Positions 1 to 64,000 of a DNA stretch of 64,000 bases are shown one piece after another. The position numbers and the translations under genes are program-made. Source of the stretch: Gammaproteobacteria bacterium (GTDB taxonomy: Bacteria > Pseudomonadota > Gammaproteobacteria > SZUA-229); contig JADGFA010000012.1 of NCBI GenBank assembly GCA_016744065.1, positions 1-64,000 on the forward strand, written 5' to 3'. Every line of letters starts with the position of its first letter. Position 1 is the first letter of the stretch. The notes beneath the pieces were generated by a model. It had not been told where the DNA came from and did no database searches. It saw only the letters and a program-made list of their open reading frames with translations.

Positions 1-358
1 GACAGGGTGATGGTACAGGAGGATGGCGCTCATCCTGCTTTGATATAAAAGGAATGGATTTAATCGGGTAAGCAACCACCCGAATAGATGGTATCGAAAA
101 CTCAATTAATATTGCAAGCTGAGATATTTTACTTTCTTCATCATATTGATCATTATAAGCATCAACTTCATACTCAAGAGTAAAGTCGTTATATTCAACA
201 TCGGAGGTATCATTTTCAATATGTAAAAAAGCTTCCTGCAACTCAATCTCATATGCGCCCATGTAATGATAAGAATTGGCAACACTGGAGAGTTGCATAC
301 TAACAAACACACTGAACACAACAAACAGGCTAAACAATTTTTGAAATTTATATATCAT
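1..358 (-). CDS. small secreted protein, paralogue of the 697-1059 gene (partial at window edge)
   Basis: The reverse strand reads open from an ATG at 358 through the window edge, 119 codons without a stop. The first 25 or so residues form a signal peptide (hydrophobic FSLFVVFSVFVSM, then SVANS). The mature part is acidic and aligns without gaps for long stretches with the 120-aa protein at 697-1059: both share SYHY.GAYEI, FTLEYEV, AYNDQYDEESKISQ and a C-terminal HPPVPSP. It is therefore a tandem duplicate. No known family is recognised. The stop codon lies outside the window, so the C-terminus is unknown. Confidence 0.72.
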   Translation of the reverse strand, partial: MIYKFQKLFSLFVVFSVFVSMQLSSVANSYHYMGAYEIELQEAFLHIENDTSDVEYNDFTLEYEVDAYNDQYDEESKISQLAILIEFSIPSIRVVAYPIKSIPFISKQDERHPPVPSPC

Positions 359-412
359 AGTTCTAAATAATTCTGTAAAAGCTTATACGGCCCTCATAAA
401 ACATCGGGGATT

Positions 413-628
413 TTATAACTCTTCAATCTGAATCTCAGGTACTTCTGCCCAATGGGTAGGCTTGAAGTCACATAAATAATGGCCATTGCAATAGATGGTC
501 GCCACACAGTTCTGGGGTGTCATAATAGGCTGCCCCGTAACAATAGTCTGCTTATACGCTATTACAGTCTGGTTTTGCTTAGGTGTAGCAAAGTTAACAC
601 TTACGAATCCTTTAAGCTCGTTATTCAT
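413..628 (-). CDS. hypothetical protein, 71 aa
   Basis: A short ORF between the two secreted paralogues on the same strand, preceded by a plausible ribosome site (AGAGAG a few bases before the ATG). The protein is soluble-looking, with two Cys (around residues 42 and 47, and one near 53) and no signal peptide or membrane segment. I do not recognise a family. Its position between two paralogous secreted-protein genes suggests it moved or was duplicated together with them, but no second copy is seen in the window. Confidence 0.5.
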   Translation of the reverse strand: MNNELKGFVSVNFATPKQNQTVIAYKQTIVTGQPIMTPQNCVATIYCNGHYLCDFKPTHWAEVPEIQIEEL

Positions 629-696
629 AAATACTCTCTTTATTAAGACACAGAAAAATCTGCATAAATAAAATATTAATCTAAGAGATTATGTAT

Positions 697-1059
697 TTAA
701 GCTGGTGAAGGTACTGGAGGATGCAATTCATCTGGTTTGGAAATAAAAGGCTTATTTTTGACTTGAACAGATGTTAACTTAATGGTCGGTATTGAAAAAT
801 CAGTGAAGATAGCAAACTGTGATATTTTGCTTTCTTCATCATATTGGTCGTTATAGGCTTCAACTTCATATTCAAGAGTAAAGTAATCATACTCAACCCC
901 GGAATTATCCCCAGAACTATCATTTTCAAAAAATAGAAAGGCATCATGCAACGCTATTTCATACGCGCCAATATAATGATAAGAGTTGGCAACACTTGAG
1001 AGCTGCATACTCACCAGTACACTCAACACAACAAAAATGCTAAAAAGTTTTTGTAACAA
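697..1059 (-). CDS. small secreted acidic protein, 120 aa
   Basis: Start is TTG at 1059, chosen because AAGAGG sits eight bases upstream and because the encoded LQKLFS matches the paralogue at 1-358. Residues 1-26 look like a Sec signal peptide (LFSIFVVLSVLVSM, then SSVANS). The mature domain is rich in Asp, Glu and Tyr and ends in Pro-rich HPPVPSPA. No Cys in the mature part and no lipobox. Family unknown. The tandem paralogue and the conserved Pro-rich end suggest a selected function, possibly periplasmic or extracellular; this is inference only. Confidence 0.65.
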   Translation of the reverse strand: MLQKLFSIFVVLSVLVSMQLSSVANSYHYIGAYEIALHDAFLFFENDSSGDNSGVEYDYFTLEYEVEAYNDQYDEESKISQFAIFTDFSIPTIKLTSVQVKNKPFISKPDELHPPVPSPA

Positions 1060-1765
1060 AACTCAGCCTCTTAAACATCTATTCTTTCTTCATCTATTAA
1101 ATTTTATATAACTATAACGAGATATTTCTAAAACCAGCCAACACCCAAAAGGTGATATAACGCCTAATATACCCATGAATACCGATATCGTAATATACAG
1201 AAGCACACTACTACCCTGTTAAATTGCTACAGATCCCACGTTTAGATCAGACAATCTGTAACACGGACATTATTGTCACTAATTGAATATAAAAGCAATA
1301 TCCTTTCATCCTAAACGACAATAAAAAGTCTAATGCCACAACAAATTTTAGACTTCACTATCAATGCCATGAATATTCATAATTAAATATATTTAACAAA
1401 CAGGGAGTATCATAAAATATTGTAATACCTGTAACAGGTAATTTATGTGCAAAGGAGTCTGTTTTGATACCCTCTTTCGAATAATTATTTCGTGAAGGAA
1501 CCTGGAGGGTTTATTTAATTTTGTAACATTTCAGAAATAACTATTATAAAATAAATTTTATCTTGTTTGACTGCATTAAAACACATGCGAATAATTATCA
1601 TCCTGAGCGAATGCGAAGGATCTTGAATACTCGGATGCCAGATCCTTCGCATTCGCTCAGGATGACAGTTGTAACATGGATCACATATCAATCATATTAC
1701 CAGGGATTCAATAAGTGACACTTAACCTTAAGTAAGTGCACTATTAAACACAGAGTATATTTAAA
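1060..1765. other. gene-poor spacer, 700 bp
   Basis: No ORF longer than about 20 codons with a credible start was found on either strand. The spacer holds one perfect long palindrome at 1598-1665 (listed separately) and otherwise very A+T-rich sequence. It contains the upstream region of the secreted-protein gene that starts at 1059, but no clear sigma-70 promoter could be assigned by eye. Confidence 0.5.
1598..1665. repeat. solitary REP-like palindrome
   Basis: Two perfectly complementary 26-base arms (1598-1623 and 1640-1665) flank a 16-base loop. The arm core, ending in CTCAGGATGA, is shared with the repeat array at 23559-24337 and with the degenerate copy at 57715-57809, so this is one member of a dispersed palindromic family in the genome. 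It could fold into a strong hairpin in either transcript. No transposase of the RAYT kind is in the window. Confidence 0.85.
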
Positions 1766-2035
1766 TCACCTGGGCTCTTTGGTCACATAATGAGCACCTA
1801 AAACCAGTGTAACAACAGGCGGTAAAAAAGTTTTACAGAATTCAAATACATCTTTTGCCGCTTCACTATTTGTTGTAAAAATATAAGCTGCTCCACTTGC
1901 CACAAACAATACAGCGGCAATACCTAATACCCAGTAAGTCATTTTAAACTTGGCTTTATCCAGAGCACTAAGTTCGTCTATCTCACCAATTTCACCGTTA
2001 TCATCTTCTTTTAAATTTAAAACATCCTTTTTCAT
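1766..2035 (-). CDS. small membrane protein, 89 aa
   Basis: An acidic N-terminal third (about residues 1-25) is followed by one clear membrane segment (about 34-53, YWVLGIAAVLFVASGAAYIF) and a second, weaker hydrophobic stretch (about 70-82, FLPPVVTLVLGAHYV). The start follows the ribbon-helix-helix gene by nine bases on the same strand, so the two are probably one transcript. Family not recognised. The pairing of a small DNA-binding protein with a tiny membrane protein resembles some toxin-antitoxin or phage-derived modules, but nothing here proves that. Confidence 0.6.
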   Translation of the reverse strand: MKKDVLNLKEDDNGEIGEIDELSALDKAKFKMTYWVLGIAAVLFVASGAAYIFTTNSEAAKDVFEFCKTFLPPVVTLVLGAHYVTKEPR

Positions 2036-2044
2036 AATTTAAAC

Positions 2045-2251
2045 CTACCAAAGCAGAATTTTTTGCTCATTATCGCCATCACCATCCTGAATAATCAGTT
2101 CTTTATGATTATGTTCTGCTTCATAGGCAACATTAAGCAGTTTTAGTGCCTTTCTGATAACCTCAGCACGCGATGATGAACCGGTTTCTGTCTTTAGCTT
2201 ATCGAGTAGTTCGGTCGTTTTTGAATCAAACTTAAAACTTGTTGGCTGCAT
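2045..2251 (-). CDS. ribbon-helix-helix (CopG/Arc-type) DNA-binding protein, 68 aa
   Basis: The start is placed at ATG 2251. An in-frame start 40 codons upstream would only add residues unlike the family. The protein has the classic RHH layout: an N-terminal beta strand (TSFKFD), a first helix (TTELLDKLKTETG), then S-SRAEVIRKALKLLN as turn and second helix. A charged tail of about 25 residues follows. Such proteins dimerise and bind operator DNA through the strand pair, often repressing their own operon. It lies directly upstream of the 89-aa membrane protein, so autoregulation of that pair is the natural inference. Confidence 0.75.
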   Translation of the reverse strand: MQPTSFKFDSKTTELLDKLKTETGSSSRAEVIRKALKLLNVAYEAEHNHKELIIQDGDGDNEQKILLW

Positions 2252-2466
2252 GATTAATCCCGTAAAATATATTACACATACCTGTAGTATATACCAGGTA
2301 GCTACAGATGCACTACCTCGGTTAGGCAAATAATAATCAATATATCTGGGCTGCCAACACCCCAACACCAAAGCCTTAGTTACCTGAGAGAAGCCTGTGC
2401 AGACCCTCCCAACATATAAAATCTGCCCTCTTAATTAAATTTGAGACCTTTATCATCTACAGCGTA

Positions 2467-2562
2467 TTAAAAAACAGGTTTTTCTTCTATATGACATGTA
2501 AATTTACACCATGGATCAGATTTACCATCTTCATGATGATACTGAACAACGCCTGTAAGCAT
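2467..2562 (-). CDS. possible 31-aa microprotein
   Basis: A short ORF starting ATG at 2562, ten bases downstream of the stop of the 2572-2916 reading frame and on the same strand. The product is polar, with two Cys and three His (QYHHEDG, WCKFTCH), a spacing that could bind metal, but it is too short to classify. It could be a real small protein or a piece of a decayed longer gene continuing from its neighbour. Confidence 0.25.
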   Translation of the reverse strand: MLTGVVQYHHEDGKSDPWCKFTCHIEEKPVF

Positions 2563-2571
2563 ATTTGAAAA

Positions 2572-2916
2572 TTAAACTAACGGGCTCTTTGAACTATCAC
2601 AATTTAATATAATTAAATCAGTTAATGCGCTTCGTTCTAGCCATAGATGTGTTTTTAAGTAATCATCGAGAGCATTTGCCGCTTCGCGCCTATCATCCGA
2701 CCTCAGATAAACAGCGTCATATGTAGCTATATGTACTCCAGGCGATAATCCCACCATATAGTTGTACAACTTGTCAGGGGCGCTTCTAATATGAGACATT
2801 ACATTTTCTTTATAAACAGTAATAGCACATAGTTTTATAGTGCCCCTATTTTTATGGATAAGTGTACATGCATGACCTGAAAAGCTACCTCGTTCAGCTT
2901 CCGCATCATATTCCAT
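2572..2916 (-). CDS. hypothetical protein, possibly the remains of a longer gene
   Basis: From the only ATG (2916) the product is 114 aa, with mixed alpha/beta character and no signal peptide. The same frame stays open upstream to 3060 (about 48 further codons, coding-like, including LSIEKEIIKLIRKLYEKHGW) but offers no ATG, GTG or TTG there. Either translation begins at 2916, or a 5' part was lost near the tRNA cluster and this is a truncated gene. No family is recognised. Confidence 0.45.
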   Translation of the reverse strand: MEYDAEAERGSFSGHACTLIHKNRGTIKLCAITVYKENVMSHIRSAPDKLYNYMVGLSPGVHIATYDAVYLRSDDRREAANALDDYLKTHLWLERSALTDLIILNCDSSKSPLV

Positions 2917-3106
2917 TTCTTTTTTTGGCAGCCAGCCATGTTTTTCATATAGTTTTCGTATAAGTTTAATAATCTCTTTTTCAATTGATAGATCGAATAA
3001 AACACTGGCAATAGAGAGGTGACGGCTTGAGCCGCCAGTACGGTATGGAGTATGAAATAATCAGCCTAAATCACCACTTTCATCCAGGCATATATAAATT
3101 TCAGAC

Positions 3107-3138
3107 AAAAAAAAGCACCTACATTTCTGTAGGTGCTT
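3107..3138 (-). terminator. Rho-independent terminator of the tRNA operon
   Basis: Read on the reverse strand, a ten-base perfect stem (AGCACCTACA paired with TGTAGGTGCT) with a four-base loop is followed by a run of eight T. It lies about ten bases past the 3' CCA of tRNA-His, at the end of the Pro-Arg-His tRNA transcript. Confidence 0.9.
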
Positions 3139-3146
3139 AATTAATA

Positions 3147-3223
3147 TGGGGTGAATGATGGGACTCGAACCCACGACATCCGGAATCACAATCCGGGGCT
3201 CTACCAACTGAGCTACACCCACC
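3147..3223 (-). tRNA. tRNA-His (GTG)
   Basis: Full cloverleaf with anticodon GTG in loop TTGTGAT, D-arm AGCTCAGTTGGTAGAGC and T-loop GGTTCGAGTC. The extra 5' G (position -1) opposite C73, specific to tRNA-His, is present, and CCA is encoded. The acceptor stem has two G-U type pairs. It is the last gene of the three-tRNA transcript, just before the terminator. Confidence 0.95.
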
Positions 3224-3229
3224 ATAAAA

Positions 3230-3306
3230 TGGTGCGCCTGACAGGACTCGAACCTGTTACCCTCGGCTTAGAAGGCCGATGCTCTATCCAGATGAGCTAC
3301 AGGCGC
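3230..3306 (-). tRNA. tRNA-Arg (TCT)
   Basis: Acceptor stem GCGCCTG pairs with CAGGCGC, anticodon TCT sits in loop CTTCTAA, the T-arm is ACAGG-TTCGAGT-CCTGT, and CCA is encoded. It reads AGA and AGG codons. It lies between tRNA-Pro and tRNA-His on the same strand; only six bases separate it from tRNA-His. Confidence 0.95.
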
Positions 3307-3408
3307 ATATACAGATCCGTCCGATTTTAGCAGGACTTTGGCCGAAGATTATATAAATCTAAACTCAACCATGCAGGGTATTTCGACAAAACCTCGCATT
3401 TTCTAATT

Positions 3409-3485
3409 TGGTCGGGGTAGAGAGATTCGAACTCCCGACATCCTGCTCCCAAAGCAGGCGCGCTACCAGACTGCGCTATACCCCG
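3409..3485 (-). tRNA. tRNA-Pro (TGG)
   Basis: Acceptor stem CGGGGTA pairs with TACCCCG, anticodon TGG is in loop TTTGGGA on a CCTGC/GCAGG stem, the T-loop is TTCGAAT, and CCA is encoded. It is the first intact gene of the tRNA transcript. Its 5' half (first 17 bases) is copied again and again directly upstream in the 3486-3840 repeat array. Confidence 0.95.
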
Positions 3486-3840
3486 ATATTTTTTAACTTT
3501 CCCTGTCAGGCGATATAAACTCGCAAACACCTGCACTTTATAAGTAGCAGGCTCCGCTTGACTGCGCTATACCCCGATATTTTTTAACTTTCCCTGTCAG
3601 GCGATATAAACTCGCAAACACCTGCACTTTATAAGTAGCAGGCTCCGCTTGACTGCGCTATACCCCGATATTTTTTAACTTTCCCTGTCAGGCGATATAA
3701 ACTCGCAAGCACCTGCACTTTATAAAGTAGCAGGCTCCGCTTGACTGCGCTATACCCCGATATTTTTTAACTTTCCCTGTCGGGCTATATAAACTCTCAA
3801 GCACCTGCACTTTGTCAGCAGCAGGCCACGATATACCCCA
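3486..3840 (-). repeat. tandem array of degenerate tRNA-Pro copies, about 91-bp period
   Basis: Four head-to-tail units upstream of tRNA-Pro in the direction of transcription: 3486-3576, 3577-3667 (91 bp each, almost identical), 3668-3759 (92 bp) and a diverged 3760-3840. The three proximal units begin with the exact 5' end of tRNA-Pro (CGGGGTATAGCGCAGTC); the distal one is diverged there. All carry an anticodon-arm-like hairpin with CCTGC/GCAGG stem but a 12-base loop in place of the TGG loop, then a T-arm-like GCGAGTTTATATCGC. The 3' acceptor strand is missing, so none can be a working tRNA. Each unit ends in GGGAAAGTTAAAAAATAT. Confidence 0.85.
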
Positions 3841-4075
3841 ATATGTTTTAACTTTCCCTACTTTAAACTCCATTTATCACTTTCGCGAGCCCCCTGTTAA
3901 TACTTTTAAGTAGTAACAAACGAGGAAGCGGATATTACGCATTTACTCGATACAGGTCAACTGCTTCATACTCCGATTCATTAAAATACTTATCTTTTTC
4001 CTGCCGAGCCGCTTGTAGCCAATGGCCAATGCATGAGAAAATCCGCGTCTTAATTTATCTGAGTACATAATAGGT

Positions 4076-4930
4076 ATGTCTGCACAAATCATAGATGGTA
4101 AACAGGTCGCCGCTGATCTACACACAACAATCAGGCAACGTGTTAATGAGCGCCTGAATGCGGGTAAAAAAGCACCTGGGCTTGCTGTTATTCTGATCGG
4201 TGAAGACCCCGCATCTCATGTGTATGTACGCAATAAACGCCTTGCCTGTGAAAAAGCCGGAATTATATCCCGTGCCTACGATTTACCCGCCAGTACATCA
4301 CAACAGGAGCTGGATGACCTTATTGACCAGCTCAATGTAGATAATGACATTCACGGCATACTGGTTCAGTTCCCATTACCTGAAGGGCTTAATGAAGCGG
4401 CTGTAATTGAACGTATTAATGTTAAGAAAGATGTAGATGGCTTCCACCCTTTTAATTTAGGACAACTGGCCCAGCGTGACCCTGGTTTACGCCCCTGCAC
4501 ACCTTATGGTGTAAAACTTTTACTGGATTCAGCCGGGGAAATTTATAAAGGCCGAAATGCCGTTATTGTAGGCGCCTCTAACCATGTTGGTCGCCCTGCT
4601 ATGTTAGAAATGCTGCTTGCCGGTGCTACGGTGACAATAACGCATCGCTTCACCGATGACCTGGAAGACCATGTACGCCGTGCAGATATTGTGATTGTTG
4701 CTGTTGGTAAACCGGGGCTGGTTAAGGGTGAATGGATTAAGGATGGTGCCACGGTAATCGATGTTGGTATTAACCGAAAAGCAGATGGCTCACTTTGTGG
4801 TGATGTTGATTTTAAAAGCGCTTCGGAGCATGCTGCGTGGATTACCCCTGTACCGGGTGGTGTTGGCCCAATGACCGTTGCTGTTCTACTACTAAACACG
4901 CTGGATGCTGCCGATAATTTAGATGCATAA
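4076..4930 (+). CDS. folD: bifunctional methylenetetrahydrofolate dehydrogenase / methenyl-THF cyclohydrolase
   Basis: FolD oxidises 5,10-methylene-THF to 5,10-methenyl-THF with NADP+ and hydrolyses that to 10-formyl-THF in the cytosol, supplying one-carbon units for purines and formyl-Met. At 284 aa it has the usual length. Visible are the catalytic YVRNK segment (Tyr and Lys, around residue 50), DVDGFHP (around 120), the dinucleotide-binding GASNHVGRP (about 163-171) and the C-terminal [12 protein letters not shown]. The ATG at 4076 matches the family N-terminus (MSAQIIDGK). It faces away from the tRNA cluster. Confidence 0.97.
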
Positions 4931-5033
4931 GGCATTTTAATATAGCCTGTATTATTTACTGACTTTATAAGCGGGTAATTGGTGTGCTACACTTTCTAAT
5001 AACAAAACAACTGATTCGTTCGCTTTAATACTT

Positions 5034-7010
5034 ATGCATGATGCCCTCAGTGATACAATTATCTTACTGACTATCTCTGTTGTTGCTGTCGCAATTTTCA
5101 GACGTGTAAAACTTCCCGCAATACTCGCTTATCTGACTGTTGGTATCTGCCTGGGCCCCCACGCCGCTAACCTTGTTCAAAGCTCTGATACTCTACACTT
5201 TCTGGCTGAAGTTGGTATCGCCTTTCTATTGTTCAGCCTTGGGCTTGAGTTCTCCTTAAATAAACTTATCGCTAACCGTCGTGCTGTTGTCGGGCTTGGT
5301 AGCGCCCAGGTGGCTGTCACTTTATTAATTGCCGGTTTAAGTGCCTGGATGCTAGGTTCCAGCCGAGAAACCGCCTTTGTTATTGGTTGCATTATCGCAC
5401 TTTCCTCTACCGCGATTGTTATTAAGCAATTGGGGGAACAATTAGAAACAGATTCTCGACACGGCATCGACTCCATCTCTATATTATTATTTCAGGATAT
5501 TGCTGTCGTGCCCATGCTGGTTATCATTCCTGCTATTGCCGGTGAACATGAAACCTCATTTATGGTCGAACTCGCCTACAGCTTCGCTACTGGCGTGGGT
5601 GTCACAGTTGTTATGCTAGCAATAGGCCGCTGGCTACTGCGCCCATTATTTCATGAAGTGGCCTCAGCACATTCTGCGGAATTATTCACATTAACCGTTC
5701 TTCTTATTGCCCTGCTTTCAGCGTGGGCCACTGAGCTTGCTGGTTTATCAATGGCACTGGGGGCTTTTCTAGCGGGTATGATGTTAAGTGAAACAGAATT
5801 TAAACATCAGATAGAAAGTGATATTCGACCCTTTCGTGATATTTTTCTTGGGCTGTTTTTTATTACCGTCGGTATGATGCTCGACCTGGGTGGACTACTG
5901 GAAATTATACATTGGGCCATATTATTAACCGTGGCAATTATTTTTGGTAAAACATTGCTTATTATGACCTTAAGCAAATATATAATTAACTCATCTACTG
6001 GAGTTGCTTTAAGAACAGGTATTGTATTAAGCCAGTGTGGAGAGTTTGGTTTTGCCATAATGGCACTGGCAGTAAGCTTTAATGTTTTACCCGAAACAGA
6101 ATCCCAGATTTTATTGACCTCCATTGTGCTTACCATGATCGCAACACCATTTCTGGTTAAGTATAATGGTTTTATAGCAAAAAAACTGACCGGTAGCTAT
6201 GTACAGAACCGTAATGATATAAAAGATGCAATCACCACCAATACCAGCAGCATGGATCAACATGTCATTATTTGTGGCTTTGGGCGTATAGGGCAAAACA
6301 TAGCAAAAATACTCGATTCAGAAGGGTTTAAATATTTTGCCCTTGATTACAATGTTGAGCTTATTTCAAACGCAGCTAAAGCGGGTTACAAAGTTTCTTT
6401 TGGTGATTCAACACACCGTGAAATTTTAATAGCAGCAGGTATAGAGCGCGCCTCAATTCTAGTTATTTGCCACGACAATGTTGGCTCTGCAGAAAAAACC
6501 CTGCGACAGGCAAAAACCATTAATGACACTATACCCATTCTGGTAAGAACAAAAGATGATACTTACTATGAAAAGCTAAGCCAGGCTGGCGCCACTGAAG
6601 TGATACCTGAAACACTGGAATCCAGTTTAATGATGGCATCACACGTGCTATCAATACTTGGTATTCCCATGGCTAGAATTGTCCGTCGAGTTCAGGAGAT
6701 GCGTAATAACAAGTATGCAACCATGCGTGAATTTTTTCATGGCGATGAAACAGATGATCTTGAACTACCAGATGATATACGCAAACGTTTAAGCAGTTAT
6801 ACACTTGAAAAAGGTGCTTTTGCTATTGGAAAAAATTTACATGAACTGCAACTTCAGTCAAAAGGCATAACCCTGCATAAAAACCGTAAAGATGACTCTA
6901 GCGTTATCCCACCCAATTCAGATAAAAAGCTGAAACAGGGTGATGTTCTTGTTTTATTTGGAACGCCTGAAGACCTGGAGCACATTGAAGGCTACTTACT
7001 AAACGGTTAA
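5034..7010 (+). CDS. Kef-type monovalent cation:proton antiporter (CPA2) with RCK domains
   Basis: Residues 1-380 form a polytopic membrane domain of the Na+/H+ exchanger fold. Residues from about 409 carry a Rossmann RCK-N (TrkA-N) domain starting HVIICGFGRIGQNIAK, and the last 80 or so form a TrkA-C domain. Length 658 aa is typical of YbaL/KefB-like transporters. Expected role is K+ (or Na+) efflux in exchange for H+, gated by nucleotide or glutathione adducts bound at the RCK domain. The specific Kef subfamily cannot be set by eye, and no KefF/KefG partner is adjacent. Confidence 0.88.
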   Translation: MHDALSDTIILLTISVVAVAIFRRVKLPAILAYLTVGICLGPHAANLVQSSDTLHFLAEVGIAFLLFSLGLEFSLNKLIANRRAVVGLGSAQVAVTLLIAGLSAWMLGSSRETAFVIGCIIALSSTAIVIKQLGEQLETDSRHGIDSISILLFQDIAVVPMLVIIPAIAGEHETSFMVELAYSFATGVGVTVVMLAIGRWLLRPLFHEVASAHSAELFTLTVLLIALLSAWATELAGLSMALGAFLAGMMLSETEFKHQIESDIRPFRDIFLGLFFITVGMMLDLGGLLEIIHWAILLTVAIIFGKTLLIMTLSKYIINSSTGVALRTGIVLSQCGEFGFAIMALAVSFNVLPETESQILLTSIVLTMIATPFLVKYNGFIAKKLTGSYVQNRNDIKDAITTNTSSMDQHVIICGFGRIGQNIAKILDSEGFKYFALDYNVELISNAAKAGYKVSFGDSTHREILIAAGIERASILVICHDNVGSAEKTLRQAKTINDTIPILVRTKDDTYYEKLSQAGATEVIPETLESSLMMASHVLSILGIPMARIVRRVQEMRNNKYATMREFFHGDETDDLELPDDIRKRLSSYTLEKGAFAIGKNLHELQLQSKGITLHKNRKDDSSVIPPNSDKKLKQGDVLVLFGTPEDLEHIEGYLLNG

Positions 7011-7059
7011 CCCGGCTTAATCTAAAAAGCCACCACTGCACACATATAAAATTAACAAT

Positions 7060-8055
7060 ATGATTACAAAAAAAACACTTCAGAATGCATCTGATAACAA
7101 TATTATTAATAAAGATCAGATAGACCCTCTTTACCATTTCATTTTAAATGAACAAACAAATAATCATGCTGAAAACCGGGAAGAACCTTTAAAATTTATT
7201 CGTAGTTTCGGTGATGTTTTCATCTCGCTTGGCATTATACTTCTGGCGATTTCTATTAATATGAGCGCACTATCTGGTTATTATTATTTAATACCCGTTT
7301 TAGTATTCACTGTTATCGCGGAGTGGCTGGTAGGTATTCGACGCCTTGCCCTGCCTGGCATGATCATTTTGCTTGCTATCCTGTTTTTCATAAATAAGGC
7401 ATTTTCATTTAACAATGAAAATGCCACCGTGCTTAGCCTGAGTATAATCAGCCTGAGCAGCCTGTTGTTTTATTTAAGATACAAAATGCCATTTAGCCTG
7501 CTTCCCCTTACTGGAAGCCTGGTGACTATAGTCATAATTCAAATAGGTATGGATGTATTAAATAATACCTTTATATTTATAGCCCTGGGTTTAGTTATAT
7601 TTAGTATTGCCATGTGGTTTGATTCAAGAGATACACAAAGGCAATCACACCTTAGTGACAATGCCTTCTGGTTACACCTGCTAGCCGCACCTTTAATTGT
7701 GCATGGAGCAATGATATCCATGATTTTTAATCAACAGACCTGGACAGAGTCCTTTAGCAATGAAATTATGATGATAATATTTTTTGTCTGTTTTTTTCTC
7801 ACTGCACTGTTTGTTGACCGCAGGGCAATGCTGGTCTCAACCCAGCTTTATGCGGTATATGCTTTAACTCAGCTATTACAGAGTGACTTTATTGATTCGC
7901 AGAACATAATGATTTATATATTAATGACATTAGGTCTTTTTGTGATATTTTTTGGCACTTACTGGTATAAAACACGCTGGATTGTATTTGGATTTTTATC
8001 CGGCAGTAAAATCAGCCAGTATGTTCCCGATTTAAAAATTCAGGATACAAAATAA
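7060..8055 (+). CDS. polytopic membrane protein, 331 aa
   Basis: Starts 49 bases after the antiporter gene and probably shares its transcript. About 50 polar N-terminal residues (PLYHFILNEQ...) are followed by roughly nine to ten membrane segments from residue 55 to about 315, many rich in Ile and Leu, and a short polar tail. The layout (soluble N-terminus, then many short helices) resembles the DUF2157 type of membrane protein, but I cannot confirm the family. No catalytic motif is visible. Function unknown; a link to the neighbouring cation antiporter is only suggested by position. Confidence 0.8.
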   Translation: MITKKTLQNASDNNIINKDQIDPLYHFILNEQTNNHAENREEPLKFIRSFGDVFISLGIILLAISINMSALSGYYYLIPVLVFTVIAEWLVGIRRLALPGMIILLAILFFINKAFSFNNENATVLSLSIISLSSLLFYLRYKMPFSLLPLTGSLVTIVIIQIGMDVLNNTFIFIALGLVIFSIAMWFDSRDTQRQSHLSDNAFWLHLLAAPLIVHGAMISMIFNQQTWTESFSNEIMMIIFFVCFFLTALFVDRRAMLVSTQLYAVYALTQLLQSDFIDSQNIMIYILMTLGLFVIFFGTYWYKTRWIVFGFLSGSKISQYVPDLKIQDTK

Positions 8056-8124
8056 ACAGCCAATTCGAATAATCCGCTCCCTGTCATTCTGAGCATCAAA
8101 CTGGCCTGTAACAAAAAAGCACAT

Positions 8125-8160
8125 AAACCTTTAACTTTACTCAGGGAGAAGGTTTTTTAT
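8125..8160 (+). terminator. probable Rho-independent terminator
   Basis: Stem AAACCTT (8125-8131) pairs with AAGGTTT (8149-8155) and runs into six T. It lies between the convergent 331-aa membrane protein (plus) and the CBS-protein operon (minus) and would end the plus-strand transcript. The 17-base loop is long, so efficiency is uncertain. Confidence 0.5.
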
Positions 8161-8174
8161 TTACAAGCATACTT

Positions 8175-8576
8175 TTAATCAAACTCAACCAGCCCTTTCA
8201 TAACCATATCAGTAAAACTGACCAGACCAATTATATTTCTATTCTCCACCACTGGTGCCCTGGCAAGACCAAAGCGTTCAAATAACCTGGCGCAATAACG
8301 TATATCCATATTCGGATCAACATTAACAACTGGTTTTGACATGATTTCAAAAATATTTACTCGATTTGGTGAACGATCCTTAGCTAAAACATCCTTAGCT
8401 ATATCCGACAATAAAACAATGCCATACTCATCATTATCATTTCGTTTCTGCACAATAAATGACTTGGTCCCAACATGTTTCATTTTTTCCAGCGCTTCCA
8501 TTACTGTCATTTTTCCATCGACAATATCAAAATCCACTTTCATCACATCTCTTACTGATATAATTTTTTTGCTCAT
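8175..8576 (-). CDS. CBS-domain protein, 133 aa
   Basis: Two tandem CBS motifs fill the protein: first ISVRDVMKVDFDIVDG...VMEALEKM...FIVQKR...GIVLLSDIAKD, then IMSKPVVNVDPNMDI...APVVE.NIIGLVSFTDMV. Such pairs bind adenine nucleotides and act as energy sensors on partner proteins. It is the last gene of a four-gene operon; its ATG overlaps the stop of the P-II-like gene by one base (TAATG). The likely partner is the DUF1538 membrane pair upstream; this is inference from the operon. Confidence 0.9.
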   Translation of the reverse strand: MSKKIISVRDVMKVDFDIVDGKMTVMEALEKMKHVGTKSFIVQKRNDNDEYGIVLLSDIAKDVLAKDRSPNRVNIFEIMSKPVVNVDPNMDIRYCARLFERFGLARAPVVENRNIIGLVSFTDMVMKGLVEFD

Positions 8577-8926
8577 TACAGTTCATCCTCTACAACGTGT
8601 ACTAAACTCTCAATTTGATGCGCCACACCTACCGCATCTTCAACATCAATCTGTATTGCAATGCCGCTTCCTGGCCCGGTATCAAATTCACCCACATTAG
8701 ATATTTCTTCCAGGATATGCCGACTTAAATGTTCTTCAACCAGAAATAATAATACATCTCGCTGAGTTTCAAAGGACAGACCAAAAAATGTTTTCGTCTG
8801 TTTTAACCCCTCACCTCTCGCATTATTAATAATAGTTGCACCCGTTGCACCTGCGCTACGAGCCGCATCCATAACTTTATCTGTTCTAGTATCATCAACA
8901 AATGCAATAATTAATTTAAAGTGCAT
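8576..8926 (-). CDS. P-II-like (GlnB-fold) signalling protein
   Basis: At 116 aa it has the P-II size and fold pattern: an N-terminal strand (FKLIIAFVDD) leading to helix TDKVMDAARSAGATGATIINNARGEG, a T-loop region (around 40-60) without the uridylylated Tyr of classical GlnB, then a C-terminal strand-helix (GIAIQIDVEDAVGV). A good ribosome site, GAGGG, precedes the ATG. P-II-like proteins near DUF1538 genes are a known arrangement. They are thought to bind small molecules and regulate the membrane partner; the ligand is unknown here. Confidence 0.85.
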   Translation of the reverse strand: MHFKLIIAFVDDTRTDKVMDAARSAGATGATIINNARGEGLKQTKTFFGLSFETQRDVLLFLVEEHLSRHILEEISNVGEFDTGPGSGIAIQIDVEDAVGVAHQIESLVHVVEDEL

Positions 8927-8946
8927 AACTATCCCTCTTTTTAAAT

Positions 8947-9717
8947 TTAATCTGAACGATGAGCAATATACTCAGATATCTGCGCATAGGCCATAACCGA
9001 CATAATTGGAAATAAACTGGCAAAAGCAATTAAGCCAAAACCATCAATTAACACATTTCTACCTGGTACTGTTTCTGCCAGCCCTAGCCCCAGTGCTGCA
9101 ACAAGAGGGACTGTTACTGTGGACGTTGTTACACCACCTGAATCATAAGCTAGTGGCACAATCATTTTTGGTGCAAAAAAAGTCTGGATAACGACAATAA
9201 CATAGCCGGTAATAATAAAATAATGTATGGGTAAACCGGTAACAATACGATAACTGCCTACCGTTATACCCACTGCAACACCAATCGCTACAGCGATACG
9301 TAACCCCTGCACTCCTATTGCACCAGCAGAAACCTCATTTGCTTTTATGGCAACCGCAATTAAAGAAGGCTCCGCAATTGTCGTACTAAAACCAATGGCA
9401 AAAGCAAATATATATACCCAGTAATAATCAGCCCAGTGTATATCACCTGAAACATTTGCCAGATCACCATAAATAAATGCTGGATTGGTAAGCTGATCTG
9501 CCATCAATCGACCCAAAGGAAATAATGCCTGCTCCAGGCCTAATAAAAATAAAGATAAACCTATAAGCACATAAGCAAAACCGATAATAACTCTTTTAAT
9601 ATTAGGAATCGGTCGACGTATAACTAAAAACTGAAAACCAAAAATAATACTGACAATAGGTAATACATCAATTGATGTATCAATAATCATCTGAAGTATT
9701 CTCATTAACAGTTCCAC
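8947..9717 (-). CDS. DUF1538 membrane protein (UmpB-like antiporter subunit)
   Basis: 256 aa with about seven membrane segments and the family signature [21 protein letters not shown] (residues about 190-210), which is repeated almost word for word in the upstream paralogue. The start is GTG overlapping the upstream stop (TAGTG); an ATG four codons in, preceded by GGAA, is an alternative. A DUF1538 pair called UmpAB has, as I recall, been reported as a Na+(Li+,K+)/H+ antiporter in a Halomonas species. Two different subunits side by side with a P-II-like and a CBS protein fit a regulated ion antiporter. Confidence 0.85.
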   Translation of the reverse strand: MELLMRILQMIIDTSIDVLPIVSIIFGFQFLVIRRPIPNIKRVIIGFAYVLIGLSLFLLGLEQALFPLGRLMADQLTNPAFIYGDLANVSGDIHWADYYWVYIFAFAIGFSTTIAEPSLIAVAIKANEVSAGAIGVQGLRIAVAIGVAVGITVGSYRIVTGLPIHYFIITGYVIVVIQTFFAPKMIVPLAYDSGGVTTSTVTVPLVAALGLGLAETVPGRNVLIDGFGLIAFASLFPIMSVMAYAQISEYIAHRSD

Positions 9718-10451
9718 TATATAACCATCCCGTAAGCCATTACAAAAATCATTGGCGTTAAAGATGCGAATGCAATTAAGCCAAAACCATCCGTCATAGG
9801 GTTCCTGCCTTTAATAGACGAAGCCAGGCCAACCCCAAGTGCAGTCACTAATGGAACCGTAATAGTTGATGTGGTAACGCCACCTGAATCGTACGCAATG
9901 CCAATTATTTCTTTTGGCGCAAGCATGGTCATAATTACAACCAGAATATAGCCCCCCATAATCATATATTGAATAGACCAGCCTTTAAGAATACGTAACA
10001 CGCCGATAACAATCGCCAGCCCTACCGAAAAAGCCACGGTAAAACGCAGGCCTGTTGCATAACTTTGCATGGCCTCTGGTGTATTTAAAATCATGCCACC
10101 AATCGCAGCGACCTGCGACGCCTCAGATGCCACGGCAATTAATGCTGGTTCAGCAACGGTTGTTCCAAAACCCAGACAAAAAGCAAAGACTAATAACCAC
10201 ACCACGCTGCCCTTTCGAGCAAACGCGTTGGCCATACTTTCACCAATGGGAAACAGCCCCATTTCCAGACCATATATAAAGAAGGTTAAACCAAGGACAA
10301 TAAATAATGTGCCTATTACAATATCCATAAACCCGGGTATGGGTTGCTGTAAGACAAATGCCTGAAAAAAACCAATTACCAGTATAATGGGTAACAGATC
10401 CCTCAAGCTTCCTAACATGGATTTAAAAAGTGCAAATAATGCCTGTTGCAA
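9717..10451 (-). CDS. DUF1538 membrane protein (UmpA-like antiporter subunit)
   Basis: 244 aa, about seven membrane helices, with [20 protein letters not shown] and a second conserved block [17 protein letters not shown] that matches FSTTIAEPSLIAVAIKA of the downstream paralogue, so the pair arose by duplication. The start is TTG at 10451, chosen because AGGGG lies five bases upstream and no ATG fits. It is the first gene of the four-gene operon with UmpB-like, P-II-like and CBS proteins. Transport of monovalent cations is likely from family knowledge, not shown by the sequence. Confidence 0.85.
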
Positions 10452-10633
10452 AATGGCCCCTGATTTTTCAAAAATAATATTATACTGTAAGCCTAAAAAC
10501 TATATTTCATCATTCAGAACAAAGCTTATAAATCTGATGATTACGCACTATCCTGCACTCCTGCCTCATCAGACACTTCATTACTGTTTAAAAAACAATC
10601 TTAATTTTTAAACTCACTACGCTGTTCAGTTTA

Positions 10634-13021
10634 TCACGATTTTTTTATTAATTGAGCTTCAACATCAAGAATCTGTTGCGTCATATCAATAACACTATCG
10701 GGATTTAATGAAATTGAAGAAATTCCCTGCTCTACTAACCAGCGTGTTATTTCAGGAAAGTCTGAAGGAGCCTGCCCACAGATGCCCACGTATTTTTTCT
10801 TCGCCTTACAGGCATCTATGGCCATTTTCATCATGACTTTTACCGCCTCATTTCGTTCATCAAAACCCGTTAACAGGCCTGAATCCCGATCAACACCCAG
10901 GGTAAGCTGTGTTAAATCATTTGAACCAATTGAAAACCCATCAAAATACTTTAAAAACTGATCTGCCAGTAATGCATTAGCGGGTATTTCACACATTAAA
11001 TATACTTTAAGATCCAGCTCACCCCGGGTTAAACCAAATTCAGATAATAAATGTAATATATTTTTTCCTTCGTCCACACTGCGCACAAAGGGGATCATAA
11101 TATCCACATTATCCAGGCCCATTTTTTCCCTTACCATTTTCAATGCCTTACACTCCATTTCAAAACAGTCACGAAATTCTTTTGACGGATAACGATAGGC
11201 ACCCCGAAAACCAATCATCGGATTTTCTTCATCAGGTTCAAATAATTTACCTCCAATGAGAGAAGCATATTCATTCGATTTGAAATCTGATAATCGTACA
11301 ATAACCTGGCGTGGATAAAATGCAGCAGCAATCATCCCAATACCTTCTGCCAGTTTTTTCTCATAATAATCAATCGGATTTTTATAACCCGCAATAATAT
11401 GGGTAACTCTGGCTTTAATATCTACTGGCAAGGTTTCGTACTCTAGTAATGCACGCGGATGAATACGAATACTGGTATTAATTATAAATTCCAGACGTGC
11501 CAGCCCAACACCATCAACGGGTAACCTGGATGTTTCAAAGGCAAGTTCTGGATTAGCCAGATTTAACATCACACGTGTTTCGGTTTTTTTAAGGGACGAT
11601 ACATCCCGTTTATTTTCACTAAATTTAAGCAATCCCGGATAAATAAACCCTGTATCGCCTTCTGCACAGGACACTGTAATTTCCCTGCCTGTTTTTATTT
11701 TACGGGTTGCCTCACCACAACCAACAACAGCAGGCACGCCAAGTTCACGGGCAATAATAGCGGCATGACAGGTTCGACCACCCCGATTTGTCACAATAGC
11801 TGATGCAATTTTCATTACCGGCTCCCAGTCTGGGTCTGTAATATCTGTTACCAGCACCTCACCCGGTTTTAGCTTGTCCATTTCACTGGCATCTAAAATC
11901 ACACAGGCTTTCCCCGACGCTATTCGCTTACCAACACTCTTACCCACCACTAATGGTGTGGGAAGAGCACTCTGCTCTAATTTATAATGAATTTGATATT
12001 GCCTGTTATCATCGGCATGTACTGTTTCAGGACGTGCCTGCAAAATAAACAGTTCACCACTCTCACCATCTTTGGCCCATTCAATATCCATTGGCCGACC
12101 ATAATGTTTTTCAATACACAAAGCATAGCGAGCCAGGTTTAAAACATCATCATCATCAATACAGAATTTATTTTGTTCTTCAGTAGAGACTTCGATATTG
12201 TGTGTCGATAAACCCGCCGTCGTATCATGGCTGTAAATCATTTTTATATCTTTTTTGCCAAGATAGCGACGTAAAATTGGCCGATGTTTTTCCAGGGTAG
12301 ATTTAAATACATAAAACTCATCTGGATTTACCGAGCCCTGTACTACATTTTCACCTAATCCCCAGGCTGCATTAATTAATATAACATCACTAAAACCTGT
12401 TTCTGTATCAATCGTGAACATAACCCCCGAGGCCCCGGTATCCGCCCGCACCATTTTTTGTATGCCTATCGACAGGGCAACATCCATATGCGCAAACCCC
12501 TTATCTACCCGGTAGGAAATAGCGCGATCGGTAAAAAGGGAGGCATAAACACGTTTACAGGTTAATAATAAATTCCTGCGCCCGGAGATATTAAGATAGG
12601 TTTCCTGCTGTCCGGCAAATGAAGCACCGGGCAGGTCTTCTGCTGTTGCAGAACTTCGTACAGCGACATCTGGATATTCGCCGTACTCATCACCTAATTT
12701 CTCATAGGCAATGACAATTTCTTCCGCCAGATCTTCTGGCATTTCTGCATGTAAAATCCAACTACGAATCTGACGACCGGTGCGGGCAAGTGCATTTACA
12801 TCTGCTGTATCCAGCACTTTCAGGGCATTACGTATTTTATCCTCCAGGCCGTTTTGCACCATATAATGCTGGTATGCCTTTGATGTTGTGGCATAACCAT
12901 TAGGTATTCGGATACCCTGAGCCGACAGATTACGGTACATCTCACCCAGGGATGCATTTTTACCACCAACCTGATCAATATCATCTATACCCACATCTGC
13001 AAAAAAACTCACATATTTCAT
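10634..13021 (-). CDS. ppsA: phosphoenolpyruvate synthase
   Basis: Converts pyruvate, ATP and water to phosphoenolpyruvate, AMP and phosphate, feeding gluconeogenesis. At 795 aa it has full family length. Order: N-terminal ATP-binding domain (VGGKNASLGEM near 20, RSSATAEDLPGASFAGQQ near 123), the phospho-His domain with catalytic His in GGRTCHAAIIARELGVP (about residue 420), and the C-terminal PEP/pyruvate barrel ending SIGSNDLTQLTLGVDRDSG and VGICGQAPSD. AAAGGATC precedes the ATG. It is a single gene, with intergenic space on both sides. Confidence 0.97.
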   Translation of the reverse strand: MKYVSFFADVGIDDIDQVGGKNASLGEMYRNLSAQGIRIPNGYATTSKAYQHYMVQNGLEDKIRNALKVLDTADVNALARTGRQIRSWILHAEMPEDLAEEIVIAYEKLGDEYGEYPDVAVRSSATAEDLPGASFAGQQETYLNISGRRNLLLTCKRVYASLFTDRAISYRVDKGFAHMDVALSIGIQKMVRADTGASGVMFTIDTETGFSDVILINAAWGLGENVVQGSVNPDEFYVFKSTLEKHRPILRRYLGKKDIKMIYSHDTTAGLSTHNIEVSTEEQNKFCIDDDDVLNLARYALCIEKHYGRPMDIEWAKDGESGELFILQARPETVHADDNRQYQIHYKLEQSALPTPLVVGKSVGKRIASGKACVILDASEMDKLKPGEVLVTDITDPDWEPVMKIASAIVTNRGGRTCHAAIIARELGVPAVVGCGEATRKIKTGREITVSCAEGDTGFIYPGLLKFSENKRDVSSLKKTETRVMLNLANPELAFETSRLPVDGVGLARLEFIINTSIRIHPRALLEYETLPVDIKARVTHIIAGYKNPIDYYEKKLAEGIGMIAAAFYPRQVIVRLSDFKSNEYASLIGGKLFEPDEENPMIGFRGAYRYPSKEFRDCFEMECKALKMVREKMGLDNVDIMIPFVRSVDEGKNILHLLSEFGLTRGELDLKVYLMCEIPANALLADQFLKYFDGFSIGSNDLTQLTLGVDRDSGLLTGFDERNEAVKVMMKMAIDACKAKKKYVGICGQAPSDFPEITRWLVEQGISSISLNPDSVIDMTQQILDVEAQLIKKS

Positions 13022-13176
13022 GACGATCCTTTATCGGTTAGTTCAATTAAGAGTATAAGACGTGAATTTTGATGTACAGGAAATAATATGCTGAAAAACA
13101 GATTTAATAGGACTTATTTGCGAATGACACGACCAGAACGCATCTTCATAAAAAATGCACCATAACAATGCAACAT

Positions 13177-13545
13177 TTAAAAACGCCCATGCTCCAGCAT
13201 CAGCAAAGTGCAGTCTTTAACAAAAGGGATTCTATGATGCAGTAGTGCAAGCTCCAGTTCATCACTCTCAGTACCCGGATTTAGAATAACCCGAGCGGGA
13301 TTAAGCTCAACAATAGCACTTATTAATGGGCTGATACGTTTAGGCCCAATATATAAGGTAAGCGTATCAACTGGCTTCTGAATCTGGTTCAAATGGTGCT
13401 TAACTACCAGACCTTCTATATTTTCAATTTTAGGATGAACAGGTAAAACGTGATAGCCATACTCCTGCAACATCTTAATCGCCTTATAGGAATAACGATG
13501 CGGCTTATTGCTGGCCCCAAGTACAACTATCTGAGTATTTTGCAT
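13177..13545 (-). CDS. CoA-binding-domain (YccU-type) protein, 122 aa
   Basis: A single Rossmann CoA-binding domain: VVLGASNKPHRYSYKAIKML at the N-terminus, GYHVLPVHPKIENIEG in the middle, then IVELNPARVILNPGTESDELE, matching the stand-alone CoA-binding family (E. coli YccU). Such proteins resemble the alpha-subunit CoA site of succinyl-CoA ligase without the catalytic His. Exact role unknown. The gene follows the 128-aa hypothetical gene by 13 bases on the same strand. Confidence 0.88.
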   Translation of the reverse strand: MQNTQIVVLGASNKPHRYSYKAIKMLQEYGYHVLPVHPKIENIEGLVVKHHLNQIQKPVDTLTLYIGPKRISPLISAIVELNPARVILNPGTESDELELALLHHRIPFVKDCTLLMLEHGRF

Positions 13546-13558
13546 ACGCTTTTCATTT

Positions 13559-13945
13559 TTAACTATTCAGGTGCTCCGGTCTTACAAAGTTAACCTCCTG
13601 CGCAGGACTATATTCCCGATCATAAATTAACGTGATCTGTTGCTGCCCAGTTTTCTCTTTTGCAGTCACCTGCTTAAGCTCTGGCAAACGCGATGCCAGA
13701 TAAGCCATACTGGCCGATATTAACTGCTCGTCACTGGATTCAATTGCCATCATTAATTGATGCGCTACAAACAGGGCCTTTTGCGCCTGATCTGGTGCAA
13801 AAATATTACCCTGCTCACTGGGGATTCCCATATCCATTTTCTCATCCATTTTATCCAGATAGGCCTGCTGCTGTTCAGCTAAAGGCTTACTACGGTCATA
13901 CTCAATCTCAGAATCACCATTCACCACAGCTACTAATATACTCAT
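13559..13945 (-). CDS. hypothetical protein, 128 aa
   Basis: A soluble acidic protein, mostly helical by composition (AEQQQAYLDKMDEKMDMG, then QKALFVAHQLMMAIESSDEQLISASMAYLASRLPEL). It ends with a strand-rich tail (QQITLIYDREYSPAQEVNFV). No signal peptide, membrane segment or known motif. It sits just upstream of the CoA-binding gene with a short gap, so the two are probably co-transcribed. I do not recognise the family. Confidence 0.7.
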   Translation of the reverse strand: MSILVAVVNGDSEIEYDRSKPLAEQQQAYLDKMDEKMDMGIPSEQGNIFAPDQAQKALFVAHQLMMAIESSDEQLISASMAYLASRLPELKQVTAKEKTGQQQITLIYDREYSPAQEVNFVRPEHLNS

Positions 13946-14106
13946 AATTTACAACTCAATATTTGTCAGGTCCATTTTGTCGAACCCATATTTAATCCAT
14001 ATTCTGGGGGTATATTAACATATTTCAGTTTCCCCCCTGCATTCTTGTCTATTCACGCGGCCAACGCCTGATACAATATATGCTTTTAAACCGATCAGGA
14101 GTTTTC

Positions 14107-14742
14107 ATGAGTCAGGCCCCCTCAGCCCTGCTACTTATTGCGACAGGCTGCCAGCATTGCCCCAGTATGCTGCAAAGCCTGTCTGAACTCATCAAAGAAG
14201 GCAAAATAGCCCGCCTGGAAATAATCAATATAGTAGAGGACCCTGAACAGGCACAGCTTTTAAATGTGCGCTCTGTACCCTGGCTCAAGCTCGGAGAATA
14301 TGAATTAACAGGCCTTAAATCAAAAACTGAAATACAACAATGGATTGACAAATCACCTGACTCCAGCGATATGAGTGCATACTTTGAGGAACTTATGACA
14401 TCCGGTGAAATCTCAAAGGTGCAACAGTTGGTTGAAGATAACCCCCAACACATAAAAGTACTAATCGATATTATGGCCAATGAAGAGTCCAGTTTATCTG
14501 CTCGTATTGGTGTAGGGGCCATCATCGAGCACTTTGAAGGCAGTGAAATACTAATTAATAATATCGAAACACTGGGCGCACATTGTCAGAACCAACTCGC
14601 TCAGATACGCAATGATGCCTGTTATTATCTCGGCTTGAGCCATCATCACGATGCCAGGAAATTTTTACACCCACTGCTAAACGATACAGATAATGAAGTA
14701 AGAGAAACAGCTCAGGAAGCATTAAACGAAATTACCGATTAA
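14107..14742 (+). CDS. thioredoxin-fold domain fused to a HEAT-repeat-like domain, 211 aa
   Basis: The start is set at ATG 14107 because AGGAG ends six bases before it; an upstream ATG at 14080 lacks such a site. Residues 1-85 look like a thioredoxin fold with CQHC near the N-terminus and the cis-Pro segment VRSVPWLKLG. Residues from about 90 are helical, with LSARIGVGAIIEHFEG and NDACYYLGLSHHHDARKFLHPLL...DNEVRETAQEAL, in the style of HEAT or PBS-lyase repeats. A redox-active scaffold or regulator is likely. Substrate unknown. Confidence 0.75.
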   Translation: MSQAPSALLLIATGCQHCPSMLQSLSELIKEGKIARLEIINIVEDPEQAQLLNVRSVPWLKLGEYELTGLKSKTEIQQWIDKSPDSSDMSAYFEELMTSGEISKVQQLVEDNPQHIKVLIDIMANEESSLSARIGVGAIIEHFEGSEILINNIETLGAHCQNQLAQIRNDACYYLGLSHHHDARKFLHPLLNDTDNEVRETAQEALNEITD

Positions 14743-14861
14743 ACAAACACATAGCATCCTGAACATAAAAAGGTGCTATTTTGATGATATTTCGATATGA
14801 ATATACACCTGAATCCTCCCGCTTGTTCAGGATAACAAAAACCATAAAAAAGGAAAACTCA

Positions 14862-15644
14862 ATGAAATGCCATGAAGTAGATTACAAAATTATTGGCCAT
14901 GATATGCAAATGGTAGAAGTAGAACTGGACCCAGACGAAACGGTAATTGCAGAAGCAGGCGCCATGACTTATATGGAAGAGAACATTAGTTTCGAAGCCA
15001 AAATGGGCGATGGCTCAGAGCCTGACCAGGGATTTATGGGAAAACTGTTTAGTGCGGGAAAACGTGTTATTTCAGGTGAGTCTTTATTCATGACACACTT
15101 TACTAACACCGGCTCAGGAAAAAAACATGTTTCATTTGCATCCCCTTTTCCAGGCAGTATTATTGCCGTAGATTTATCTCAATATAATGGTGGCCTGCTG
15201 TGTCAGAAAGACTCTTTTCTGGCTGCTGCTCTGGGTACAAAAATAGACATTGCATTTAACCGTAAACTGGGCGCTGGTTTTTTTGGTGGTGAAGGTTTTA
15301 TTTTAGAAAAGTTACAGGGTGACGGCATGGCATTTATTCATGCAGGTGGCACAGTCATTAAAAAAGAACTAAACAATGAAACACTCAGATTAGACACGGG
15401 TTGCCTGGTCGCATTTAGCAACGGCATTGATTACAACATTGAAATGACCAAAGGGCTTAAAAGCATGTTCTTCGGTGGAGAAGGTATGTTTTTAGCAACC
15501 CTTAAGGGAACCGGTTCGGTATGGATTCAAAGCCTGCCATTTTCACGCCTGGCTGATCGTGTACTTGAAAATGCCCCTTCCCACGGCGGTAGCGATAAAG
15601 GCGAAGGTTCTATACTAGGCGGCATTGGCCGTTTGATAGATTGA
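14862..15644 (+). CDS. AIM24/TIGR00266-family protein
   Basis: The ATG at 14862 is preferred over one at 14781 because AAGGA precedes it and the encoded [12 protein letters not shown] matches the family N-terminus. The 260-aa product is beta-rich and Gly-rich, with [26 protein letters not shown] (about 145-161) and the related repeat [17 protein letters not shown] (about 200-216). These repeats are typical of the AIM24/DUF124 fold, a trefoil-like barrel. Bacterial members have no settled biochemical role. No membrane segment or signal peptide is seen. Confidence 0.88.
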
Positions 15645-15809
15645 CCTTTAACTGAAACACAGCTTAATAGAGCATAATGGATGGACCCTGGTAAAATATT
15701 TTAACCTGGGCCCACGCCAAACTCATTCAGCTTACAATTGATTTTTGTTAAGGCCTTATAAGGGCATTTTTTCTAAAATCCAACATTAACTTTTACCCTG
15801 AAAAATCAT

Positions 15810-17033
15810 ATGAGTTCTTTCTGGAATACCTTTAATGCAGCCCCCCACCGTTTATTTTTTTTTAGCGGTGCCATACAGCTTATCCTGCCCCTGCTTTTAT
15901 GGTCGATTGAATTAATCGGCCGATATACCAATATCTGGGCACCCCTTAATACTGTCATTCCCTCAACCTGGGCCCATGGTTTTGTTATGTTATATGGGTT
16001 GTTTATCTTTTTTATCTTTGGTTTTTTAATGACGGTTTTTCCACGCTGGATGAACACACAGGTAATCGATAAAGAACAATATATACAAACTTTTATTGTG
16101 TTGAATGCAGGCTTAGTTATTTTTGAAATCAGTCTGTTTATTAGCACTTCATCTTTATTTTCTGGTTTAGGTATTTTTCTATTCGGCTGGATATACGGCA
16201 TTATTTTACTTTACCAGACATTTAAAAAAGCACCTGCACAAAATAAGTATTATGAAAAAGTGGTACTTGTATCACTTACCTCTGGTGCATGTGGCATCGC
16301 CAGTTATGGCTGGTGGCTATACAGTGATAACTGGCAATTTATGGAACTCGCTTTCTCTATTGGCATCTGGTTGTACCTGTTACCTTTACTCTTTACTGTA
16401 AGTCATCGCATGCTGCCATTTTTTAGCAGCAATATTATTGATAACTACACCATATTTCAGCCTGCCTACAGCTTATGGTTTTTTATTAGCGGTTGCGTTA
16501 TCCACTTTATACTAACCGTACTCAATCAACCAGAATGGTTATTTGTAATTGATATACCACTGGCAGGCATTGCCTTATTACACTCCGTTCGCTGGCAGCT
16601 ACATCACAGCTTTAAAGACCGTTTACTGGCTGTATTACACATGGCTTTTTTCTGGTTATTTATTGGCATGGTTCTATTTAGTATACAGAGTATATTATTG
16701 CAATTTACCGGTCAGTATATTCTTGGCAAGTCGCCACTGCATGCCATTACTATCGGCTTCTTTGCATCCCTTTTAATCGCCATGGCCTCGCGTGTCACCA
16801 TGGGTCACTCCGGCAGGATGCTTATTCTGGATAATAAAAGCTGGTATCTGTTTCTCGGCCTGCAATTAACAGCAGTCATGCGCATATTCTCAGACCTTCA
16901 GTTTGACGATGCTCTGATAAGCAATAACCTCAACCTGGTTGCTGCTGCTTTATGGCTCATCTGCCTGTCTGTCTGGTTTATTAAATATGCGCCTATATAC
17001 CTGAGTGCCAGAGTAGATGGACGAGACGGCTAA
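15810..17033 (+). CDS. NnrS family membrane protein
   Basis: 407 aa, nearly all membrane: about twelve helices and a short N-terminal APHRLFFFSGAIQLILPLLLW, the NnrS signature. His residues such as WAHGFVMLYGLF, SHRMLPFF and HAITIGFFASLLIAMASRVTMGHSG could bind haem or copper. NnrS proteins are linked to nitric-oxide stress and denitrification; NnrS of Vibrio cholerae protects against NO. No NO reductase or nitrite reductase gene lies next to it here, so its role in this organism is inferred from family only. Confidence 0.92.
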   Translation: MSSFWNTFNAAPHRLFFFSGAIQLILPLLLWSIELIGRYTNIWAPLNTVIPSTWAHGFVMLYGLFIFFIFGFLMTVFPRWMNTQVIDKEQYIQTFIVLNAGLVIFEISLFISTSSLFSGLGIFLFGWIYGIILLYQTFKKAPAQNKYYEKVVLVSLTSGACGIASYGWWLYSDNWQFMELAFSIGIWLYLLPLLFTVSHRMLPFFSSNIIDNYTIFQPAYSLWFFISGCVIHFILTVLNQPEWLFVIDIPLAGIALLHSVRWQLHHSFKDRLLAVLHMAFFWLFIGMVLFSIQSILLQFTGQYILGKSPLHAITIGFFASLLIAMASRVTMGHSGRMLILDNKSWYLFLGLQLTAVMRIFSDLQFDDALISNNLNLVAAALWLICLSVWFIKYAPIYLSARVDGRDG

Positions 17034-17175
17034 TAAGCTAAAAGCGCTAAGATAAGCGGGTATCCAGAAAAATATAAGCATAAATCAGGTAATTAGTTGG
17101 GTTATTTAATGTTCATTTTTTGATACATTAATAATATGGATTTTTACGAAAAATACCGCATGGGCGATAAAAACG

Positions 17176-17544
17176 ATGAGTTCAACAAATAACAAAACCG
17201 CTTTTTATAAACAGCCCGCTATTATTATTTTCAGCCTGTTTATAGCTGGATTTTTTCTGGTTCAATATTTTTCAAAACAAATGCTTTCCGATGAACCAGT
17301 GGTACTGACTAAAGCCCAACCACCCGAAATCGTTATGTACAGCACCCAGAACTGTCCATATTGCTATATTACCAAAGCATTTTTTAAAAAACACAACTTA
17401 CCTTATGTTGAGCATGATATTGAACGCTCAGAAAAACACATGCAAATGTTTTATCTGCTCGGAGGCCAGGGCACACCACTCGTCATTATCAACAAAGAGA
17501 TAATTCATGGTTTTGATGAAAGACAAATGCGTAAAGCGTTATAA
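17176..17544 (+). CDS. membrane-anchored glutaredoxin-like protein, 122 aa
   Basis: An N-terminal membrane segment (about residues 15-32, AIIIFSLFIAGFFLVQYF) leads to a glutaredoxin domain from about residue 49: EIVMYSTQNCPYCYITKAFF carries the CPYC active site, followed by the cis-Pro loop GGQGTPLVIIN. The anchored domain would lie on the periplasmic side if the first segment acts as a signal anchor. Expected role is disulfide or glutathione-mixed-disulfide exchange. It is followed after 17 bases by a DUF188 gene, probably in one operon. Confidence 0.88.
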   Translation: MSSTNNKTAFYKQPAIIIFSLFIAGFFLVQYFSKQMLSDEPVVLTKAQPPEIVMYSTQNCPYCYITKAFFKKHNLPYVEHDIERSEKHMQMFYLLGGQGTPLVIINKEIIHGFDERQMRKAL

Positions 17545-17561
17545 AAAGGAACAAATAAATA

Positions 17562-18023
17562 ATGAAGATCTGGGTCGATGCCGATGCCTGTCCCGTGGTA
17601 ATAAGAGAAATTTTATTTAAGGCGGCAGAACGTACAAAAACAACAATGACACTGATTGCCAACCATGTAATACGAATACCCTCTTCACAGGTCATTCATT
17701 TTATGCAGGTATCCCACGGCTTTGATGTCGCTGATAATGAAATAGTTACAAGACTTAATTCAGGCGACCTGGTTATTACCAGTGATATTCCCCTGGCAGA
17801 TGAAGCCATAGAAAAAGGAGCAACCTGCCTCAGCCCACGGGGAGAGCTTTATACCAAAGCCAATATAAAATCACGATTAAATATGCGTGACTTTATGGAC
17901 ACTTTACGTTCCAGTGGAATAGATACAGGCGGCGCCCCGGCTCTGAGTAAAAGTGACCGAATGGCTTTTGCTAACCATTTAGATACAATCTTAACTCAAC
18001 ACTCTAAAAACCATCACACCTGA
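17562..18023 (+). CDS. YaiI/YqxD family protein (DUF188)
   Basis: 153 aa, starting [25 protein letters not shown], the conserved DUF188 opening with several Asp in a PIN-like arrangement. [19 protein letters not shown] and SPRGELYT follow, as does FANHLDT near the end. AAGGA precedes the ATG. The family is widespread and predicted nuclease-like (PIN fold), but the substrate is not established. Confidence 0.9.
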
Positions 18024-18132
18024 AAATATCTGCCCTGAGGCACGACCACCTCTCCCCTGAATTTATAGAACCTGTAATGCTAATTCATGTAAAATATCTG
18101 CACCGTAATATTTATATGAGTTACCTGAACCC

Positions 18133-18714
18133 ATGAGTACAGAACAGACATTACACCAGCGTAGTGAATCAAAGTGCGAGCTATGCACTGCAACCGAAAA
18201 TCTAAGTGTATATGAAGTACCACCTTCTTCAGATGCCGGCGCTGAGCAATGTATTCTTATCTGCAACACCTGCCTGGAACAGATAAATAATCCTGAAACA
18301 GTAAATATAAATCACTGGCGCTGCCTTAACGACAGTATGTGGAGTCAGGTACCCGCTGTACAGGTAATGGCATGGCGCATGCTAACCAGATTAAGTGCAG
18401 AAGGCTGGCCACAGGAGCTACTCGACATGCTCTATTTAGAAGATGATATTCTCACCTGGGCTAAAGCAGACAGTTCAGGTGAAACCCATGCTGACAGCGT
18501 TATTCATAAAGACAGTAATGGCGCCATACTGGAAGCTGGCGATACGATCACCTTAATAAAAGACCTGAATGTTAAAGGCGCCAACTTCACAGCCAAACGA
18601 GGCACAGCGGTACGAAACATTTCCCTTGTTGCCGACAATGCAGAACACATTGAAGGTCGGGTTGAAGGCCAACGCATTGTTATTCTGACTCAATTTGTTA
18701 AAAAATCGAACTAA
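18133..18714 (+). CDS. phnA: PhnA-family protein
   Basis: 193 aa. An N-terminal zinc-ribbon-like part holds CELC (about 16-19) and CNTC (about 48-51). A helical linker is followed by the PhnA C-terminal barrel (VIHKDSNGAILEAGDTITLI, then FTAKRGTAVRNISL and EGRVEGQRIVILTQFVKK). Despite the historic name (alkylphosphonate), PhnA-type proteins are not proven phosphonate enzymes, and no phn genes are near. The role here is open. Confidence 0.9.
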   Translation: MSTEQTLHQRSESKCELCTATENLSVYEVPPSSDAGAEQCILICNTCLEQINNPETVNINHWRCLNDSMWSQVPAVQVMAWRMLTRLSAEGWPQELLDMLYLEDDILTWAKADSSGETHADSVIHKDSNGAILEAGDTITLIKDLNVKGANFTAKRGTAVRNISLVADNAEHIEGRVEGQRIVILTQFVKKSN

Positions 18715-18730
18715 AATATAACTCAAAAAA

Positions 18731-19192
18731 ATGAAAATAATACTTATCATTCTTATAACGGCTCTTCTTCTGGGGCTTATTTATTTTTTTTATTTAGGCT
18801 ATAAATCACAAAATGGAACAGCACCTGGCCTGGTCAATTCAAAACTAAAACCCTGCTCTAATAAACCCAACTGTATTTGTACAGAGTACCCAGAAGATAA
18901 GCCACACTTTACTGAAGCAATAAAATTTTCAGACGAAGATACGACAATACTGACTCAGACAATTGAAAATGCCATTAATAATACCGGCGGTACGATTACA
19001 GATAAACAGGTAGATTATATTTCAGCCACCTACACATCTAATATTTTTCGATATGTAGATGATTTCGAAATTCGTATTGATAACAAAGAAAAAACCATAC
19101 ACATTCGATCTGCATCACGTGTAGGGCACAGTGATATGGGAACAAATTTAAAGCGCATAGAACACTTTAAACAGATTATTAATTTACCTTAA
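18731..19192 (+). CDS. DUF1499 family protein, 153 aa
   Basis: Residues 4-22 form a membrane segment or signal anchor. The rest matches DUF1499: KPCSNKPNCICTEYPED with three Cys, ISATYTSNIFRYVDDFEI and the end region IHIRSASRVGHSDMGTNLKRIE. It starts 16 bases after phnA on the same strand. Function of DUF1499 is unknown; the anchored form suggests an envelope location. Confidence 0.88.
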   Translation: MKIILIILITALLLGLIYFFYLGYKSQNGTAPGLVNSKLKPCSNKPNCICTEYPEDKPHFTEAIKFSDEDTTILTQTIENAINNTGGTITDKQVDYISATYTSNIFRYVDDFEIRIDNKEKTIHIRSASRVGHSDMGTNLKRIEHFKQIINLP

Positions 19193-19214
19193 AAAGTAAC
19201 GTGCTAAATAAATA

Positions 19215-19955
19215 TCATTTACAAATACCAACTGAACCATTACGACAGCGTTGGTATTTTACCCAGATAGTGCTACTTAGCTTTGCTCCGGTAAAAACGG
19301 CATCATCTATAACAGCACCCTGAATAGAAGCGGCACTTAAATCCGCCTGATTAAACTTAACATTTATTAAGTTAGCCTGCTCAAATTTAGCCGCATTTAA
19401 ATTCGCACCGGTAAAATCGGCACCTTCTAAATCAGCCTGTTTAAAAACAGCATCAACACCTGCAATATTCCTGAAATTAGCCGAAACAAGGCTGGCTCGA
19501 CTAAAATTAGCTTTATCCAGCTCTGCCTTTTCAAATAGACTAACTTCTATTTTTGCCTCATAAAAATCAGTTTTATTTAATTTCCCTGAATTAAATACAG
19601 TCTGTTTTATCAGCGCTCGACTAAACCTGGCATTATCCATAACCGCCAATGAAAAATCTGCCTTATCTATTTTTGCATTATTAAGCCGTGCACGTTCCAT
19701 TCGAGCACTGACAAATTTAGTGTTTTCTAATTTTGAAAAACTTAAATCTGCAGCCTGCAACCGTGCTTTTGACAAATTACTATTCGTAAAATTTACTCGC
19801 CGTAAAATAGCACCCTGTAAATTAACTCCCGATAAATCTAAATTACTTTTATCACAACCCGTCCAGTTTACACCGGCTTTAACCTCATCATCACATTTCG
19901 CCTGCAATGAAAATACTGTAAATATTAAACAAAGAAAAACAAAACTATATTGCAT
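19215..19955 (-). CDS. secreted pentapeptide-repeat protein, 246 aa
   Basis: A signal peptide (residues 1-19, ending LQAKC, so a lipoprotein is possible but the lipobox is poor) precedes about 36 consecutive A(D/N)LXX pentapeptides (e.g. LSKARLQAADLSFSKLENTKF), which form a right-handed quadrilateral beta helix. Two Cys (in GCDKS and QRCRN) bracket the repeats and a third lies at the end. Its ATG overlaps the mnmC stop by one base (TAATG), so translation is coupled to mnmC although the roles look unrelated. Substrate or partner unknown. Confidence 0.88.
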   Translation of the reverse strand: MQYSFVFLCLIFTVFSLQAKCDDEVKAGVNWTGCDKSNLDLSGVNLQGAILRRVNFTNSNLSKARLQAADLSFSKLENTKFVSARMERARLNNAKIDKADFSLAVMDNARFSRALIKQTVFNSGKLNKTDFYEAKIEVSLFEKAELDKANFSRASLVSANFRNIAGVDAVFKQADLEGADFTGANLNAAKFEQANLINVKFNQADLSAASIQGAVIDDAVFTGAKLSSTIWVKYQRCRNGSVGICK

Positions 19956-21898
19956 TACACTCTTCTCTTTTTTAGTGATCGAATTAAAAATCTCGATGAA
20001 TGCAAAGCATAACCCACCCTGTTTGATACAGGCAAGGGCTGATCACATATCATTGCGGCAAGTAACTCTGATGATAAGAAGGCACTGGTAAAGCCTCTGG
20101 CACCATGGCCTGTATTCACATATAAGCCAGATAATACCTTAGCCAAAGGGTACTGGTATGAAGGTTTTCCTTTATGTAGGTCGGCATAATCCCTTATGGC
20201 CTGTTGTTTATCTATAACCTGCCCAACTACAGGTACTCTATCTGAAGTAACCGCTCGCACAGATGCCCTGGCGCCACAAATATCACCTTCAGTGAACCAG
20301 CCTGTAAACCAGCGATTGATATCATGTAAGTTACGCTGTGACTCTTCTGTTCTTACCTCTGTATTACTGTCATTCACCACAAAACTGGCACCGGACACAT
20401 GCTGTTCATTACTTTCCGGCATAAGGTAGGCATCAAACGATAAAGGCACTTTCAGCTTACTGCTTTGCTGGTTAGACTTATATAAATTTATTTGCCCGCG
20501 AGCTGGTTGCAACTCTATATGCTCAAGCTGTTTAAATTGCTTAACCTGCCATGCATTAGCCAAAATAAGGCAGGATGCCTGATGAATGACTTCGTTTTCA
20601 GCATTATTCAAATACCATTGCTGATTTTTATAATCAATTGATTCTACTTTTGTATTATATGTAATACGCAGAGCATTGCCCATCTCATCAATCATTTTCT
20701 GTAAAATTTTTTTAGGAAAAACACAGGCAGCCTGTGGAAAATAATGCGCCTGTTTATCTATTTCAACGCCACTGACCTGATTGGTCATTTTTGCATCAAG
20801 CGCCTGAACGAATGAAGCATCCTGAGGGTAATTTTCAATCTGTTTTTTAATACGCTCACTACAGGGCAACTGAATCCCGCCCGTCTGTTTCCAGCAGTTT
20901 TGCTTTTCATCCAGTAACTGCAAGCAGCGCAAAGCATAAAAATAGGCCGATGTATAAAATTCCGCTTCAGCAGAATCCTGTAAGCTTAAACGGGGCATTA
21001 AAATACCCTGAGGGTTTCCCGATGCCTGCGCCCCACTATGGCTACCGGCTTCTATTACTTCAACCTGATAACCACGCTTAACCAGTGCCCATGCACTGCT
21101 TATACCCGCAAGCCCAGCACCGATTATCGTCACCTTTTTGTTATCAGGGCCTGCTGGTGTATTTTCATACCAGGGCTGTATCGACTTATGAGTCATATTA
21201 TCTTTTATATTATAACGACCAATAAGCATATGACGTTTATTACCCGTCCCCGCAACCTTACTCACATCAAAGCCGACATCAATTAAACCGCGGCGAACAA
21301 ATCCGGCGGCAGTATACGTACTAAATGTCGTATTCTCACTGCTTAATCGTTTAATATGCGAGAAAACAGTTTCACTCCACATATCTGCATTACACCCTGG
21401 CGCAAAACCATCAAGAAACCAGGCATCAACTTTTGCCTGCATCTGGGGCAGCATCACATTCACATCACCAATCATTAATACCAGCTTCACTCTTCCCTGA
21501 AACAAATCAAATGAATGAAAACCATAACTGGCGGCACTGTATTGTTGTTGAAGTTGTCTGGCAATATCACTTAATTCTGGCCACAAATTTTGTGCCTGAA
21601 TAAGGTCATCAATAGTAAACGGCGAGTTTTCCACCGAAAAAAAATGCAATACCTGCGATGGTTCACTTAGTTTAAGCCAGTGTCTGACCGTCACTAAAAA
21701 GTTAAGCCCCGAACCAAAGCCGGTTTCAGCAATCACAAAATGTGCTTTTTCCCTTTGTATAAAACGTTGTGGCAACTGATTGTGGTAAATAAATACATGT
21801 TCCGTTTCTTCAATTCCATTATCAATAGAAAAATAGACATCATCAAAATCGGGATTATAAGGCTGACCATCACGCCACCTGAGGTTTGCATACTTCAT
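19955..21898 (-). CDS. mnmC: bifunctional tRNA mnm5s2U biosynthesis protein MnmC
   Basis: Last two steps of mnm5s2U34 formation in tRNA: an FAD-dependent oxidase removes the carboxymethyl group of cmnm5s2U and an SAM methyltransferase makes mnm5s2U. At 647 aa both halves are present: an N-terminal methyltransferase (about 1-245, with ETGFGSGLNFLVTV and DAWFLDGFAPGCNADMW) and a C-terminal FAD domain from about 255 (KVTIIGAGLAGISSAWALV, GAQASGNPQGILMPRL, TGHGARGF near the end). Divergent from hpnC, 63 bases away. Confidence 0.97.
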   Translation of the reverse strand: MKYANLRWRDGQPYNPDFDDVYFSIDNGIEETEHVFIYHNQLPQRFIQREKAHFVIAETGFGSGLNFLVTVRHWLKLSEPSQVLHFFSVENSPFTIDDLIQAQNLWPELSDIARQLQQQYSAASYGFHSFDLFQGRVKLVLMIGDVNVMLPQMQAKVDAWFLDGFAPGCNADMWSETVFSHIKRLSSENTTFSTYTAAGFVRRGLIDVGFDVSKVAGTGNKRHMLIGRYNIKDNMTHKSIQPWYENTPAGPDNKKVTIIGAGLAGISSAWALVKRGYQVEVIEAGSHSGAQASGNPQGILMPRLSLQDSAEAEFYTSAYFYALRCLQLLDEKQNCWKQTGGIQLPCSERIKKQIENYPQDASFVQALDAKMTNQVSGVEIDKQAHYFPQAACVFPKKILQKMIDEMGNALRITYNTKVESIDYKNQQWYLNNAENEVIHQASCLILANAWQVKQFKQLEHIELQPARGQINLYKSNQQSSKLKVPLSFDAYLMPESNEQHVSGASFVVNDSNTEVRTEESQRNLHDINRWFTGWFTEGDICGARASVRAVTSDRVPVVGQVIDKQQAIRDYADLHKGKPSYQYPLAKVLSGLYVNTGHGARGFTSAFLSSELLAAMICDQPLPVSNRVGYALHSSRFLIRSLKKRRV

Positions 21899-21961
21899 TG
21901 GTAAATTATACTATCTAGTTTCATTTCCAGTCAGATTAGTTTTAATACTTCACTTAGATAT

Positions 21962-22810
21962 ATGAATACCAGACAAGCCTACCAACACTGCCTTAAGATC
22001 GCTAGAAGCCATTATGAAAACTTCCCTGTCGCATCCTGGATTTTACCCCGTAAAATGCGCCTGCCAACAGCCGCCATTTATGCATTTGCCCGACGTGCAG
22101 ATGATTTCGCAGATGAAGGTAATTTAACAGATGAACAGCGATTAGATAAATTGCAGCACCTCACTGAGCAGGTGAATAAGGTATTTGATGGTGTTTCAGA
22201 TGACGACCCTGTTTTCATTGCACTTGCTGACTGTATTGAACGATTTTCTTTACCTAAAGAACTGTTTATCGACTTACTCCATGCATTTAAACAGGACGTA
22301 ACAAAAAAACGCTATGCTGACTTTGGTGAATTAATGCAATACTGCCGTCATTCGGCTAACCCTGTAGGGCGCTTAATGCTGCACCTGTATGGCCAGACTG
22401 ACCGTAAAAGCCTGGCCCAGTCAGATGCCATTTGCAGTTCATTACAGCTTATTAATTTCTATCAGGATATGGCACAGGACTTTAAGGAAATGGGCCGCAT
22501 TTATATCCCACAGGATGAAATTCGAGCCTCTTTTGCTAATGATAGCTATTTCAATAGTTGCCGCACTGATGGCCCAATGATTCTACTAATGCGCAAACAG
22601 TACGAAAGAGCCCATAAACTTCTACAAAGTGGTGCGCCCCTGGGTAAGTCATTAAAAGGTCGATTTGGCTTTGAAATACGCCTGATTATTGCAGCTGGAT
22701 CACGTTTACTCATAAAACTGGACAAGCAGACGGATGATGTATTTAGTCGCCCAAGACTGGATTTCAATGACTGGTTATGGATTTTTTTGAAAGCGCTTAG
22801 AGCAAAATAA
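21962..22810 (+). CDS. hpnC: squalene synthase-like protein HpnC (hydroxysqualene synthase)
   Basis: 282-aa trans-isoprenyl diphosphate synthase of the squalene/phytoene synthase fold. First Asp-rich motif in FARRADDFADEGN (about 42-54) and second in NFYQDMAQDFKEMGRIYIPQDE (about 162-183). In the HpnCDE route HpnC converts presqualene diphosphate to hydroxysqualene. HpnD and HpnE are 9 kb away at 31.4-33.6 kb instead of adjacent. Phytoene synthase is an alternative, but HpnD and HpnE in the same window make HpnC likelier. Confidence 0.88.
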   Translation: MNTRQAYQHCLKIARSHYENFPVASWILPRKMRLPTAAIYAFARRADDFADEGNLTDEQRLDKLQHLTEQVNKVFDGVSDDDPVFIALADCIERFSLPKELFIDLLHAFKQDVTKKRYADFGELMQYCRHSANPVGRLMLHLYGQTDRKSLAQSDAICSSLQLINFYQDMAQDFKEMGRIYIPQDEIRASFANDSYFNSCRTDGPMILLMRKQYERAHKLLQSGAPLGKSLKGRFGFEIRLIIAAGSRLLIKLDKQTDDVFSRPRLDFNDWLWIFLKALRAK

Positions 22811-22932
22811 ATACCTTCCTGTAAAGCCTGTAAACGTTAACAGAGCCTATCTTAAAGATGAAAATACATGTTATAGTCACGCTCTTATATAATTACAAAT
22901 CGCTAAACAGATAAACCAGAGGTCTTTTCAAG

Positions 22933-23511
22933 ATGCCACAAAAAATATTATTTTTTATTTTTACACTTACACTGCTTAGTGGTTGTGACCAGTTACAGTC
23001 TACACCTGATACCGTTATCCTGGACATTGATGCCATAGCCAATGCAACCGGACAGGCAGCTACTATTAAAAAGCAGATAGAAACAGCCAATAATGAACTG
23101 ACTATTCAGTTACAGAACATATCTGCAACGTTAAATGAAAAGCTGGCCAGTGAAAAGAAAAAACTAGGTAAAAAACTCAGCTCTGATGATAAAAAAAACA
23201 TGCAGGAATTAACACTCCAGGCTAACCAGAAAATGCAACAGGCCAGAACACTGGCTAATCAAAAATCACAACAATATAAAGCATCCCTTGTTCTTGAATT
23301 ACGTGAAAGCATACAGCCCATTGCAGAAAAAATAGCTCGAAGTCGTGGTGCAGATATTGTTACAATTTCTAATAACAGCTTAATATGGTTTAATCCTGAC
23401 ATTGATATTACTGACGAAATTATTGCAGAAATACGTGCTAAGTCATCGATAAGTACGGATAAAGATGCAACAATAGAAACGGAAATTAAAGACGAAGCTA
23501 AAGAAGAATAA
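22933..23511 (+). CDS. OmpH/Skp-like lipoprotein, 192 aa
   Basis: The signal peptide ends in a lipobox, LLSGC, with acylated Cys at residue 18. Residues 35-140 are long, charged helices (AATIKKQIETANNELTIQ, then SEKKKLGKKLSSDDKKNMQE), the coiled-coil arms of Skp-type chaperones. A final part (VLELRESIQPIAEKIARSRGADIVTISN) matches the Skp body. A very acidic tail ends the protein. A periplasmic holdase for outer-membrane proteins is expected. It lies far from bamA or lpxD, unlike the classic skp. Confidence 0.82.
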   Translation: MPQKILFFIFTLTLLSGCDQLQSTPDTVILDIDAIANATGQAATIKKQIETANNELTIQLQNISATLNEKLASEKKKLGKKLSSDDKKNMQELTLQANQKMQQARTLANQKSQQYKASLVLELRESIQPIAEKIARSRGADIVTISNNSLIWFNPDIDITDEIIAEIRAKSSISTDKDATIETEIKDEAKEE

Positions 23512-23558
23512 ACGATTGGGAATAGTTTAAATTCAGTATTTTTTTAATATTCACAACC

Positions 23559-24337
23559 CTGTCATTCTGAGCGTGAGTGATGAAACCTGAACTCAGCTTA
23601 TAGCTGTTGTTTTATAACACCAGATCCTTCACTCACGTTCAGGATGACAGGAAACTTTGAACACACTCAAACCTGTCATTCTGAGCATTGGCGAAGAATC
23701 CTGAACCCGACTTATACCTGTTATTTTATAACACCAGATCCTTCACTCGCGTTCAGGATGACAGGAGACTTTAAACACACCCAAACCTGTCATTCTGAGC
23801 ATTGACGAAGAATCGTGAACTCGGCTATACCTGTTATTTTATAACACCAGATCCTTCACTCGCATTCAGGATGACAGGGAACTTTGAACACACCCACACC
23901 TGCCGTTCTGAGCATTGACGAAGAATCGTGAACTCGGCTATACCTGTTATTTTATAACACCAGATCCTTCACTCACGTTCAGGATGACAGGAGACTTTAA
24001 ACACACCCAAACCTGTCATTCTGAGCATTGGCGAAGAATCCTGAACCCGACTTATACCTGTTATTTTATAACACCAGATCCTTCACTCACGTTCAGGATG
24101 ACAGGAGACTTTAAACACACCCAAACCTGTCATTCTGAGCGTTGACGAAGAATCGTGAACTCGCTTATACCTGTTATTTGATAACACCAGATCCTTCACT
24201 CACGTTCAGAATGACAGGAAACTTTAAACACACTCAAACCTGTCATTCTGAGCGTGAGCGAAGAATCCTGAACCCGGCTATACCTGTTATTTTATAACAC
24301 CAACTCCTTCATTGGCGTTCAGGATAACAAAGAGCTT
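23559..24337. repeat. array of seven 113-114-bp palindromic repeats
   Basis: Seven head-to-tail copies begin at 23559, 23673, 23787, 23900, 24013, 24127 and 24240. Each unit starts CTGTCATTCTGAGC and ends with its inverted counterpart GTTCAGGATGACAG, with a shared core (CCTGTTATTTTATAACACCAG) between the arms and a short linker (AACTTT.AACACAC.CAAACC) before the next copy. Single-base and spacer differences show recent tandem spread. A solitary perfect copy is at 1598-1665 and a diverged one at 57715-57809. It separates the Skp-like gene from the convergent vWA gene. Confidence 0.93.
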
Positions 24338-24365
24338 TTATACTCAGACAGAGATTCAGAATGAC

Positions 24366-24390
24366 AAGGGCAGCCCTGTGGACTGCCCTT
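24366..24390. terminator. hairpin between repeat array and vWA gene
   Basis: AAGGGCAG pairs with CTGCCCTT around a nine-base loop, four bases after the stop of the minus-strand vWA gene. There is no clear T-run on either strand, so termination is plausible but not certain. Confidence 0.5.
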
Positions 24391-24394
24391 AATA

Positions 24395-26437
24395 TTATTG
24401 ACACCTACGCAACATCAACACTGGAAACAATAACAACAGCATCCAGATATTAATAGCTCCACCACCGCTACCAAAGCTCGGGCGAGATGACTGGAACATG
24501 GGTCTGTTTTTATCAACCCGATGCGAAACTGTGGGCTGCTGTGCCCGCTGTTGCTGGGCTGCATATTCTATTTTCAGTCGCTGCTGGTTAGTTCGCTTAA
24601 TACCATAGGCATCATACATTTCATCACGCATAACAACCATAGAGGTATAATCACTCACCAGCCCATATTCCATAGCAATATCCGTTACCGCCTGTTTAAT
24701 ATCTGCCGTTTCACCAAAGCTATTAATTTCTTCCATCATGCTCTCAATAGAAGCATAAGCCCAGAGTCTTTCAATTTCAGGGTTACGTTTATCTACCGGC
24801 AGAAATGAAATTTGCGTCTGATATTCTTTTTTAATACCTGATATTTTACCTGTTAATTTTACATCAGCAATACCATCACCAAAGTAATGACCAAAAACAA
24901 TTAGCTGCTGTCCCCGGTACAGACTGCCTGTCGAAACAGGTGTTAAATCTGATGTTTTTAAATTTGATTTTTTATGACCCTTTATAGATAACTTCACACC
25001 ATGCAAATTTTCATGGCTCATTTTATTGCCTGCCTGAAGCACTTTTCCTACAATGTCATCACTATTTGAAACACTCAGTGCAAAGCCATTTGAAACTTTA
25101 GTCATTGCTTCCAGCAAAGGCCTGTTAGCACTGTTACCCATAACAAATGTAAACAGACGAACATCTTTTTTCTTTAGTAACTCTATAAATTTTCGCTGAT
25201 GTGTTTCACCAACATTGGCAACCCCATCTGTCACCAGAATAATCGCACTGCTGCGATCTGCATCAAGGTGTTTCAGAGCACTCACAAGGCCAGTATACAA
25301 ATTAGTACCATTAGCAGGACTTACCTGTGCCACCTTATCACTGTAATGCTTAACATTTTCAGGTGTCGCATTTACATAGCCAGATGTGAGTTCTCTTACA
25401 CTGTTGTTAAACAAAATAATTCGAAACCGATCATTACTGCGCATTTTTTCTAGCGCTTTCTGCACCGCATCGGCAAGTGTTGCATACTTACCCTGCATTG
25501 ACCCAGAAATATCCAGCACAAAAACCCAGTCACTGCCTTCAGATATCGGTTTTAAATCATCACCCGGTGTTAGAGTGAGCATAAAGCTACCTCGTTTTCC
25601 GTTCTCAGGTTTATATGTCACCATATCAACACTACCGGGCAAGCCCTCTTTGTGCCTCCAGTAAATCAGTAAATCTTTTTCAAGATTAAAGACTGGATTA
25701 TTACCTGTTGTTTTCTGACCTTCCTGTAATGCAACATTACTATTTGCCAGTTGCACAACCCAGTCTCCATTTGCATTTTTCTGTGGTGTCACTGACGGTT
25801 GCCCCGGAAAACGCAGAGCTTCAACGGGATAATCTGATCTGAGCGTTAACTTAAAAGAGAAAGCCTCCATCACGTCTGTATTCGCTGTCCAGAAGGCCAG
25901 TTTTTGTTCATCTACACCACCCTCTTCCAGCGGATAAACATAACGCCCAATTCCCGTATCCACATGTGCTGGCTGTAAATATACAAAACGAATACGCGTA
26001 TTCTGCCCTGCACGAACGGGACTGACATGAATATCAAACGTTTTATAAGCATCTTTTTCTGTAATGCCTGCCTCACGACCTGCTGCCTTTTCCTGCTCAT
26101 AAACCTGACGTGCCTGTTGTTTTTCCAGCACTTCACCTGTAACGGGTTTACCATCTATCCAGATAGTAAACTCAGCTACTGCCGCCTTTTCTGGAACAGG
26201 AAATGTATAAATGGCTTCAAGGTCCTGAGCATTCGGATTATAAAAAATCTGTTCAACTTCTGTAATGGCATAACCATCTTCAATAATAACGTTTACATCA
26301 TGCTGTTTAATCTGTAGTGCTGGCAGGCTACCATCGGCTGGCGTTAACAGACCCGCAGCAAAGCTCAAGTTGCTAAACAGCAAATTAAATAACAGGGCTA
26401 GTACCCCTGTATTCAAGTTAAATTTTAAGTATTTCAT
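24395..26437 (-). CDS. VIT and von Willebrand A domain surface protein with GlyGly-CTERM-like tail
   Basis: 680 aa. The signal peptide (about 1-28) is followed by a VIT domain (about 35-165), then a vWA domain (about 300-470) whose MIDAS motif is DISGSMQG with a second Asp in TDGVANVG, so metal-dependent adhesion is expected. The end, SFGSGGGAINIWMLLLLFPVLMLRRCQ-like, has Gly-rich, hydrophobic and Arg parts in the order of a GlyGly-CTERM signal processed by rhombosortase. Related proteins in marine proteobacteria instead carry LPXTG-type signals cut by a dedicated sortase. No sortase or rhombosortase gene is in the window. Confidence 0.9.
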   Translation of the reverse strand: MKYLKFNLNTGVLALLFNLLFSNLSFAAGLLTPADGSLPALQIKQHDVNVIIEDGYAITEVEQIFYNPNAQDLEAIYTFPVPEKAAVAEFTIWIDGKPVTGEVLEKQQARQVYEQEKAAGREAGITEKDAYKTFDIHVSPVRAGQNTRIRFVYLQPAHVDTGIGRYVYPLEEGGVDEQKLAFWTANTDVMEAFSFKLTLRSDYPVEALRFPGQPSVTPQKNANGDWVVQLANSNVALQEGQKTTGNNPVFNLEKDLLIYWRHKEGLPGSVDMVTYKPENGKRGSFMLTLTPGDDLKPISEGSDWVFVLDISGSMQGKYATLADAVQKALEKMRSNDRFRIILFNNSVRELTSGYVNATPENVKHYSDKVAQVSPANGTNLYTGLVSALKHLDADRSSAIILVTDGVANVGETHQRKFIELLKKKDVRLFTFVMGNSANRPLLEAMTKVSNGFALSVSNSDDIVGKVLQAGNKMSHENLHGVKLSIKGHKKSNLKTSDLTPVSTGSLYRGQQLIVFGHYFGDGIADVKLTGKISGIKKEYQTQISFLPVDKRNPEIERLWAYASIESMMEEINSFGETADIKQAVTDIAMEYGLVSDYTSMVVMRDEMYDAYGIKRTNQQRLKIEYAAQQQRAQQPTVSHRVDKNRPMFQSSRPSFGSGGGAINIWMLLLLFPVLMLRRCQ

Positions 26438-26580
26438 CCTGTCTTCTCCTTTGTTATTGATATAAACAGTGTTGAACAGGACGCACTAAAAATAAACTTT
26501 TATGTAAATTGTTGTTTATTGTTACTCTAATAGTCTATATATTATATACTTTAATTCATAAACAATAGACAAGGTCTGAT
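26438..26580. promoter_or_regulatory. divergent promoter region of vWA and HTH genes
   Basis: 143 bp of very A+T-rich DNA between divergent starts. It holds TTGTTTATTG near 26510 and, inverted, ATAAACAAT near 26556, an imperfect operator-like pair. The HTH protein transcribed from here is the natural candidate to bind it. No confident -35/-10 pair was assigned. Confidence 0.4.
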
Positions 26581-27315
26581 ATGACTCAAACCAGCGCCTT
26601 AATTGATACGCTAAAAAAATCACTAAAAACCCACCAGCTTACTTATGCTCTGGTTGCAGAAAAACTCAATATGAGTGAAGCCAATATCAAGCGCATGTTT
26701 GCCAGCAAACGCTTTAGCCTGGATCGACTGGAAGAAATCTGTCAGTTAATGCAAATGGAATTAACTGATTTATTTCAATTGTATGAAGAATCGCGACAAC
26801 ACATTAGCCAACTTACCCGAGAGCAGGAAAAAGAACTGGTCGCCAATGAAAAGTTGCTTTTAATTGCCGTAAGCGTGCGTAATCGATTAAGTTTTACCGA
26901 TATGATTACAAATTATGAAATTTCTGAAAATGAATGTGTTCAATATTTAGCTAAACTAGACAAGTTAAAAATCATAGATTTGCTGCCAGGTAATCGCATT
27001 AAATTACGTATAGATGATGGTTTTAACTGGTTAAAAAACGGCCCAATAGAGCAATTTTTTGAAAAACAGATACAGGCTCAGTTTTTAAAATCGCCCTTTA
27101 ACCGTGATTGTGAAAAGCGAAAATTTTTATTTGGTCTGCTCAGTGAGTCTTCTATACAAATATTAATAAATAAAATTAACAGCCTGTCCAATGAGTTTTC
27201 CGAACTGCATCGCCAGGATGCAACACTGCCTTTAAATAAACGCCATAACATTGGATTTATGCTGGCTCTTCGTCCCTGGGAACTGGAGAAGTTTCAACCT
27301 TTTTTAAAAAAATAA
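26581..27315 (+). CDS. XRE-type helix-turn-helix regulator, 244 aa
   Basis: N-terminal HTH of the Cro/C1 type (about 18-66: LTYALVAEKLNMSEANIKRMFASKRFSLDRLEEICQLM). The remaining 170 residues include a winged-helix-like segment (VSVRNRLSFTDMITNYEISENECVQYLAKLDKLKI) and no known ligand domain. AAGG precedes the ATG. Divergent from the vWA gene, which it probably regulates. Confidence 0.88.
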   Translation: MTQTSALIDTLKKSLKTHQLTYALVAEKLNMSEANIKRMFASKRFSLDRLEEICQLMQMELTDLFQLYEESRQHISQLTREQEKELVANEKLLLIAVSVRNRLSFTDMITNYEISENECVQYLAKLDKLKIIDLLPGNRIKLRIDDGFNWLKNGPIEQFFEKQIQAQFLKSPFNRDCEKRKFLFGLLSESSIQILINKINSLSNEFSELHRQDATLPLNKRHNIGFMLALRPWELEKFQPFLKK

Positions 27316-27747
27316 CGAACCATAAGATGGTCTCTTTCATTTAATAGTTTCAGGTCCTGGCTATTCCTGGTCAAACACACGCCAGATCAATACCCGGATA
27401 ATCATGTACCCGTATATTTCTAAATCCCGAAATATCACCCACAAAGCATCAGATAAACACTGGTCGAGTCCACCATCTTAGACTTCATTTGCAGCTTGAG
27501 TATTTGCATCAGTCAGACTTATCCCCTGTTGCAAAGCAGACTTTGCCTGATTATCACAATCACTTATCAAGCATGATTTCAGCATTAAACAATGGCAGGC
27601 ACCAAAATAGTATATAAATAATAAACTATAAGATCACAATAAATAGATAAAATAAAAATAAGTATACTCATTTATCCTTGAAGCCCATTATCTCAACACG
27701 CCTGGCCCAAAAGGCACCAACCAAAAGACACCAAAAAGGACAACAAT
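27316..27747. other. 430-bp spacer, no clear gene
   Basis: No ORF of credible quality. A short hairpin ACCAT-AAG-ATGGT just after the HTH stop may mark its transcript end. On the minus strand a 35-codon ORF (27478-27585, with SDCDNQAKSALQQG) has a codon pattern that could be coding but no visible ribosome site, and is not called. AAGGAC just before 27748 is the ribosome site of the next gene. Confidence 0.45.
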
Positions 27748-29907
27748 ATGTTGAGTTCAACCTTCAAAGCCCTGTTACGTTTTCTACTTCGCATTATCTA
27801 TCGCATTGAAATTAACGGTACAAACTACCTTGAACAGATAGATAAACGTACGCTGGTCGTTTCTAACCACACTTCATTCCTGGATGCAGTTTTACTGTAT
27901 GCGTTTCTTCCCAGTCAAACTACTTTTGCAATCAATACTTATGTTGCCAATAGCTGGCTCGGTCGACTGGCTGCAAAATTCTGTAATCTGTTTCCAATGA
28001 ATCCGGCAAACCCCCTCTCTATTCGCTCTCTTATCAAGCGGGTGCAACAGGGTGGTTGTGTGGTTATTTTTCCTGAGGGCCGTATCACTGTAACAGGCTC
28101 ATTAATGAAAATTTATCCTGGCCCCGGACTGGTTGCAGATAAATCAAAGGCAAGCATTTTACCAGTATGTATAGATGGCGCTCAGTACACACCATTTTCA
28201 AGACTGGGTGGAACAAATAAAATCAGATGGTTTCCAAAAATAACACTGAATTTTCAAGCACCTCGTTCACTTTATATTGCCCCTGAACTACGTGGCCGTA
28301 AACGTCGAATACAGGCAGGTCGTTTATTATCTGACTTAATGTCTGAAATGATGTTTGCAACATCAAAACAAAACCAGACACTGGTGGATAAATTACTGGA
28401 AGCTCGAAAAATTCACGGTGGCAAGCATCTTATTGCTGAAGATATAAACCGTATACCTTTAACATATAACACCCTCATTACCAAATCACTCATACTGGGT
28501 AAGCAACTTGCAAAATTAACGGAAAAGGATGAAACCATCGGTGTATTGCTACCCAGCACTCTTGCCTCTGTTGCCACATTCTGGGGCTTACAAATGACAG
28601 GGCGTACACCTGCTATGTTAAATTTTACAGTCGGTGCGCAAGGTATGATTTCAGCCTGTGAAACAGCTGTTTTAAAACGAGTAATAACATCACGTAAATT
28701 TATTGAACAGGCAAAGCTAACTGATATAGCAAATACCCTGGCAAACAAAGTTGAACTTATTTATCTTGAAGATGTTGCAGAAAAAATTAGCCTGCTCTCA
28801 AAACTCTGCGGTTTTTTTATCAGTCGATTTGATTCACTGATTCAACTTCAGTCTAAAAAACAAACCCATGATCGAGCTGTTATTCTTTTTACATCCGGCT
28901 CTGAAGGCACACCAAAAGGTGTGGTACTTTCACATCAAAACCTGTTATCAAATATTCAACAGCTTTTATCTCGAATAGATTTCAACAGTAATGATGTTGC
29001 ACTCAATGCACTGCCCCTGTTTCATTCTTTTGGTATGACCGCTGGTATGATTATGCCACTGACCTCAGGTGTTAAGGTTTTCTTTTACCCATCACCATTA
29101 CATTACCGTATTGTTCCTGAGCTGGCCTATGACATCAATGCGACTATTTTATTTGGCACAAATACATTTCTAAAGGGTTATGCTCGATTTGCTGATGCTT
29201 ATGATTTTTATAGCCTGCGTTATGTCTTTGCCGGCGCAGAAAAATTACAGACCGAAGTACGTAATATCTGGCAGGATAAATTTGGTGTGCGCATTTTTGA
29301 AGGCTATGGCGCAACAGAAACCAGCCCGGTTTTAGCGGGTAATAATCCAATGGATAATCGCCCGGGCACTGTTGGGCGTTTAATGCCGGGCATTGAATAT
29401 AAATTATTAAATGTTCCTGGTCTGGAAAAAGGCCAGCGCCTTCAGGTCCGTGGGCCTAATATTATGCAGGGTTATTTACTGCATGATAAACCCGGTGTAC
29501 TTATACCGCCAGAAACAGAGCTGGGTGAAGGCTGGTATGACACAGGTGATATTGTGACAATAGATACAGAAGGTTTTATACAGATTTGTGGTCGAGCTAA
29601 ACGCTTTGCCAAAATTGCCGGAGAAATGGTTTCTCTTACGTCTATTGAGGTGCTGGCAGGTAAAGTATGGCCTAATGCGCTGCATGCAGCAATTTCGATA
29701 CCTGATGACCGTAAAGGAGAACAAATCATATTACTCACCGACGCAAAAAATGCACAACGAAGTGAATTACTAACCCAGGCCAAAAATACTGGAGTTGCAG
29801 AGATTAGTGTACCTAAGCAAGTAAAACTGATAACTAAAATACCTGTACTGGGCACTGGAAAAATTGATTATGTATCAATAGAAAAACTAATAAATGATGC
29901 ACCATGA
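27748..29907 (+). CDS. aas: bifunctional acyl-ACP synthetase / 2-acylglycerophosphoethanolamine acyltransferase
   Basis: 719 aa, the Aas arrangement. Residues 1-200 are a PlsC-type acyltransferase with NHTSFLD (HX4D motif, about 40-46) and FPEGRIT. From about 230 comes an AMP-forming acyl-activating domain with ILFTSGSEGTPKGVVLSH and GYGATETSP. It ligates fatty acid to ACP and re-acylates lysophosphatidylethanolamine at the inner membrane. It is followed by lplT, as in E. coli where aas and lplT are adjacent. Confidence 0.95.
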   Translation: MLSSTFKALLRFLLRIIYRIEINGTNYLEQIDKRTLVVSNHTSFLDAVLLYAFLPSQTTFAINTYVANSWLGRLAAKFCNLFPMNPANPLSIRSLIKRVQQGGCVVIFPEGRITVTGSLMKIYPGPGLVADKSKASILPVCIDGAQYTPFSRLGGTNKIRWFPKITLNFQAPRSLYIAPELRGRKRRIQAGRLLSDLMSEMMFATSKQNQTLVDKLLEARKIHGGKHLIAEDINRIPLTYNTLITKSLILGKQLAKLTEKDETIGVLLPSTLASVATFWGLQMTGRTPAMLNFTVGAQGMISACETAVLKRVITSRKFIEQAKLTDIANTLANKVELIYLEDVAEKISLLSKLCGFFISRFDSLIQLQSKKQTHDRAVILFTSGSEGTPKGVVLSHQNLLSNIQQLLSRIDFNSNDVALNALPLFHSFGMTAGMIMPLTSGVKVFFYPSPLHYRIVPELAYDINATILFGTNTFLKGYARFADAYDFYSLRYVFAGAEKLQTEVRNIWQDKFGVRIFEGYGATETSPVLAGNNPMDNRPGTVGRLMPGIEYKLLNVPGLEKGQRLQVRGPNIMQGYLLHDKPGVLIPPETELGEGWYDTGDIVTIDTEGFIQICGRAKRFAKIAGEMVSLTSIEVLAGKVWPNALHAAISIPDDRKGEQIILLTDAKNAQRSELLTQAKNTGVAEISVPKQVKLITKIPVLGTGKIDYVSIEKLINDAP

Positions 29908-30045
29908 TAATAAAATCTAAAGAATACTAAAAATTAGCAAACAGCTCCTGAACACAAAAACAACTTAGGCTTTGTAACCCGTAAACCAGGCCTAAAACAG
30001 AACACAGGTTAATACAGAGCCTCTGTCGTTATTAAGAGATGAACC

Positions 30046-31215
30046 ATGAAAAAAGATATTTATAAAGTACTCAGCACCCAGTTTCTCACCGCATTTGCAG
30101 ATAATGCGGTGCTGTTTACGGCTATTACAATGATCATGCAACAAATTGAAATGGGCGACTGGTATATACCCGCATTACAGGCTTCTTTTCTGGTCGCTTA
30201 TGTTATCTTCGCCCCCTGGGTAGGCCGTTTTGCTGATACCCGGCCTAAACGCAGTGTTATGTTATTTGCTAACTTGATTAAAGCAGCAGGTGCCGGCCTG
30301 CTCCTGTTACAGATTGAGCCTATGTTTGCTTACGCCATTATCGGCCTGGGTGCCGCAATGTACAGCCCGGCAAAATACGGTATATTACCTGAGCTGGTTA
30401 ATAAAGAGGCATTGGTCAAATCAAATGGCTGGATTGAAGGATCGACTATTCTAGCAATTCTAAGTGGCACACTTATTGGTGCGGCCCTTGCCGAGTACTC
30501 AATTTCAATGGCACTCATTCTGGTTATATCACTGTATTTTTGCTCGGCAATTATTGCTCAGACAATTCATCACAACCTTATCGTAAGCGTTCCCCAGAAA
30601 CATTCGCTCAAAACATTTTACTCACAGGTTCATCGCCTGCTAGAAACCCCCAGGGCCCGCTTTGCAACATTGGGGGTAAGTTTGTTCTGGGCTGCAGCAA
30701 CTGTTTTACGCGTATTACTTATCGCCTGGGCACCTGTCGCCCTGTTTATCTACAGCACAACAGATATAGCCTTATTAACGATGTTTGTAGCCATTGGAAT
30801 AGCGTTAGGTTCGATACTGGTGCCCAGGCTTATTCCTATGGCCTATCTCAGGCGTGCAAGGCTAGCCGCCTATGCAATGGGACTGGTTATTATTTTGCTC
30901 TCTTTAGTGGAAAATATCTGGGCGGCAAGAGCTGGGCTATTCCTCGCCGGTGTTTGTGGTGGGCTTTTTGTGGTACCCATTAATGCGGCTCTACAGGAAA
31001 TTGGCCATCGATCAATTGGTGCCGGAGGCGCAGTTGCAGTACAGAATTTTTTCGAAAATTTTGCCATGCTCATTGCTTCAGGCGTTTATGCCATTGTTGC
31101 AGGTAGCGGCATAAGCCCGGTTATTACCATGGTTTCACTGGGGGGGATTGTGATTATGCTGACTTTACTGGTATCTATTCGATTGCCTGAGGATACTGGT
31201 GAATTAAAAAATTAA
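30046..31215 (+). CDS. lplT: lysophospholipid flippase LplT (MFS)
   Basis: 389 aa, about twelve membrane segments of the major facilitator fold. The N-terminal FADNAVLFTAITMI and the loop FADTRPKRSVM are characteristic of LplT. It moves lyso-PE across the inner membrane to Aas, its upstream partner (138-bp gap, same strand). AAGAGA precedes the ATG. Confidence 0.95.
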   Translation: MKKDIYKVLSTQFLTAFADNAVLFTAITMIMQQIEMGDWYIPALQASFLVAYVIFAPWVGRFADTRPKRSVMLFANLIKAAGAGLLLLQIEPMFAYAIIGLGAAMYSPAKYGILPELVNKEALVKSNGWIEGSTILAILSGTLIGAALAEYSISMALILVISLYFCSAIIAQTIHHNLIVSVPQKHSLKTFYSQVHRLLETPRARFATLGVSLFWAAATVLRVLLIAWAPVALFIYSTTDIALLTMFVAIGIALGSILVPRLIPMAYLRRARLAAYAMGLVIILLSLVENIWAARAGLFLAGVCGGLFVVPINAALQEIGHRSIGAGGAVAVQNFFENFAMLIASGVYAIVAGSGISPVITMVSLGGIVIMLTLLVSIRLPEDTGELKN

Positions 31216-31437
31216 GCCCTCTCCAGTGGGTGGGTAGGTAATTTAGAAAAATATTATTAACTAATGACAGCCGCTATAAACCTGAAATGTATCATCATAC
31301 ATCCCATATAATAGCGCTAATACCTGTACAGGAAGAAAGCTCAGGCCATTACAGATAGATTTTTATGTAATAATCGCCTTTGCCTTCTGCGTTGCTTTAC
31401 GTCAAAATCCCCATTATAAAAAACAACCAGCCAGAAT

Positions 31438-32304
31438 ATGAATCCAGACCAATACTGCCAGGATAAAGCTGCCACCAGTGGTTCCAGCTTCTACTCCAGT
31501 TTTCGCTTTTTACCTGAACTTAAACGCCGTGCTATTACTGCTCTTTATGCTTTTTGCCGTGAAGTGGATGATGTGGTGGATGAGACTAAAGAGGAAGAGG
31601 TGGCGCGACAAACACTTAACTGGTGGCGGGAAGAAGTCGCCAGGCTTTATACGGGCCATGCAACACACCCGGTAGCACTGGCTTTACAGGACTTATTAAA
31701 TGACTTCAACCTGGCGCAAGAGTATCTACTGGAAATTATTGATGGTATGGAGATGGATCTGGACATTCATCATTATGCGACCTTTAAAGACCTTTCTCTA
31801 TACTGCTATAGAGCAGCCAGTGTTGTCGGCTTACTTTCGGCTGAAATTTTTGGTTTCAACAATCGTGACACCTTAAAGTACGCTCATGACTTAGGCATGG
31901 CTTTTCAACTCACGAATATTTTACGTGATGTACGTGAAGATGCTGAACGAGGCCGGGTTTATTTACCCCAGAACGAACTTGCGCAGTTTGGTGTTACACG
32001 ACAGAATTTAATTCAACCCGTGACCAGTGACGGGGTAAAAAAACTATTACAGTTTCAGGCTGATCGAGCACGTGAATTTTATTTAAAAGCGTTTAATGAA
32101 CTACCTGAGGAAGATCGTTTTTCTCAACGTACCGGTTTAATCATGGCTGAAATTTACTTATCGTTACTGGAAGAAATTGAAAATGATGGGTACCGTGTGC
32201 TTGAACATCGCATTAAACTCACACCTGCACGTAAACTCTGGTTAGCCTGGCGAGCCTCACGGCGTGAAAAAAAACGCTATAAAAATTTTCAGCGTAACCT
32301 TTAA
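31438..32304 (+). CDS. hpnD: presqualene diphosphate synthase HpnD
   Basis: 288 aa, squalene/phytoene synthase fold. First Asp-rich motif in ALYAFCREVDDVVDETKEEE and second in TNILRDVREDAERGRVYLPQNEL. HpnD joins two farnesyl diphosphates to presqualene diphosphate. It overlaps hpnE by one base (TAATG), so the two are translationally coupled. Squalene made here could serve hopanoids, but no squalene-hopene cyclase gene is in the window. Confidence 0.93.
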   Translation: MNPDQYCQDKAATSGSSFYSSFRFLPELKRRAITALYAFCREVDDVVDETKEEEVARQTLNWWREEVARLYTGHATHPVALALQDLLNDFNLAQEYLLEIIDGMEMDLDIHHYATFKDLSLYCYRAASVVGLLSAEIFGFNNRDTLKYAHDLGMAFQLTNILRDVREDAERGRVYLPQNELAQFGVTRQNLIQPVTSDGVKKLLQFQADRAREFYLKAFNELPEEDRFSQRTGLIMAEIYLSLLEEIENDGYRVLEHRIKLTPARKLWLAWRASRREKKRYKNFQRNL

Positions 32305-33641
32305 TGTCACTAAAACAACATATCGCCATCGTTGGTGGCGGCTGGGCAGGCCTTGCCGCTGCAATAGAGCTTTGTAAACATGGGCATACAATAACCCTGT
32401 TTGAATCATCACCACAATTAGGTGGTCGTGCTCGCAGTATTGAGTGGAATGACATAACACTGGATAACGGCCAACACCTGATGCTGGGTGCTTACCAGCA
32501 AATGCTGGAATGTTTAAACACAATACAGGCCGATGTTAAATCCCTGTTTAAACAGCTACCTCATCGAATGTTAATACTCGATGCTCAAACTGGCTCAAGC
32601 GCTTTTGATTTACAGTTGCCAACTTACCCTGCTCCATTACATCTATTATTTGGCGTATTAAATACACCCAGTCTTTCAGTAAAAGAAAAATTATTACTAC
32701 TATTGCGTTTTAATAAACTATTAAATACAACAATTACAACGGATATGAATGTCACTGAATGGCTAAGCCAGGCAAAGTTACCTGCTCGTTATATCAAAAA
32801 CTTACTTGAACCCGTATGCCTGGCGGCGTTAACCACTCACCCTAATGAAGCCTCTGCCAGAGCATTTCAAAACGTATTACAACAAACCTTTAATGCACCC
32901 GCAGAGTTTACGGATTTACTTATTCCAACAACCGATTTAAACCAGGTATTTCCTGCCCTGGCTAAAGAGTATATATTGCAACAGGGTGGGGAAATCAAAA
33001 CTCGCCATAAGGTTCAGCAGTTACAGATTGAGGGTTCATGCATTAAATCTATTACGGTTAATGATGAGGTATTATGTTTTGATCAGGTTATTCTGGCAGC
33101 CTCTCCCGCAGCCTCAGCTAAATTACTTGAAAAGCTACAGCCCTGTAGAAATATCAGCTTACAGATAAACAGATTAAAATATGAGCCCGTTGCCACTTTG
33201 TACCTGCACTTTAAACAGGCTGTTTCATTACCCTGCCCCATGACAGGTATAATTAACGGAATAAGCAACTGGGTATTTGAGCGTTCGTTAAGTGGCAATG
33301 ATCATCTGCTTGCTGTGGTTATCAGTGCACAGGGCCCTCACCTTGAAATGCCTGAAGAGAATCTGGTTAAAACCGTTTACGCAGAATTAAAGCATATTAT
33401 TAATCCGCTACCTGAGCTATTAAAGAGTAAGCTCATTATTGAAAAACGAGCGACTTTTCAATGCCACCCAGGTGTTGATAATAACCGCCCCGGCATCGAT
33501 ACAGGCTTAAGCAACCTCAAATTATGCGGTGATTACGTCTATATTGAGGAAAATAATCAGCCTGGATTGCCATCAACACTCGAAGGAGCACTATGCTCTG
33601 GTGTAAAATGCGCTAAATCTATTGTTTCTAAGCACAATTAA
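32304..33641 (+). CDS. hpnE: hydroxysqualene dehydroxylase HpnE
   Basis: 445-aa FAD-dependent amine-oxidase-fold protein. N-terminal dinucleotide site IAIVGGGWAGLAAAIELCKHG and LGGRARSI match the HpnE family, which reduces hydroxysqualene to squalene with FAD as redox cofactor. ATG overlaps the hpnD stop. The C-terminal GDYVYIEENNQPGLPSTLEGA is the conserved FAD-contact end of this group. Confidence 0.93.
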   Translation: MSLKQHIAIVGGGWAGLAAAIELCKHGHTITLFESSPQLGGRARSIEWNDITLDNGQHLMLGAYQQMLECLNTIQADVKSLFKQLPHRMLILDAQTGSSAFDLQLPTYPAPLHLLFGVLNTPSLSVKEKLLLLLRFNKLLNTTITTDMNVTEWLSQAKLPARYIKNLLEPVCLAALTTHPNEASARAFQNVLQQTFNAPAEFTDLLIPTTDLNQVFPALAKEYILQQGGEIKTRHKVQQLQIEGSCIKSITVNDEVLCFDQVILAASPAASAKLLEKLQPCRNISLQINRLKYEPVATLYLHFKQAVSLPCPMTGIINGISNWVFERSLSGNDHLLAVVISAQGPHLEMPEENLVKTVYAELKHIINPLPELLKSKLIIEKRATFQCHPGVDNNRPGIDTGLSNLKLCGDYVYIEENNQPGLPSTLEGALCSGVKCAKSIVSKHN

Positions 33642-33667
33642 CTTACCAATAACTATTGAGAACACTT

Positions 33668-34408
33668 ATGCAATATCAGGCACAACAGGATTTTTTAAAA
33701 GACAAGGTCGTTCTAATCACCGGTGCCGGTGATGGCCTGGGCCAGGCAGCAGCCAAAGCCTATGCTGCGTATGGTGCCACTGTCATTTTACTGGGTCGTA
33801 CTACAAAAAAACTTGAAAAAACCTATGATGATATTGTTGCTGCGGGTTACCCTGAACCCGCCATATACCCTTTAAATCTGGAAGGTGCCACACCTAAAGA
33901 TTATGAAGAACTGGCACAAACACTAAAAGAGCAATTCGGTGCCCTGCACGGCTTACTGCATAACGCCGCCATTCTTGGTGTAACCACCCCTATTCAACAA
34001 CATGATATAGAGGTCTGGTACAAGGTAATGCAGGTAAACCTGAATGCACCCTTCGTGATGACCCGCGCGCTTTTACCTCTACTACGTAACACACCAGATT
34101 CTAAAATCATTTTCACTACTGATGATAAATCACATGCCTACTGGGGCGCCTATGGTATTTCCAAAGATGCTATCACCAGTTTTATGAAAATACTGGGTGA
34201 TGAACTGGACACGGAAGAACACGCTGTACAGGTTAATGCCATTAACCCTGGTCCTGTACGAACTCAGATGCGTGTACGGGCTTTTCCTGGTGAAGACCCC
34301 AGTACACAACCGTCAGCCGATGATGTTATGCCGGCCTATTTGTATCTAATGAGTGATGACTGTAAAGAGATTGCACAAACAATCTGCGCCCAGAAAACAG
34401 ATACTTAA
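33668..34408 (+). CDS. yciK: YciK-type short-chain dehydrogenase
   Basis: 246 aa from ATG 33668; a TTG at 33656 would only add four residues. TGAGDGLGQAAAKAYAAYGA is the Rossmann TGxxxGxG turn, HNAAILG the structural Asn segment, and YGISK carries catalytic Tyr and Lys. NPGPVRTQMR follows in the usual place. YciK is a conserved gamma-proteobacterial SDR of unsettled substrate. It begins 27 bases after hpnE on the same strand and may be in the same transcript. Confidence 0.92.
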   Translation: MQYQAQQDFLKDKVVLITGAGDGLGQAAAKAYAAYGATVILLGRTTKKLEKTYDDIVAAGYPEPAIYPLNLEGATPKDYEELAQTLKEQFGALHGLLHNAAILGVTTPIQQHDIEVWYKVMQVNLNAPFVMTRALLPLLRNTPDSKIIFTTDDKSHAYWGAYGISKDAITSFMKILGDELDTEEHAVQVNAINPGPVRTQMRVRAFPGEDPSTQPSADDVMPAYLYLMSDDCKEIAQTICAQKTDT

Positions 34409-34555
34409 CTAAATTCACTCACCGCAAAGGCATTAATACAGAGGAATCCCCCAAAAAAAGTAAATTTATACAAACAAAAGTCTAATATTCTATTATTAGC
34501 TAATAAATTAATAATTTATTAAAATGAATAAACGTAACAAAGGATAGCTCCCCCT

Positions 34556-35041
34556 ATGACTAATGACCACACGGTTTTTCGCCAGACCGAAGCACAGTTT
34601 TTATTACGTGGCGTATCGGGTATCACATTTGGGAAAAACTTTACATTAGTAGGCAGTATGATAGTCGGGCGCCAGGCGACCTGTAATATTTGCATACCCA
34701 GCAATGAAATATCCCGCAGCCATGCCCGTATTATCACACGACCAGGTTCTATTTTATTAGAAGACCTGGGCTCTGCAAATGGCACCTTTGTAAATGGTCA
34801 GCCTATAGATAAAGCCATTGTTAACATTGGTGATGAGATTCGATTTGATAAAATACGCTTCCAGCTTCAATCACTCAAGCAAATAGACGAGTTACTTACT
34901 GAACCAAACAGAGTACCCAGGGATAATATAAGCCAACCACCCCCTGAATCACCTCGTAACAAAAAAGCTATTTTCTTTAGCTTGTTAACCGTCATGGTCT
35001 TAGCTAGCTCAGCAGTATATTTTTTATACGAGTCATTTTAA
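34556..35041 (+). CDS. membrane-anchored FHA-domain protein, 161 aa
   Basis: The FHA domain (about 25-105) shows the phosphothreonine-binding GRQATCNICIP, SRSHARI and NGTFVNGQPI segments in order. A Pro-rich linker (QPPPESPRN) leads to a C-terminal membrane segment (about 138-157), leaving the FHA domain in the cytoplasm. It would bind pThr proteins. The only Ser/Thr kinase in the window is at 44.7-47.0 kb; a link between them is inference. Confidence 0.88.
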   Translation: MTNDHTVFRQTEAQFLLRGVSGITFGKNFTLVGSMIVGRQATCNICIPSNEISRSHARIITRPGSILLEDLGSANGTFVNGQPIDKAIVNIGDEIRFDKIRFQLQSLKQIDELLTEPNRVPRDNISQPPPESPRNKKAIFFSLLTVMVLASSAVYFLYESF

Positions 35042-35227
35042 AAATCAATTTGAGCAGCAGGCTTTTCATTTATATTATTAACATACTGAATCGGTTATTA
35101 CACTTTACCAATTACATACTAAGAGAATTCAGGGAATTACTTATAGTAATATATACTCGAACCTGATTTTTAAACATATAATCAGAATTAATTAGTCTGA
35201 GAAAATAATTAAAGACATCATCTTATT

Positions 35228-36274
35228 TTGAAAAACAAAAAAATCATCTGGTTACTTTCAGCCTATCAATCAGACAGCCATGCCGCCTGGGCAAACTGGG
35301 TCACTGAAACATTTACAGATTTCAACTGGTTTAAGCTTGAATTACCTGGTCGTCATTTTCGCTGGCGAATTCGTGGTAACCCTTTGTCCTGGTTAAATAA
35401 AATACCGCAAGAAAAACCTGATTTAATCCTGGCTACATCAATGGTTGACCTGGCAACAATTAAAGGCCTGCATCCCCACCTTGCTAATGTAAACTGTCTA
35501 TATTATTTCCATGAAAATCAGTTTGCCTACCCTGTAGGTAAACAGCAACACACGTCTGTTGATCCTCAAATGGTTCAACTATACGGAGCATTATCCGCTA
35601 ATAAAATATTATTTAATTCTACTTTTAATCACGATTCTTTTTTTAATGGTGTCAATAAACTACTAACACAGCTACCCGATGAAGTGCCTGAAAACGTTAT
35701 TACTCAATTAAAACTAAAATCAGACATTCTACCTGTAGCTATATCTGAAATCACATCTCAAGAAACAAAAAATCCTAAACTTATTTTATGGAATCATCGC
35801 TGGGAATATGACAAAGCACCACAGGTATTTTTGAGTGCATTAAAAAATCTAAGTGCACTCAACATAGATTTTCAACTTGCATTACTAGGCGACCGGCCTG
35901 CAAAAAAAACCTCTTCATTAATACAAATAGAAAAGGAATTTAGCGATAAAATAATTATCAATCAAAAAGTATCAAAACAGGATTATAAAAAATACCTGGC
36001 ATTATCTTCAATTGTTGTAAGCACGGCAATACATGAGTTCCAGGGCCTGTCGATGCTTGAAGCCGTCAGTGCAGGCGCCGTTCCTGCTGTACCAGATGAT
36101 TTATGTTACCGAGAACAATACGCCAGTGAATTTCGCTATAAAGCAGGGGATAGTCATGCACTGGCCGAAAAACTTTTTAACTATTTAAATACTCAGGCTG
36201 AAGCACCGGATGTTTCTTACTGGTACAGCACGTCTCTTAGAAAAAAATGGCTTCATGTACTGACAGAGCAATAA
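35228..36274 (+). CDS. DUF3524 glycosyltransferase, tRNA-queuosine mannosyltransferase-like
   Basis: 348 aa from TTG 35228; no upstream ATG is possible because of a stop at 35210. The N-terminal domain with WLLSAYQSDSHAAW, RWRIRGN and YFHENQFAYPV matches the DUF3524/GTDC1 family. GTDC1 is the vertebrate enzyme that mannosylates queuosine in tRNA-Asp. A GT-B C-terminal half carries LWNHRWEYDKAP and STAIHEFQGLSMLEAV. The bacterial activity is inferred; no queuosine synthesis gene is near. Confidence 0.85.
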   Translation: MKNKKIIWLLSAYQSDSHAAWANWVTETFTDFNWFKLELPGRHFRWRIRGNPLSWLNKIPQEKPDLILATSMVDLATIKGLHPHLANVNCLYYFHENQFAYPVGKQQHTSVDPQMVQLYGALSANKILFNSTFNHDSFFNGVNKLLTQLPDEVPENVITQLKLKSDILPVAISEITSQETKNPKLILWNHRWEYDKAPQVFLSALKNLSALNIDFQLALLGDRPAKKTSSLIQIEKEFSDKIIINQKVSKQDYKKYLALSSIVVSTAIHEFQGLSMLEAVSAGAVPAVPDDLCYREQYASEFRYKAGDSHALAEKLFNYLNTQAEAPDVSYWYSTSLRKKWLHVLTEQ

Positions 36275-36366
36275 CAGAGCAATAACAGAGCTAATTTAAC
36301 GAATTTATTACACACATAAAACATTACGTTAAAAATAAAAAAATCTGGCAGTCTGTTAAAAGAGGC

Positions 36367-38184
36367 TTACAACGCTACGTCCTCATCCTGTTGCATCTTC
36401 CATAAACTGGCATACAGGCCCTTCTTTTCTAATAACTGTTGATGTGTTCCCTGCTCTTCGATTCTACCCTGTTGTAAAACAATGATATTATTCGCATCAA
36501 CAATAGTTGATAAGCGATGTGCAATAACCAGCGTAGTATGCTCTTCTGCTACTTTTTTTAATGATTTAAGAATAATCTGCTCTGAATGAGAATCTAATGA
36601 TGATGTGGCTTCATCAAATATAAGGATTCTCGGGTTTTTAAGAATCACCCTGGCGATCGCAATACGTTGCTTTTCACCACCTGAAAGTTTTAAGCCTCGT
36701 TCACCTACTATGGTGTCGTAGCCCTCTGGTAATGACTCTATAAACGCATCAATATTAGCCACTTTTGCCGCGCTTCTAACTTCACCCATGGTTGAATCAG
36801 GGCGAGCATATTGTATATTATGAAAGATACTTTCATTAAACAACACCGTATCCTGCGGTACAATACCGATATGCTTACGCAAACTTGCCTGGGTAACATC
36901 CTGTATATTTTGCCCGTCTATTTGAATAACACCCTGATTTGTATCATAGAAACGAAAAAGCAACCTGGCCAATGTTGACTTACCTGCACCGGATGCCCCA
37001 ACCACAGCAACTTTATGGCCACTGGGTATTTTAAAACTTAAGTCATGTAATATTTTTCGTTCTGTATTATATGAAAAATTAATATTTTTAAATTCAATAT
37101 CAGCTGTCTTAACAACTAAATCTACTGAATTATTTGCATTCTGAATTTGTGGTACGTTATCCAGTAACTTAAACATTAAATCCATATCAGCCAGTGAGTG
37201 CTTCATTGAACGATAAATAATGCCAAGAAAACCCAACGGAATAAACAATTGCAACATCATTGCATTTACTAATACCAGATCACCTATTGTCATTTCCTGT
37301 GCAGCCACGCCTTGTGCTGCAGATATCATCACCAGGGTTACACCAATAGCAATAATAGAGCCCTGGCCAAAATTTAATAGCGCCATAGAACTGGTACTTT
37401 TAACGGCTGACTCTTCCCATTTTTCTAAGGTGTCATTATAACGATTAACTTCATATTCTTCGTTATTAAAGTATTTAACCGTCTCATAGTTTATCAGGCC
37501 ATCTATAGCTCTTGAATTAGCCTCTGAATCATATGCATTCATTTCGTGGCGAAAGTGCATTCGCCATTCAGTCAGGGCCATCGTATAAATAAGATAAATA
37601 ACAACTGTACCAAATGTGATCAGGGCAAATTCAACGTCATACTGACTAAACAGAATAACCGCAACCAGTACAAATTCCGCAAGTGTAGGAATAATATTAA
37701 ACGTAAGATAATTTAATATAGACGATAGACTACGAGCACCCCGATCAAGATCACGGGAAATTCCACCCGTTTTACGCTCCAGATGAAAACTAAGCGATAG
37801 ATCGTATAAATGTGTTACTACTTTTTTTGAAATATCCCTCATAGCCCGGTATCTCACCCTGGCAAAAATAGCATCACGTAACTCATTGAATAAAACATTC
37901 ATTAAACGCAGAGCACCATAAGCAAGTAACAACATTAAAGGAAACTCAATCGGTACCTGCTGGGAAAAAGATGAAAGGCTATTCGTCGATACGTTTAATG
38001 CATCAACAATATCCTTTAACATGATCGGAATACTAACTGTTGCAACCTTAGCCAGCATCAATGATAACAATGCGACAAGCACCCGCCCCTTATAACTCCA
38101 TAAAAAAGGCAACATTCGTTTCAGATTAATGAGATCCGTTCGTTCAGAATGAGGGGCTTTGGTCGCACGATGAATTGTATACAT
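36367..38184 (-). CDS. Atm1/HMT1-type ABC transporter, permease fused to ATPase
   Basis: 605 aa half-transporter that would work as a homodimer. Residues about 25-330 form six membrane helices, the rest a nucleotide-binding domain: Walker A GASGAGKST, signature LSGGEKQR, Walker B ILIFDEATSSLD, switch His in VIAHRLS. The GERGLKLSGGEKQR form and long N-terminal polar leader are typical of Atm1-like exporters of glutathione-linked sulfur or metal species. Substrate is not visible in the sequence. Confidence 0.92.
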   Translation of the reverse strand: MYTIHRATKAPHSERTDLINLKRMLPFLWSYKGRVLVALLSLMLAKVATVSIPIMLKDIVDALNVSTNSLSSFSQQVPIEFPLMLLLAYGALRLMNVLFNELRDAIFARVRYRAMRDISKKVVTHLYDLSLSFHLERKTGGISRDLDRGARSLSSILNYLTFNIIPTLAEFVLVAVILFSQYDVEFALITFGTVVIYLIYTMALTEWRMHFRHEMNAYDSEANSRAIDGLINYETVKYFNNEEYEVNRYNDTLEKWEESAVKSTSSMALLNFGQGSIIAIGVTLVMISAAQGVAAQEMTIGDLVLVNAMMLQLFIPLGFLGIIYRSMKHSLADMDLMFKLLDNVPQIQNANNSVDLVVKTADIEFKNINFSYNTERKILHDLSFKIPSGHKVAVVGASGAGKSTLARLLFRFYDTNQGVIQIDGQNIQDVTQASLRKHIGIVPQDTVLFNESIFHNIQYARPDSTMGEVRSAAKVANIDAFIESLPEGYDTIVGERGLKLSGGEKQRIAIARVILKNPRILIFDEATSSLDSHSEQIILKSLKKVAEEHTTLVIAHRLSTIVDANNIIVLQQGRIEEQGTHQQLLEKKGLYASLWKMQQDEDVAL

Positions 38185-38616
38185 AAAAGAGAAGATAACT
38201 TAAAGTTATAATAATCGGACTGCATTATACGTAAATCTCAGCTTCAATAATAGATTATCTATAAAGAACTAACGTTATCACTCAGCCATTAACGATTTAG
38301 ACCCACCTCCTCACTCTCCTTAAGCCAGGCTACCCGGCTGGTTTTCTAGCATATTCTTTATTAGATAAAGAGTCATCTACCTGCACTTATTCCACAAATT
38401 CTATTTTATTAAAATCAGCCCTATAAATATCATTGACTTATTTTAAACACATACTTTCCTTAAAAATAAGATTCTGCTCACTCCTGCATAATAATCCACT
38501 GAAATCTGACGATTAAAGCCTGATAAATAGTTCATATAAATCTGGCTTTATAGATAAAATCTTTGTAAATTGATTGCACCTTACACATACAACAAAGCGA
38601 TACTAAAGGTCTACTT
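38185..38616. other. 430-bp intergenic region between divergent transporter genes
   Basis: No coding ORF is seen. The stretch must contain promoters for the ABC gene (minus) and the RND operon (plus), but no consensus pair is clear. A weak GC-rich hairpin (AGCC ... GGCT, 38323-38338) followed by GTTTTC lies inside. Confidence 0.4.
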
Positions 38617-39666
38617 TTGAATTTTCACACACCTATATTATTTACTCGACTACTGTGGCTTATCTGCACAATCATACTCACCGCCTGCAGTAACGACTCC
38701 TCACCTGGAAACACCCCACACAAAGCAGGTGAACACCTTATAGAAACGGTATTTGCCCGTCATCAGACTATTGCGATTAAACAAACAATTACAGGCACTC
38801 TACAGGCCATACGAACAGTGCGAATTATCAATCAAGTTCCTGGCTTATTAACAGCTTTACCTGTTTATCCAGGCGATACTGTAAAACAGGGACAAATATT
38901 AGTTCAACTGGAAGACAGCTTACTCAATGCTGAAGTACAAAAAGCACAGGCAACACGAAATCAGGCAAAAGTAGATTACCAACGCCTGAAAGACCTGACA
39001 CCACGTAAGCTGGCATCAGAAAGTGAAGTCGCTCAGGCACAAACCCTCAATGACATAGCGATTGCTGATTTACATTTAAAACAGACTGAACTATCACATA
39101 GCCTAATTAAAGCACCTATAGCGGGTATAATTTCAGAACGTCTGTCAGAGCCCGGTGATGTCATTCCTTTACATAGCCACCTCCTCAGCCTGATAGATAC
39201 CACTAGCCTGAAAGCTGAAATAAGTTTAAGCGAATTACTCCTGCCTTTGGTAAAAGTTGGTAATCAGGTTGATATCACCATTGATGCATTAGGCGATAAA
39301 ATTTTTAATGGAAAAATAAACCGCATTTATCCCGTTATTAATAAAGATACCCGTCGAGGCACTATTGAAGTCATTCTAAATCCGGTACCTGATGGCGCTA
39401 TTGCAGGGCAATTCTGTCGAGTCAGTATTCATACTATGAGCAAATCGCGTTTAATGATTTCTTATGATACAGTTCGCCACGACAAACAGGGTGCATACGT
39501 TTTTGCATTTAACAAAAATAAAGCTCAACGTATCAATATCACGACGGGCATTCAACAGAATGAATTAATTGAAGTGCTTGATGGCCTGACTGATGGACAA
39601 CAAATCATCAGCAAAGGATTTTTAGGGTTAAAAGACAATATGCAAGTAAAACTTATTTCTCAGTAG
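38617..39666 (+). CDS. RND efflux periplasmic adaptor lipoprotein
   Basis: 349 aa from TTG 38617 with AAAGG six bases upstream. Signal peptide with lipobox ILTAC, acylated Cys at residue 24. Then the membrane fusion fold: HQTIAIKQTITGTLQA, lipoyl segment VYPGDTVKQGQILVQLED, a coiled-coil hairpin (about 105-145), and RLSEPGDVIPLHS. It would link the inner-membrane RND pump to an outer-membrane channel, whose gene is not in the window. Confidence 0.93.
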   Translation: MNFHTPILFTRLLWLICTIILTACSNDSSPGNTPHKAGEHLIETVFARHQTIAIKQTITGTLQAIRTVRIINQVPGLLTALPVYPGDTVKQGQILVQLEDSLLNAEVQKAQATRNQAKVDYQRLKDLTPRKLASESEVAQAQTLNDIAIADLHLKQTELSHSLIKAPIAGIISERLSEPGDVIPLHSHLLSLIDTTSLKAEISLSELLLPLVKVGNQVDITIDALGDKIFNGKINRIYPVINKDTRRGTIEVILNPVPDGAIAGQFCRVSIHTMSKSRLMISYDTVRHDKQGAYVFAFNKNKAQRINITTGIQQNELIEVLDGLTDGQQIISKGFLGLKDNMQVKLISQ

Positions 39667-39754
39667 ATACTTCTTATGTATGCACTGAATACTATACCTG
39701 GCGAAAAAAAACATTTAAATACGATCCTATATCTAGCAGGTTTAATATAAAACT

Positions 39755-42700
39755 ATGAGTAATTTGCAACGTACAGGTGGCCTTGCTAACTGGTCAATTA
39801 AACGACCGGTTGCTGTCATTATGCTTTCGCTTACCGTACTAGTTATTGGCCTGTTTTCATTTAATCAATTAAATATCAACTTGCTACCTGATATTATTTA
39901 TCCAAATGTAAACATACGCATTATCGAACCCGGCACACCTGCAAAGGTAATGGAAGATAAATTCACCCGTCAGCTGGAAGAACAACTGGCTATTACTGAA
40001 GATGCAATACGGGTACAGTCCGATACATCTGAAGGGCGTAGCGCCATTAACCTGGTTTTTCCTTATGGTACTGATATAGATCGGGCACTACAGGATGCCA
40101 GTACACGCCTTGATCGGGCTAAGCGCTTTTTGCCCCAAACAGAAGAGCCGCCTATTATTTATAAACGCGATCCTTCACAGTTACCTGTAATGGAACTTGT
40201 TGTCAGTTCTTCAACACGAAGTTCAGTTGAATTACGTAGCTGGGTTGATTATGAATTTTCAAAATGGTTTTTAAATGTTGAAGGTGTCGCATCAACTGAA
40301 GTAGGTGGCGGCCTGATTCGTGAAATACAGGTTATTATTGATCAGGAAAAATTAGCCGCTGCCGGGTATAAAATAGCAGATATAAAAACGCTTTTACAAC
40401 AGGAAAATCAGGATATTTCCAGCGGTATTCTCTATATGAATACGCATAAATTAAGTGCTCGCACAGAAGGACGGTTTGATTCTGTAGAATCAATTAAAAA
40501 TCTGCCCCTGACTAAACAGCCTCAGGAAAACAGCATACAAAGTAATAGCAGACAAAATCTGGTATTACATGATATTGCACAAATCATCGATACACATCAG
40601 GATGAAGAATTACGTATTCGTTTAAATAAACAGCCCGGTATTAAACTCACTATTCAAAAACAGCCTGATGCTAATACCATTGACGTGGCCCAGCGACTGC
40701 ATCAACAAATAAGCTGGTTTAAATCACAGGGCTTACTACCTGAAGATATAAAAATCGAAACAGTGGACGACCAGTCAGTTTATGTAAAACATGCATTAAA
40801 CAATGCCAGTTATGCGGCTATTAGTGGTGCCTTACTGGCGATGTTAGTTGTTTATATTTTTTTAAGAGATATTCGTCGTACGTTGATTGTTGCCAGTGCA
40901 ATTCCGCTGGCCATTTTTATTACTTTTCTAATTATGAGCCTGAATGATATTAGTTTAAATATCATGTCACTGGGCGGGCTAGCACTGGGGATTGGGCTAC
41001 TGGTTGATAATACAATAGTCATGCTTGAAAATATTTCACGACATCAGATGCTAGGAGAAAGCCCAAACGTAGCAGCATCTAATGCGGCAGCAGAAGTCAC
41101 CAGTGCCATCACAGCATCCACCACAACAAATCTGGTTGCAGTACTGCCCTTCCTGTTTATAGGTGGTTTAATTGGCCTGTTATTTAGTGAATTAATTATT
41201 ACCCTGAGCGCAGCAATCATTGCATCACTCATAGTCGCGCTAACTTTAATTCCCGCATTAGGCGCTAAAACACGTTCACCCGCAAACACCAGTAATAAAG
41301 GGCTGTTTCACTCTTTGCAACAACACTATAAAAACACACTAACAGTAGCACTGTCCCATACAGCGTTAATACTCTGTCTGTTTATTGGCGCATTAATTTT
41401 TAGCTCATATCAACTATTAAATGCAAAAAACAGTTTCTTTCCTACCATGGATGAAGGAAAAATATCCATCAGCATTAGCACTGAGCCTGGCACTCGACTA
41501 GATGAATTTGATAAAACCCTGCAACTTATTGAAACACTTATTCTTCAACAGACTGAAGTGAGTACTGTTTTTGTTAGCTCCGGCGGTTATGTATTTGGTC
41601 GTTCACAATTTCAACGCAGTAATCGGGGTTCAATTTCAGTTCAGCTTAAATCACTATCTGAGCGAAACAATATAAGCAGTACAGACTGGATTAAAAAATT
41701 AGACCAGAAAATTAACAATTTACAACTTGCCGGATACAAGGTTCGCATGAGAGTAAAGGGTATACGTGGCATACGTACCAACCATGGTGATGATGATTTT
41801 AGTCTGCGCATACAGGGGCCAGAAATTGAAACACTTGCCCGGATCGGTGAGAGCATTATTGAAAAAATAAGCACAATTCCTGAGTTAAAAAACCTGAGCC
41901 ACAGTTATGAAGAGCAAAACAATGAACTGGTTATTAAAATTAACAGGCAACGCGCAGCAGATTTAAATATCAGCACAGAAGAAATAGGCTTTGCACTGCA
42001 GCTTGCTCTCGATGGGCAGATTGCCACCGAATACCTTGACGATGACAGAGAATATAACATTCGCATACGCTTACAGAGAAAAAAGATAAAAGAGATACAG
42101 GATATTAAAAATATTATTATCTCATTACAACAGGGTGAGGCTATTCGTTTGTTTGATGTTGCCAGTATCCGTATTTTACCTGCTCCCAGTGTTATTAAGC
42201 GCGACAACCAGTTACGCATAAATGAAATTTCAGCCTCCCTTGATTCAGGTGCAGATTATGAAAAAGTCCTTAAAGATGTGTTTAATATTATTAATAAAAC
42301 ACCCTTACCTGATGGATACATCATATATGACGGTGGCACACTGGACACATTAAAAGAAAGTAGCTCAGCCAGTTATATTCTATTAGCATTAGCCGTATTT
42401 CTGGTATTTGTTGTTATGACAGTTCAGTATGAATCCCTTACCAACCCGGTCATTATTATATTAGGTGTGCCTTTTACTCTTATTGGCGTTTATCTGGCAA
42501 TTGAAATTGCTTTGAGTAACCAGCTAAGTATGCCGGCCAGGTTAGGGATTATTATGCTTGCAGGTATCGTGGTTAATAATGCCATTGTGCTTGTTGAACA
42601 AATTGAAATATGCCGTCAGCAGGGTATAGACAAAATAAGCGCCGTTTTAGAAGCCTCTGCCTTACGCCTACGCCCTATTCTTATGACAAGCCTGACCAGT

Positions 42701-42865
42701 GTATTTGGTATGCTACCGCTCGCTCTTGGGTTAAATGAAGGTTCTGAAATGCTAAGGCCTCTGGCAACTGTTGTTGTCTTTGGCCTGTCATTTTCATTGC
42801 TCGTCTCATTATTAATTATTCCCATGCTTTATTTGCTTTTTCATAAAAAGGAAACATTAGTTTGA
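39755..42865 (+). CDS. RND efflux permease, 1036 aa
   Basis: Inner-membrane proton-driven pump of the HAE/AcrB superfamily: twelve membrane segments and two large periplasmic loops. In TM4 the usual Asp-Asp pair is LVDNTIVMLENI, a single Asp followed by Asn. TM10 reads GIVVNNAIVLVEQIE. Loop residues (about 570-870) form the drug-binding porter domain. The gene is 88 bases after the adaptor and its stop overlaps the next gene's start. Substrate unknown. Confidence 0.93.
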   Translation: MSNLQRTGGLANWSIKRPVAVIMLSLTVLVIGLFSFNQLNINLLPDIIYPNVNIRIIEPGTPAKVMEDKFTRQLEEQLAITEDAIRVQSDTSEGRSAINLVFPYGTDIDRALQDASTRLDRAKRFLPQTEEPPIIYKRDPSQLPVMELVVSSSTRSSVELRSWVDYEFSKWFLNVEGVASTEVGGGLIREIQVIIDQEKLAAAGYKIADIKTLLQQENQDISSGILYMNTHKLSARTEGRFDSVESIKNLPLTKQPQENSIQSNSRQNLVLHDIAQIIDTHQDEELRIRLNKQPGIKLTIQKQPDANTIDVAQRLHQQISWFKSQGLLPEDIKIETVDDQSVYVKHALNNASYAAISGALLAMLVVYIFLRDIRRTLIVASAIPLAIFITFLIMSLNDISLNIMSLGGLALGIGLLVDNTIVMLENISRHQMLGESPNVAASNAAAEVTSAITASTTTNLVAVLPFLFIGGLIGLLFSELIITLSAAIIASLIVALTLIPALGAKTRSPANTSNKGLFHSLQQHYKNTLTVALSHTALILCLFIGALIFSSYQLLNAKNSFFPTMDEGKISISISTEPGTRLDEFDKTLQLIETLILQQTEVSTVFVSSGGYVFGRSQFQRSNRGSISVQLKSLSERNNISSTDWIKKLDQKINNLQLAGYKVRMRVKGIRGIRTNHGDDDFSLRIQGPEIETLARIGESIIEKISTIPELKNLSHSYEEQNNELVIKINRQRAADLNISTEEIGFALQLALDGQIATEYLDDDREYNIRIRLQRKKIKEIQDIKNIIISLQQGEAIRLFDVASIRILPAPSVIKRDNQLRINEISASLDSGADYEKVLKDVFNIINKTPLPDGYIIYDGGTLDTLKESSSASYILLALAVFLVFVVMTVQYESLTNPVIIILGVPFTLIGVYLAIEIALSNQLSMPARLGIIMLAGIVVNNAIVLVEQIEICRQQGIDKISAVLEASALRLRPILMTSLTSVFGMLPLALGLNEGSEMLRPLATVVVFGLSFSLLVSLLIIPMLYLLFHKKETLV

Positions 42866-43599
42866 GTAAATGGTACGCTCAGGATGCCTATACAGAATTA
42901 GCCGATAATGAAGTCCACATTTGGCTCAATTATTTAAATGTGCATGAAGCGAGGATAAAACACTTATACCCTCTCCTGTCTGATATAGAAAAAGAGCGAA
43001 GTGAACGCTTTAAATTTTATAAACATCGCAAAGCTTTTATAGCCTCTCATGGCTTTATGCACAGTGTACTCGAAAATTATATTGATACTTCTGCCAGTGA
43101 AATAGATTTTTCCCACTCTGATCATGGAAAACCGTCACTTATTGAAAAACAAAACCCCGAGAATATTCAGTTTAATTTAAGTCATTCAAACAATATTGCC
43201 ATTCTCGCTGTCTGTAAACAGCACCCATTAGGTATAGACATTGAGTTTGCAGAAAAAAAACTCGACTGGAAGGGAATTAGTAAACGCTTTTTTACACCTG
43301 ATGAACAGACAAATTTCTTTAGTTTGTCCGAAGAAGCACAAAAAGATGCTTTTTTTCAGATCTGGACTCGAAAAGAAGCGCATATGAAAGTAACAGGCCA
43401 GGGGCTATCTCTTGCACCCACTCAGTTTGAAGTCACTGTACCGCCTGCCGCTGCTGAATTTATTGGTAATATAAAAAGTAAAGATAATAATTTTTATAAA
43501 ATGCAGGATATAATATTACCTGATATGTTCAAAAACTACTTTTCCTGCCTGTCGGCCAGTTTTGATTTTAAAAAAACAACCCAGTTTATTCATTCTTAA
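42862..43599 (+). CDS. Sfp-type 4'-phosphopantetheinyl transferase
   Basis: 245 aa. Start TTG at 42862 overlaps the RND stop (TTGA). HPLGIDIEFAEKK has the Mg-binding Asp-x-Glu of the family and FQIWTRKEAHMKVTGQGLS the WxxKEA segment (Lys, Glu). It transfers the phosphopantetheine arm of CoA to carrier domains, typically of polyketide or peptide synthases. None is in the window. Its coupling to an efflux pump suggests a specialised metabolite exporter system; this is inference. Confidence 0.93.
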   Translation: MSKWYAQDAYTELADNEVHIWLNYLNVHEARIKHLYPLLSDIEKERSERFKFYKHRKAFIASHGFMHSVLENYIDTSASEIDFSHSDHGKPSLIEKQNPENIQFNLSHSNNIAILAVCKQHPLGIDIEFAEKKLDWKGISKRFFTPDEQTNFFSLSEEAQKDAFFQIWTRKEAHMKVTGQGLSLAPTQFEVTVPPAAAEFIGNIKSKDNNFYKMQDIILPDMFKNYFSCLSASFDFKKTTQFIHS

Positions 43600-43673
43600 A
43601 TCATTTAAGCTGATAACCTGAAACAATCAGGACAGTTACCCTGAAAATAAACCTGCCGCTTAGTTTAAGCTTT

Positions 43674-43836
43674 TCAAAAAAAGTAAGAAAATAATAACCA
43701 GACAATCAAGGTAACGATAGTAAACGCCCAATATCTTTCCTGCTTTTCTTTTGTTTCTTCTTTTTTTACCTGCTTATGAATTTTTTTTAATACACACTCG
43801 CTATAATGTATTTAATGTTTTTTCCAGCTTATCCAT
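43674..43836 (-). pseudogene. possible frameshifted small tail-anchored protein
   Basis: Just downstream of the PP2C stop, same strand. A frame from ATG 43836 (MDKLEKTLNTL) stops at TAG after 11 codons. The +1 frame continues SECVLKKIHKQVKKEETKEK and a C-terminal membrane segment (FTIVTLIVWLLFSYFF), ending at TGA 43674. No ATG, GTG or TTG opens the second frame. A +1 shift near the TAG would join them into about 53 codons. Alternatives are an indel-broken gene or translation from a rare start. Confidence 0.35.
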
Positions 43837-43848
43837 GCCATTCACACC

Positions 43849-44643
43849 TCAAATAGAAGCTTCGGACTTAACCAGAACAACGGATATATTATCAATACCC
43901 CCATTATCATTAGCTTTGGTAATTAATTCATCTACCGTATTTTCTAATAAATCATTTTTTTCTAATACATGTTGAATCTGTGCATCAGATACACAATTAG
44001 TTAACCCATCGGAGCACAATAAATAATGGGTACCTGGATTAAAACTAAAACGATTTACCTGAACATCAGGTTTACTGGTCAAGCCTATCGCCTGACTAAT
44101 CATATGATGCATGGGCATAGTTTCAAATTCATGCTGGTTAATTTTCCCTTCATTTAATAATTTTTGCAATACAGTGTGATCTTCTGTAATTTGCACCAGT
44201 TTTTTCTGACTGAAAGAGTAACACCTTGAATCACCTAAATAACCAATAACCAGTTCATTTTTATGTATTAACATCGCAACAATTGTTGTTGCCATATTAT
44301 CGACATTATCCTGTTGCTTCTGTTGTTCGATTATATAATGATTTGCCCCTGCAATAGCATGTTGCAAAGTTAATTCCAGCCAGTCAACTCCATACCCACC
44401 ACCACTATGCGCCTGTAATACAGCTTTAGCCACATACTCATACATAGTGTCCACCGCAAGTTTACTGGCAATCTCACCACCCTTATGACCACCAACACCA
44501 TCAGCGACCTGCAAAAGAATCACATCACTATGCCTGAATTCAGACATTAATATATTATCTTCATTTTGCTTTCGTACCTTTCCTCTGTCGGTACCTCCAG
44601 CATAAGTGATTGATATATTTTTATCCGTCATAATAAATTCCAT
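43849..44643 (-). CDS. PP2C-type Ser/Thr protein phosphatase
   Basis: 264 aa, the full PP2C motif set: GKVRKQNEDNIL, VADGVGGHKGGE (metal Asp, Gly), GYLGDSRCY, EDHTVLQ, LLCSDGLTNCVSD and DNGGIDNISVVLV. It removes phosphate from Ser/Thr using two Mn or Mg ions. It follows the Ser/Thr kinase by 33 bases, giving a matched kinase-phosphatase operon. Start at 44643; an ATG four codons in is an alternative. Confidence 0.95.
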   Translation of the reverse strand: MEFIMTDKNISITYAGGTDRGKVRKQNEDNILMSEFRHSDVILLQVADGVGGHKGGEIASKLAVDTMYEYVAKAVLQAHSGGGYGVDWLELTLQHAIAGANHYIIEQQKQQDNVDNMATTIVAMLIHKNELVIGYLGDSRCYSFSQKKLVQITEDHTVLQKLLNEGKINQHEFETMPMHHMISQAIGLTSKPDVQVNRFSFNPGTHYLLCSDGLTNCVSDAQIQHVLEKNDLLENTVDELITKANDNGGIDNISVVLVKSEASI

Positions 44644-44676
44644 TAAAAAATTAACGCCTCACATCACCCGTTATTT

Positions 44677-47043
44677 TTATGGTTGACCTCTTTTTAACGC
44701 TTCTGCCATTTCAGCACCATTAAGATAACGCTTAGCCGCTTTCTTTTGCAGCGCTTTATTTGTTATACGGGTTGCACTGGCAGGCAGTTCAGGTCTTATA
44801 TCTCTAATTGACTTATGTTTTTCATTAGTAATTTTATATGCCAGGTTACCAAGACTATCCGCATCAAAAGGCAAGCGACCTGTTAATAACTGATACATAC
44901 TCACACCCAATGAATATATATCAGCATGGCCATCTACATGTGAGCCTGTCATTTGCTCTGGCGCCATATACGAAGGACTTCCCATAAAACTTCCGGTACG
45001 GGTTTTTACAGAATCTGTAATACGAGCAATACCGAAGTCTGTTATTTTAATTTTTTTATCTTTCGGGTTATACATAATATTTCCAGGTTTTATATCCCTG
45101 TGAACTATGTTCTGTTTATGCGCATAATCCAGCGTATCTGCCACCACCTGTAATATGCGATAAACTTCATGCATCGGCAACAACTTGTTTTTTTGAGTAA
45201 ACTCAGAAAGCGGGACACCTTCTACATAATCCATAGCAATAAAAGCAAAACCCTCTTCTTCCCCTACATCGTAAACCGTAACTATATTATTATGCGACAA
45301 ACGTCCCGCCGCCTCTGCTTCACGGAAAAATCGAGACTTTACTGTTTTTAATTCTGTTTCATTAAACTGGGTATAATCAAGTGTTTTAATTGCCACTTTT
45401 CTATTTATTTTTGGATCTTTACCTAAATAGACCACCCCCATAGCACCGCGGCCCAACTCCTTTTCAATTTTATAACGACCAAATTCAGGCATTTCCATAT
45501 CGGGCATAACCAGTGTTTTCTGAGCCTGCGCAGGTGATAATATTTCAGTACGTGTTTGTGAAAAGCCACTAATCGATTTAAGCCGCTTATCAATATCTTT
45601 ATATTTTTTTTGACGAACATTTATTTCTGAATAGATTTGCAGAGCTCTATCATATTGTCGTTTACGCTCAAAACTTAGACCTATTTCATATAAATCAGAC
45701 AATACATCTTCATTACCCTGGCATTTCAGTAAACTGGTAATAGCCGTTTCATAATCACCTTTTTCATACTGATAATGGCCTAACTGAAACCATGCATCCG
45801 TTTGCTTTTGTGAAAGTTTTTCTAAAAAATTTTGCCCCGACAAATAAGCATAAACCAGAATTTGACCTAGCAATATAAATAACAACAAGTTAATTGTTGG
45901 CCACCAGATTCCTTGCAATATTAATAATACGGGCTGAACCGAAACGATGCCTAATATAATAAAAGCACCTAAAAATAATCCACTTGTTTTTGATAGTAAA
46001 GGCAGCACCCATAATAAATAAATAACAATTACACTCATTAATATAGGCAATAACCACCAGCTATATACGGGCGTGTAATAAACTGCACCTGCATTAACGC
46101 TGCTTAATGAGTCGGCTAAAGCCTGTAACTGAAACTCATCCTGGCCAATTAAGATTATTTTATTTCTATAATACGATCTGGATTTTTTTTCCGCCATTTC
46201 CAGCGATAATATTTTTATATTAGTATGTCGATTAGTAAGCTCAGAAAAATAATTAAATACTTTTCCCGATAAACCCGTATTTATTTTAACGGCACCCGCA
46301 CTAACAAAACCTGATTCATTCCAGCTTAATTTTTTATTTTTCTGATATTGACTAAATACAGCCAGGCTTAAGTCAGGTAAGGTAAACAACTGATCTGAAT
46401 CATACCAGATAAGCGATTTTTCACCTGACATCTGATAATCAAAAGGATAAACTCGGTAAGGCAGCTTTGTTCCGGTTTGTCTGAAGTTTTTTGTCTGAGG
46501 CAGGAATAATGAGGGTATATACTGGTACCAGCCATTCTGATAAATTAATGATTCACTGTAAGAAATATTATTTTGATACTGGGGTGAATTGGTATACTGT
46601 GTTAGAAAAATATTCTGATTTTCTAACATCCATGCCAGTTTATTACGCTCCCCTTCTGTTGGTTTCCAGAGGTCAGTCTCTTCTATTAATTTACTATCTC
46701 CAGATTTTTTACTTTTAGCTTTCTTTTCATTCGTTACATCCTGGACATAATCCATTTGAGGAAAATCATCTGTAAGCCAGACAATTTCAGCCGCTTTATA
46801 CTTACGTAATTTACGCAGTAAAAACCTGAACTCTTTAATACCCTGTGGTGTCTGTAATCGAGCTTCATCTAACTGAATAACACGTAAATTTTTTGTTTCT
46901 GCCTGTGCTGGTAACAAATAGCTGGCGAAACGAAACATCTGGGCATCAAGCCAGCGAACGGTGCTATTTTGTGGCGATAATAATGCCAGTAAAAAGCCGA
47001 TTAAAATAAAAACTGAGAAATAGAGCCTTCGATGCTGATTCAA
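44677..47043 (-). CDS. CHASE2-domain receptor Ser/Thr protein kinase
   Basis: 788 aa. TM1 (6-23), an extracytoplasmic CHASE2 sensor (about 35-320, LRVIQLDEARL, KIILIGQDEFQ), three membrane segments (about 325-405), TPR-like helices (about 415-490, AWFQLGHYQYEKGDYETAITSLL) and a Hanks kinase domain from about 520 to the end: LGRGAMGVVYLGKDP, VAIKT, HRDIKPGNIMY, DFGIARI, SPSYMAPEQ. All catalytic residues are present. The sensor's ligand is unknown. PP2C gene follows. Confidence 0.93.
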   Translation of the reverse strand: MNQHRRLYFSVFILIGFLLALLSPQNSTVRWLDAQMFRFASYLLPAQAETKNLRVIQLDEARLQTPQGIKEFRFLLRKLRKYKAAEIVWLTDDFPQMDYVQDVTNEKKAKSKKSGDSKLIEETDLWKPTEGERNKLAWMLENQNIFLTQYTNSPQYQNNISYSESLIYQNGWYQYIPSLFLPQTKNFRQTGTKLPYRVYPFDYQMSGEKSLIWYDSDQLFTLPDLSLAVFSQYQKNKKLSWNESGFVSAGAVKINTGLSGKVFNYFSELTNRHTNIKILSLEMAEKKSRSYYRNKIILIGQDEFQLQALADSLSSVNAGAVYYTPVYSWWLLPILMSVIVIYLLWVLPLLSKTSGLFLGAFIILGIVSVQPVLLILQGIWWPTINLLLFILLGQILVYAYLSGQNFLEKLSQKQTDAWFQLGHYQYEKGDYETAITSLLKCQGNEDVLSDLYEIGLSFERKRQYDRALQIYSEINVRQKKYKDIDKRLKSISGFSQTRTEILSPAQAQKTLVMPDMEMPEFGRYKIEKELGRGAMGVVYLGKDPKINRKVAIKTLDYTQFNETELKTVKSRFFREAEAAGRLSHNNIVTVYDVGEEEGFAFIAMDYVEGVPLSEFTQKNKLLPMHEVYRILQVVADTLDYAHKQNIVHRDIKPGNIMYNPKDKKIKITDFGIARITDSVKTRTGSFMGSPSYMAPEQMTGSHVDGHADIYSLGVSMYQLLTGRLPFDADSLGNLAYKITNEKHKSIRDIRPELPASATRITNKALQKKAAKRYLNGAEMAEALKRGQP

Positions 47044-47165
47044 AATAATCGCTTAATTTAGTTATAAAGAGTAGGCGTTATTTATAACAGATTTAGGGGC
47101 TTTATTGCAAAGAACTGCATAATAATTATTGAATTAATATCAGAAAGCCTAATATACGTGTCCTT

Positions 47166-47897
47166 TTACTTAACAGCTGTTCCCACATCAAGCTGTTCAA
47201 ACCAGTTAAGAAACTTCTGTACATCCTCACCCTTAAATATTCTGCCATGCTGTGGTGCCATATACTCTATATCAAGCTTTCTAACACGATTGATCCAGTC
47301 CTGCTTTGCCGCATTAGATGGCATCCAGCGCTGGTGAAACATCTTCATTTTCCCTGTATGCTCTTCAAAATCATCTACATACATAGAGACCCCGGGAGAC
47401 TCCAGTGCTGCACCTATATCGCCACTCATTAAAATTTTGGCTTCTGCATCGTACACATTGAAGTTACCCGATGAATGAAGGTAATGAGCCGGTATAAACT
47501 GTAATTTCGCATTATTCAGAACAACAGACAAACCCTCGTCTGGAATGGCACTATAACTGATATTATTTAAACCAAAATGACGAATAAAACTTTCCCATAT
47601 CCAGGGCGAGTGAAGACTTGCTTTTGGCAGCGCTTCATCCCACAGGCCTAATGAGGAGATGATATCCGGGTCCTGATGAGATGCAAAAATATCAACCAGA
47701 TGATCTATTTCTGTATGCCTTAATACTGCCGCCAGCATTGATGAAAATATCTCTATGCCTCCGGGATCCATTAAAAATGACCTGTCTCCATCAACCACCA
47801 TATATTGATTGGTATCAATTATTTTGTCTGGTTTATCAGGGTCACGTCCAAAAACAATCCATTGATACTTGCCATTATAAAAAATAGTTGATTTCAT
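47166..47897 (-). CDS. ODP-like diiron metallo-beta-lactamase-fold protein
   Basis: 243 aa. The MBL/flavodiiron diiron site is present: FASHQDPDI (H-x-D-x-D form), HYLHSSGNFNV, SGDIGAA and APQHGRI give the His/Asp ligands. Unlike FprA there is no flavodoxin domain, and the Asp at the usual Glu position matches the oxygen-binding diiron protein (ODP) type known from Treponema denticola chemotaxis. It overlaps the upstream gene by four bases (ATGA), so translation is coupled. An oxygen or redox sensor role is inferred. An AGGAAAGC ribosome site lies inside the upstream gene. Confidence 0.85.
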   Translation of the reverse strand: MKSTIFYNGKYQWIVFGRDPDKPDKIIDTNQYMVVDGDRSFLMDPGGIEIFSSMLAAVLRHTEIDHLVDIFASHQDPDIISSLGLWDEALPKASLHSPWIWESFIRHFGLNNISYSAIPDEGLSVVLNNAKLQFIPAHYLHSSGNFNVYDAEAKILMSGDIGAALESPGVSMYVDDFEEHTGKMKMFHQRWMPSNAAKQDWINRVRKLDIEYMAPQHGRIFKGEDVQKFLNWFEQLDVGTAVK

Positions 47898-48517
47898 TGC
47901 TTTCCTGTCATTTTCTTAAGGTCGTCAAGATAGGTTTTACATATTTTAATTTCATTCGAAATATCATCACTGCACCCCTCAAGATCATTTGCAATAGAAA
48001 ACAGATTAGCCTGATATTCATCTGCTCTTGAAGCCTCGGTTCTGGAGTTTGTCACGATTACTTTTGCCGCTCTAATACCCTGTGATATATCATCAAATAA
48101 AATAGTTAGCGATTTACAGTAATTAACCTGATCTTTCTTTAATTCATTTATTTTAAGATGCAGTTTATCAATTAACATTGAGATATCTTTGGCTTTAGAA
48201 TTGCTCTCCAGCTTTTCTATGACCCTGTTATAATTAGCCAGCGCTATATTTATTCTTTTTTCACTCACCGCTGTAATAGAAAATTGTAACGCAACGGCAT
48301 TTATTTTAGATGATATTGAGATAGTATCCCGTGCCATATCACTTATAAACTCAGTAATAGGCTTAAAGCCTGCGGTTTTATCACCGCCTCTAATTGAAAT
48401 ACATTTAGCATTACTCGAACTGATATACATTACTTTTGTAATTTCAAGCATTCGATAAAGCCTGCCTGCAAGTAATGCAGAAATAACAAAAGGGGGTTGT
48501 AACTTTATATTCGCCAT
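47894..48517 (-). CDS. soluble protein with degenerate chemoreceptor (MCP) signalling tip
   Basis: 207 aa, nearly all charged alpha helix with no membrane segment. Residues about 36-73 (NAKCISIRGGDKTAGFKPIT, then EFISDMARDT) keep the spacing of the MCP hairpin tip N-A-x-x-x-x-x-R-x-G-D-x-x-x-G-F-x-x-x-x-x-x-I-x-x-x-A-x-x-T. It would act as a small cytoplasmic receptor or adapter for the oxygen-sensor-like protein encoded just after it. The divergence of the tip means binding to CheA/CheW is uncertain, and no che genes are in the window. Confidence 0.7.
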   Translation of the reverse strand: MANIKLQPPFVISALLAGRLYRMLEITKVMYISSSNAKCISIRGGDKTAGFKPITEFISDMARDTISISSKINAVALQFSITAVSEKRINIALANYNRVIEKLESNSKAKDISMLIDKLHLKINELKKDQVNYCKSLTILFDDISQGIRAAKVIVTNSRTEASRADEYQANLFSIANDLEGCSDDISNEIKICKTYLDDLKKMTGKQ

Positions 48518-48721
48518 ATTATTAATATATAAAAACTCAGCATCTTACTGGTTTTAAAAAAGTTCATCGATAAGCATTGCTGCGCATCAAGCAGGCTTAA
48601 GGGTATTTCTCAATTATTAAAGGTATAACTGAATATAGTCCATTATTTAAAAAGCGCTGTAAAATTCAACACTAAAATCCAATACTTAAAATTCAGTACA
48701 GGTAGGCACTTAATCAGGTTT

Positions 48722-49525
48722 TTAGGATAAATTAAAAAATCTTCGGGCCAGCTCACTGGTCTGCTTTGCCACTTCTTCCGGCTCTTCACCCTTATACAGA
48801 GCAAGTGCAGCACACACATGGGGTAAAACCATGGGTTCATTACGCCTTTCTTGCAACTTATCTGATATTTCTCCAGGCAGGTCACGGGGCAAAAGATAAG
48901 GCGCATCTGTTTCCAGCATCAGTTGTGACAATGGAATTTGTTTTACCGCCTGCTGCAATGACTGGCCACGACGCTCATCGCATAACCAGCCGGTAACACC
49001 AATGGATAAATCCAGCTCAAGATAAGCCTTTGCCTCTTCCACCGTACCGGTAAAACAATGCACAACCCCCGCTTTTAACTGATCACGCCAGCGTGCAAGA
49101 ATTGCTAAAAAATCATCATGTGCGTCTCTTTGATGAAGAAACACCGGCAACTTAAGGTCTGCAGCCAATTCAAGCTGAGCCTCAAAGCAAAACCGCTGAT
49201 CTTCAGGTGTAGAAAAATTACGATTATAATCCAGACCACATTCACCCACGGCTCTGACACTGTCTATTTGCGCCATATTATGAATTTCCAGTGCTGTTTT
49301 ATTGGTCCATTCCTTTGCATGGTGTGGGTGAACACCTGCGGTTGAAAACAGAACACCTGGCCACTTTTCACATAACTCAATTGCGGCGTCACTGTGCTGT
49401 AAATTTGTACCGGTTACTCCCATTTGCGATACACCTGCTTCAGTTGCACGCTCAATAACCTGGGGTATATCTTTCTGAAAAGACTTACCCGTTAAATTGA
49501 CACCTATGTCTATTAAATTATTCAA
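48722..49525 (-). CDS. tatD: TatD-family metal-dependent DNase
   Basis: About 267 aa from TTG 49525, which lies one base after the ycaO stop and directly gives NNLIDIGVNLTGK, the E. coli TatD start. An ATG at 49567 would add 14 residues inside ycaO. Motifs: GVHPHHAKEW, GECGLDYNRNFS, HQRDAHDD, VHCFTGT, LETDAPYLLP. Metal-dependent 3'-5' exonuclease of the amidohydrolase superfamily. Same strand as ycaO. Confidence 0.93.
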   Translation of the reverse strand: MNNLIDIGVNLTGKSFQKDIPQVIERATEAGVSQMGVTGTNLQHSDAAIELCEKWPGVLFSTAGVHPHHAKEWTNKTALEIHNMAQIDSVRAVGECGLDYNRNFSTPEDQRFCFEAQLELAADLKLPVFLHQRDAHDDFLAILARWRDQLKAGVVHCFTGTVEEAKAYLELDLSIGVTGWLCDERRGQSLQQAVKQIPLSQLMLETDAPYLLPRDLPGEISDKLQERRNEPMVLPHVCAALALYKGEEPEEVAKQTSELARRFFNLS

Positions 49526-49526
49526 A

Positions 49527-51287
49527 TTACACCCAGTTATCACATTTAGCTTTATGCAGTTTTGCATAACCAGCCAGTAGTTTTTTATGTAGCGTAAAAC
49601 CGTCCAGGCTTAATCCCGGGCTATGTAATCCATAAAATACCTGCTCACCTTCCAGTAGCTTAATGCCTGTTTTGATTACTTCTTCTCCATACATTAAATT
49701 CAGGCTCTGAATATAATCATCATAATGACGCGTATTATCCAGTTTAATTTCAAGCAAAGCCTGTAATCCTCGATAAAAGCGAATACGCTCATCACTTAAC
49801 TGATCCATTTGTAAACACCAGTCATTCCACTCCATTGCCTGCTGATAATCTTCTATAGCCAGACATAACATGGCTTTTAACTCACCAATGCGTAAACCCG
49901 CCCAGACTGATCCTGGGTCAGGTGCTATACCGATAAACTCGGCAACTCGCTGGGCTTCGTTATAGCCGCCAGCCTCCAGCCGTTGCAAAATGTCACCTAA
50001 CTGATTTTTATCACGATTTTTTAGTGAGAGAATATCTTCACGGAATAACGCGCCTTCATTATTATTACTCCACTCCAGATCATCAACCGGGTAAATATCT
50101 GACATGCCCGGCACAATAATACGACAGGCATAAACATTGAGGTGACTGTAATCAGAAATATAAATATCGTATCCCATCTCATGAATAAGCTGGCTGCAAT
50201 ACGCAAACTCATCTTCGGTGCTGGAATTATGATTCCAGTCTGAAAATTCATAATCTGGTTTGTTTTTAAAGAAATCATATGAAATCAGACCACTGGAATC
50301 AATAAAGTGGCTTTCCAGGTTATGATGATCTGCACACTCATCCAGGTCAAATGAAGGCGCCTGAAACTCATCAAGCTGATCCAGACTCCTGCCCTGTAAT
50401 AATTCGGTTACTGTTCGTTCAAAAGCAACTTCAAAACAGGGGTGCGCCCCAAAAGAGGCAAACACCGCCCCATCTTTCGGGTTAATCAGGGTAACACTTA
50501 TAACAGGGTACTTCCCACCCAGTGAAGCATCTGCAACCCGTAGATGGTAACCATGGGATTCCAGCTCATCCATGGATTTTTTAATACCGGGAAAACGAGC
50601 GATTACATCCTGTGGTATTTCAGGTAAGCAAATACCCTCTGCGATAATTTTATTTTTTATATAACGCTCAAATACTTCTGACAGACTTTGCACTCGTGCT
50701 TCATTTTGTGTATTACCCGCCGACATGCCGTTACTAACATATATATTACCAATGATATTCACGGGAATATAAACCGTTTTATTATCGCGTAAGCGCTCAT
50801 AAGGCACAGCACAGATACCCCGTTCACCTGTACCCGAATTTGTGTCAAATATATTCTGTGATTTTAGTACTCGATCCGGATCATAATAATCCCACAGTTG
50901 ATCATCCATTAATCCCTTCTCGGTCAACCCATGGGGCACAGCATCACCTTCCACTGCAAACCACTTTTCATTCGGGTAATGAACAAATACCCCACTGGAA
51001 AATTCTTCACCCAGATAAAAATCGGCAAAAAAATAATTACAGCTTAATCGCTCAAAATACTCACCTAATGCGCTGGCCAGACAGGCTTTAGCTGTTGCCC
51101 CCTTGCCATTAGTAAACATCAAACCACAGTCTTTATCACGTATATGCACGGAATAAACATTCGGTACTGGATTTAACCAGGATGCTTCCTCTATATTAAA
51201 ATTCAAATCTTTCAGCTTCTGTTGCATCGTTTCAATAGAAACCTCCAGAGCCTGATCCTTACCAATAATAAAAGTTTGTTCAGTCAT
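49527..51287 (-). CDS. ycaO: YcaO (ribosomal-protein S12 beta-methylthiolation factor type)
   Basis: 586 aa from ATG 51287, the same length as E. coli YcaO; GAGGG lies eight bases upstream. The YcaO ATP-binding domain holds NGKGATAKACLASALGEYFER, QNEARVQSLSEVFERYIKN and FGAHPCFEVAFERTVTELLQG. The last 150 residues are the helical TPR-like extension of E. coli-type YcaO. That group helps RimO modify S12 and does not make peptide antibiotics. No TOMM precursor or dehydrogenase is adjacent. Confidence 0.95.
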   Translation of the reverse strand: MTEQTFIIGKDQALEVSIETMQQKLKDLNFNIEEASWLNPVPNVYSVHIRDKDCGLMFTNGKGATAKACLASALGEYFERLSCNYFFADFYLGEEFSSGVFVHYPNEKWFAVEGDAVPHGLTEKGLMDDQLWDYYDPDRVLKSQNIFDTNSGTGERGICAVPYERLRDNKTVYIPVNIIGNIYVSNGMSAGNTQNEARVQSLSEVFERYIKNKIIAEGICLPEIPQDVIARFPGIKKSMDELESHGYHLRVADASLGGKYPVISVTLINPKDGAVFASFGAHPCFEVAFERTVTELLQGRSLDQLDEFQAPSFDLDECADHHNLESHFIDSSGLISYDFFKNKPDYEFSDWNHNSSTEDEFAYCSQLIHEMGYDIYISDYSHLNVYACRIIVPGMSDIYPVDDLEWSNNNEGALFREDILSLKNRDKNQLGDILQRLEAGGYNEAQRVAEFIGIAPDPGSVWAGLRIGELKAMLCLAIEDYQQAMEWNDWCLQMDQLSDERIRFYRGLQALLEIKLDNTRHYDDYIQSLNLMYGEEVIKTGIKLLEGEQVFYGLHSPGLSLDGFTLHKKLLAGYAKLHKAKCDNWV

Positions 51288-51412
51288 ATCACACACCCTC
51301 TGGGCTCTATAGCGCTTATACATAGTCGTTTTTACTTTAAATCACCGTAATCATCCCAATAAGAAATAATACAGATTGACGCTGAAGAGCGAATCTTATT
51401 ACAATTTGCCTG

Positions 51413-52198
51413 ATGAAAACACCTACACCTGCGCTATTAACAATCAGCTATGCCCATCAGGCACAAAAGCCTTCTGCCGAAGCCTTTGCCAAAGAACATA
51501 AACTACCCTGCCAGGCACTGCATAAGACTCAGTCAGAACTTACTCTTAATTTTACAGAAATGCAGTTAGAACTTATTGACCGGCAGCAGAACATGAAGCT
51601 GTGTATTGATTTTATTGGTGGTAGCCTGGGACACCGAAAAAAATACGGTGGCGGTAAGGGACAAACCATAGCTAAAGCCATTGGCATTAAACAGGGCAAA
51701 GCGGTACCTGACATATTAGATGCAACCGCCGGACTGGGAAAAGACAGCTATGTATTTGCCTGCCTGGGCTGCCCGGTAACATTAATAGAGCGCTCCCCCG
51801 TTATCGCCGCACTGGTTCGGGACGGTATTGAGCGTGCCAGTTTGAATATTGAATTTAATCATATTATTGATAATGGCTTTGTTTTGCATAACTGTGATGC
51901 ACAGGACTATATTCAGGCTATAGATAATGACAAAAAGCCTGATGTCATTTATCTCGACCCGATGTATCCAGAGAAAAAAAAATCGGCATCCGTTAAAAAA
52001 AACATGCAAATTTTACAGAAATTACTTGGCCATGATTTGGATACAGAAGCACTATTAAACGCAGCCTTAGAAAAAGCCAGAAAACGCGTGGTCGTTAAAC
52101 GACCAAAAGGCGCTCCCGTATTACAGGCTGAATGCCTGCCAACGCTTAACTATGAAAGCAAAGGCACGCGTTATGACGTGTATATTATTCACCAATAG
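51413..52198 (+). CDS. rsmJ: 16S rRNA m2G1516 methyltransferase
   Basis: 261 aa. SAM fold with DATAGLGKDSYVFACLGCPV, then YLDPMYPEKKKSASVKKNMQ and VVKRPKGAP, the RsmJ set; CIDFIGGSLGHRKKYGGG is a family hallmark. It methylates guanine 1516 (E. coli numbering) in helix 45 of 16S rRNA. Divergent from ycaO. Confidence 0.95.
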   Translation: MKTPTPALLTISYAHQAQKPSAEAFAKEHKLPCQALHKTQSELTLNFTEMQLELIDRQQNMKLCIDFIGGSLGHRKKYGGGKGQTIAKAIGIKQGKAVPDILDATAGLGKDSYVFACLGCPVTLIERSPVIAALVRDGIERASLNIEFNHIIDNGFVLHNCDAQDYIQAIDNDKKPDVIYLDPMYPEKKKSASVKKNMQILQKLLGHDLDTEALLNAALEKARKRVVVKRPKGAPVLQAECLPTLNYESKGTRYDVYIIHQ

Positions 52199-52525
52199 AG
52201 ACACACCGTAATAATGACATTAGCCTACCGCTAAAACGCCTTACTCAACAGCATGGTGAATTTGGCGACTTGTTAAGGATTACTCATCCACTATTGCCAA
52301 AACACCAATATAATATTTATCTATATTTTATAATTAACCACGACTTTGTTGCATTCATAGCGTCCTTTTAATTATTTCTACGCATTGCAGACTTAGTGGC
52401 AAATATAATAATTCCTATTCCCAAAATAGTCATAAATGAAAATAAAATACCACCTCCTATTGATACTTGAAAATCATTTGCAACACTGTTTATGTTTATA
52501 ATAGGAGTAGATAGGAAAGAAAAAA
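52199..52525. other. 330-bp spacer
   Basis: No convincing gene. On the minus strand an open frame ends at 52368 with a possible membrane helix (ILGIGIIIFATKSAMRR) but lacks a good start and overlaps the plus-strand small gene antisense; not called. Confidence 0.4.
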
Positions 52526-52699
52526 ATGAAGCTTGCAAATAAGCGTTATGAAGAGCTGATAACAGAATTTGTTAATAAGGAAGATTCAAAGCCTGTCCTT
52601 TGTTTATTACTAGGAACATTGCTAATGCGTTTTTTTGATGGCAGTACCACTCACTTTGATGAGATTGAAAACTGGTTAGCCTCCCACTATAAAAATTGA
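52526..52699 (+). CDS. small protein, 57 aa
   Basis: ATG at 52526 with AGGA about ten bases upstream, and a Rho-independent terminator-like hairpin 50 bases after the stop, so it looks like a self-contained unit. The product is mainly helical (YEELITEFVNKEDSKPVL, then a hydrophobic CLLLGTLLMRFF, then THFDEIENWLASHYKN). One weak hydrophobic patch, no signal peptide. Family not recognised. Confidence 0.5.
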   Translation: MKLANKRYEELITEFVNKEDSKPVLCLLLGTLLMRFFDGSTTHFDEIENWLASHYKN

Positions 52700-52748
52700 A
52701 ACAACTATTGTAATAATTATTTATTTGTCTGTCTGTATAAATGCCAAG

Positions 52749-52787
52749 TTAATCGGCGTGTCTTTTTACGTCCGATTAAACTTTTTA
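52749..52787 (+). terminator. Rho-independent terminator-like hairpin
   Basis: TTAATCGG (52749-52756) pairs with CCGATTAA (52772-52779), the stem can extend with CGT/ACG, and the plus strand continues ACTTTTTATT. It would end the 57-aa gene's transcript and may also act on the convergent methyltransferase transcript. Confidence 0.6.
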
Positions 52788-52818
52788 TTATGTTCTTGAC
52801 TTGATGACTACACATAAA

Positions 52819-53508
52819 TTATTTCTTACGCACCAGCGTAAGCCCATCTGCTATAGGCAACATACTCAAATCCACCCTTTCATCATGCTTGATCTTTTCA
52901 TTGAGCAAACGCATTACTAAAATATCTGAATCAGATATCCTTGTTTTTAAGTCTTCATCCAGTAACTCCGGATCAACAACAGAGCCAAAAAGAAAAACGT
53001 TATCAATAGCAATGAGACCGCCAGAGCGCAGCAATTTCAACGATCTTTCATAGTATCCATCGTAATTAATCTTATCTGCATCTATGAAAGAAAAATCAAA
53101 CGTATTTTCTTGCCCATCACTTATTAGTCCATCAAGAGTATCTAATGCTGGACCAATTCGCAGATCAATCTTGTTTTCAACACCAGATTCTTTCCAGTAT
53201 TTTTTACCTATATTTGTCCATTCTGAATTGATATCACAAGTAATGGTGGTGCTATTATCAGGCATTGCTAATGCAACACTTAGTGTGCTATATCCTGTAT
53301 ACGTACCAATTTCTAAGGTTTTCTTTGCGCCAAGCATTTTTACTAGCAATGCCATAAACTGACCTTGCTCTGGAGGAATTTGCATAATAGCACTGGGATC
53401 TTTAGCTGTTACTTCGCGCAACCTCCTTAAAACATCCTGCTCACGTAATGATACCGAAAGCATATACTCATACAATCCTTTCGATATTTGGATATCACTT
53501 TTTTCCAC
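52819..53508 (-). CDS. class I SAM O-methyltransferase (caffeoyl-CoA OMT type)
   Basis: 229 aa from GTG 53508 with a strong GAGGAGG ribosome site. LEIGTYTGYSTLSVALAMP is the SAM motif I, and FSFIDADKINYDGYYERSL carries the metal-binding Asp of cation-dependent O-methyltransferases; GLIAIDNVFLFGSV matches motif III with the second metal-binding pair Asp-Asn. Physiological acceptor unknown. Confidence 0.92.
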   Translation of the reverse strand: MEKSDIQISKGLYEYMLSVSLREQDVLRRLREVTAKDPSAIMQIPPEQGQFMALLVKMLGAKKTLEIGTYTGYSTLSVALAMPDNSTTITCDINSEWTNIGKKYWKESGVENKIDLRIGPALDTLDGLISDGQENTFDFSFIDADKINYDGYYERSLKLLRSGGLIAIDNVFLFGSVVDPELLDEDLKTRISDSDILVMRLLNEKIKHDERVDLSMLPIADGLTLVRKK

Positions 53509-53576
53509 TTGTCCTCCTCAAAAATCAAAGTCCAAACATGTGCTGTTTTTGCACATGCGAACTTGACCGTTTATAG

Positions 53577-54116
53577 TCAGTAGTTAACCAAGTCATCTGC
53601 GCTTGCACATACTATTGTTAAGGATACTAATTCATTAGAGTACGTTAGAGCAAAACGTAACGACCTATTTCGATGTATTTCATTAAATTTCTCATCTGTA
53701 TTTAGTGAAATTATTTTCTCGTCTTTTGGTGCTTTTGTTGAAAGGTTTTTTCCGGTTTTTAACAAATGAAATATTTCGTCAATTGGTATGCTAAAAATAG
53801 GAACCCTTGATTCTGAAACATTTAAATAAAAATATGATTGATTCCAAGCCCACTCAATGCAGCCTATACTTTGATTATTAAGCACATCAAACCCGCCAAT
53901 AGATGGAGAAAACTCATTTGCTTGTTTATGATAAAAAGTGAATGGATCAGTAGGGAGAATAGTTATTTCATATTCTTTAGTTTCAGTGTTTTTCCAATCC
54001 TTATCAGGGATTGGATTGATTCTTGTTTGATTAGGTAACCACTGCTCTATAGCTGATAAATTTATTTTTAGTATAAAATATGAAAGTAAAGGTAGTTCCT
54101 TCTTTTTATTGAACAC
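53577..54116 (-). CDS. hypothetical protein, 179 aa
   Basis: GTG start at 54116 with AGGAG seven bases upstream. Mixed strand-rich soluble protein with many Asn, Ser and aromatic residues (SIGCIEWAWNQSYFYLNVSE) and no signal peptide, membrane segment or recognised motif. It lies alone between the methyltransferase gene and a 600-bp gene-free stretch, an accessory-looking spot. Confidence 0.65.
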   Translation of the reverse strand: MFNKKKELPLLSYFILKINLSAIEQWLPNQTRINPIPDKDWKNTETKEYEITILPTDPFTFYHKQANEFSPSIGGFDVLNNQSIGCIEWAWNQSYFYLNVSESRVPIFSIPIDEIFHLLKTGKNLSTKAPKDEKIISLNTDEKFNEIHRNRSLRFALTYSNELVSLTIVCASADDLVNY

Positions 54117-54734
54117 TCAATGGCTCCTGATTTTTTAGTATAACAGTTAAATATACAACGCCGCAAAACGCCTGATTTTAAGTAGATAGGCGGAAGTTCA
54201 GCTAACTAGAGATATACAATTCCATATAACGCCGTTACAATTTTTAGTTGCTTTAAGGGTTTTATAGTACTAAATCATGAGGGACTTGTCATGTCACTAA
54301 ATAGACCAATCCCATATCAAGCTTCCGTTAACTGTTTTTGGAATAATTACTGCTTATATTAAAAAAGAATACAGTCCCAAAGCATTCGTTACCCAACGAC
54401 CAAAAACATGCTCTGAATAATCAAACTGAACAGAGTATAGATAACTATCTAAATGCAAAAGGCAGAGTTAAAAGAGTGGTAGTTTCGTCAGACTACCGAT
54501 GCAATACAGTTTTATTTACTGAGTTCATTCAGCCTCAATGGCCAGGATCTTATGACGAATTTTAATGACGGGTATTTTGCCAGGGGGCTGGAATCAGATC
54601 ATCCTTCCCTAATGGCTGGTACAAAATGAATACCATAACTATTTAAAAATTTTAAAACAGCTTATAAGCGTTCAGATATAACAAAATCTGGGGTTTCATG
54701 ATAACTTATCCGGTGAAAGTTAGACGGTACAGGT
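54117..54734. other. 620-bp gene-free stretch, possible decayed coding sequence
   Basis: No ORF with a start is credible. On the plus strand two start-less open frames in succession (ending at the TAA of about 54420 and of about 54565, the second with KRVVVSSDYRCNTVLF) look like remnants of a frameshifted gene. A short hairpin GGTAGT...ACTACC lies near 54478-54497 without a T-run. Confidence 0.4.
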
Positions 54735-55010
54735 TTATGGAATACGCTTTAAACTAAGCAGTTTATTTTGATTATCAAAAATAATTTCAAAATGGCCATT
54801 AATACCATTATGCATTACAAATTGTTTTAAATTTACAGCCGGAAATTTTAATGAGCGGCCGTCTTCTGTTTGCACACGAACGAATTTTGCTGCACCTTTG
54901 TAATAAGCCTGATATTGCTCTGATGAAATATTCAATGAGAAGCGTATTTTTTGCAATCTAGGCCCACCTGATGTTTTACTGCTACCCCGAATAATAAAGC
55001 CAAGCTTCAC
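54735..55010 (-). CDS. DUF2835 family protein, 91 aa
   Basis: GTG start at 55010. RFSLNISSEQYQAYYKGAAK followed by V-TEDGRSLKFPAVNLKQFV and GINGHFEIIFDNQNKLLSLK is the DUF2835 pattern seen in gammaproteobacteria. Function unknown. It begins 24 bases after yajQ on the same strand and may be co-transcribed. Confidence 0.88.
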   Translation of the reverse strand: MKLGFIIRGSSKTSGGPRLQKIRFSLNISSEQYQAYYKGAAKFVRVQTEDGRSLKFPAVNLKQFVMHNGINGHFEIIFDNQNKLLSLKRIP

Positions 55011-55034
55011 CTTACTCAGGGTAACAGACCAACA

Positions 55035-55520
55035 TTAATCTCTAAAATTATTAAACTGTAAAGCCATTTCAAGCTTGTCTGATGCCTTTAACATCGCCAT
55101 GACCTGTTGCAAATCATCACGTTTTTTACCTGTTATACGTACCTGTTCACCCTGGATAGCAGCCTGAACCTTAACTTTCATTTCTTTAACCAGTTTAACA
55201 ATTTTTTTAGCATCCTCTTTATCTATGCCCTGCTTTACGCTGATATCCTGATATGCACGCCGGCCACGGGGTTCTGCTTTGCCTTTTTCAAGGCAACGAA
55301 TATCAATATCCCGTTTACCCAACTTTGCATAAATAATCGGCGATATCTGTTTTAGCTGAAACTCGTTTTCAGCCTCAACTTTTATCACCGCGTCTTTTAA
55401 TTCAATTTTTGCATCTGATCCCTTAAGGTCAAAACGGGTACTCACTTCACGAATAGCCTGATCAATTGCATTACTCAGTTCATGAGTATCAACTTCTGAT
55501 ACCACATCAAATGATGGCAT
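55035..55520 (-). CDS. yajQ: YajQ-family nucleotide-binding protein
   Basis: 161 aa from ATG 55520, chosen for the AGGAGAAG just upstream and the family start MPSFDVVSEVD. DLKGSDAKIELKDAVIKVEAENEFQ, then VRITGKKRDDLQQVMAML: two-domain ferredoxin-like fold. YajQ members bind nucleotides; one in Xanthomonas binds cyclic di-GMP. An upstream in-frame start would overlap the divergent DUF423 gene and is rejected. Confidence 0.94.
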   Translation of the reverse strand: MPSFDVVSEVDTHELSNAIDQAIREVSTRFDLKGSDAKIELKDAVIKVEAENEFQLKQISPIIYAKLGKRDIDIRCLEKGKAEPRGRRAYQDISVKQGIDKEDAKKIVKLVKEMKVKVQAAIQGEQVRITGKKRDDLQQVMAMLKASDKLEMALQFNNFRD

Positions 55521-55571
55521 TACACTTCTCCTGTTATACTTTGCACCTGATTTTATGGATTCCCGAGAACG

Positions 55572-55940
55572 ATGTATAGACAAATAATTATTGCGGGCAC
55601 AATTAATGCCTTTATAGCCGTGGCACTGGGGGCTTTTGCCGCACATGGCCTGAAACAGACGCTGGGGGTTTATGAATTAAGCATCTGGCAAACAGCGGTT
55701 GATTACCAGATGGCCCATGCATTAGGGTTACTGCTTATTGGGCTAATAGCCAAAAGCTTTAATCTCAATTTAAATAAACCTGGCTGGATTATGTTATCTG
55801 GTATTGTACTATTTTCAGGCAGTTTATACATTCTAAGCCTGAGCGGTATCAAAGCGCTGGGAATGGTGACCCCTTTTGGTGGTATGTGCTTTCTAATAGC
55901 CTGGGCCTGGCTGGCAATTTCTATCTTTAGACAGAAATAG
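55572..55940 (+). CDS. DUF423 membrane protein, 122 aa
   Basis: Four membrane helices with the DUF423 hallmarks GAFAAHGLKQTL and WQTAVDYQMAHALGLLLIG near the start, and GMVTPFGGMCFLIAWAWLA at the end. Conserved inner-membrane protein of unknown role. Divergent from yajQ with a 51-bp shared promoter region. Confidence 0.92.
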   Translation: MYRQIIIAGTINAFIAVALGAFAAHGLKQTLGVYELSIWQTAVDYQMAHALGLLLIGLIAKSFNLNLNKPGWIMLSGIVLFSGSLYILSLSGIKALGMVTPFGGMCFLIAWAWLAISIFRQK

Positions 55941-55964
55941 ACCTGGCACCACGGCATTAACCCT

Positions 55965-56004
55965 CTTACATATCAGGCAAAACTAAATAAGCCTGATATG
56001 TAAG
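55965..56004. terminator. long perfect inverted repeat between convergent genes
   Basis: A 14-base perfect stem (CTTACATATCAGGC, 55965-55978, with its complement at 55991-56004) and 12-base loop lie between the DUF423 stop and the trmJ stop. Probably a bidirectional terminator, although a T-run is missing on both sides. Confidence 0.55.
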
Positions 56005-56016
56005 TGGCAAATAAAA

Positions 56017-56763
56017 TCACTTCTCCGGCGTCTGGGTGCGCCGCCCCTGCGCATAAGACAGTATACCCCGCATAATCTGCACTTCTCTTTGTGTCGGTCT
56101 GGCCCTGCCATATAAACACCTTAGTTTACGCATAATATGTTCGGGATTACGCTTACCAAAGAAATTTAGATCGGTTAATGCATCAATAAAATGGTTATAC
56201 ATGCCTTCGAGCTGATCATTACTCGCCAGGGTATCTTTTTCATCTAGCGGCTCATCCTGAACTTTTAATACCTCATCTTTACGACTCGCCATTAATATTT
56301 CATAACTTAAAACCTGCACGGCCTGCCCCAGATTCAATGAACTGTAAGCCTCACCCGTAGTAATGTTCACCAGTGTCTGACACAGTTCCAGCTCATCATT
56401 AGACAGGCCGGAACGTTCTCTGCCAAAGACCAGTGCAACCTCATGCCGCTTACTTTCATTATGAATAAGTTCGCCACATTCACGGCCATCAACCTGGGGC
56501 CACTTAACCGCGCGTAAACGTGCGGTAGTACCACAAACAAAGCGACACCCTTTCAGGGCCTCGGCCAATGTATCAACCACCACCGCATTCTTAAGTACAT
56601 CTGTTGCTGATGAGGCCAGTTGAGAGGCTTCAAATGACGGAAAGTTTTTAGGCTCAACCAGATAAAGCTGGGTAATACCCATATTTTTCATGGCTCTGGC
56701 CGCCGAACCAATATTACCGGGATGATGCGTATTGACCAGAACGATTCGAATATTATCTAACAT
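56017..56763 (-). CDS. trmJ: tRNA (cytidine/uridine-2'-O-)-methyltransferase
   Basis: 248 aa SPOUT-fold enzyme: VLVNTHHPGNIGSAARAMKN, FGRERSGLSNDELELC, and LNLGQAVQVLSYE form the knotted SAM site. The C-terminal MRKLRCLYGRARPTQREVQI is a TrmJ extension. It 2'-O-methylates position 32 of several tRNAs. Divergent from suhB. Confidence 0.95.
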   Translation of the reverse strand: MLDNIRIVLVNTHHPGNIGSAARAMKNMGITQLYLVEPKNFPSFEASQLASSATDVLKNAVVVDTLAEALKGCRFVCGTTARLRAVKWPQVDGRECGELIHNESKRHEVALVFGRERSGLSNDELELCQTLVNITTGEAYSSLNLGQAVQVLSYEILMASRKDEVLKVQDEPLDEKDTLASNDQLEGMYNHFIDALTDLNFFGKRNPEHIMRKLRCLYGRARPTQREVQIMRGILSYAQGRRTQTPEK

Positions 56764-56829
56764 TAAATACTGTCACTAGAAAAAACCGACATGATACCGC
56801 CTTAATTATCACTTTGGGAGTTATTTTGA

Positions 56830-56859
56830 GCAGAAATCATCGTTAATTTCTGCTATCAT
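56830..56859 (+). promoter_or_regulatory. candidate suhB promoter with operator-like palindrome
   Basis: GCAGAAAT (56830-56837) and ATTTCTGC (56846-56853) form an inverted repeat directly followed by TATCAT (56854-56859), a plausible -10 hexamer about 35 bases before the suhB ATG. A TTGAGC upstream is spaced too far for a normal -35. An operator or 5'-UTR hairpin is possible. Confidence 0.35.
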
Positions 56860-56894
56860 CGCGCCCTCCAAATTGCTGTAAAGACCGTCAAACT

Positions 56895-57692
56895 ATGCAC
56901 CCCATGTTAAATATCGCCACTGGCGCGGCCCGAGATGCGGGTAATATCATCCTACGTCACATTGACAAACTGGATCGCCTGAAAATTGAGGTTAAAGCGC
57001 AGAATGACTTTGTCACTCAGGTTGATCGTAAGGCAGAAGAAGTGATCATTGAAGCTTTACAGAAAGCTTACCCTCAACACGGTATTTTAGCTGAAGAAAG
57101 CGGCGCATATAACGAAGACAGTGAGTATAAATGGATTATCGACCCACTGGATGGTACCACTAATTTCCTGCATGGTTTTCCTCAGTATGCAGTATCCATT
57201 GGCCTGCAACTCAAGGGCCGCATGGAGGTCGCCGTTATATTTGACCCCATTAAAAATGAATTATTCACCGCAGCACGAGGTGATGGCGCACAACTTAACG
57301 GTAAACGTATTCGTGTTACTGAACATAAGGGCATCAAGGGCTCTCTGTTAGGCACCGGCTTCCCATTTAAACATCCACAGCACCTGGATACGTATATGGA
57401 TACTTTTAAGGCGGTTCATCCACAGGCAGCAGGTATTCGTCGTGCTGGCTCTGCAGCACTGGATTTAGCTTATGTAGCAGCAGGTCGTCTGGATGGTTTC
57501 TGGGAAATTGGTTTAAATGCCTGGGATATGGCGGCAGGCGTACTGCTGGTACGTGAAGCCGGTGGTATTGTGACCGATTTTAGTGGTGAAGGTGATTACC
57601 TGAATACAGGTAATGTCATTGCAGGCGCTAACAGGGTTTATCCTGCACTGTATGAAACAATAAAGCCGCATCTAACCAGCGATCTGAAATAG
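56895..57692 (+). CDS. suhB: inositol-1-monophosphatase family protein SuhB
   Basis: 265 aa. MHPMLNIA is the SuhB N-terminus. Metal-binding GILAEESG and DPLDGTTNFLHG and the final WDMAAGVLLVREAGG (Asp) are all present. It hydrolyses inositol monophosphate and, in E. coli, also joins the rRNA antitermination complex with NusA. Confidence 0.95.
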   Translation: MHPMLNIATGAARDAGNIILRHIDKLDRLKIEVKAQNDFVTQVDRKAEEVIIEALQKAYPQHGILAEESGAYNEDSEYKWIIDPLDGTTNFLHGFPQYAVSIGLQLKGRMEVAVIFDPIKNELFTAARGDGAQLNGKRIRVTEHKGIKGSLLGTGFPFKHPQHLDTYMDTFKAVHPQAAGIRRAGSAALDLAYVAAGRLDGFWEIGLNAWDMAAGVLLVREAGGIVTDFSGEGDYLNTGNVIAGANRVYPALYETIKPHLTSDLK

Positions 57693-57714
57693 CTTTAGCT
57701 TACAAAACGATAGC

Positions 57715-57809
57715 CTGTCATCCTGGAGAATCACGAAGGATCTTGAGTTTATGACATTGTCAAAGCTCACGAAGTAATGCTTTGCACCACACTTCGCCCG
57801 GAATGACAG
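57715..57809. repeat. diverged copy of the dispersed palindromic repeat
   Basis: Opens CTGTCATCCTGGAGAA and closes GCCCGGAATGACAG; the outer arms are complementary but the interior has drifted from the 23.6-kb array. It lies between suhB and the convergent ibaG. Confidence 0.7.
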
Positions 57810-57817
57810 CCTTTAAC

Positions 57818-58066
57818 TTATGGTTTTTGGGCTTCTTCTTGCCACTCGGCTTTGGTGTAAGTCTTAATACCCAGAGCATGTAACTCACCCGTCTGAATTA
57901 AGTGATTCACAGTGGCATATACCATTTTTTGCTCAACTAGCATCGTTTTACCTTCAAATGCATCACTGATAACAACTGCTTCTAAATTACAGCCTTCACC
58001 TGAAATAATCGCCTGAGCGCCTTCCACACCGTCTTCAATCAATTTTTTTACATCTTCTGCAGACAT
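57818..58066 (-). CDS. ibaG: BolA-family protein IbaG
   Basis: 82 aa with the BolA fold: VKKLIEDGVEGAQAIISGEG, CNLEAVVISDAFEGKTMLV, VYATVNHLIQTGELHALGIKT. Cys near residue 26 and His of TVNHL are candidate Fe-S/Grx-partner ligands. IbaG (YrbA) pairs with monothiol glutaredoxin. Here it stands alone, not in the mla/murA cluster where it lies in E. coli. Confidence 0.92.
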   Translation of the reverse strand: MSAEDVKKLIEDGVEGAQAIISGEGCNLEAVVISDAFEGKTMLVEQKMVYATVNHLIQTGELHALGIKTYTKAEWQEEAQKP

Positions 58067-58178
58067 TTTAAACTCGTAATATTTACTGGATGGTGGATAT
58101 TACACCCCCCACCCGAATTTTCAACCGGCCTCAAAGTATGGAATAATCCCGCCTTCTACAACTAACTACTTTATTTAT

Positions 58179-59240
58179 ATGACCCCTGTTTGCAGCCTGT
58201 TATATTGTCGCCCCGGATTTGAAAAAGAAACTGCCAGTGAAATCATGCAACTCACTCAGGCACATAATATTATAGGGTATATCAAAGCAAAGCCCGATAG
58301 TGGCTATGTCGGCTTTTACCCAACACCCCCTGTAGATTTAGCTGAATTTAATCGTCTCATTAAATATGAAAAAATGATATTTGCCAGACAGTTTCTTTTT
58401 GTCAGTGAAATAATTAATAACCTTCCCGTCAAAGATAGAGTCACACCTTTACTCGCAGCTATTCAAAAAATGGAGCTTACTTTTAATAATATTTTTTTTG
58501 AAACACCCGACACCAACGAGGGGAAAAAACTCAGCAGTTTCTGTAAAAAATTCTCCACCCCTTTCACAATTGCATTAGAACGCAAAAACTTAATAAACAA
58601 AAAAAGCGAATGGCGGCTACACCTTTTCTTTTTAAGCTCCAGCGCAGTTTATATTAGCATTAGCCAGATAGAAAACAGTTCACCCGAAATTATGGGCATT
58701 AAGCGTTTACACTTTCCAAAAACAGCACCCAGCCGCTCCACTTTAAAACTAGAAGAAGCATTTAAAACAATGCTTAATGAAAAAGAACAGAATGATTATT
58801 TAAAAAATGGAATGACGGCTGTCGACCTGGGGGCCTGCCCAGGTGGATGGACCTGGCAACTGGTTAACAGAAGTATGCTCGTAAGTGCCATTGATAATGG
58901 GGCCATGGATAAAGCATTAATGGAAAGTGGTCAGGTAAAAGAAATTAAAGCTGATGGTTTTAAATACTTACCTGAAAAACCCGTCGACTGGCTAGTATGT
59001 GACATGGTAGAACGTCCTATGCACATAACACGTCTAATAAGTAAATGGCTTACCGGCGGACACTGCAAATACGCTGCTTTTAACTTAAAACTCCCCATGA
59101 AAAAACGCTATGATATGGTGATGGACTGTAAAGAATACATTTCGCAGGAATTAAACTCGTTTAATATTTCTTATAAAATATACATCAAACATTTATACCA
59201 TGACAGAGAAGAGGTCACCTGTATTATTTTACTTAAATAA
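58179..59240 (+). CDS. rlmM: 23S rRNA (cytidine-2498-2'-O)-methyltransferase
   Basis: 353 aa. N-terminal THUMP-like region (YCRPGFEKETASEIMQL), then a Rossmann methyltransferase with DLGACPGGWTWQLV (SAM), WLVCDMVERP and FNLKLPMKKRY, the RlmM catalytic set. It 2'-O-methylates C2498 of 23S rRNA. Confidence 0.95.
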   Translation: MTPVCSLLYCRPGFEKETASEIMQLTQAHNIIGYIKAKPDSGYVGFYPTPPVDLAEFNRLIKYEKMIFARQFLFVSEIINNLPVKDRVTPLLAAIQKMELTFNNIFFETPDTNEGKKLSSFCKKFSTPFTIALERKNLINKKSEWRLHLFFLSSSAVYISISQIENSSPEIMGIKRLHFPKTAPSRSTLKLEEAFKTMLNEKEQNDYLKNGMTAVDLGACPGGWTWQLVNRSMLVSAIDNGAMDKALMESGQVKEIKADGFKYLPEKPVDWLVCDMVERPMHITRLISKWLTGGHCKYAAFNLKLPMKKRYDMVMDCKEYISQELNSFNISYKIYIKHLYHDREEVTCIILLK

Positions 59241-59335
59241 ATAGAACAAACAAAAAACTCGACTAAATAATTACTTTCTATTAGTCACACAAGAAACAAT
59301 AACTAATAAAATAACATGAAAACCGCATAAAGATA

Positions 59336-60199
59336 CTATGACTGCCTCATTTCATCTAATTCGGCCTGAATCATTTCGGGTGTTTCCAGGCTTATTTCTC
59401 CAATTAATTTAGCCCGATATTCATTTAATAAAATTTCTGAAACTTTATGCAAATTCACCTTTCCACCCGCTTGCAGGCAACCACGCTTTTTTGCGATGGT
59501 TTCTAAAACACCCATTTCATCAACAGGCAGGTCATTAAGCTTATAACGCTTAAGTAATAGTTCTTTATAAGCTAAAGTAAAATACCCCACTGCAAACAAT
59601 GCAACATCTTCATATTCCATTGCAGTGCTTTTTATTGCACCCGTTACAGCCAGTCTGTAACCACTGTTTATATTATGAATTTTGGGCCATAAAAAACCCG
59701 GTGTATCCATGAGCTCTATACCATTATCCAGAATGATCTTTTGTTGCCTTTTGGTAATTGCAGGCTCATCACCCACATTTGCGATAAACCTTCCTGCAAG
59801 CGTATTTATCACTGTGGATTTGCCCACATTAGGGATACCCATTATCAATACACGTATCGGCCTTACGGATACATTTCTTTCTGGAAAAAATTGACGACAC
59901 AGTTTTAATGTCTGTTTAATTTTTGCAGGCTGCTCCTGGGTTACAGCAAGGGCCTTAATATTTCGGGATGCCTGAAAATGATCTACCCATAGCTCGGTTA
60001 CCTTCGCATCGGCTAAATCTGACTTATTAAGTAATTTAATACAGGGTTTATCGCCTCGTAACTCCGCAATCAATGGATTTTCTGAGCTGTAGGGAATACG
60101 CGCATCCAGTACTTCAATAATAAGGTCTATTTTGGGCATTACCTTCTTAATCTCTTTACGCGCCTTATGCATATGCCCGGGGAACCACTGAATTGCCAT
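59336..60199 (-). CDS. YlqF/RbgA-type circularly permuted GTPase
   Basis: 287 aa with motif order G4-G5-G1-G2-G3: LLNKSDLAD first, then MGIPNVGKSTVINTLAG and MDTPGFLWPK, the YlqF pattern. N-terminal WFPGHMHKARKEI is also typical. Members help late large-subunit ribosome assembly. It would be rbgA in Bacillus; its exact gamma-proteobacterial role is less clear. Confidence 0.92.
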   Translation of the reverse strand: MAIQWFPGHMHKARKEIKKVMPKIDLIIEVLDARIPYSSENPLIAELRGDKPCIKLLNKSDLADAKVTELWVDHFQASRNIKALAVTQEQPAKIKQTLKLCRQFFPERNVSVRPIRVLIMGIPNVGKSTVINTLAGRFIANVGDEPAITKRQQKIILDNGIELMDTPGFLWPKIHNINSGYRLAVTGAIKSTAMEYEDVALFAVGYFTLAYKELLLKRYKLNDLPVDEMGVLETIAKKRGCLQAGGKVNLHKVSEILLNEYRAKLIGEISLETPEMIQAELDEMRQS

Positions 60200-60301
60200 A
60201 AATTTTCCATCTATAAATAAATTAGCTGTATTTTAACCCAAAATAACGCCAAACTAAGCTAAAATTCATCTAATTATATTAACCCCTGCCACTGGAAACC
60301 T

Positions 60302-61705
60302 ATGTCAAACCAGTATGACCTACTAATTATTGGTGCCGGTGTTTCCGGTAGTGCCTTACTTTACCTCGCCACTAAATATACCGATATAGAACATATTGGG
60401 GTTATTGAGAAATACGCAGCCCCTGCACGTGTAAACTCTTTATCAAGTAATAACAGCCAAACCTTGCACTGTGGTGATATTGAAACCAACTACACACTGG
60501 ATAAGGCTTTAAAAGTACAACGTGCGGCCAGCATGTTACGCAATTATGCGATAGCACAACCTGATGCCCACCATATAATTTTTAAATACTCAAAAATGGT
60601 TCTTGGCGTCGGCAACAAAGAGTGTGAACTTCTAAAAGAGCGCTTTAAAATATTTAGCCCTTACTACCCCCACTTAAAACTCCTGGATAAAAAAGCTATT
60701 GCACGAATAGAGCCTAATGTGGCGATGAACAATGACAAGTTTCGTAAAGATGAAATTATTGCACTTGGATCAACCGATGAGTATACCGCGGTAAATTTTG
60801 AAGCCCTGTCCCGCTCTTTTGTAAGGCAGGCAGAAATTATAGCTAATGAACAGCCGAAAAAAAATATAGGCCTGCATTACAATGAGTATGTAGATCATAT
60901 CAAAACTGATAAAAATGGATTTATTGTCGAAACAAACGGCGTTTGTTATCGGGCTCGATCCCTGGTTGTTTGCGCTGGTGGGCACAGCCTCAAACTGGCT
61001 CATGATATGGGTTACGGACATCACTACTCCGTATTACCTATTGCGGGCAGCTATTACTTCACCCCCCATGTATTAAATGGAAAAGTATATACCGTACAAA
61101 ATGATGCCCTGCCCTTTGCTGCTATTCATGGCGACCCGGACGTGCTGGTACCCGGTGCCACTCGGTTTGGCCCAACTGCATTAGTACTCCCCATACTTGA
61201 GCGATATAACTTAAAAACACTACCAGATTTTCTACAGGTATTTCGTTTTGATGGCCGTGTAGCTAAAGTGCTCTGGGATTTATTAAAAGTCGCAGATATA
61301 CGAAACTACATGTTTAAAAATATGTTATTTGAAATTCCCATTATACGAAAAGTACTTTTTCTAAAAGATGCTAAAAAAATTATTCCGTCACTAAAATTAG
61401 GTGATTTAAAATTCGCCAGTAAAGTCGGTGGTATTCGCCCTCAATTAATCGATAAAGATCGTTGTGAATTATTAATGGGTGAAGCAAAAATTGATTCTGG
61501 CATTGGTGGAATTTTTAACATGACACCTTCACCTGGCGGGACATCATGCATTGAAAATGCTGAAATCGATATGCGCACAATTGTTAAACACCTGGGCGCA
61601 ACAATTAATGAAGAAGCATTACAAAAAGATTTATTAGGTGATGATGTTCAACACAGTACAGAAGATTTTGCAGGTGTTGTCATTAGCGGAGAAGATGCCA
61701 CTTAA
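60302..61705 (+). CDS. mqo: malate:quinone oxidoreductase (FAD)
   Basis: 467 aa. FAD dinucleotide motif LLIIGAGVSGSALLYLATKY at the N-terminus, NSLSSNNSQTLHCGDIETNY and the C-terminal FNMTPSPGGTSCIENAEID match the Helicobacter-type Mqo branch. A peripheral membrane enzyme that oxidises malate and passes electrons to quinone. GGAAA precedes the ATG. A related FAD-dependent dehydrogenase is the main alternative. Confidence 0.88.
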   Translation: MSNQYDLLIIGAGVSGSALLYLATKYTDIEHIGVIEKYAAPARVNSLSSNNSQTLHCGDIETNYTLDKALKVQRAASMLRNYAIAQPDAHHIIFKYSKMVLGVGNKECELLKERFKIFSPYYPHLKLLDKKAIARIEPNVAMNNDKFRKDEIIALGSTDEYTAVNFEALSRSFVRQAEIIANEQPKKNIGLHYNEYVDHIKTDKNGFIVETNGVCYRARSLVVCAGGHSLKLAHDMGYGHHYSVLPIAGSYYFTPHVLNGKVYTVQNDALPFAAIHGDPDVLVPGATRFGPTALVLPILERYNLKTLPDFLQVFRFDGRVAKVLWDLLKVADIRNYMFKNMLFEIPIIRKVLFLKDAKKIIPSLKLGDLKFASKVGGIRPQLIDKDRCELLMGEAKIDSGIGGIFNMTPSPGGTSCIENAEIDMRTIVKHLGATINEEALQKDLLGDDVQHSTEDFAGVVISGEDAT

Positions 61706-61752
61706 GTTTACTAAAACTGCTTTATCAGAGTGTATAAATATAAGAGTAAACC

Positions 61753-64000
61753 TTAATCTTTACTATCAGAAACAAACAGCTCAAAACATTTAATAATATC
61801 TGCATCTGCTGATATAAGTTCAGGCATTAATGCAAGAGCATTATCGTAATGCGACTCTTTAGCTTCATCTTCAATAAGGGTCGCCAGCTCTTCTAACACC
61901 AGTGCACCAATTGTACCCGCTATCCCCTTAATTGAATGAGTTATTTCTCTAATCGTTTTACAGTCGGCATTATGAACAGCCTCCTCTAAATTTAACATCC
62001 GCTTAGGTGATTCAGCTAAAAAAACCTCAACTAACTTAAAAAGTAAATCCTGCTTTCCCATAATCCGCTTTAAAGCAGCATCTTTATCCCACATAACTAA
62101 ATCAGTGTTTGGTGTAATAAGTTTAGTTTCTTTCGCAGCAGGTTTAGTTGTTATATCTGAGTTATTTTTCGGATCAAACCACTTATTAATTTTACTCATG
62201 AGTAAATCGCTATCAATAGGCTTGGACATATAATCATCCATTCCCGCATTCAAGCATTTTTCACGATCACCCACCATCGCATTAGCCGTCATGGCAATAA
62301 TAGGGGAGTTTGTATAACGCTCACCAGCAGCACCACTTCTTATATTACTTGTGGTTTCATAGCCATCCATAACCGGCATTTGACAATCCATCAAAATTAA
62401 AGCATATGGATTAACTGATGCTGATTGCTTTAATACCTCAAGCGCTTCCAGACCATTATTAACAATATCAAGATTAAAACCGAGTTCTTTAATAATGCCT
62501 GTAGCCACTATCTGATTAGTTAAATTATCTTCAACCAGCAATATGGTATATTCTTCATCTAGTAAATCCTGATTATTAGTATCGTTTTGATTCGAAATAT
62601 TGTTTTTATTAACTCGATCAAGTGCTTTTAAATAATGCCCTGTAACTAAAGGCTGAGCCTGCTCAAGAGCATCACCACCAGCTGCAACAATCGTTAATGC
62701 TTCAAATATATCTGAGGCGATAAATGGTTTCGGAAAATACGTATCAAAACCCAGATTTGCAAAATACGTGGCATCACCTTTAGCGCCCATGGATGTCATC
62801 ATTATTAATTTCATAGACTTAAAACGATTATCTGACTTTAATATTTCACCTAGATCAGCTCCACTCATATTTGGCATTTGCATATCAAGAAAGGCTATAT
62901 CAAAAAAATCTACGCTGGAATCAGAACAGCGATCAGCACAAAGAGATAATGCCGATTGAGCACAATCAGCTTCAAAAACAGTTGCCCCCCAGTACTCAAG
63001 CTGATAACGTAAAACTTCACGATTAATTTTATTATCATCTACAATTAATAGATTAAGCTTTGTTATATCTAACTCAGGTAAAACACTAGTTGAATGAGTG
63101 CTTTTCTTTAAATCAAGTAATACACTAAAAACACTGCCCTTTCCTTCTTCACTCTTTACAGTAATATCTCCATTCATAAGTGCACATATTTTTTTCACTA
63201 TCGCTAAACCTAAACCCGTCCCCCCATACTTCCTGGTTGTTGATGCATCAACCTGACTAAAGGATTCAAATAACATTTTCTGCTTATCTTCAGGTATACC
63301 TATGCCCGTATCGGATATCGTATAATTTAATCTCCATAATTTATCATCAATAGAATCCAGTGTAACTTTAATAACAATTTCACCCTCAGAGGTAAACTTA
63401 ATTGAATTGCCCACTATATTCGTTAATATTTGACGTAAACGACCAGGGTCTCCCACAACCATCACATCGTTTATAGCCGTCATATCAAGAACAAGTTCAA
63501 GGTTTTTTTCCTGAGCCTGTAAACCCATTGATTTAGCAAACTCACCCAGCATACTACGTAAATTAAAATCAAGCTCTTCTAGCTCTAGCTTACCTGCCTC
63601 AACTTTAGAAAAATCTAAAATATCATTAATTAAAGTTAATAGTGACATTGCACTATTTTTAGCGACTGTTGCCCGATACTTCTGGTCATCATCTAATTTA
63701 GAACTTAGTAATAATGTCAGCATACCAAGCACACCATTCATGGGCGTACGAATTTCATGGCTCATACTTGCAAGAAATTCACTTTTTGCTAATGCGGCAT
63801 CTTCAGCATGATTTTTAGCTTCTGTTAAGGCAACCTCGTGCTTTTGTCGCATAATTAACATATTTGAGAATGCATCTGTCAGTTGACCAATCTCATCTTT
63901 ACTGGATTTTGGAAATTTAACATTAAAGTCACCCGCAGCCAAACAACTCGCTGCTCTGGTAAGTTGTTTAATCGGTTTTTTTATTTTATAATTTTGCCAT
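61753..64000 (-). CDS. hybrid sensor histidine kinase with two receivers and HPt (partial at window edge)
   Basis: The frame is open to the window edge; the N-terminal sensor and membrane part lie outside. Visible in order: HAMP (WQNYKIKKPIKQLTRAAS through LTDAF), HisKA with phospho-His in FLASMSHEIRTPMNGV, HATPase (DTGIGIPEDKQ, GLGLAIVKK), receiver 1 (LIVDDNKINRE, IAFLDMQMPN), receiver 2 (LLVEDNLTNQ, LILMDCQMPVMDG) and a C-terminal HPt with phospho-His in ITHSIKGIAG. A BarA-like four-step phosphorelay; no cognate response regulator is adjacent. The input signal is unknown. Confidence 0.95.
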   Translation of the reverse strand, partial: WQNYKIKKPIKQLTRAASCLAAGDFNVKFPKSSKDEIGQLTDAFSNMLIMRQKHEVALTEAKNHAEDAALAKSEFLASMSHEIRTPMNGVLGMLTLLLSSKLDDDQKYRATVAKNSAMSLLTLINDILDFSKVEAGKLELEELDFNLRSMLGEFAKSMGLQAQEKNLELVLDMTAINDVMVVGDPGRLRQILTNIVGNSIKFTSEGEIVIKVTLDSIDDKLWRLNYTISDTGIGIPEDKQKMLFESFSQVDASTTRKYGGTGLGLAIVKKICALMNGDITVKSEEGKGSVFSVLLDLKKSTHSTSVLPELDITKLNLLIVDDNKINREVLRYQLEYWGATVFEADCAQSALSLCADRCSDSSVDFFDIAFLDMQMPNMSGADLGEILKSDNRFKSMKLIMMTSMGAKGDATYFANLGFDTYFPKPFIASDIFEALTIVAAGGDALEQAQPLVTGHYLKALDRVNKNNISNQNDTNNQDLLDEEYTILLVEDNLTNQIVATGIIKELGFNLDIVNNGLEALEVLKQSASVNPYALILMDCQMPVMDGYETTSNIRSGAAGERYTNSPIIAMTANAMVGDREKCLNAGMDDYMSKPIDSDLLMSKINKWFDPKNNSDITTKPAAKETKLITPNTDLVMWDKDAALKRIMGKQDLLFKLVEVFLAESPKRMLNLEEAVHNADCKTIREITHSIKGIAGTIGALVLEELATLIEDEAKESHYDNALALMPELISADADIIKCFELFVSDSKD

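Follow-up and report, generated by a model that had tools for sequence, protein, structure and literature searches.

What are the repeated sequences in front of the tRNA-Pro(TGG) gene of this gammaproteobacterium, and why should they begin like the tRNA itself? The window, which is the whole stretch of DNA that was analyzed, comprises 64,000 nucleotides. A tandem repeat was identified ahead of tRNA-Pro(TGG) at positions 3486-3840 on the minus strand (TRF score 651, 3.9 copies, period 91, 96% matches). It consists of four units of 81-92 bp arranged head to tail. The features of the locus are as follows.

4076-4930, plus strand: folD, the divergent neighbour, conserved in the family and the basis of the species tree
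3960-3932, minus strand: promoter of the tRNA operon, TTGACC-N17-TAATAT, kept in relatives
3841-3931, minus strand: first part of the leader, from the promoter to unit 4, read from the sequence with a putative start site
3760-3840, minus strand: unit 4, 81 bp, diverged, with a decayed 5' head (TGGGGTATATCG); 59.7 bits with the Pro-unit model
3668-3759, minus strand: unit 3, 92 bp, with one base insertion and one substitution
3577-3667, minus strand: unit 2, 91 bp, without differences from unit 1
3486-3576, minus strand: unit 1, 91 bp, with the first 17 nt of tRNA-Pro, the hairpin CCTGC/GCAGG, ACAGGGA and an AT-rich leader; 96.9 bits with the Pro-unit model
3774-3780, 3682-3688 and 3591-3597, minus strand: ACAGGGA motifs of units 4, 3 and 2, found by sequence
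3500-3506, minus strand: ACAGGGA motif of unit 1, found by sequence, resembling the core of a CsrA site
3409-3485, minus strand: tRNA-Pro(TGG), found by ARAGORN and the Rfam tRNA model (68.5 bits), the real gene and source of the repeated 17 nt
3230-3306, minus strand: tRNA-Arg(TCT), a gene of the Pro-Arg-His operon
3147-3222, minus strand: tRNA-His(GTG), a gene of the same operon
3138-3113, minus strand: terminator-like hairpin with a T-run at the end of the tRNA operon

Composition of the repeat units

Units 1-3 start with CGGGGTATAGCGCAGTC, which matches the 5' end of tRNA-Pro(TGG) at 17 of 17 nucleotides, and CCTGC/GCAGG is present in all four units. A preliminary description of this DNA had reported three units of 91-92 bp opening with the exact 17-base 5' end of tRNA-Pro, a diverged fourth, distal unit and, in every unit, a hairpin CCTGC/GCAGG read as an anticodon stem; the units, their heads and the presence of CCTGC/GCAGG were confirmed. 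The exact number of units hinges on assembly through an identical 91-bp repeat, as the genome is a 94-contig assembly. When the genome itself was searched with the array, no second match was obtained; the Pro unit is confined to one place.

The likeness to a tRNA was found to be limited. A covariance-model search of the units had been suggested, and the Rfam tRNA model matched only the three real tRNAs at the locus and none of the units. After the 17-mer, local similarity to the tRNA gave P values of 0.04-0.99, and alignments anchored at the 17-mer gave 0.01-0.05 in four of six units. A reading of the units as tRNA genes or pseudogenes was rejected on these results, and tRNA ancestry beyond 17 nt is no more than marginally supported by the sequences. 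The earlier view of pseudo-tRNA units derived from tRNA-Pro thus holds for the 5' 17 nt and not for tRNA identity beyond them, and a T-arm-like stem proposed for the units was unsupported by the model search and by the weak similarity after the 17-mer.

Promoter and leader RNA

The units lie upstream of the Pro-Arg-His genes, in the same direction, between the promoter and tRNA-Pro. Among relatives whose loci extend far enough for a comparison (G003 was judged by eye), the promoter of tRNA-Pro is located at -63 to -68 in most of those free of inserts, one having it at -93. Where units are present, it is found at -143 to -475. The promoter is conserved upstream of every unit, and the four units are therefore very probably part of the transcribed leader RNA of the tRNA operon, in agreement with the preliminary description. 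The same description had considered repeated promoters within the units, but no promoter-like sites were found inside them.

Distribution and conservation of the Pro unit

In a tree of FolD sequences, all genomes with units were placed within one well-supported clade of ten, seven of which carry units, while two have short leaders and one has an interrupted tRNA copy instead. Two relatives within the clade have lost the Pro unit. The genome of the window (G000) has four units; G002, G004, G009 and G025 have one each, G007 has at least two plus a third interrupted by the contig end, and G003, also at a contig end, has at least one. The sole tRNA-Pro(TGG) gene of G029 at first appeared to be interrupted, a reading that was rejected since its sequence continues into a run of N.

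The Pro junction was found in two of 369 genomes of a class-wide sample, both from one genus. A junction scan of genome contigs gave 17 records, four of which were the relatives G003, G007, G009 and G002, these being MAGs labelled Gammaproteobacteria bacterium N3S-Bin_1, N2D-Bin_4, S140_maxbin2_scaf2bin.248 and SZUA-229. Six Pseudomonas and Serratia junction records did not match the Pro-unit model.

The bodies of the Pro units are 73-91% identical between genera and occupy the same position of the locus in seven species, whereas the spacer after tRNA-Pro was close to the shuffled background in most cross-genus pairs, with the exception of G007 against G009 (0.76). Judged from these sequences, the Pro unit is old. 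Units 1 and 2 are identical and the number of units differs among species, which indicates that the copies were multiplied by slippage or recombination; the copy number grew through tandem duplication. The preliminary description had asked whether the units were mere slippage products and whether their number varied in related genomes. The number does vary, from one to four among species, and slippage explains it, but leaves unexplained why the unit body is conserved between genera. The copy number behaves like slippage, whereas the unit body looks constrained.

Elsewhere in the window, at 23554-24329, another tandem array was observed, consisting of about seven 113-bp units (CAAACCTGTCATTCTGAGC...) with 89% matches.

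Sister elements before other tRNA genes

A scan of the tRNA loci of the same genome for repeated tRNA ends identified tRNA-Lys(TTT), which has two leader units, the nearer with an exact tRNA-Lys head. The sister elements of this genome are listed here.

G000:C16:6864-7203 (L100): two sister elements before tRNA-Lys(TTT)
G000:C71:33238-33332 (L085): sister element before tRNA-Leu(GAG), 25 nt before the tRNA, with a decayed head

Related elements were present in relatives ahead of Lys, Leu(GAG) and Thr(CGT) genes. In this layout the 5' end of the tRNA itself is copied as far as the D-loop, and stem-loops and then the real tRNA follow. A covariance model (R1), built from 12 sister sequences with the tRNA head left out, matched 41 times, in 21 of 106 genomes; 18 of these genomes belong to the same family, and the three from other families scored lower. 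Thirty R1 loci were read; 23 had a tRNA no more than 400 nt downstream, mostly at 18-28 nt, and in six of the remaining seven the contig ends within 150 nt. The sequence ahead of the sister element matched the head of its own tRNA at a mean of 14.0 of 16 positions, compared to 9.8 of 16 for the heads of other tRNAs, and the match was complete (16/16) in 12 of 23 elements. Decayed heads occur in some, e.g. before Leu(GAG) in G001, G003 and the genome of the window. About nine isoacceptors carry the elements: Lys(TTT), Lys(CTT), Leu(GAG), Thr(CGT), Thr(TGT), Phe, Val(GAC), Arg(CCG) and His. None of the Rfam families matched them.

The sister elements appear to be structured RNAs. In 37 aligned matches, 94.0% of the cells pair, compared to 76.5% after shuffling, the covariation score is 0.413 (0.134 shuffled, at most 0.055 when slid) and changes on both sides are seen at 14 of 18 pairs, although the alignment was fitted to the model, which favours these statistics, and its rows are related to one another, which overstates their significance. 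A GGA is present in the P3 loop of all 36 sequences having that loop (ACAGGA, CAGGGA, CATGGA and similar), in the P2 region of 25 of 37 and in the P4 region of 23 of 36. Hairpin loops are expected to hold 1.89 GGA per molecule, against 0.31 in shuffled sequences. We call these elements 5' tRNA-linked repeats, the mirror image of the TLR/RtT repeats of E. coli.

The Pro units have in common with the sister elements the position, the tRNA head with its breakpoint in the D-loop and the first hairpin. The motif ACARGGA is kept in the Pro units of six of seven species, with AAAAGGA in G002, and occurs eight times in nine Pro units compared to 0.03 in shuffles. GGA in a loop was predicted at 0.44, against 0.13 shuffled, and a hairpin presenting GGA, tested unit by unit, gave P values of 0.06-0.75. 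The hairpin conserved among the Pro units showed no compensatory changes. The sister covariance models R1 and R2 gave no score on the Pro units and local similarity was marginal (P 0.02-0.87), so homology of the two was not demonstrable. The Pro units are accordingly filed as sharing the architecture of the sister elements, and not as proven homologues. With regard to class, the Pro array probably belongs with the 5' tRNA-linked repeats as a leader element.

Possible function of the leader

A GGA in a hairpin loop is a known binding site for CsrA/RsmA, and the sister elements, from their sequence, look like decoys for CsrA. A csrA gene was found in seven of nine genomes tested, including that of the window (G000:C7:14641-14796, E 1.7e-26); none was found in G016, which is 94% complete and carries sister elements. 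CsrA titration is the leading mechanism, unproven.

The best explanation overall, put forward tentatively and at somewhat less than an even chance, is that a conserved element of the leader RNA was amplified fourfold in tandem, with a mechanism in four steps. Transcription would start from the promoter at 3960-3932, as its conservation suggests, and run via the four units into tRNA-Pro. RNase P would then cleave at the 5' end of the real tRNA and release a leader of about 440 nt. Cleavage by RNase P at the 5' end of tRNAs is an established pathway of tRNA maturation. The freed leader, with one ARGGA per unit, may in a third step act as a by-product small RNA titrating CsrA/RsmA, and the dose of the sponge would track tRNA output. 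Finally, slippage or recombination between the direct repeats raises the copy number, as is shown by the identical units and the differing number among species. For the Pro units the third step is rather doubtful; the support for it is far stronger in the sister elements ahead of Lys, Thr, Phe, Val and His.

Alternative explanations

The ALTERNATIVES tested were acceptor-strand competition, a closing helix between the head and the unit end and tRNA ancestry beyond 17 nt, with passive slippage as the main rival. According to the latter, a truncated copy arose by duplication of tRNA-Pro and was multiplied by slippage, and the leader is cut off and degraded without any function. The identity of units 1 and 2, a number of one to four among species, the different broken copies of tRNA-Pro that other family members carry in this leader and the two clade members without a unit all fit such a passive repeat, and it is a serious possibility, if not a likely one. 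However, it does not account for a unit body conserved across genera beyond the adjoining spacer, for the retention of ACARGGA or for the recurrence of the layout, together with a covarying structure, ahead of many other tRNAs.

A mobile or self-copying element targeting tRNA genes is improbable. Such an element would insert at the D-loop and duplicate leader plus head, the TLR-like ones inserting at the T-loop and duplicating tail plus spacer, and its RNA structure would serve its spread. The same element does occur at many tRNAs, each time with that tRNA's own end copied, the breakpoints are at the D-loop or T-loop, and leader plus head are duplicated in G002 and tail plus spacer in G004; but no recombinase was tied to the element, mobility alone leaves the near-invariant GGA loops unexplained, and the Pro unit is at a single place in the genome.

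The weakest alternative, a very improbable cis-acting decoy in which the repeated 5' strands compete for the 3' acceptor strand of the tRNA or attract RNase P and thereby set the rate of tRNA-Pro maturation, agrees with the capture of the acceptor strand predicted by equilibrium folding in G002 (0.66) and G007 (0.74 plus 0.21), but not with its absence from the folds of the window genome, G004, G009 and G025 (acceptor pairing 0.95-0.98), with co-transcriptional folding, which would favour the nearer strand, or with the need of RNase P for the 3' acceptor strand, which the units lack. Capture being predicted in two species only, the acceptor-strand decoy was rejected as a conserved mechanism.

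Folds of five species showed a basal helix in which the head pairs with the 3' strand of the same unit. It was rejected as a feature of the units, as it ranked 56-188 of 500 against shuffles, and the own head of the sister elements paired no better than the heads of others.

Comparison with known tRNA-linked repeats and sponges

Knowledge of tRNA-linked repeats goes back to 1978; for the ones in tRNA operons, no function is established to our knowledge. The TLRs of E. coli, including RtT RNA (Rfam RF00391), resemble the Pro array in that they are found in tRNA operons, copy one end of the adjacent tRNA, are often in tandem and are co-transcribed. In these TLRs the last 18-19 bp are copied and the repeat is downstream of the tRNA, whereas the Pro units copy the first 17 nt and are upstream of it. 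TLR/RtT repeats are located inside the transcript of a tRNA or rRNA operon, as are the Pro units, between the conserved promoter and tRNA-Pro. RF00391 gave no match in positions 3000-4200 of the window at E values up to 1. The GGA-in-loop score is 0 for the E. coli tyr TLRs and 1.89 for the sister elements. The E. coli TLRs are characterized by a copy of the 3' end of the tRNA that lies downstream of it, and three TLRs from rRNA operons were shown to bind CsrA in vitro (PMC8144298). These three, RrA, RrB and RrF, resemble the elements described here as by-products of stable RNA with GGA hairpin loops, but unlike the Pro units they are found after 5S rRNA and copy its 3' end (PMC8144298).

The sponges CsrB, CsrC, RsmY and RsmZ also have repeated ARGGA in hairpin loops, a likeness that is clear in the sister elements and weak in the Pro units; they are free-standing genes with their own promoters, whereas here the motifs are in tRNA leaders. 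The 3'ETS-leuZ sponge of E. coli is likewise a discarded spacer of a tRNA precursor, but is a 3' spacer, titrates small RNAs rather than a protein and is not a repeat. No description of 5' tRNA-linked repeats was found in Rfam or in the literature covered, most subscription papers being outside that coverage.

TLR/RtT-like elements were found in relatives downstream of tRNA-Pro and other tRNAs, with a best score against RF00391 of 40.6 bits (cut-off 45). For those near tRNA-Pro, the expected number of GGA in loops is 2.29, against 0.23 shuffled. They were observed near tRNA-Pro at L003-L007, L009, L012, L017, L019, L020, L022 and L024, and near other tRNAs at L056, L060, L062 and L067. They are about 71-90 nt long, are often doubled and carry GGA in their hairpin loops. 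After them, the 3' end of the tRNA is copied from position 59 on. A single genome gave as many as 19 matches, and other gammaproteobacterial families were among those matched. In the genome of the window, a remnant of a TLR-like 3' element is located downstream of tRNA-Gln(TTG) at G000:C45:7375-7402 (L081), with a copy of the tRNA-Gln 3' end 190 nt downstream.

Interrupted tRNA copies were also observed. Upstream copies of tRNA-Pro in the leaders of L012 and L024 have an enlarged D-loop that forms an extra hairpin, the copy of L024 being otherwise full length. A TLR/RtT-like element is located within the T-loop of a tRNA-like copy, after position 59, in the tRNA-Pro leader of L007, L011, L013 and L015 and at L063 (Val) and L077 (Arg). 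Over their first 59 nt, leader copies of tRNA-Pro with a T-loop element share 98-100% identity with the real tRNA, and do so in distant genera.

Significance

It is possible, though on balance not probable, that these gammaproteobacteria possess an undescribed family of structured RNAs in the leaders of many tRNA genes, each tagged with the 5' end of its own tRNA, removed in maturation and acting as CsrA sponges that couple the Csr network to tRNA output; the Pro array would be an amplified version, diverged in sequence. With a mirror-image class at the 5' side, its structure covarying and its GGA loops nearly invariant, tRNA-linked repeats would gain a testable role, that of small RNAs produced in step with tRNA synthesis and tuning CsrA. 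If this is true, discarded tRNA leaders can harbour conserved, amplifiable RNA.
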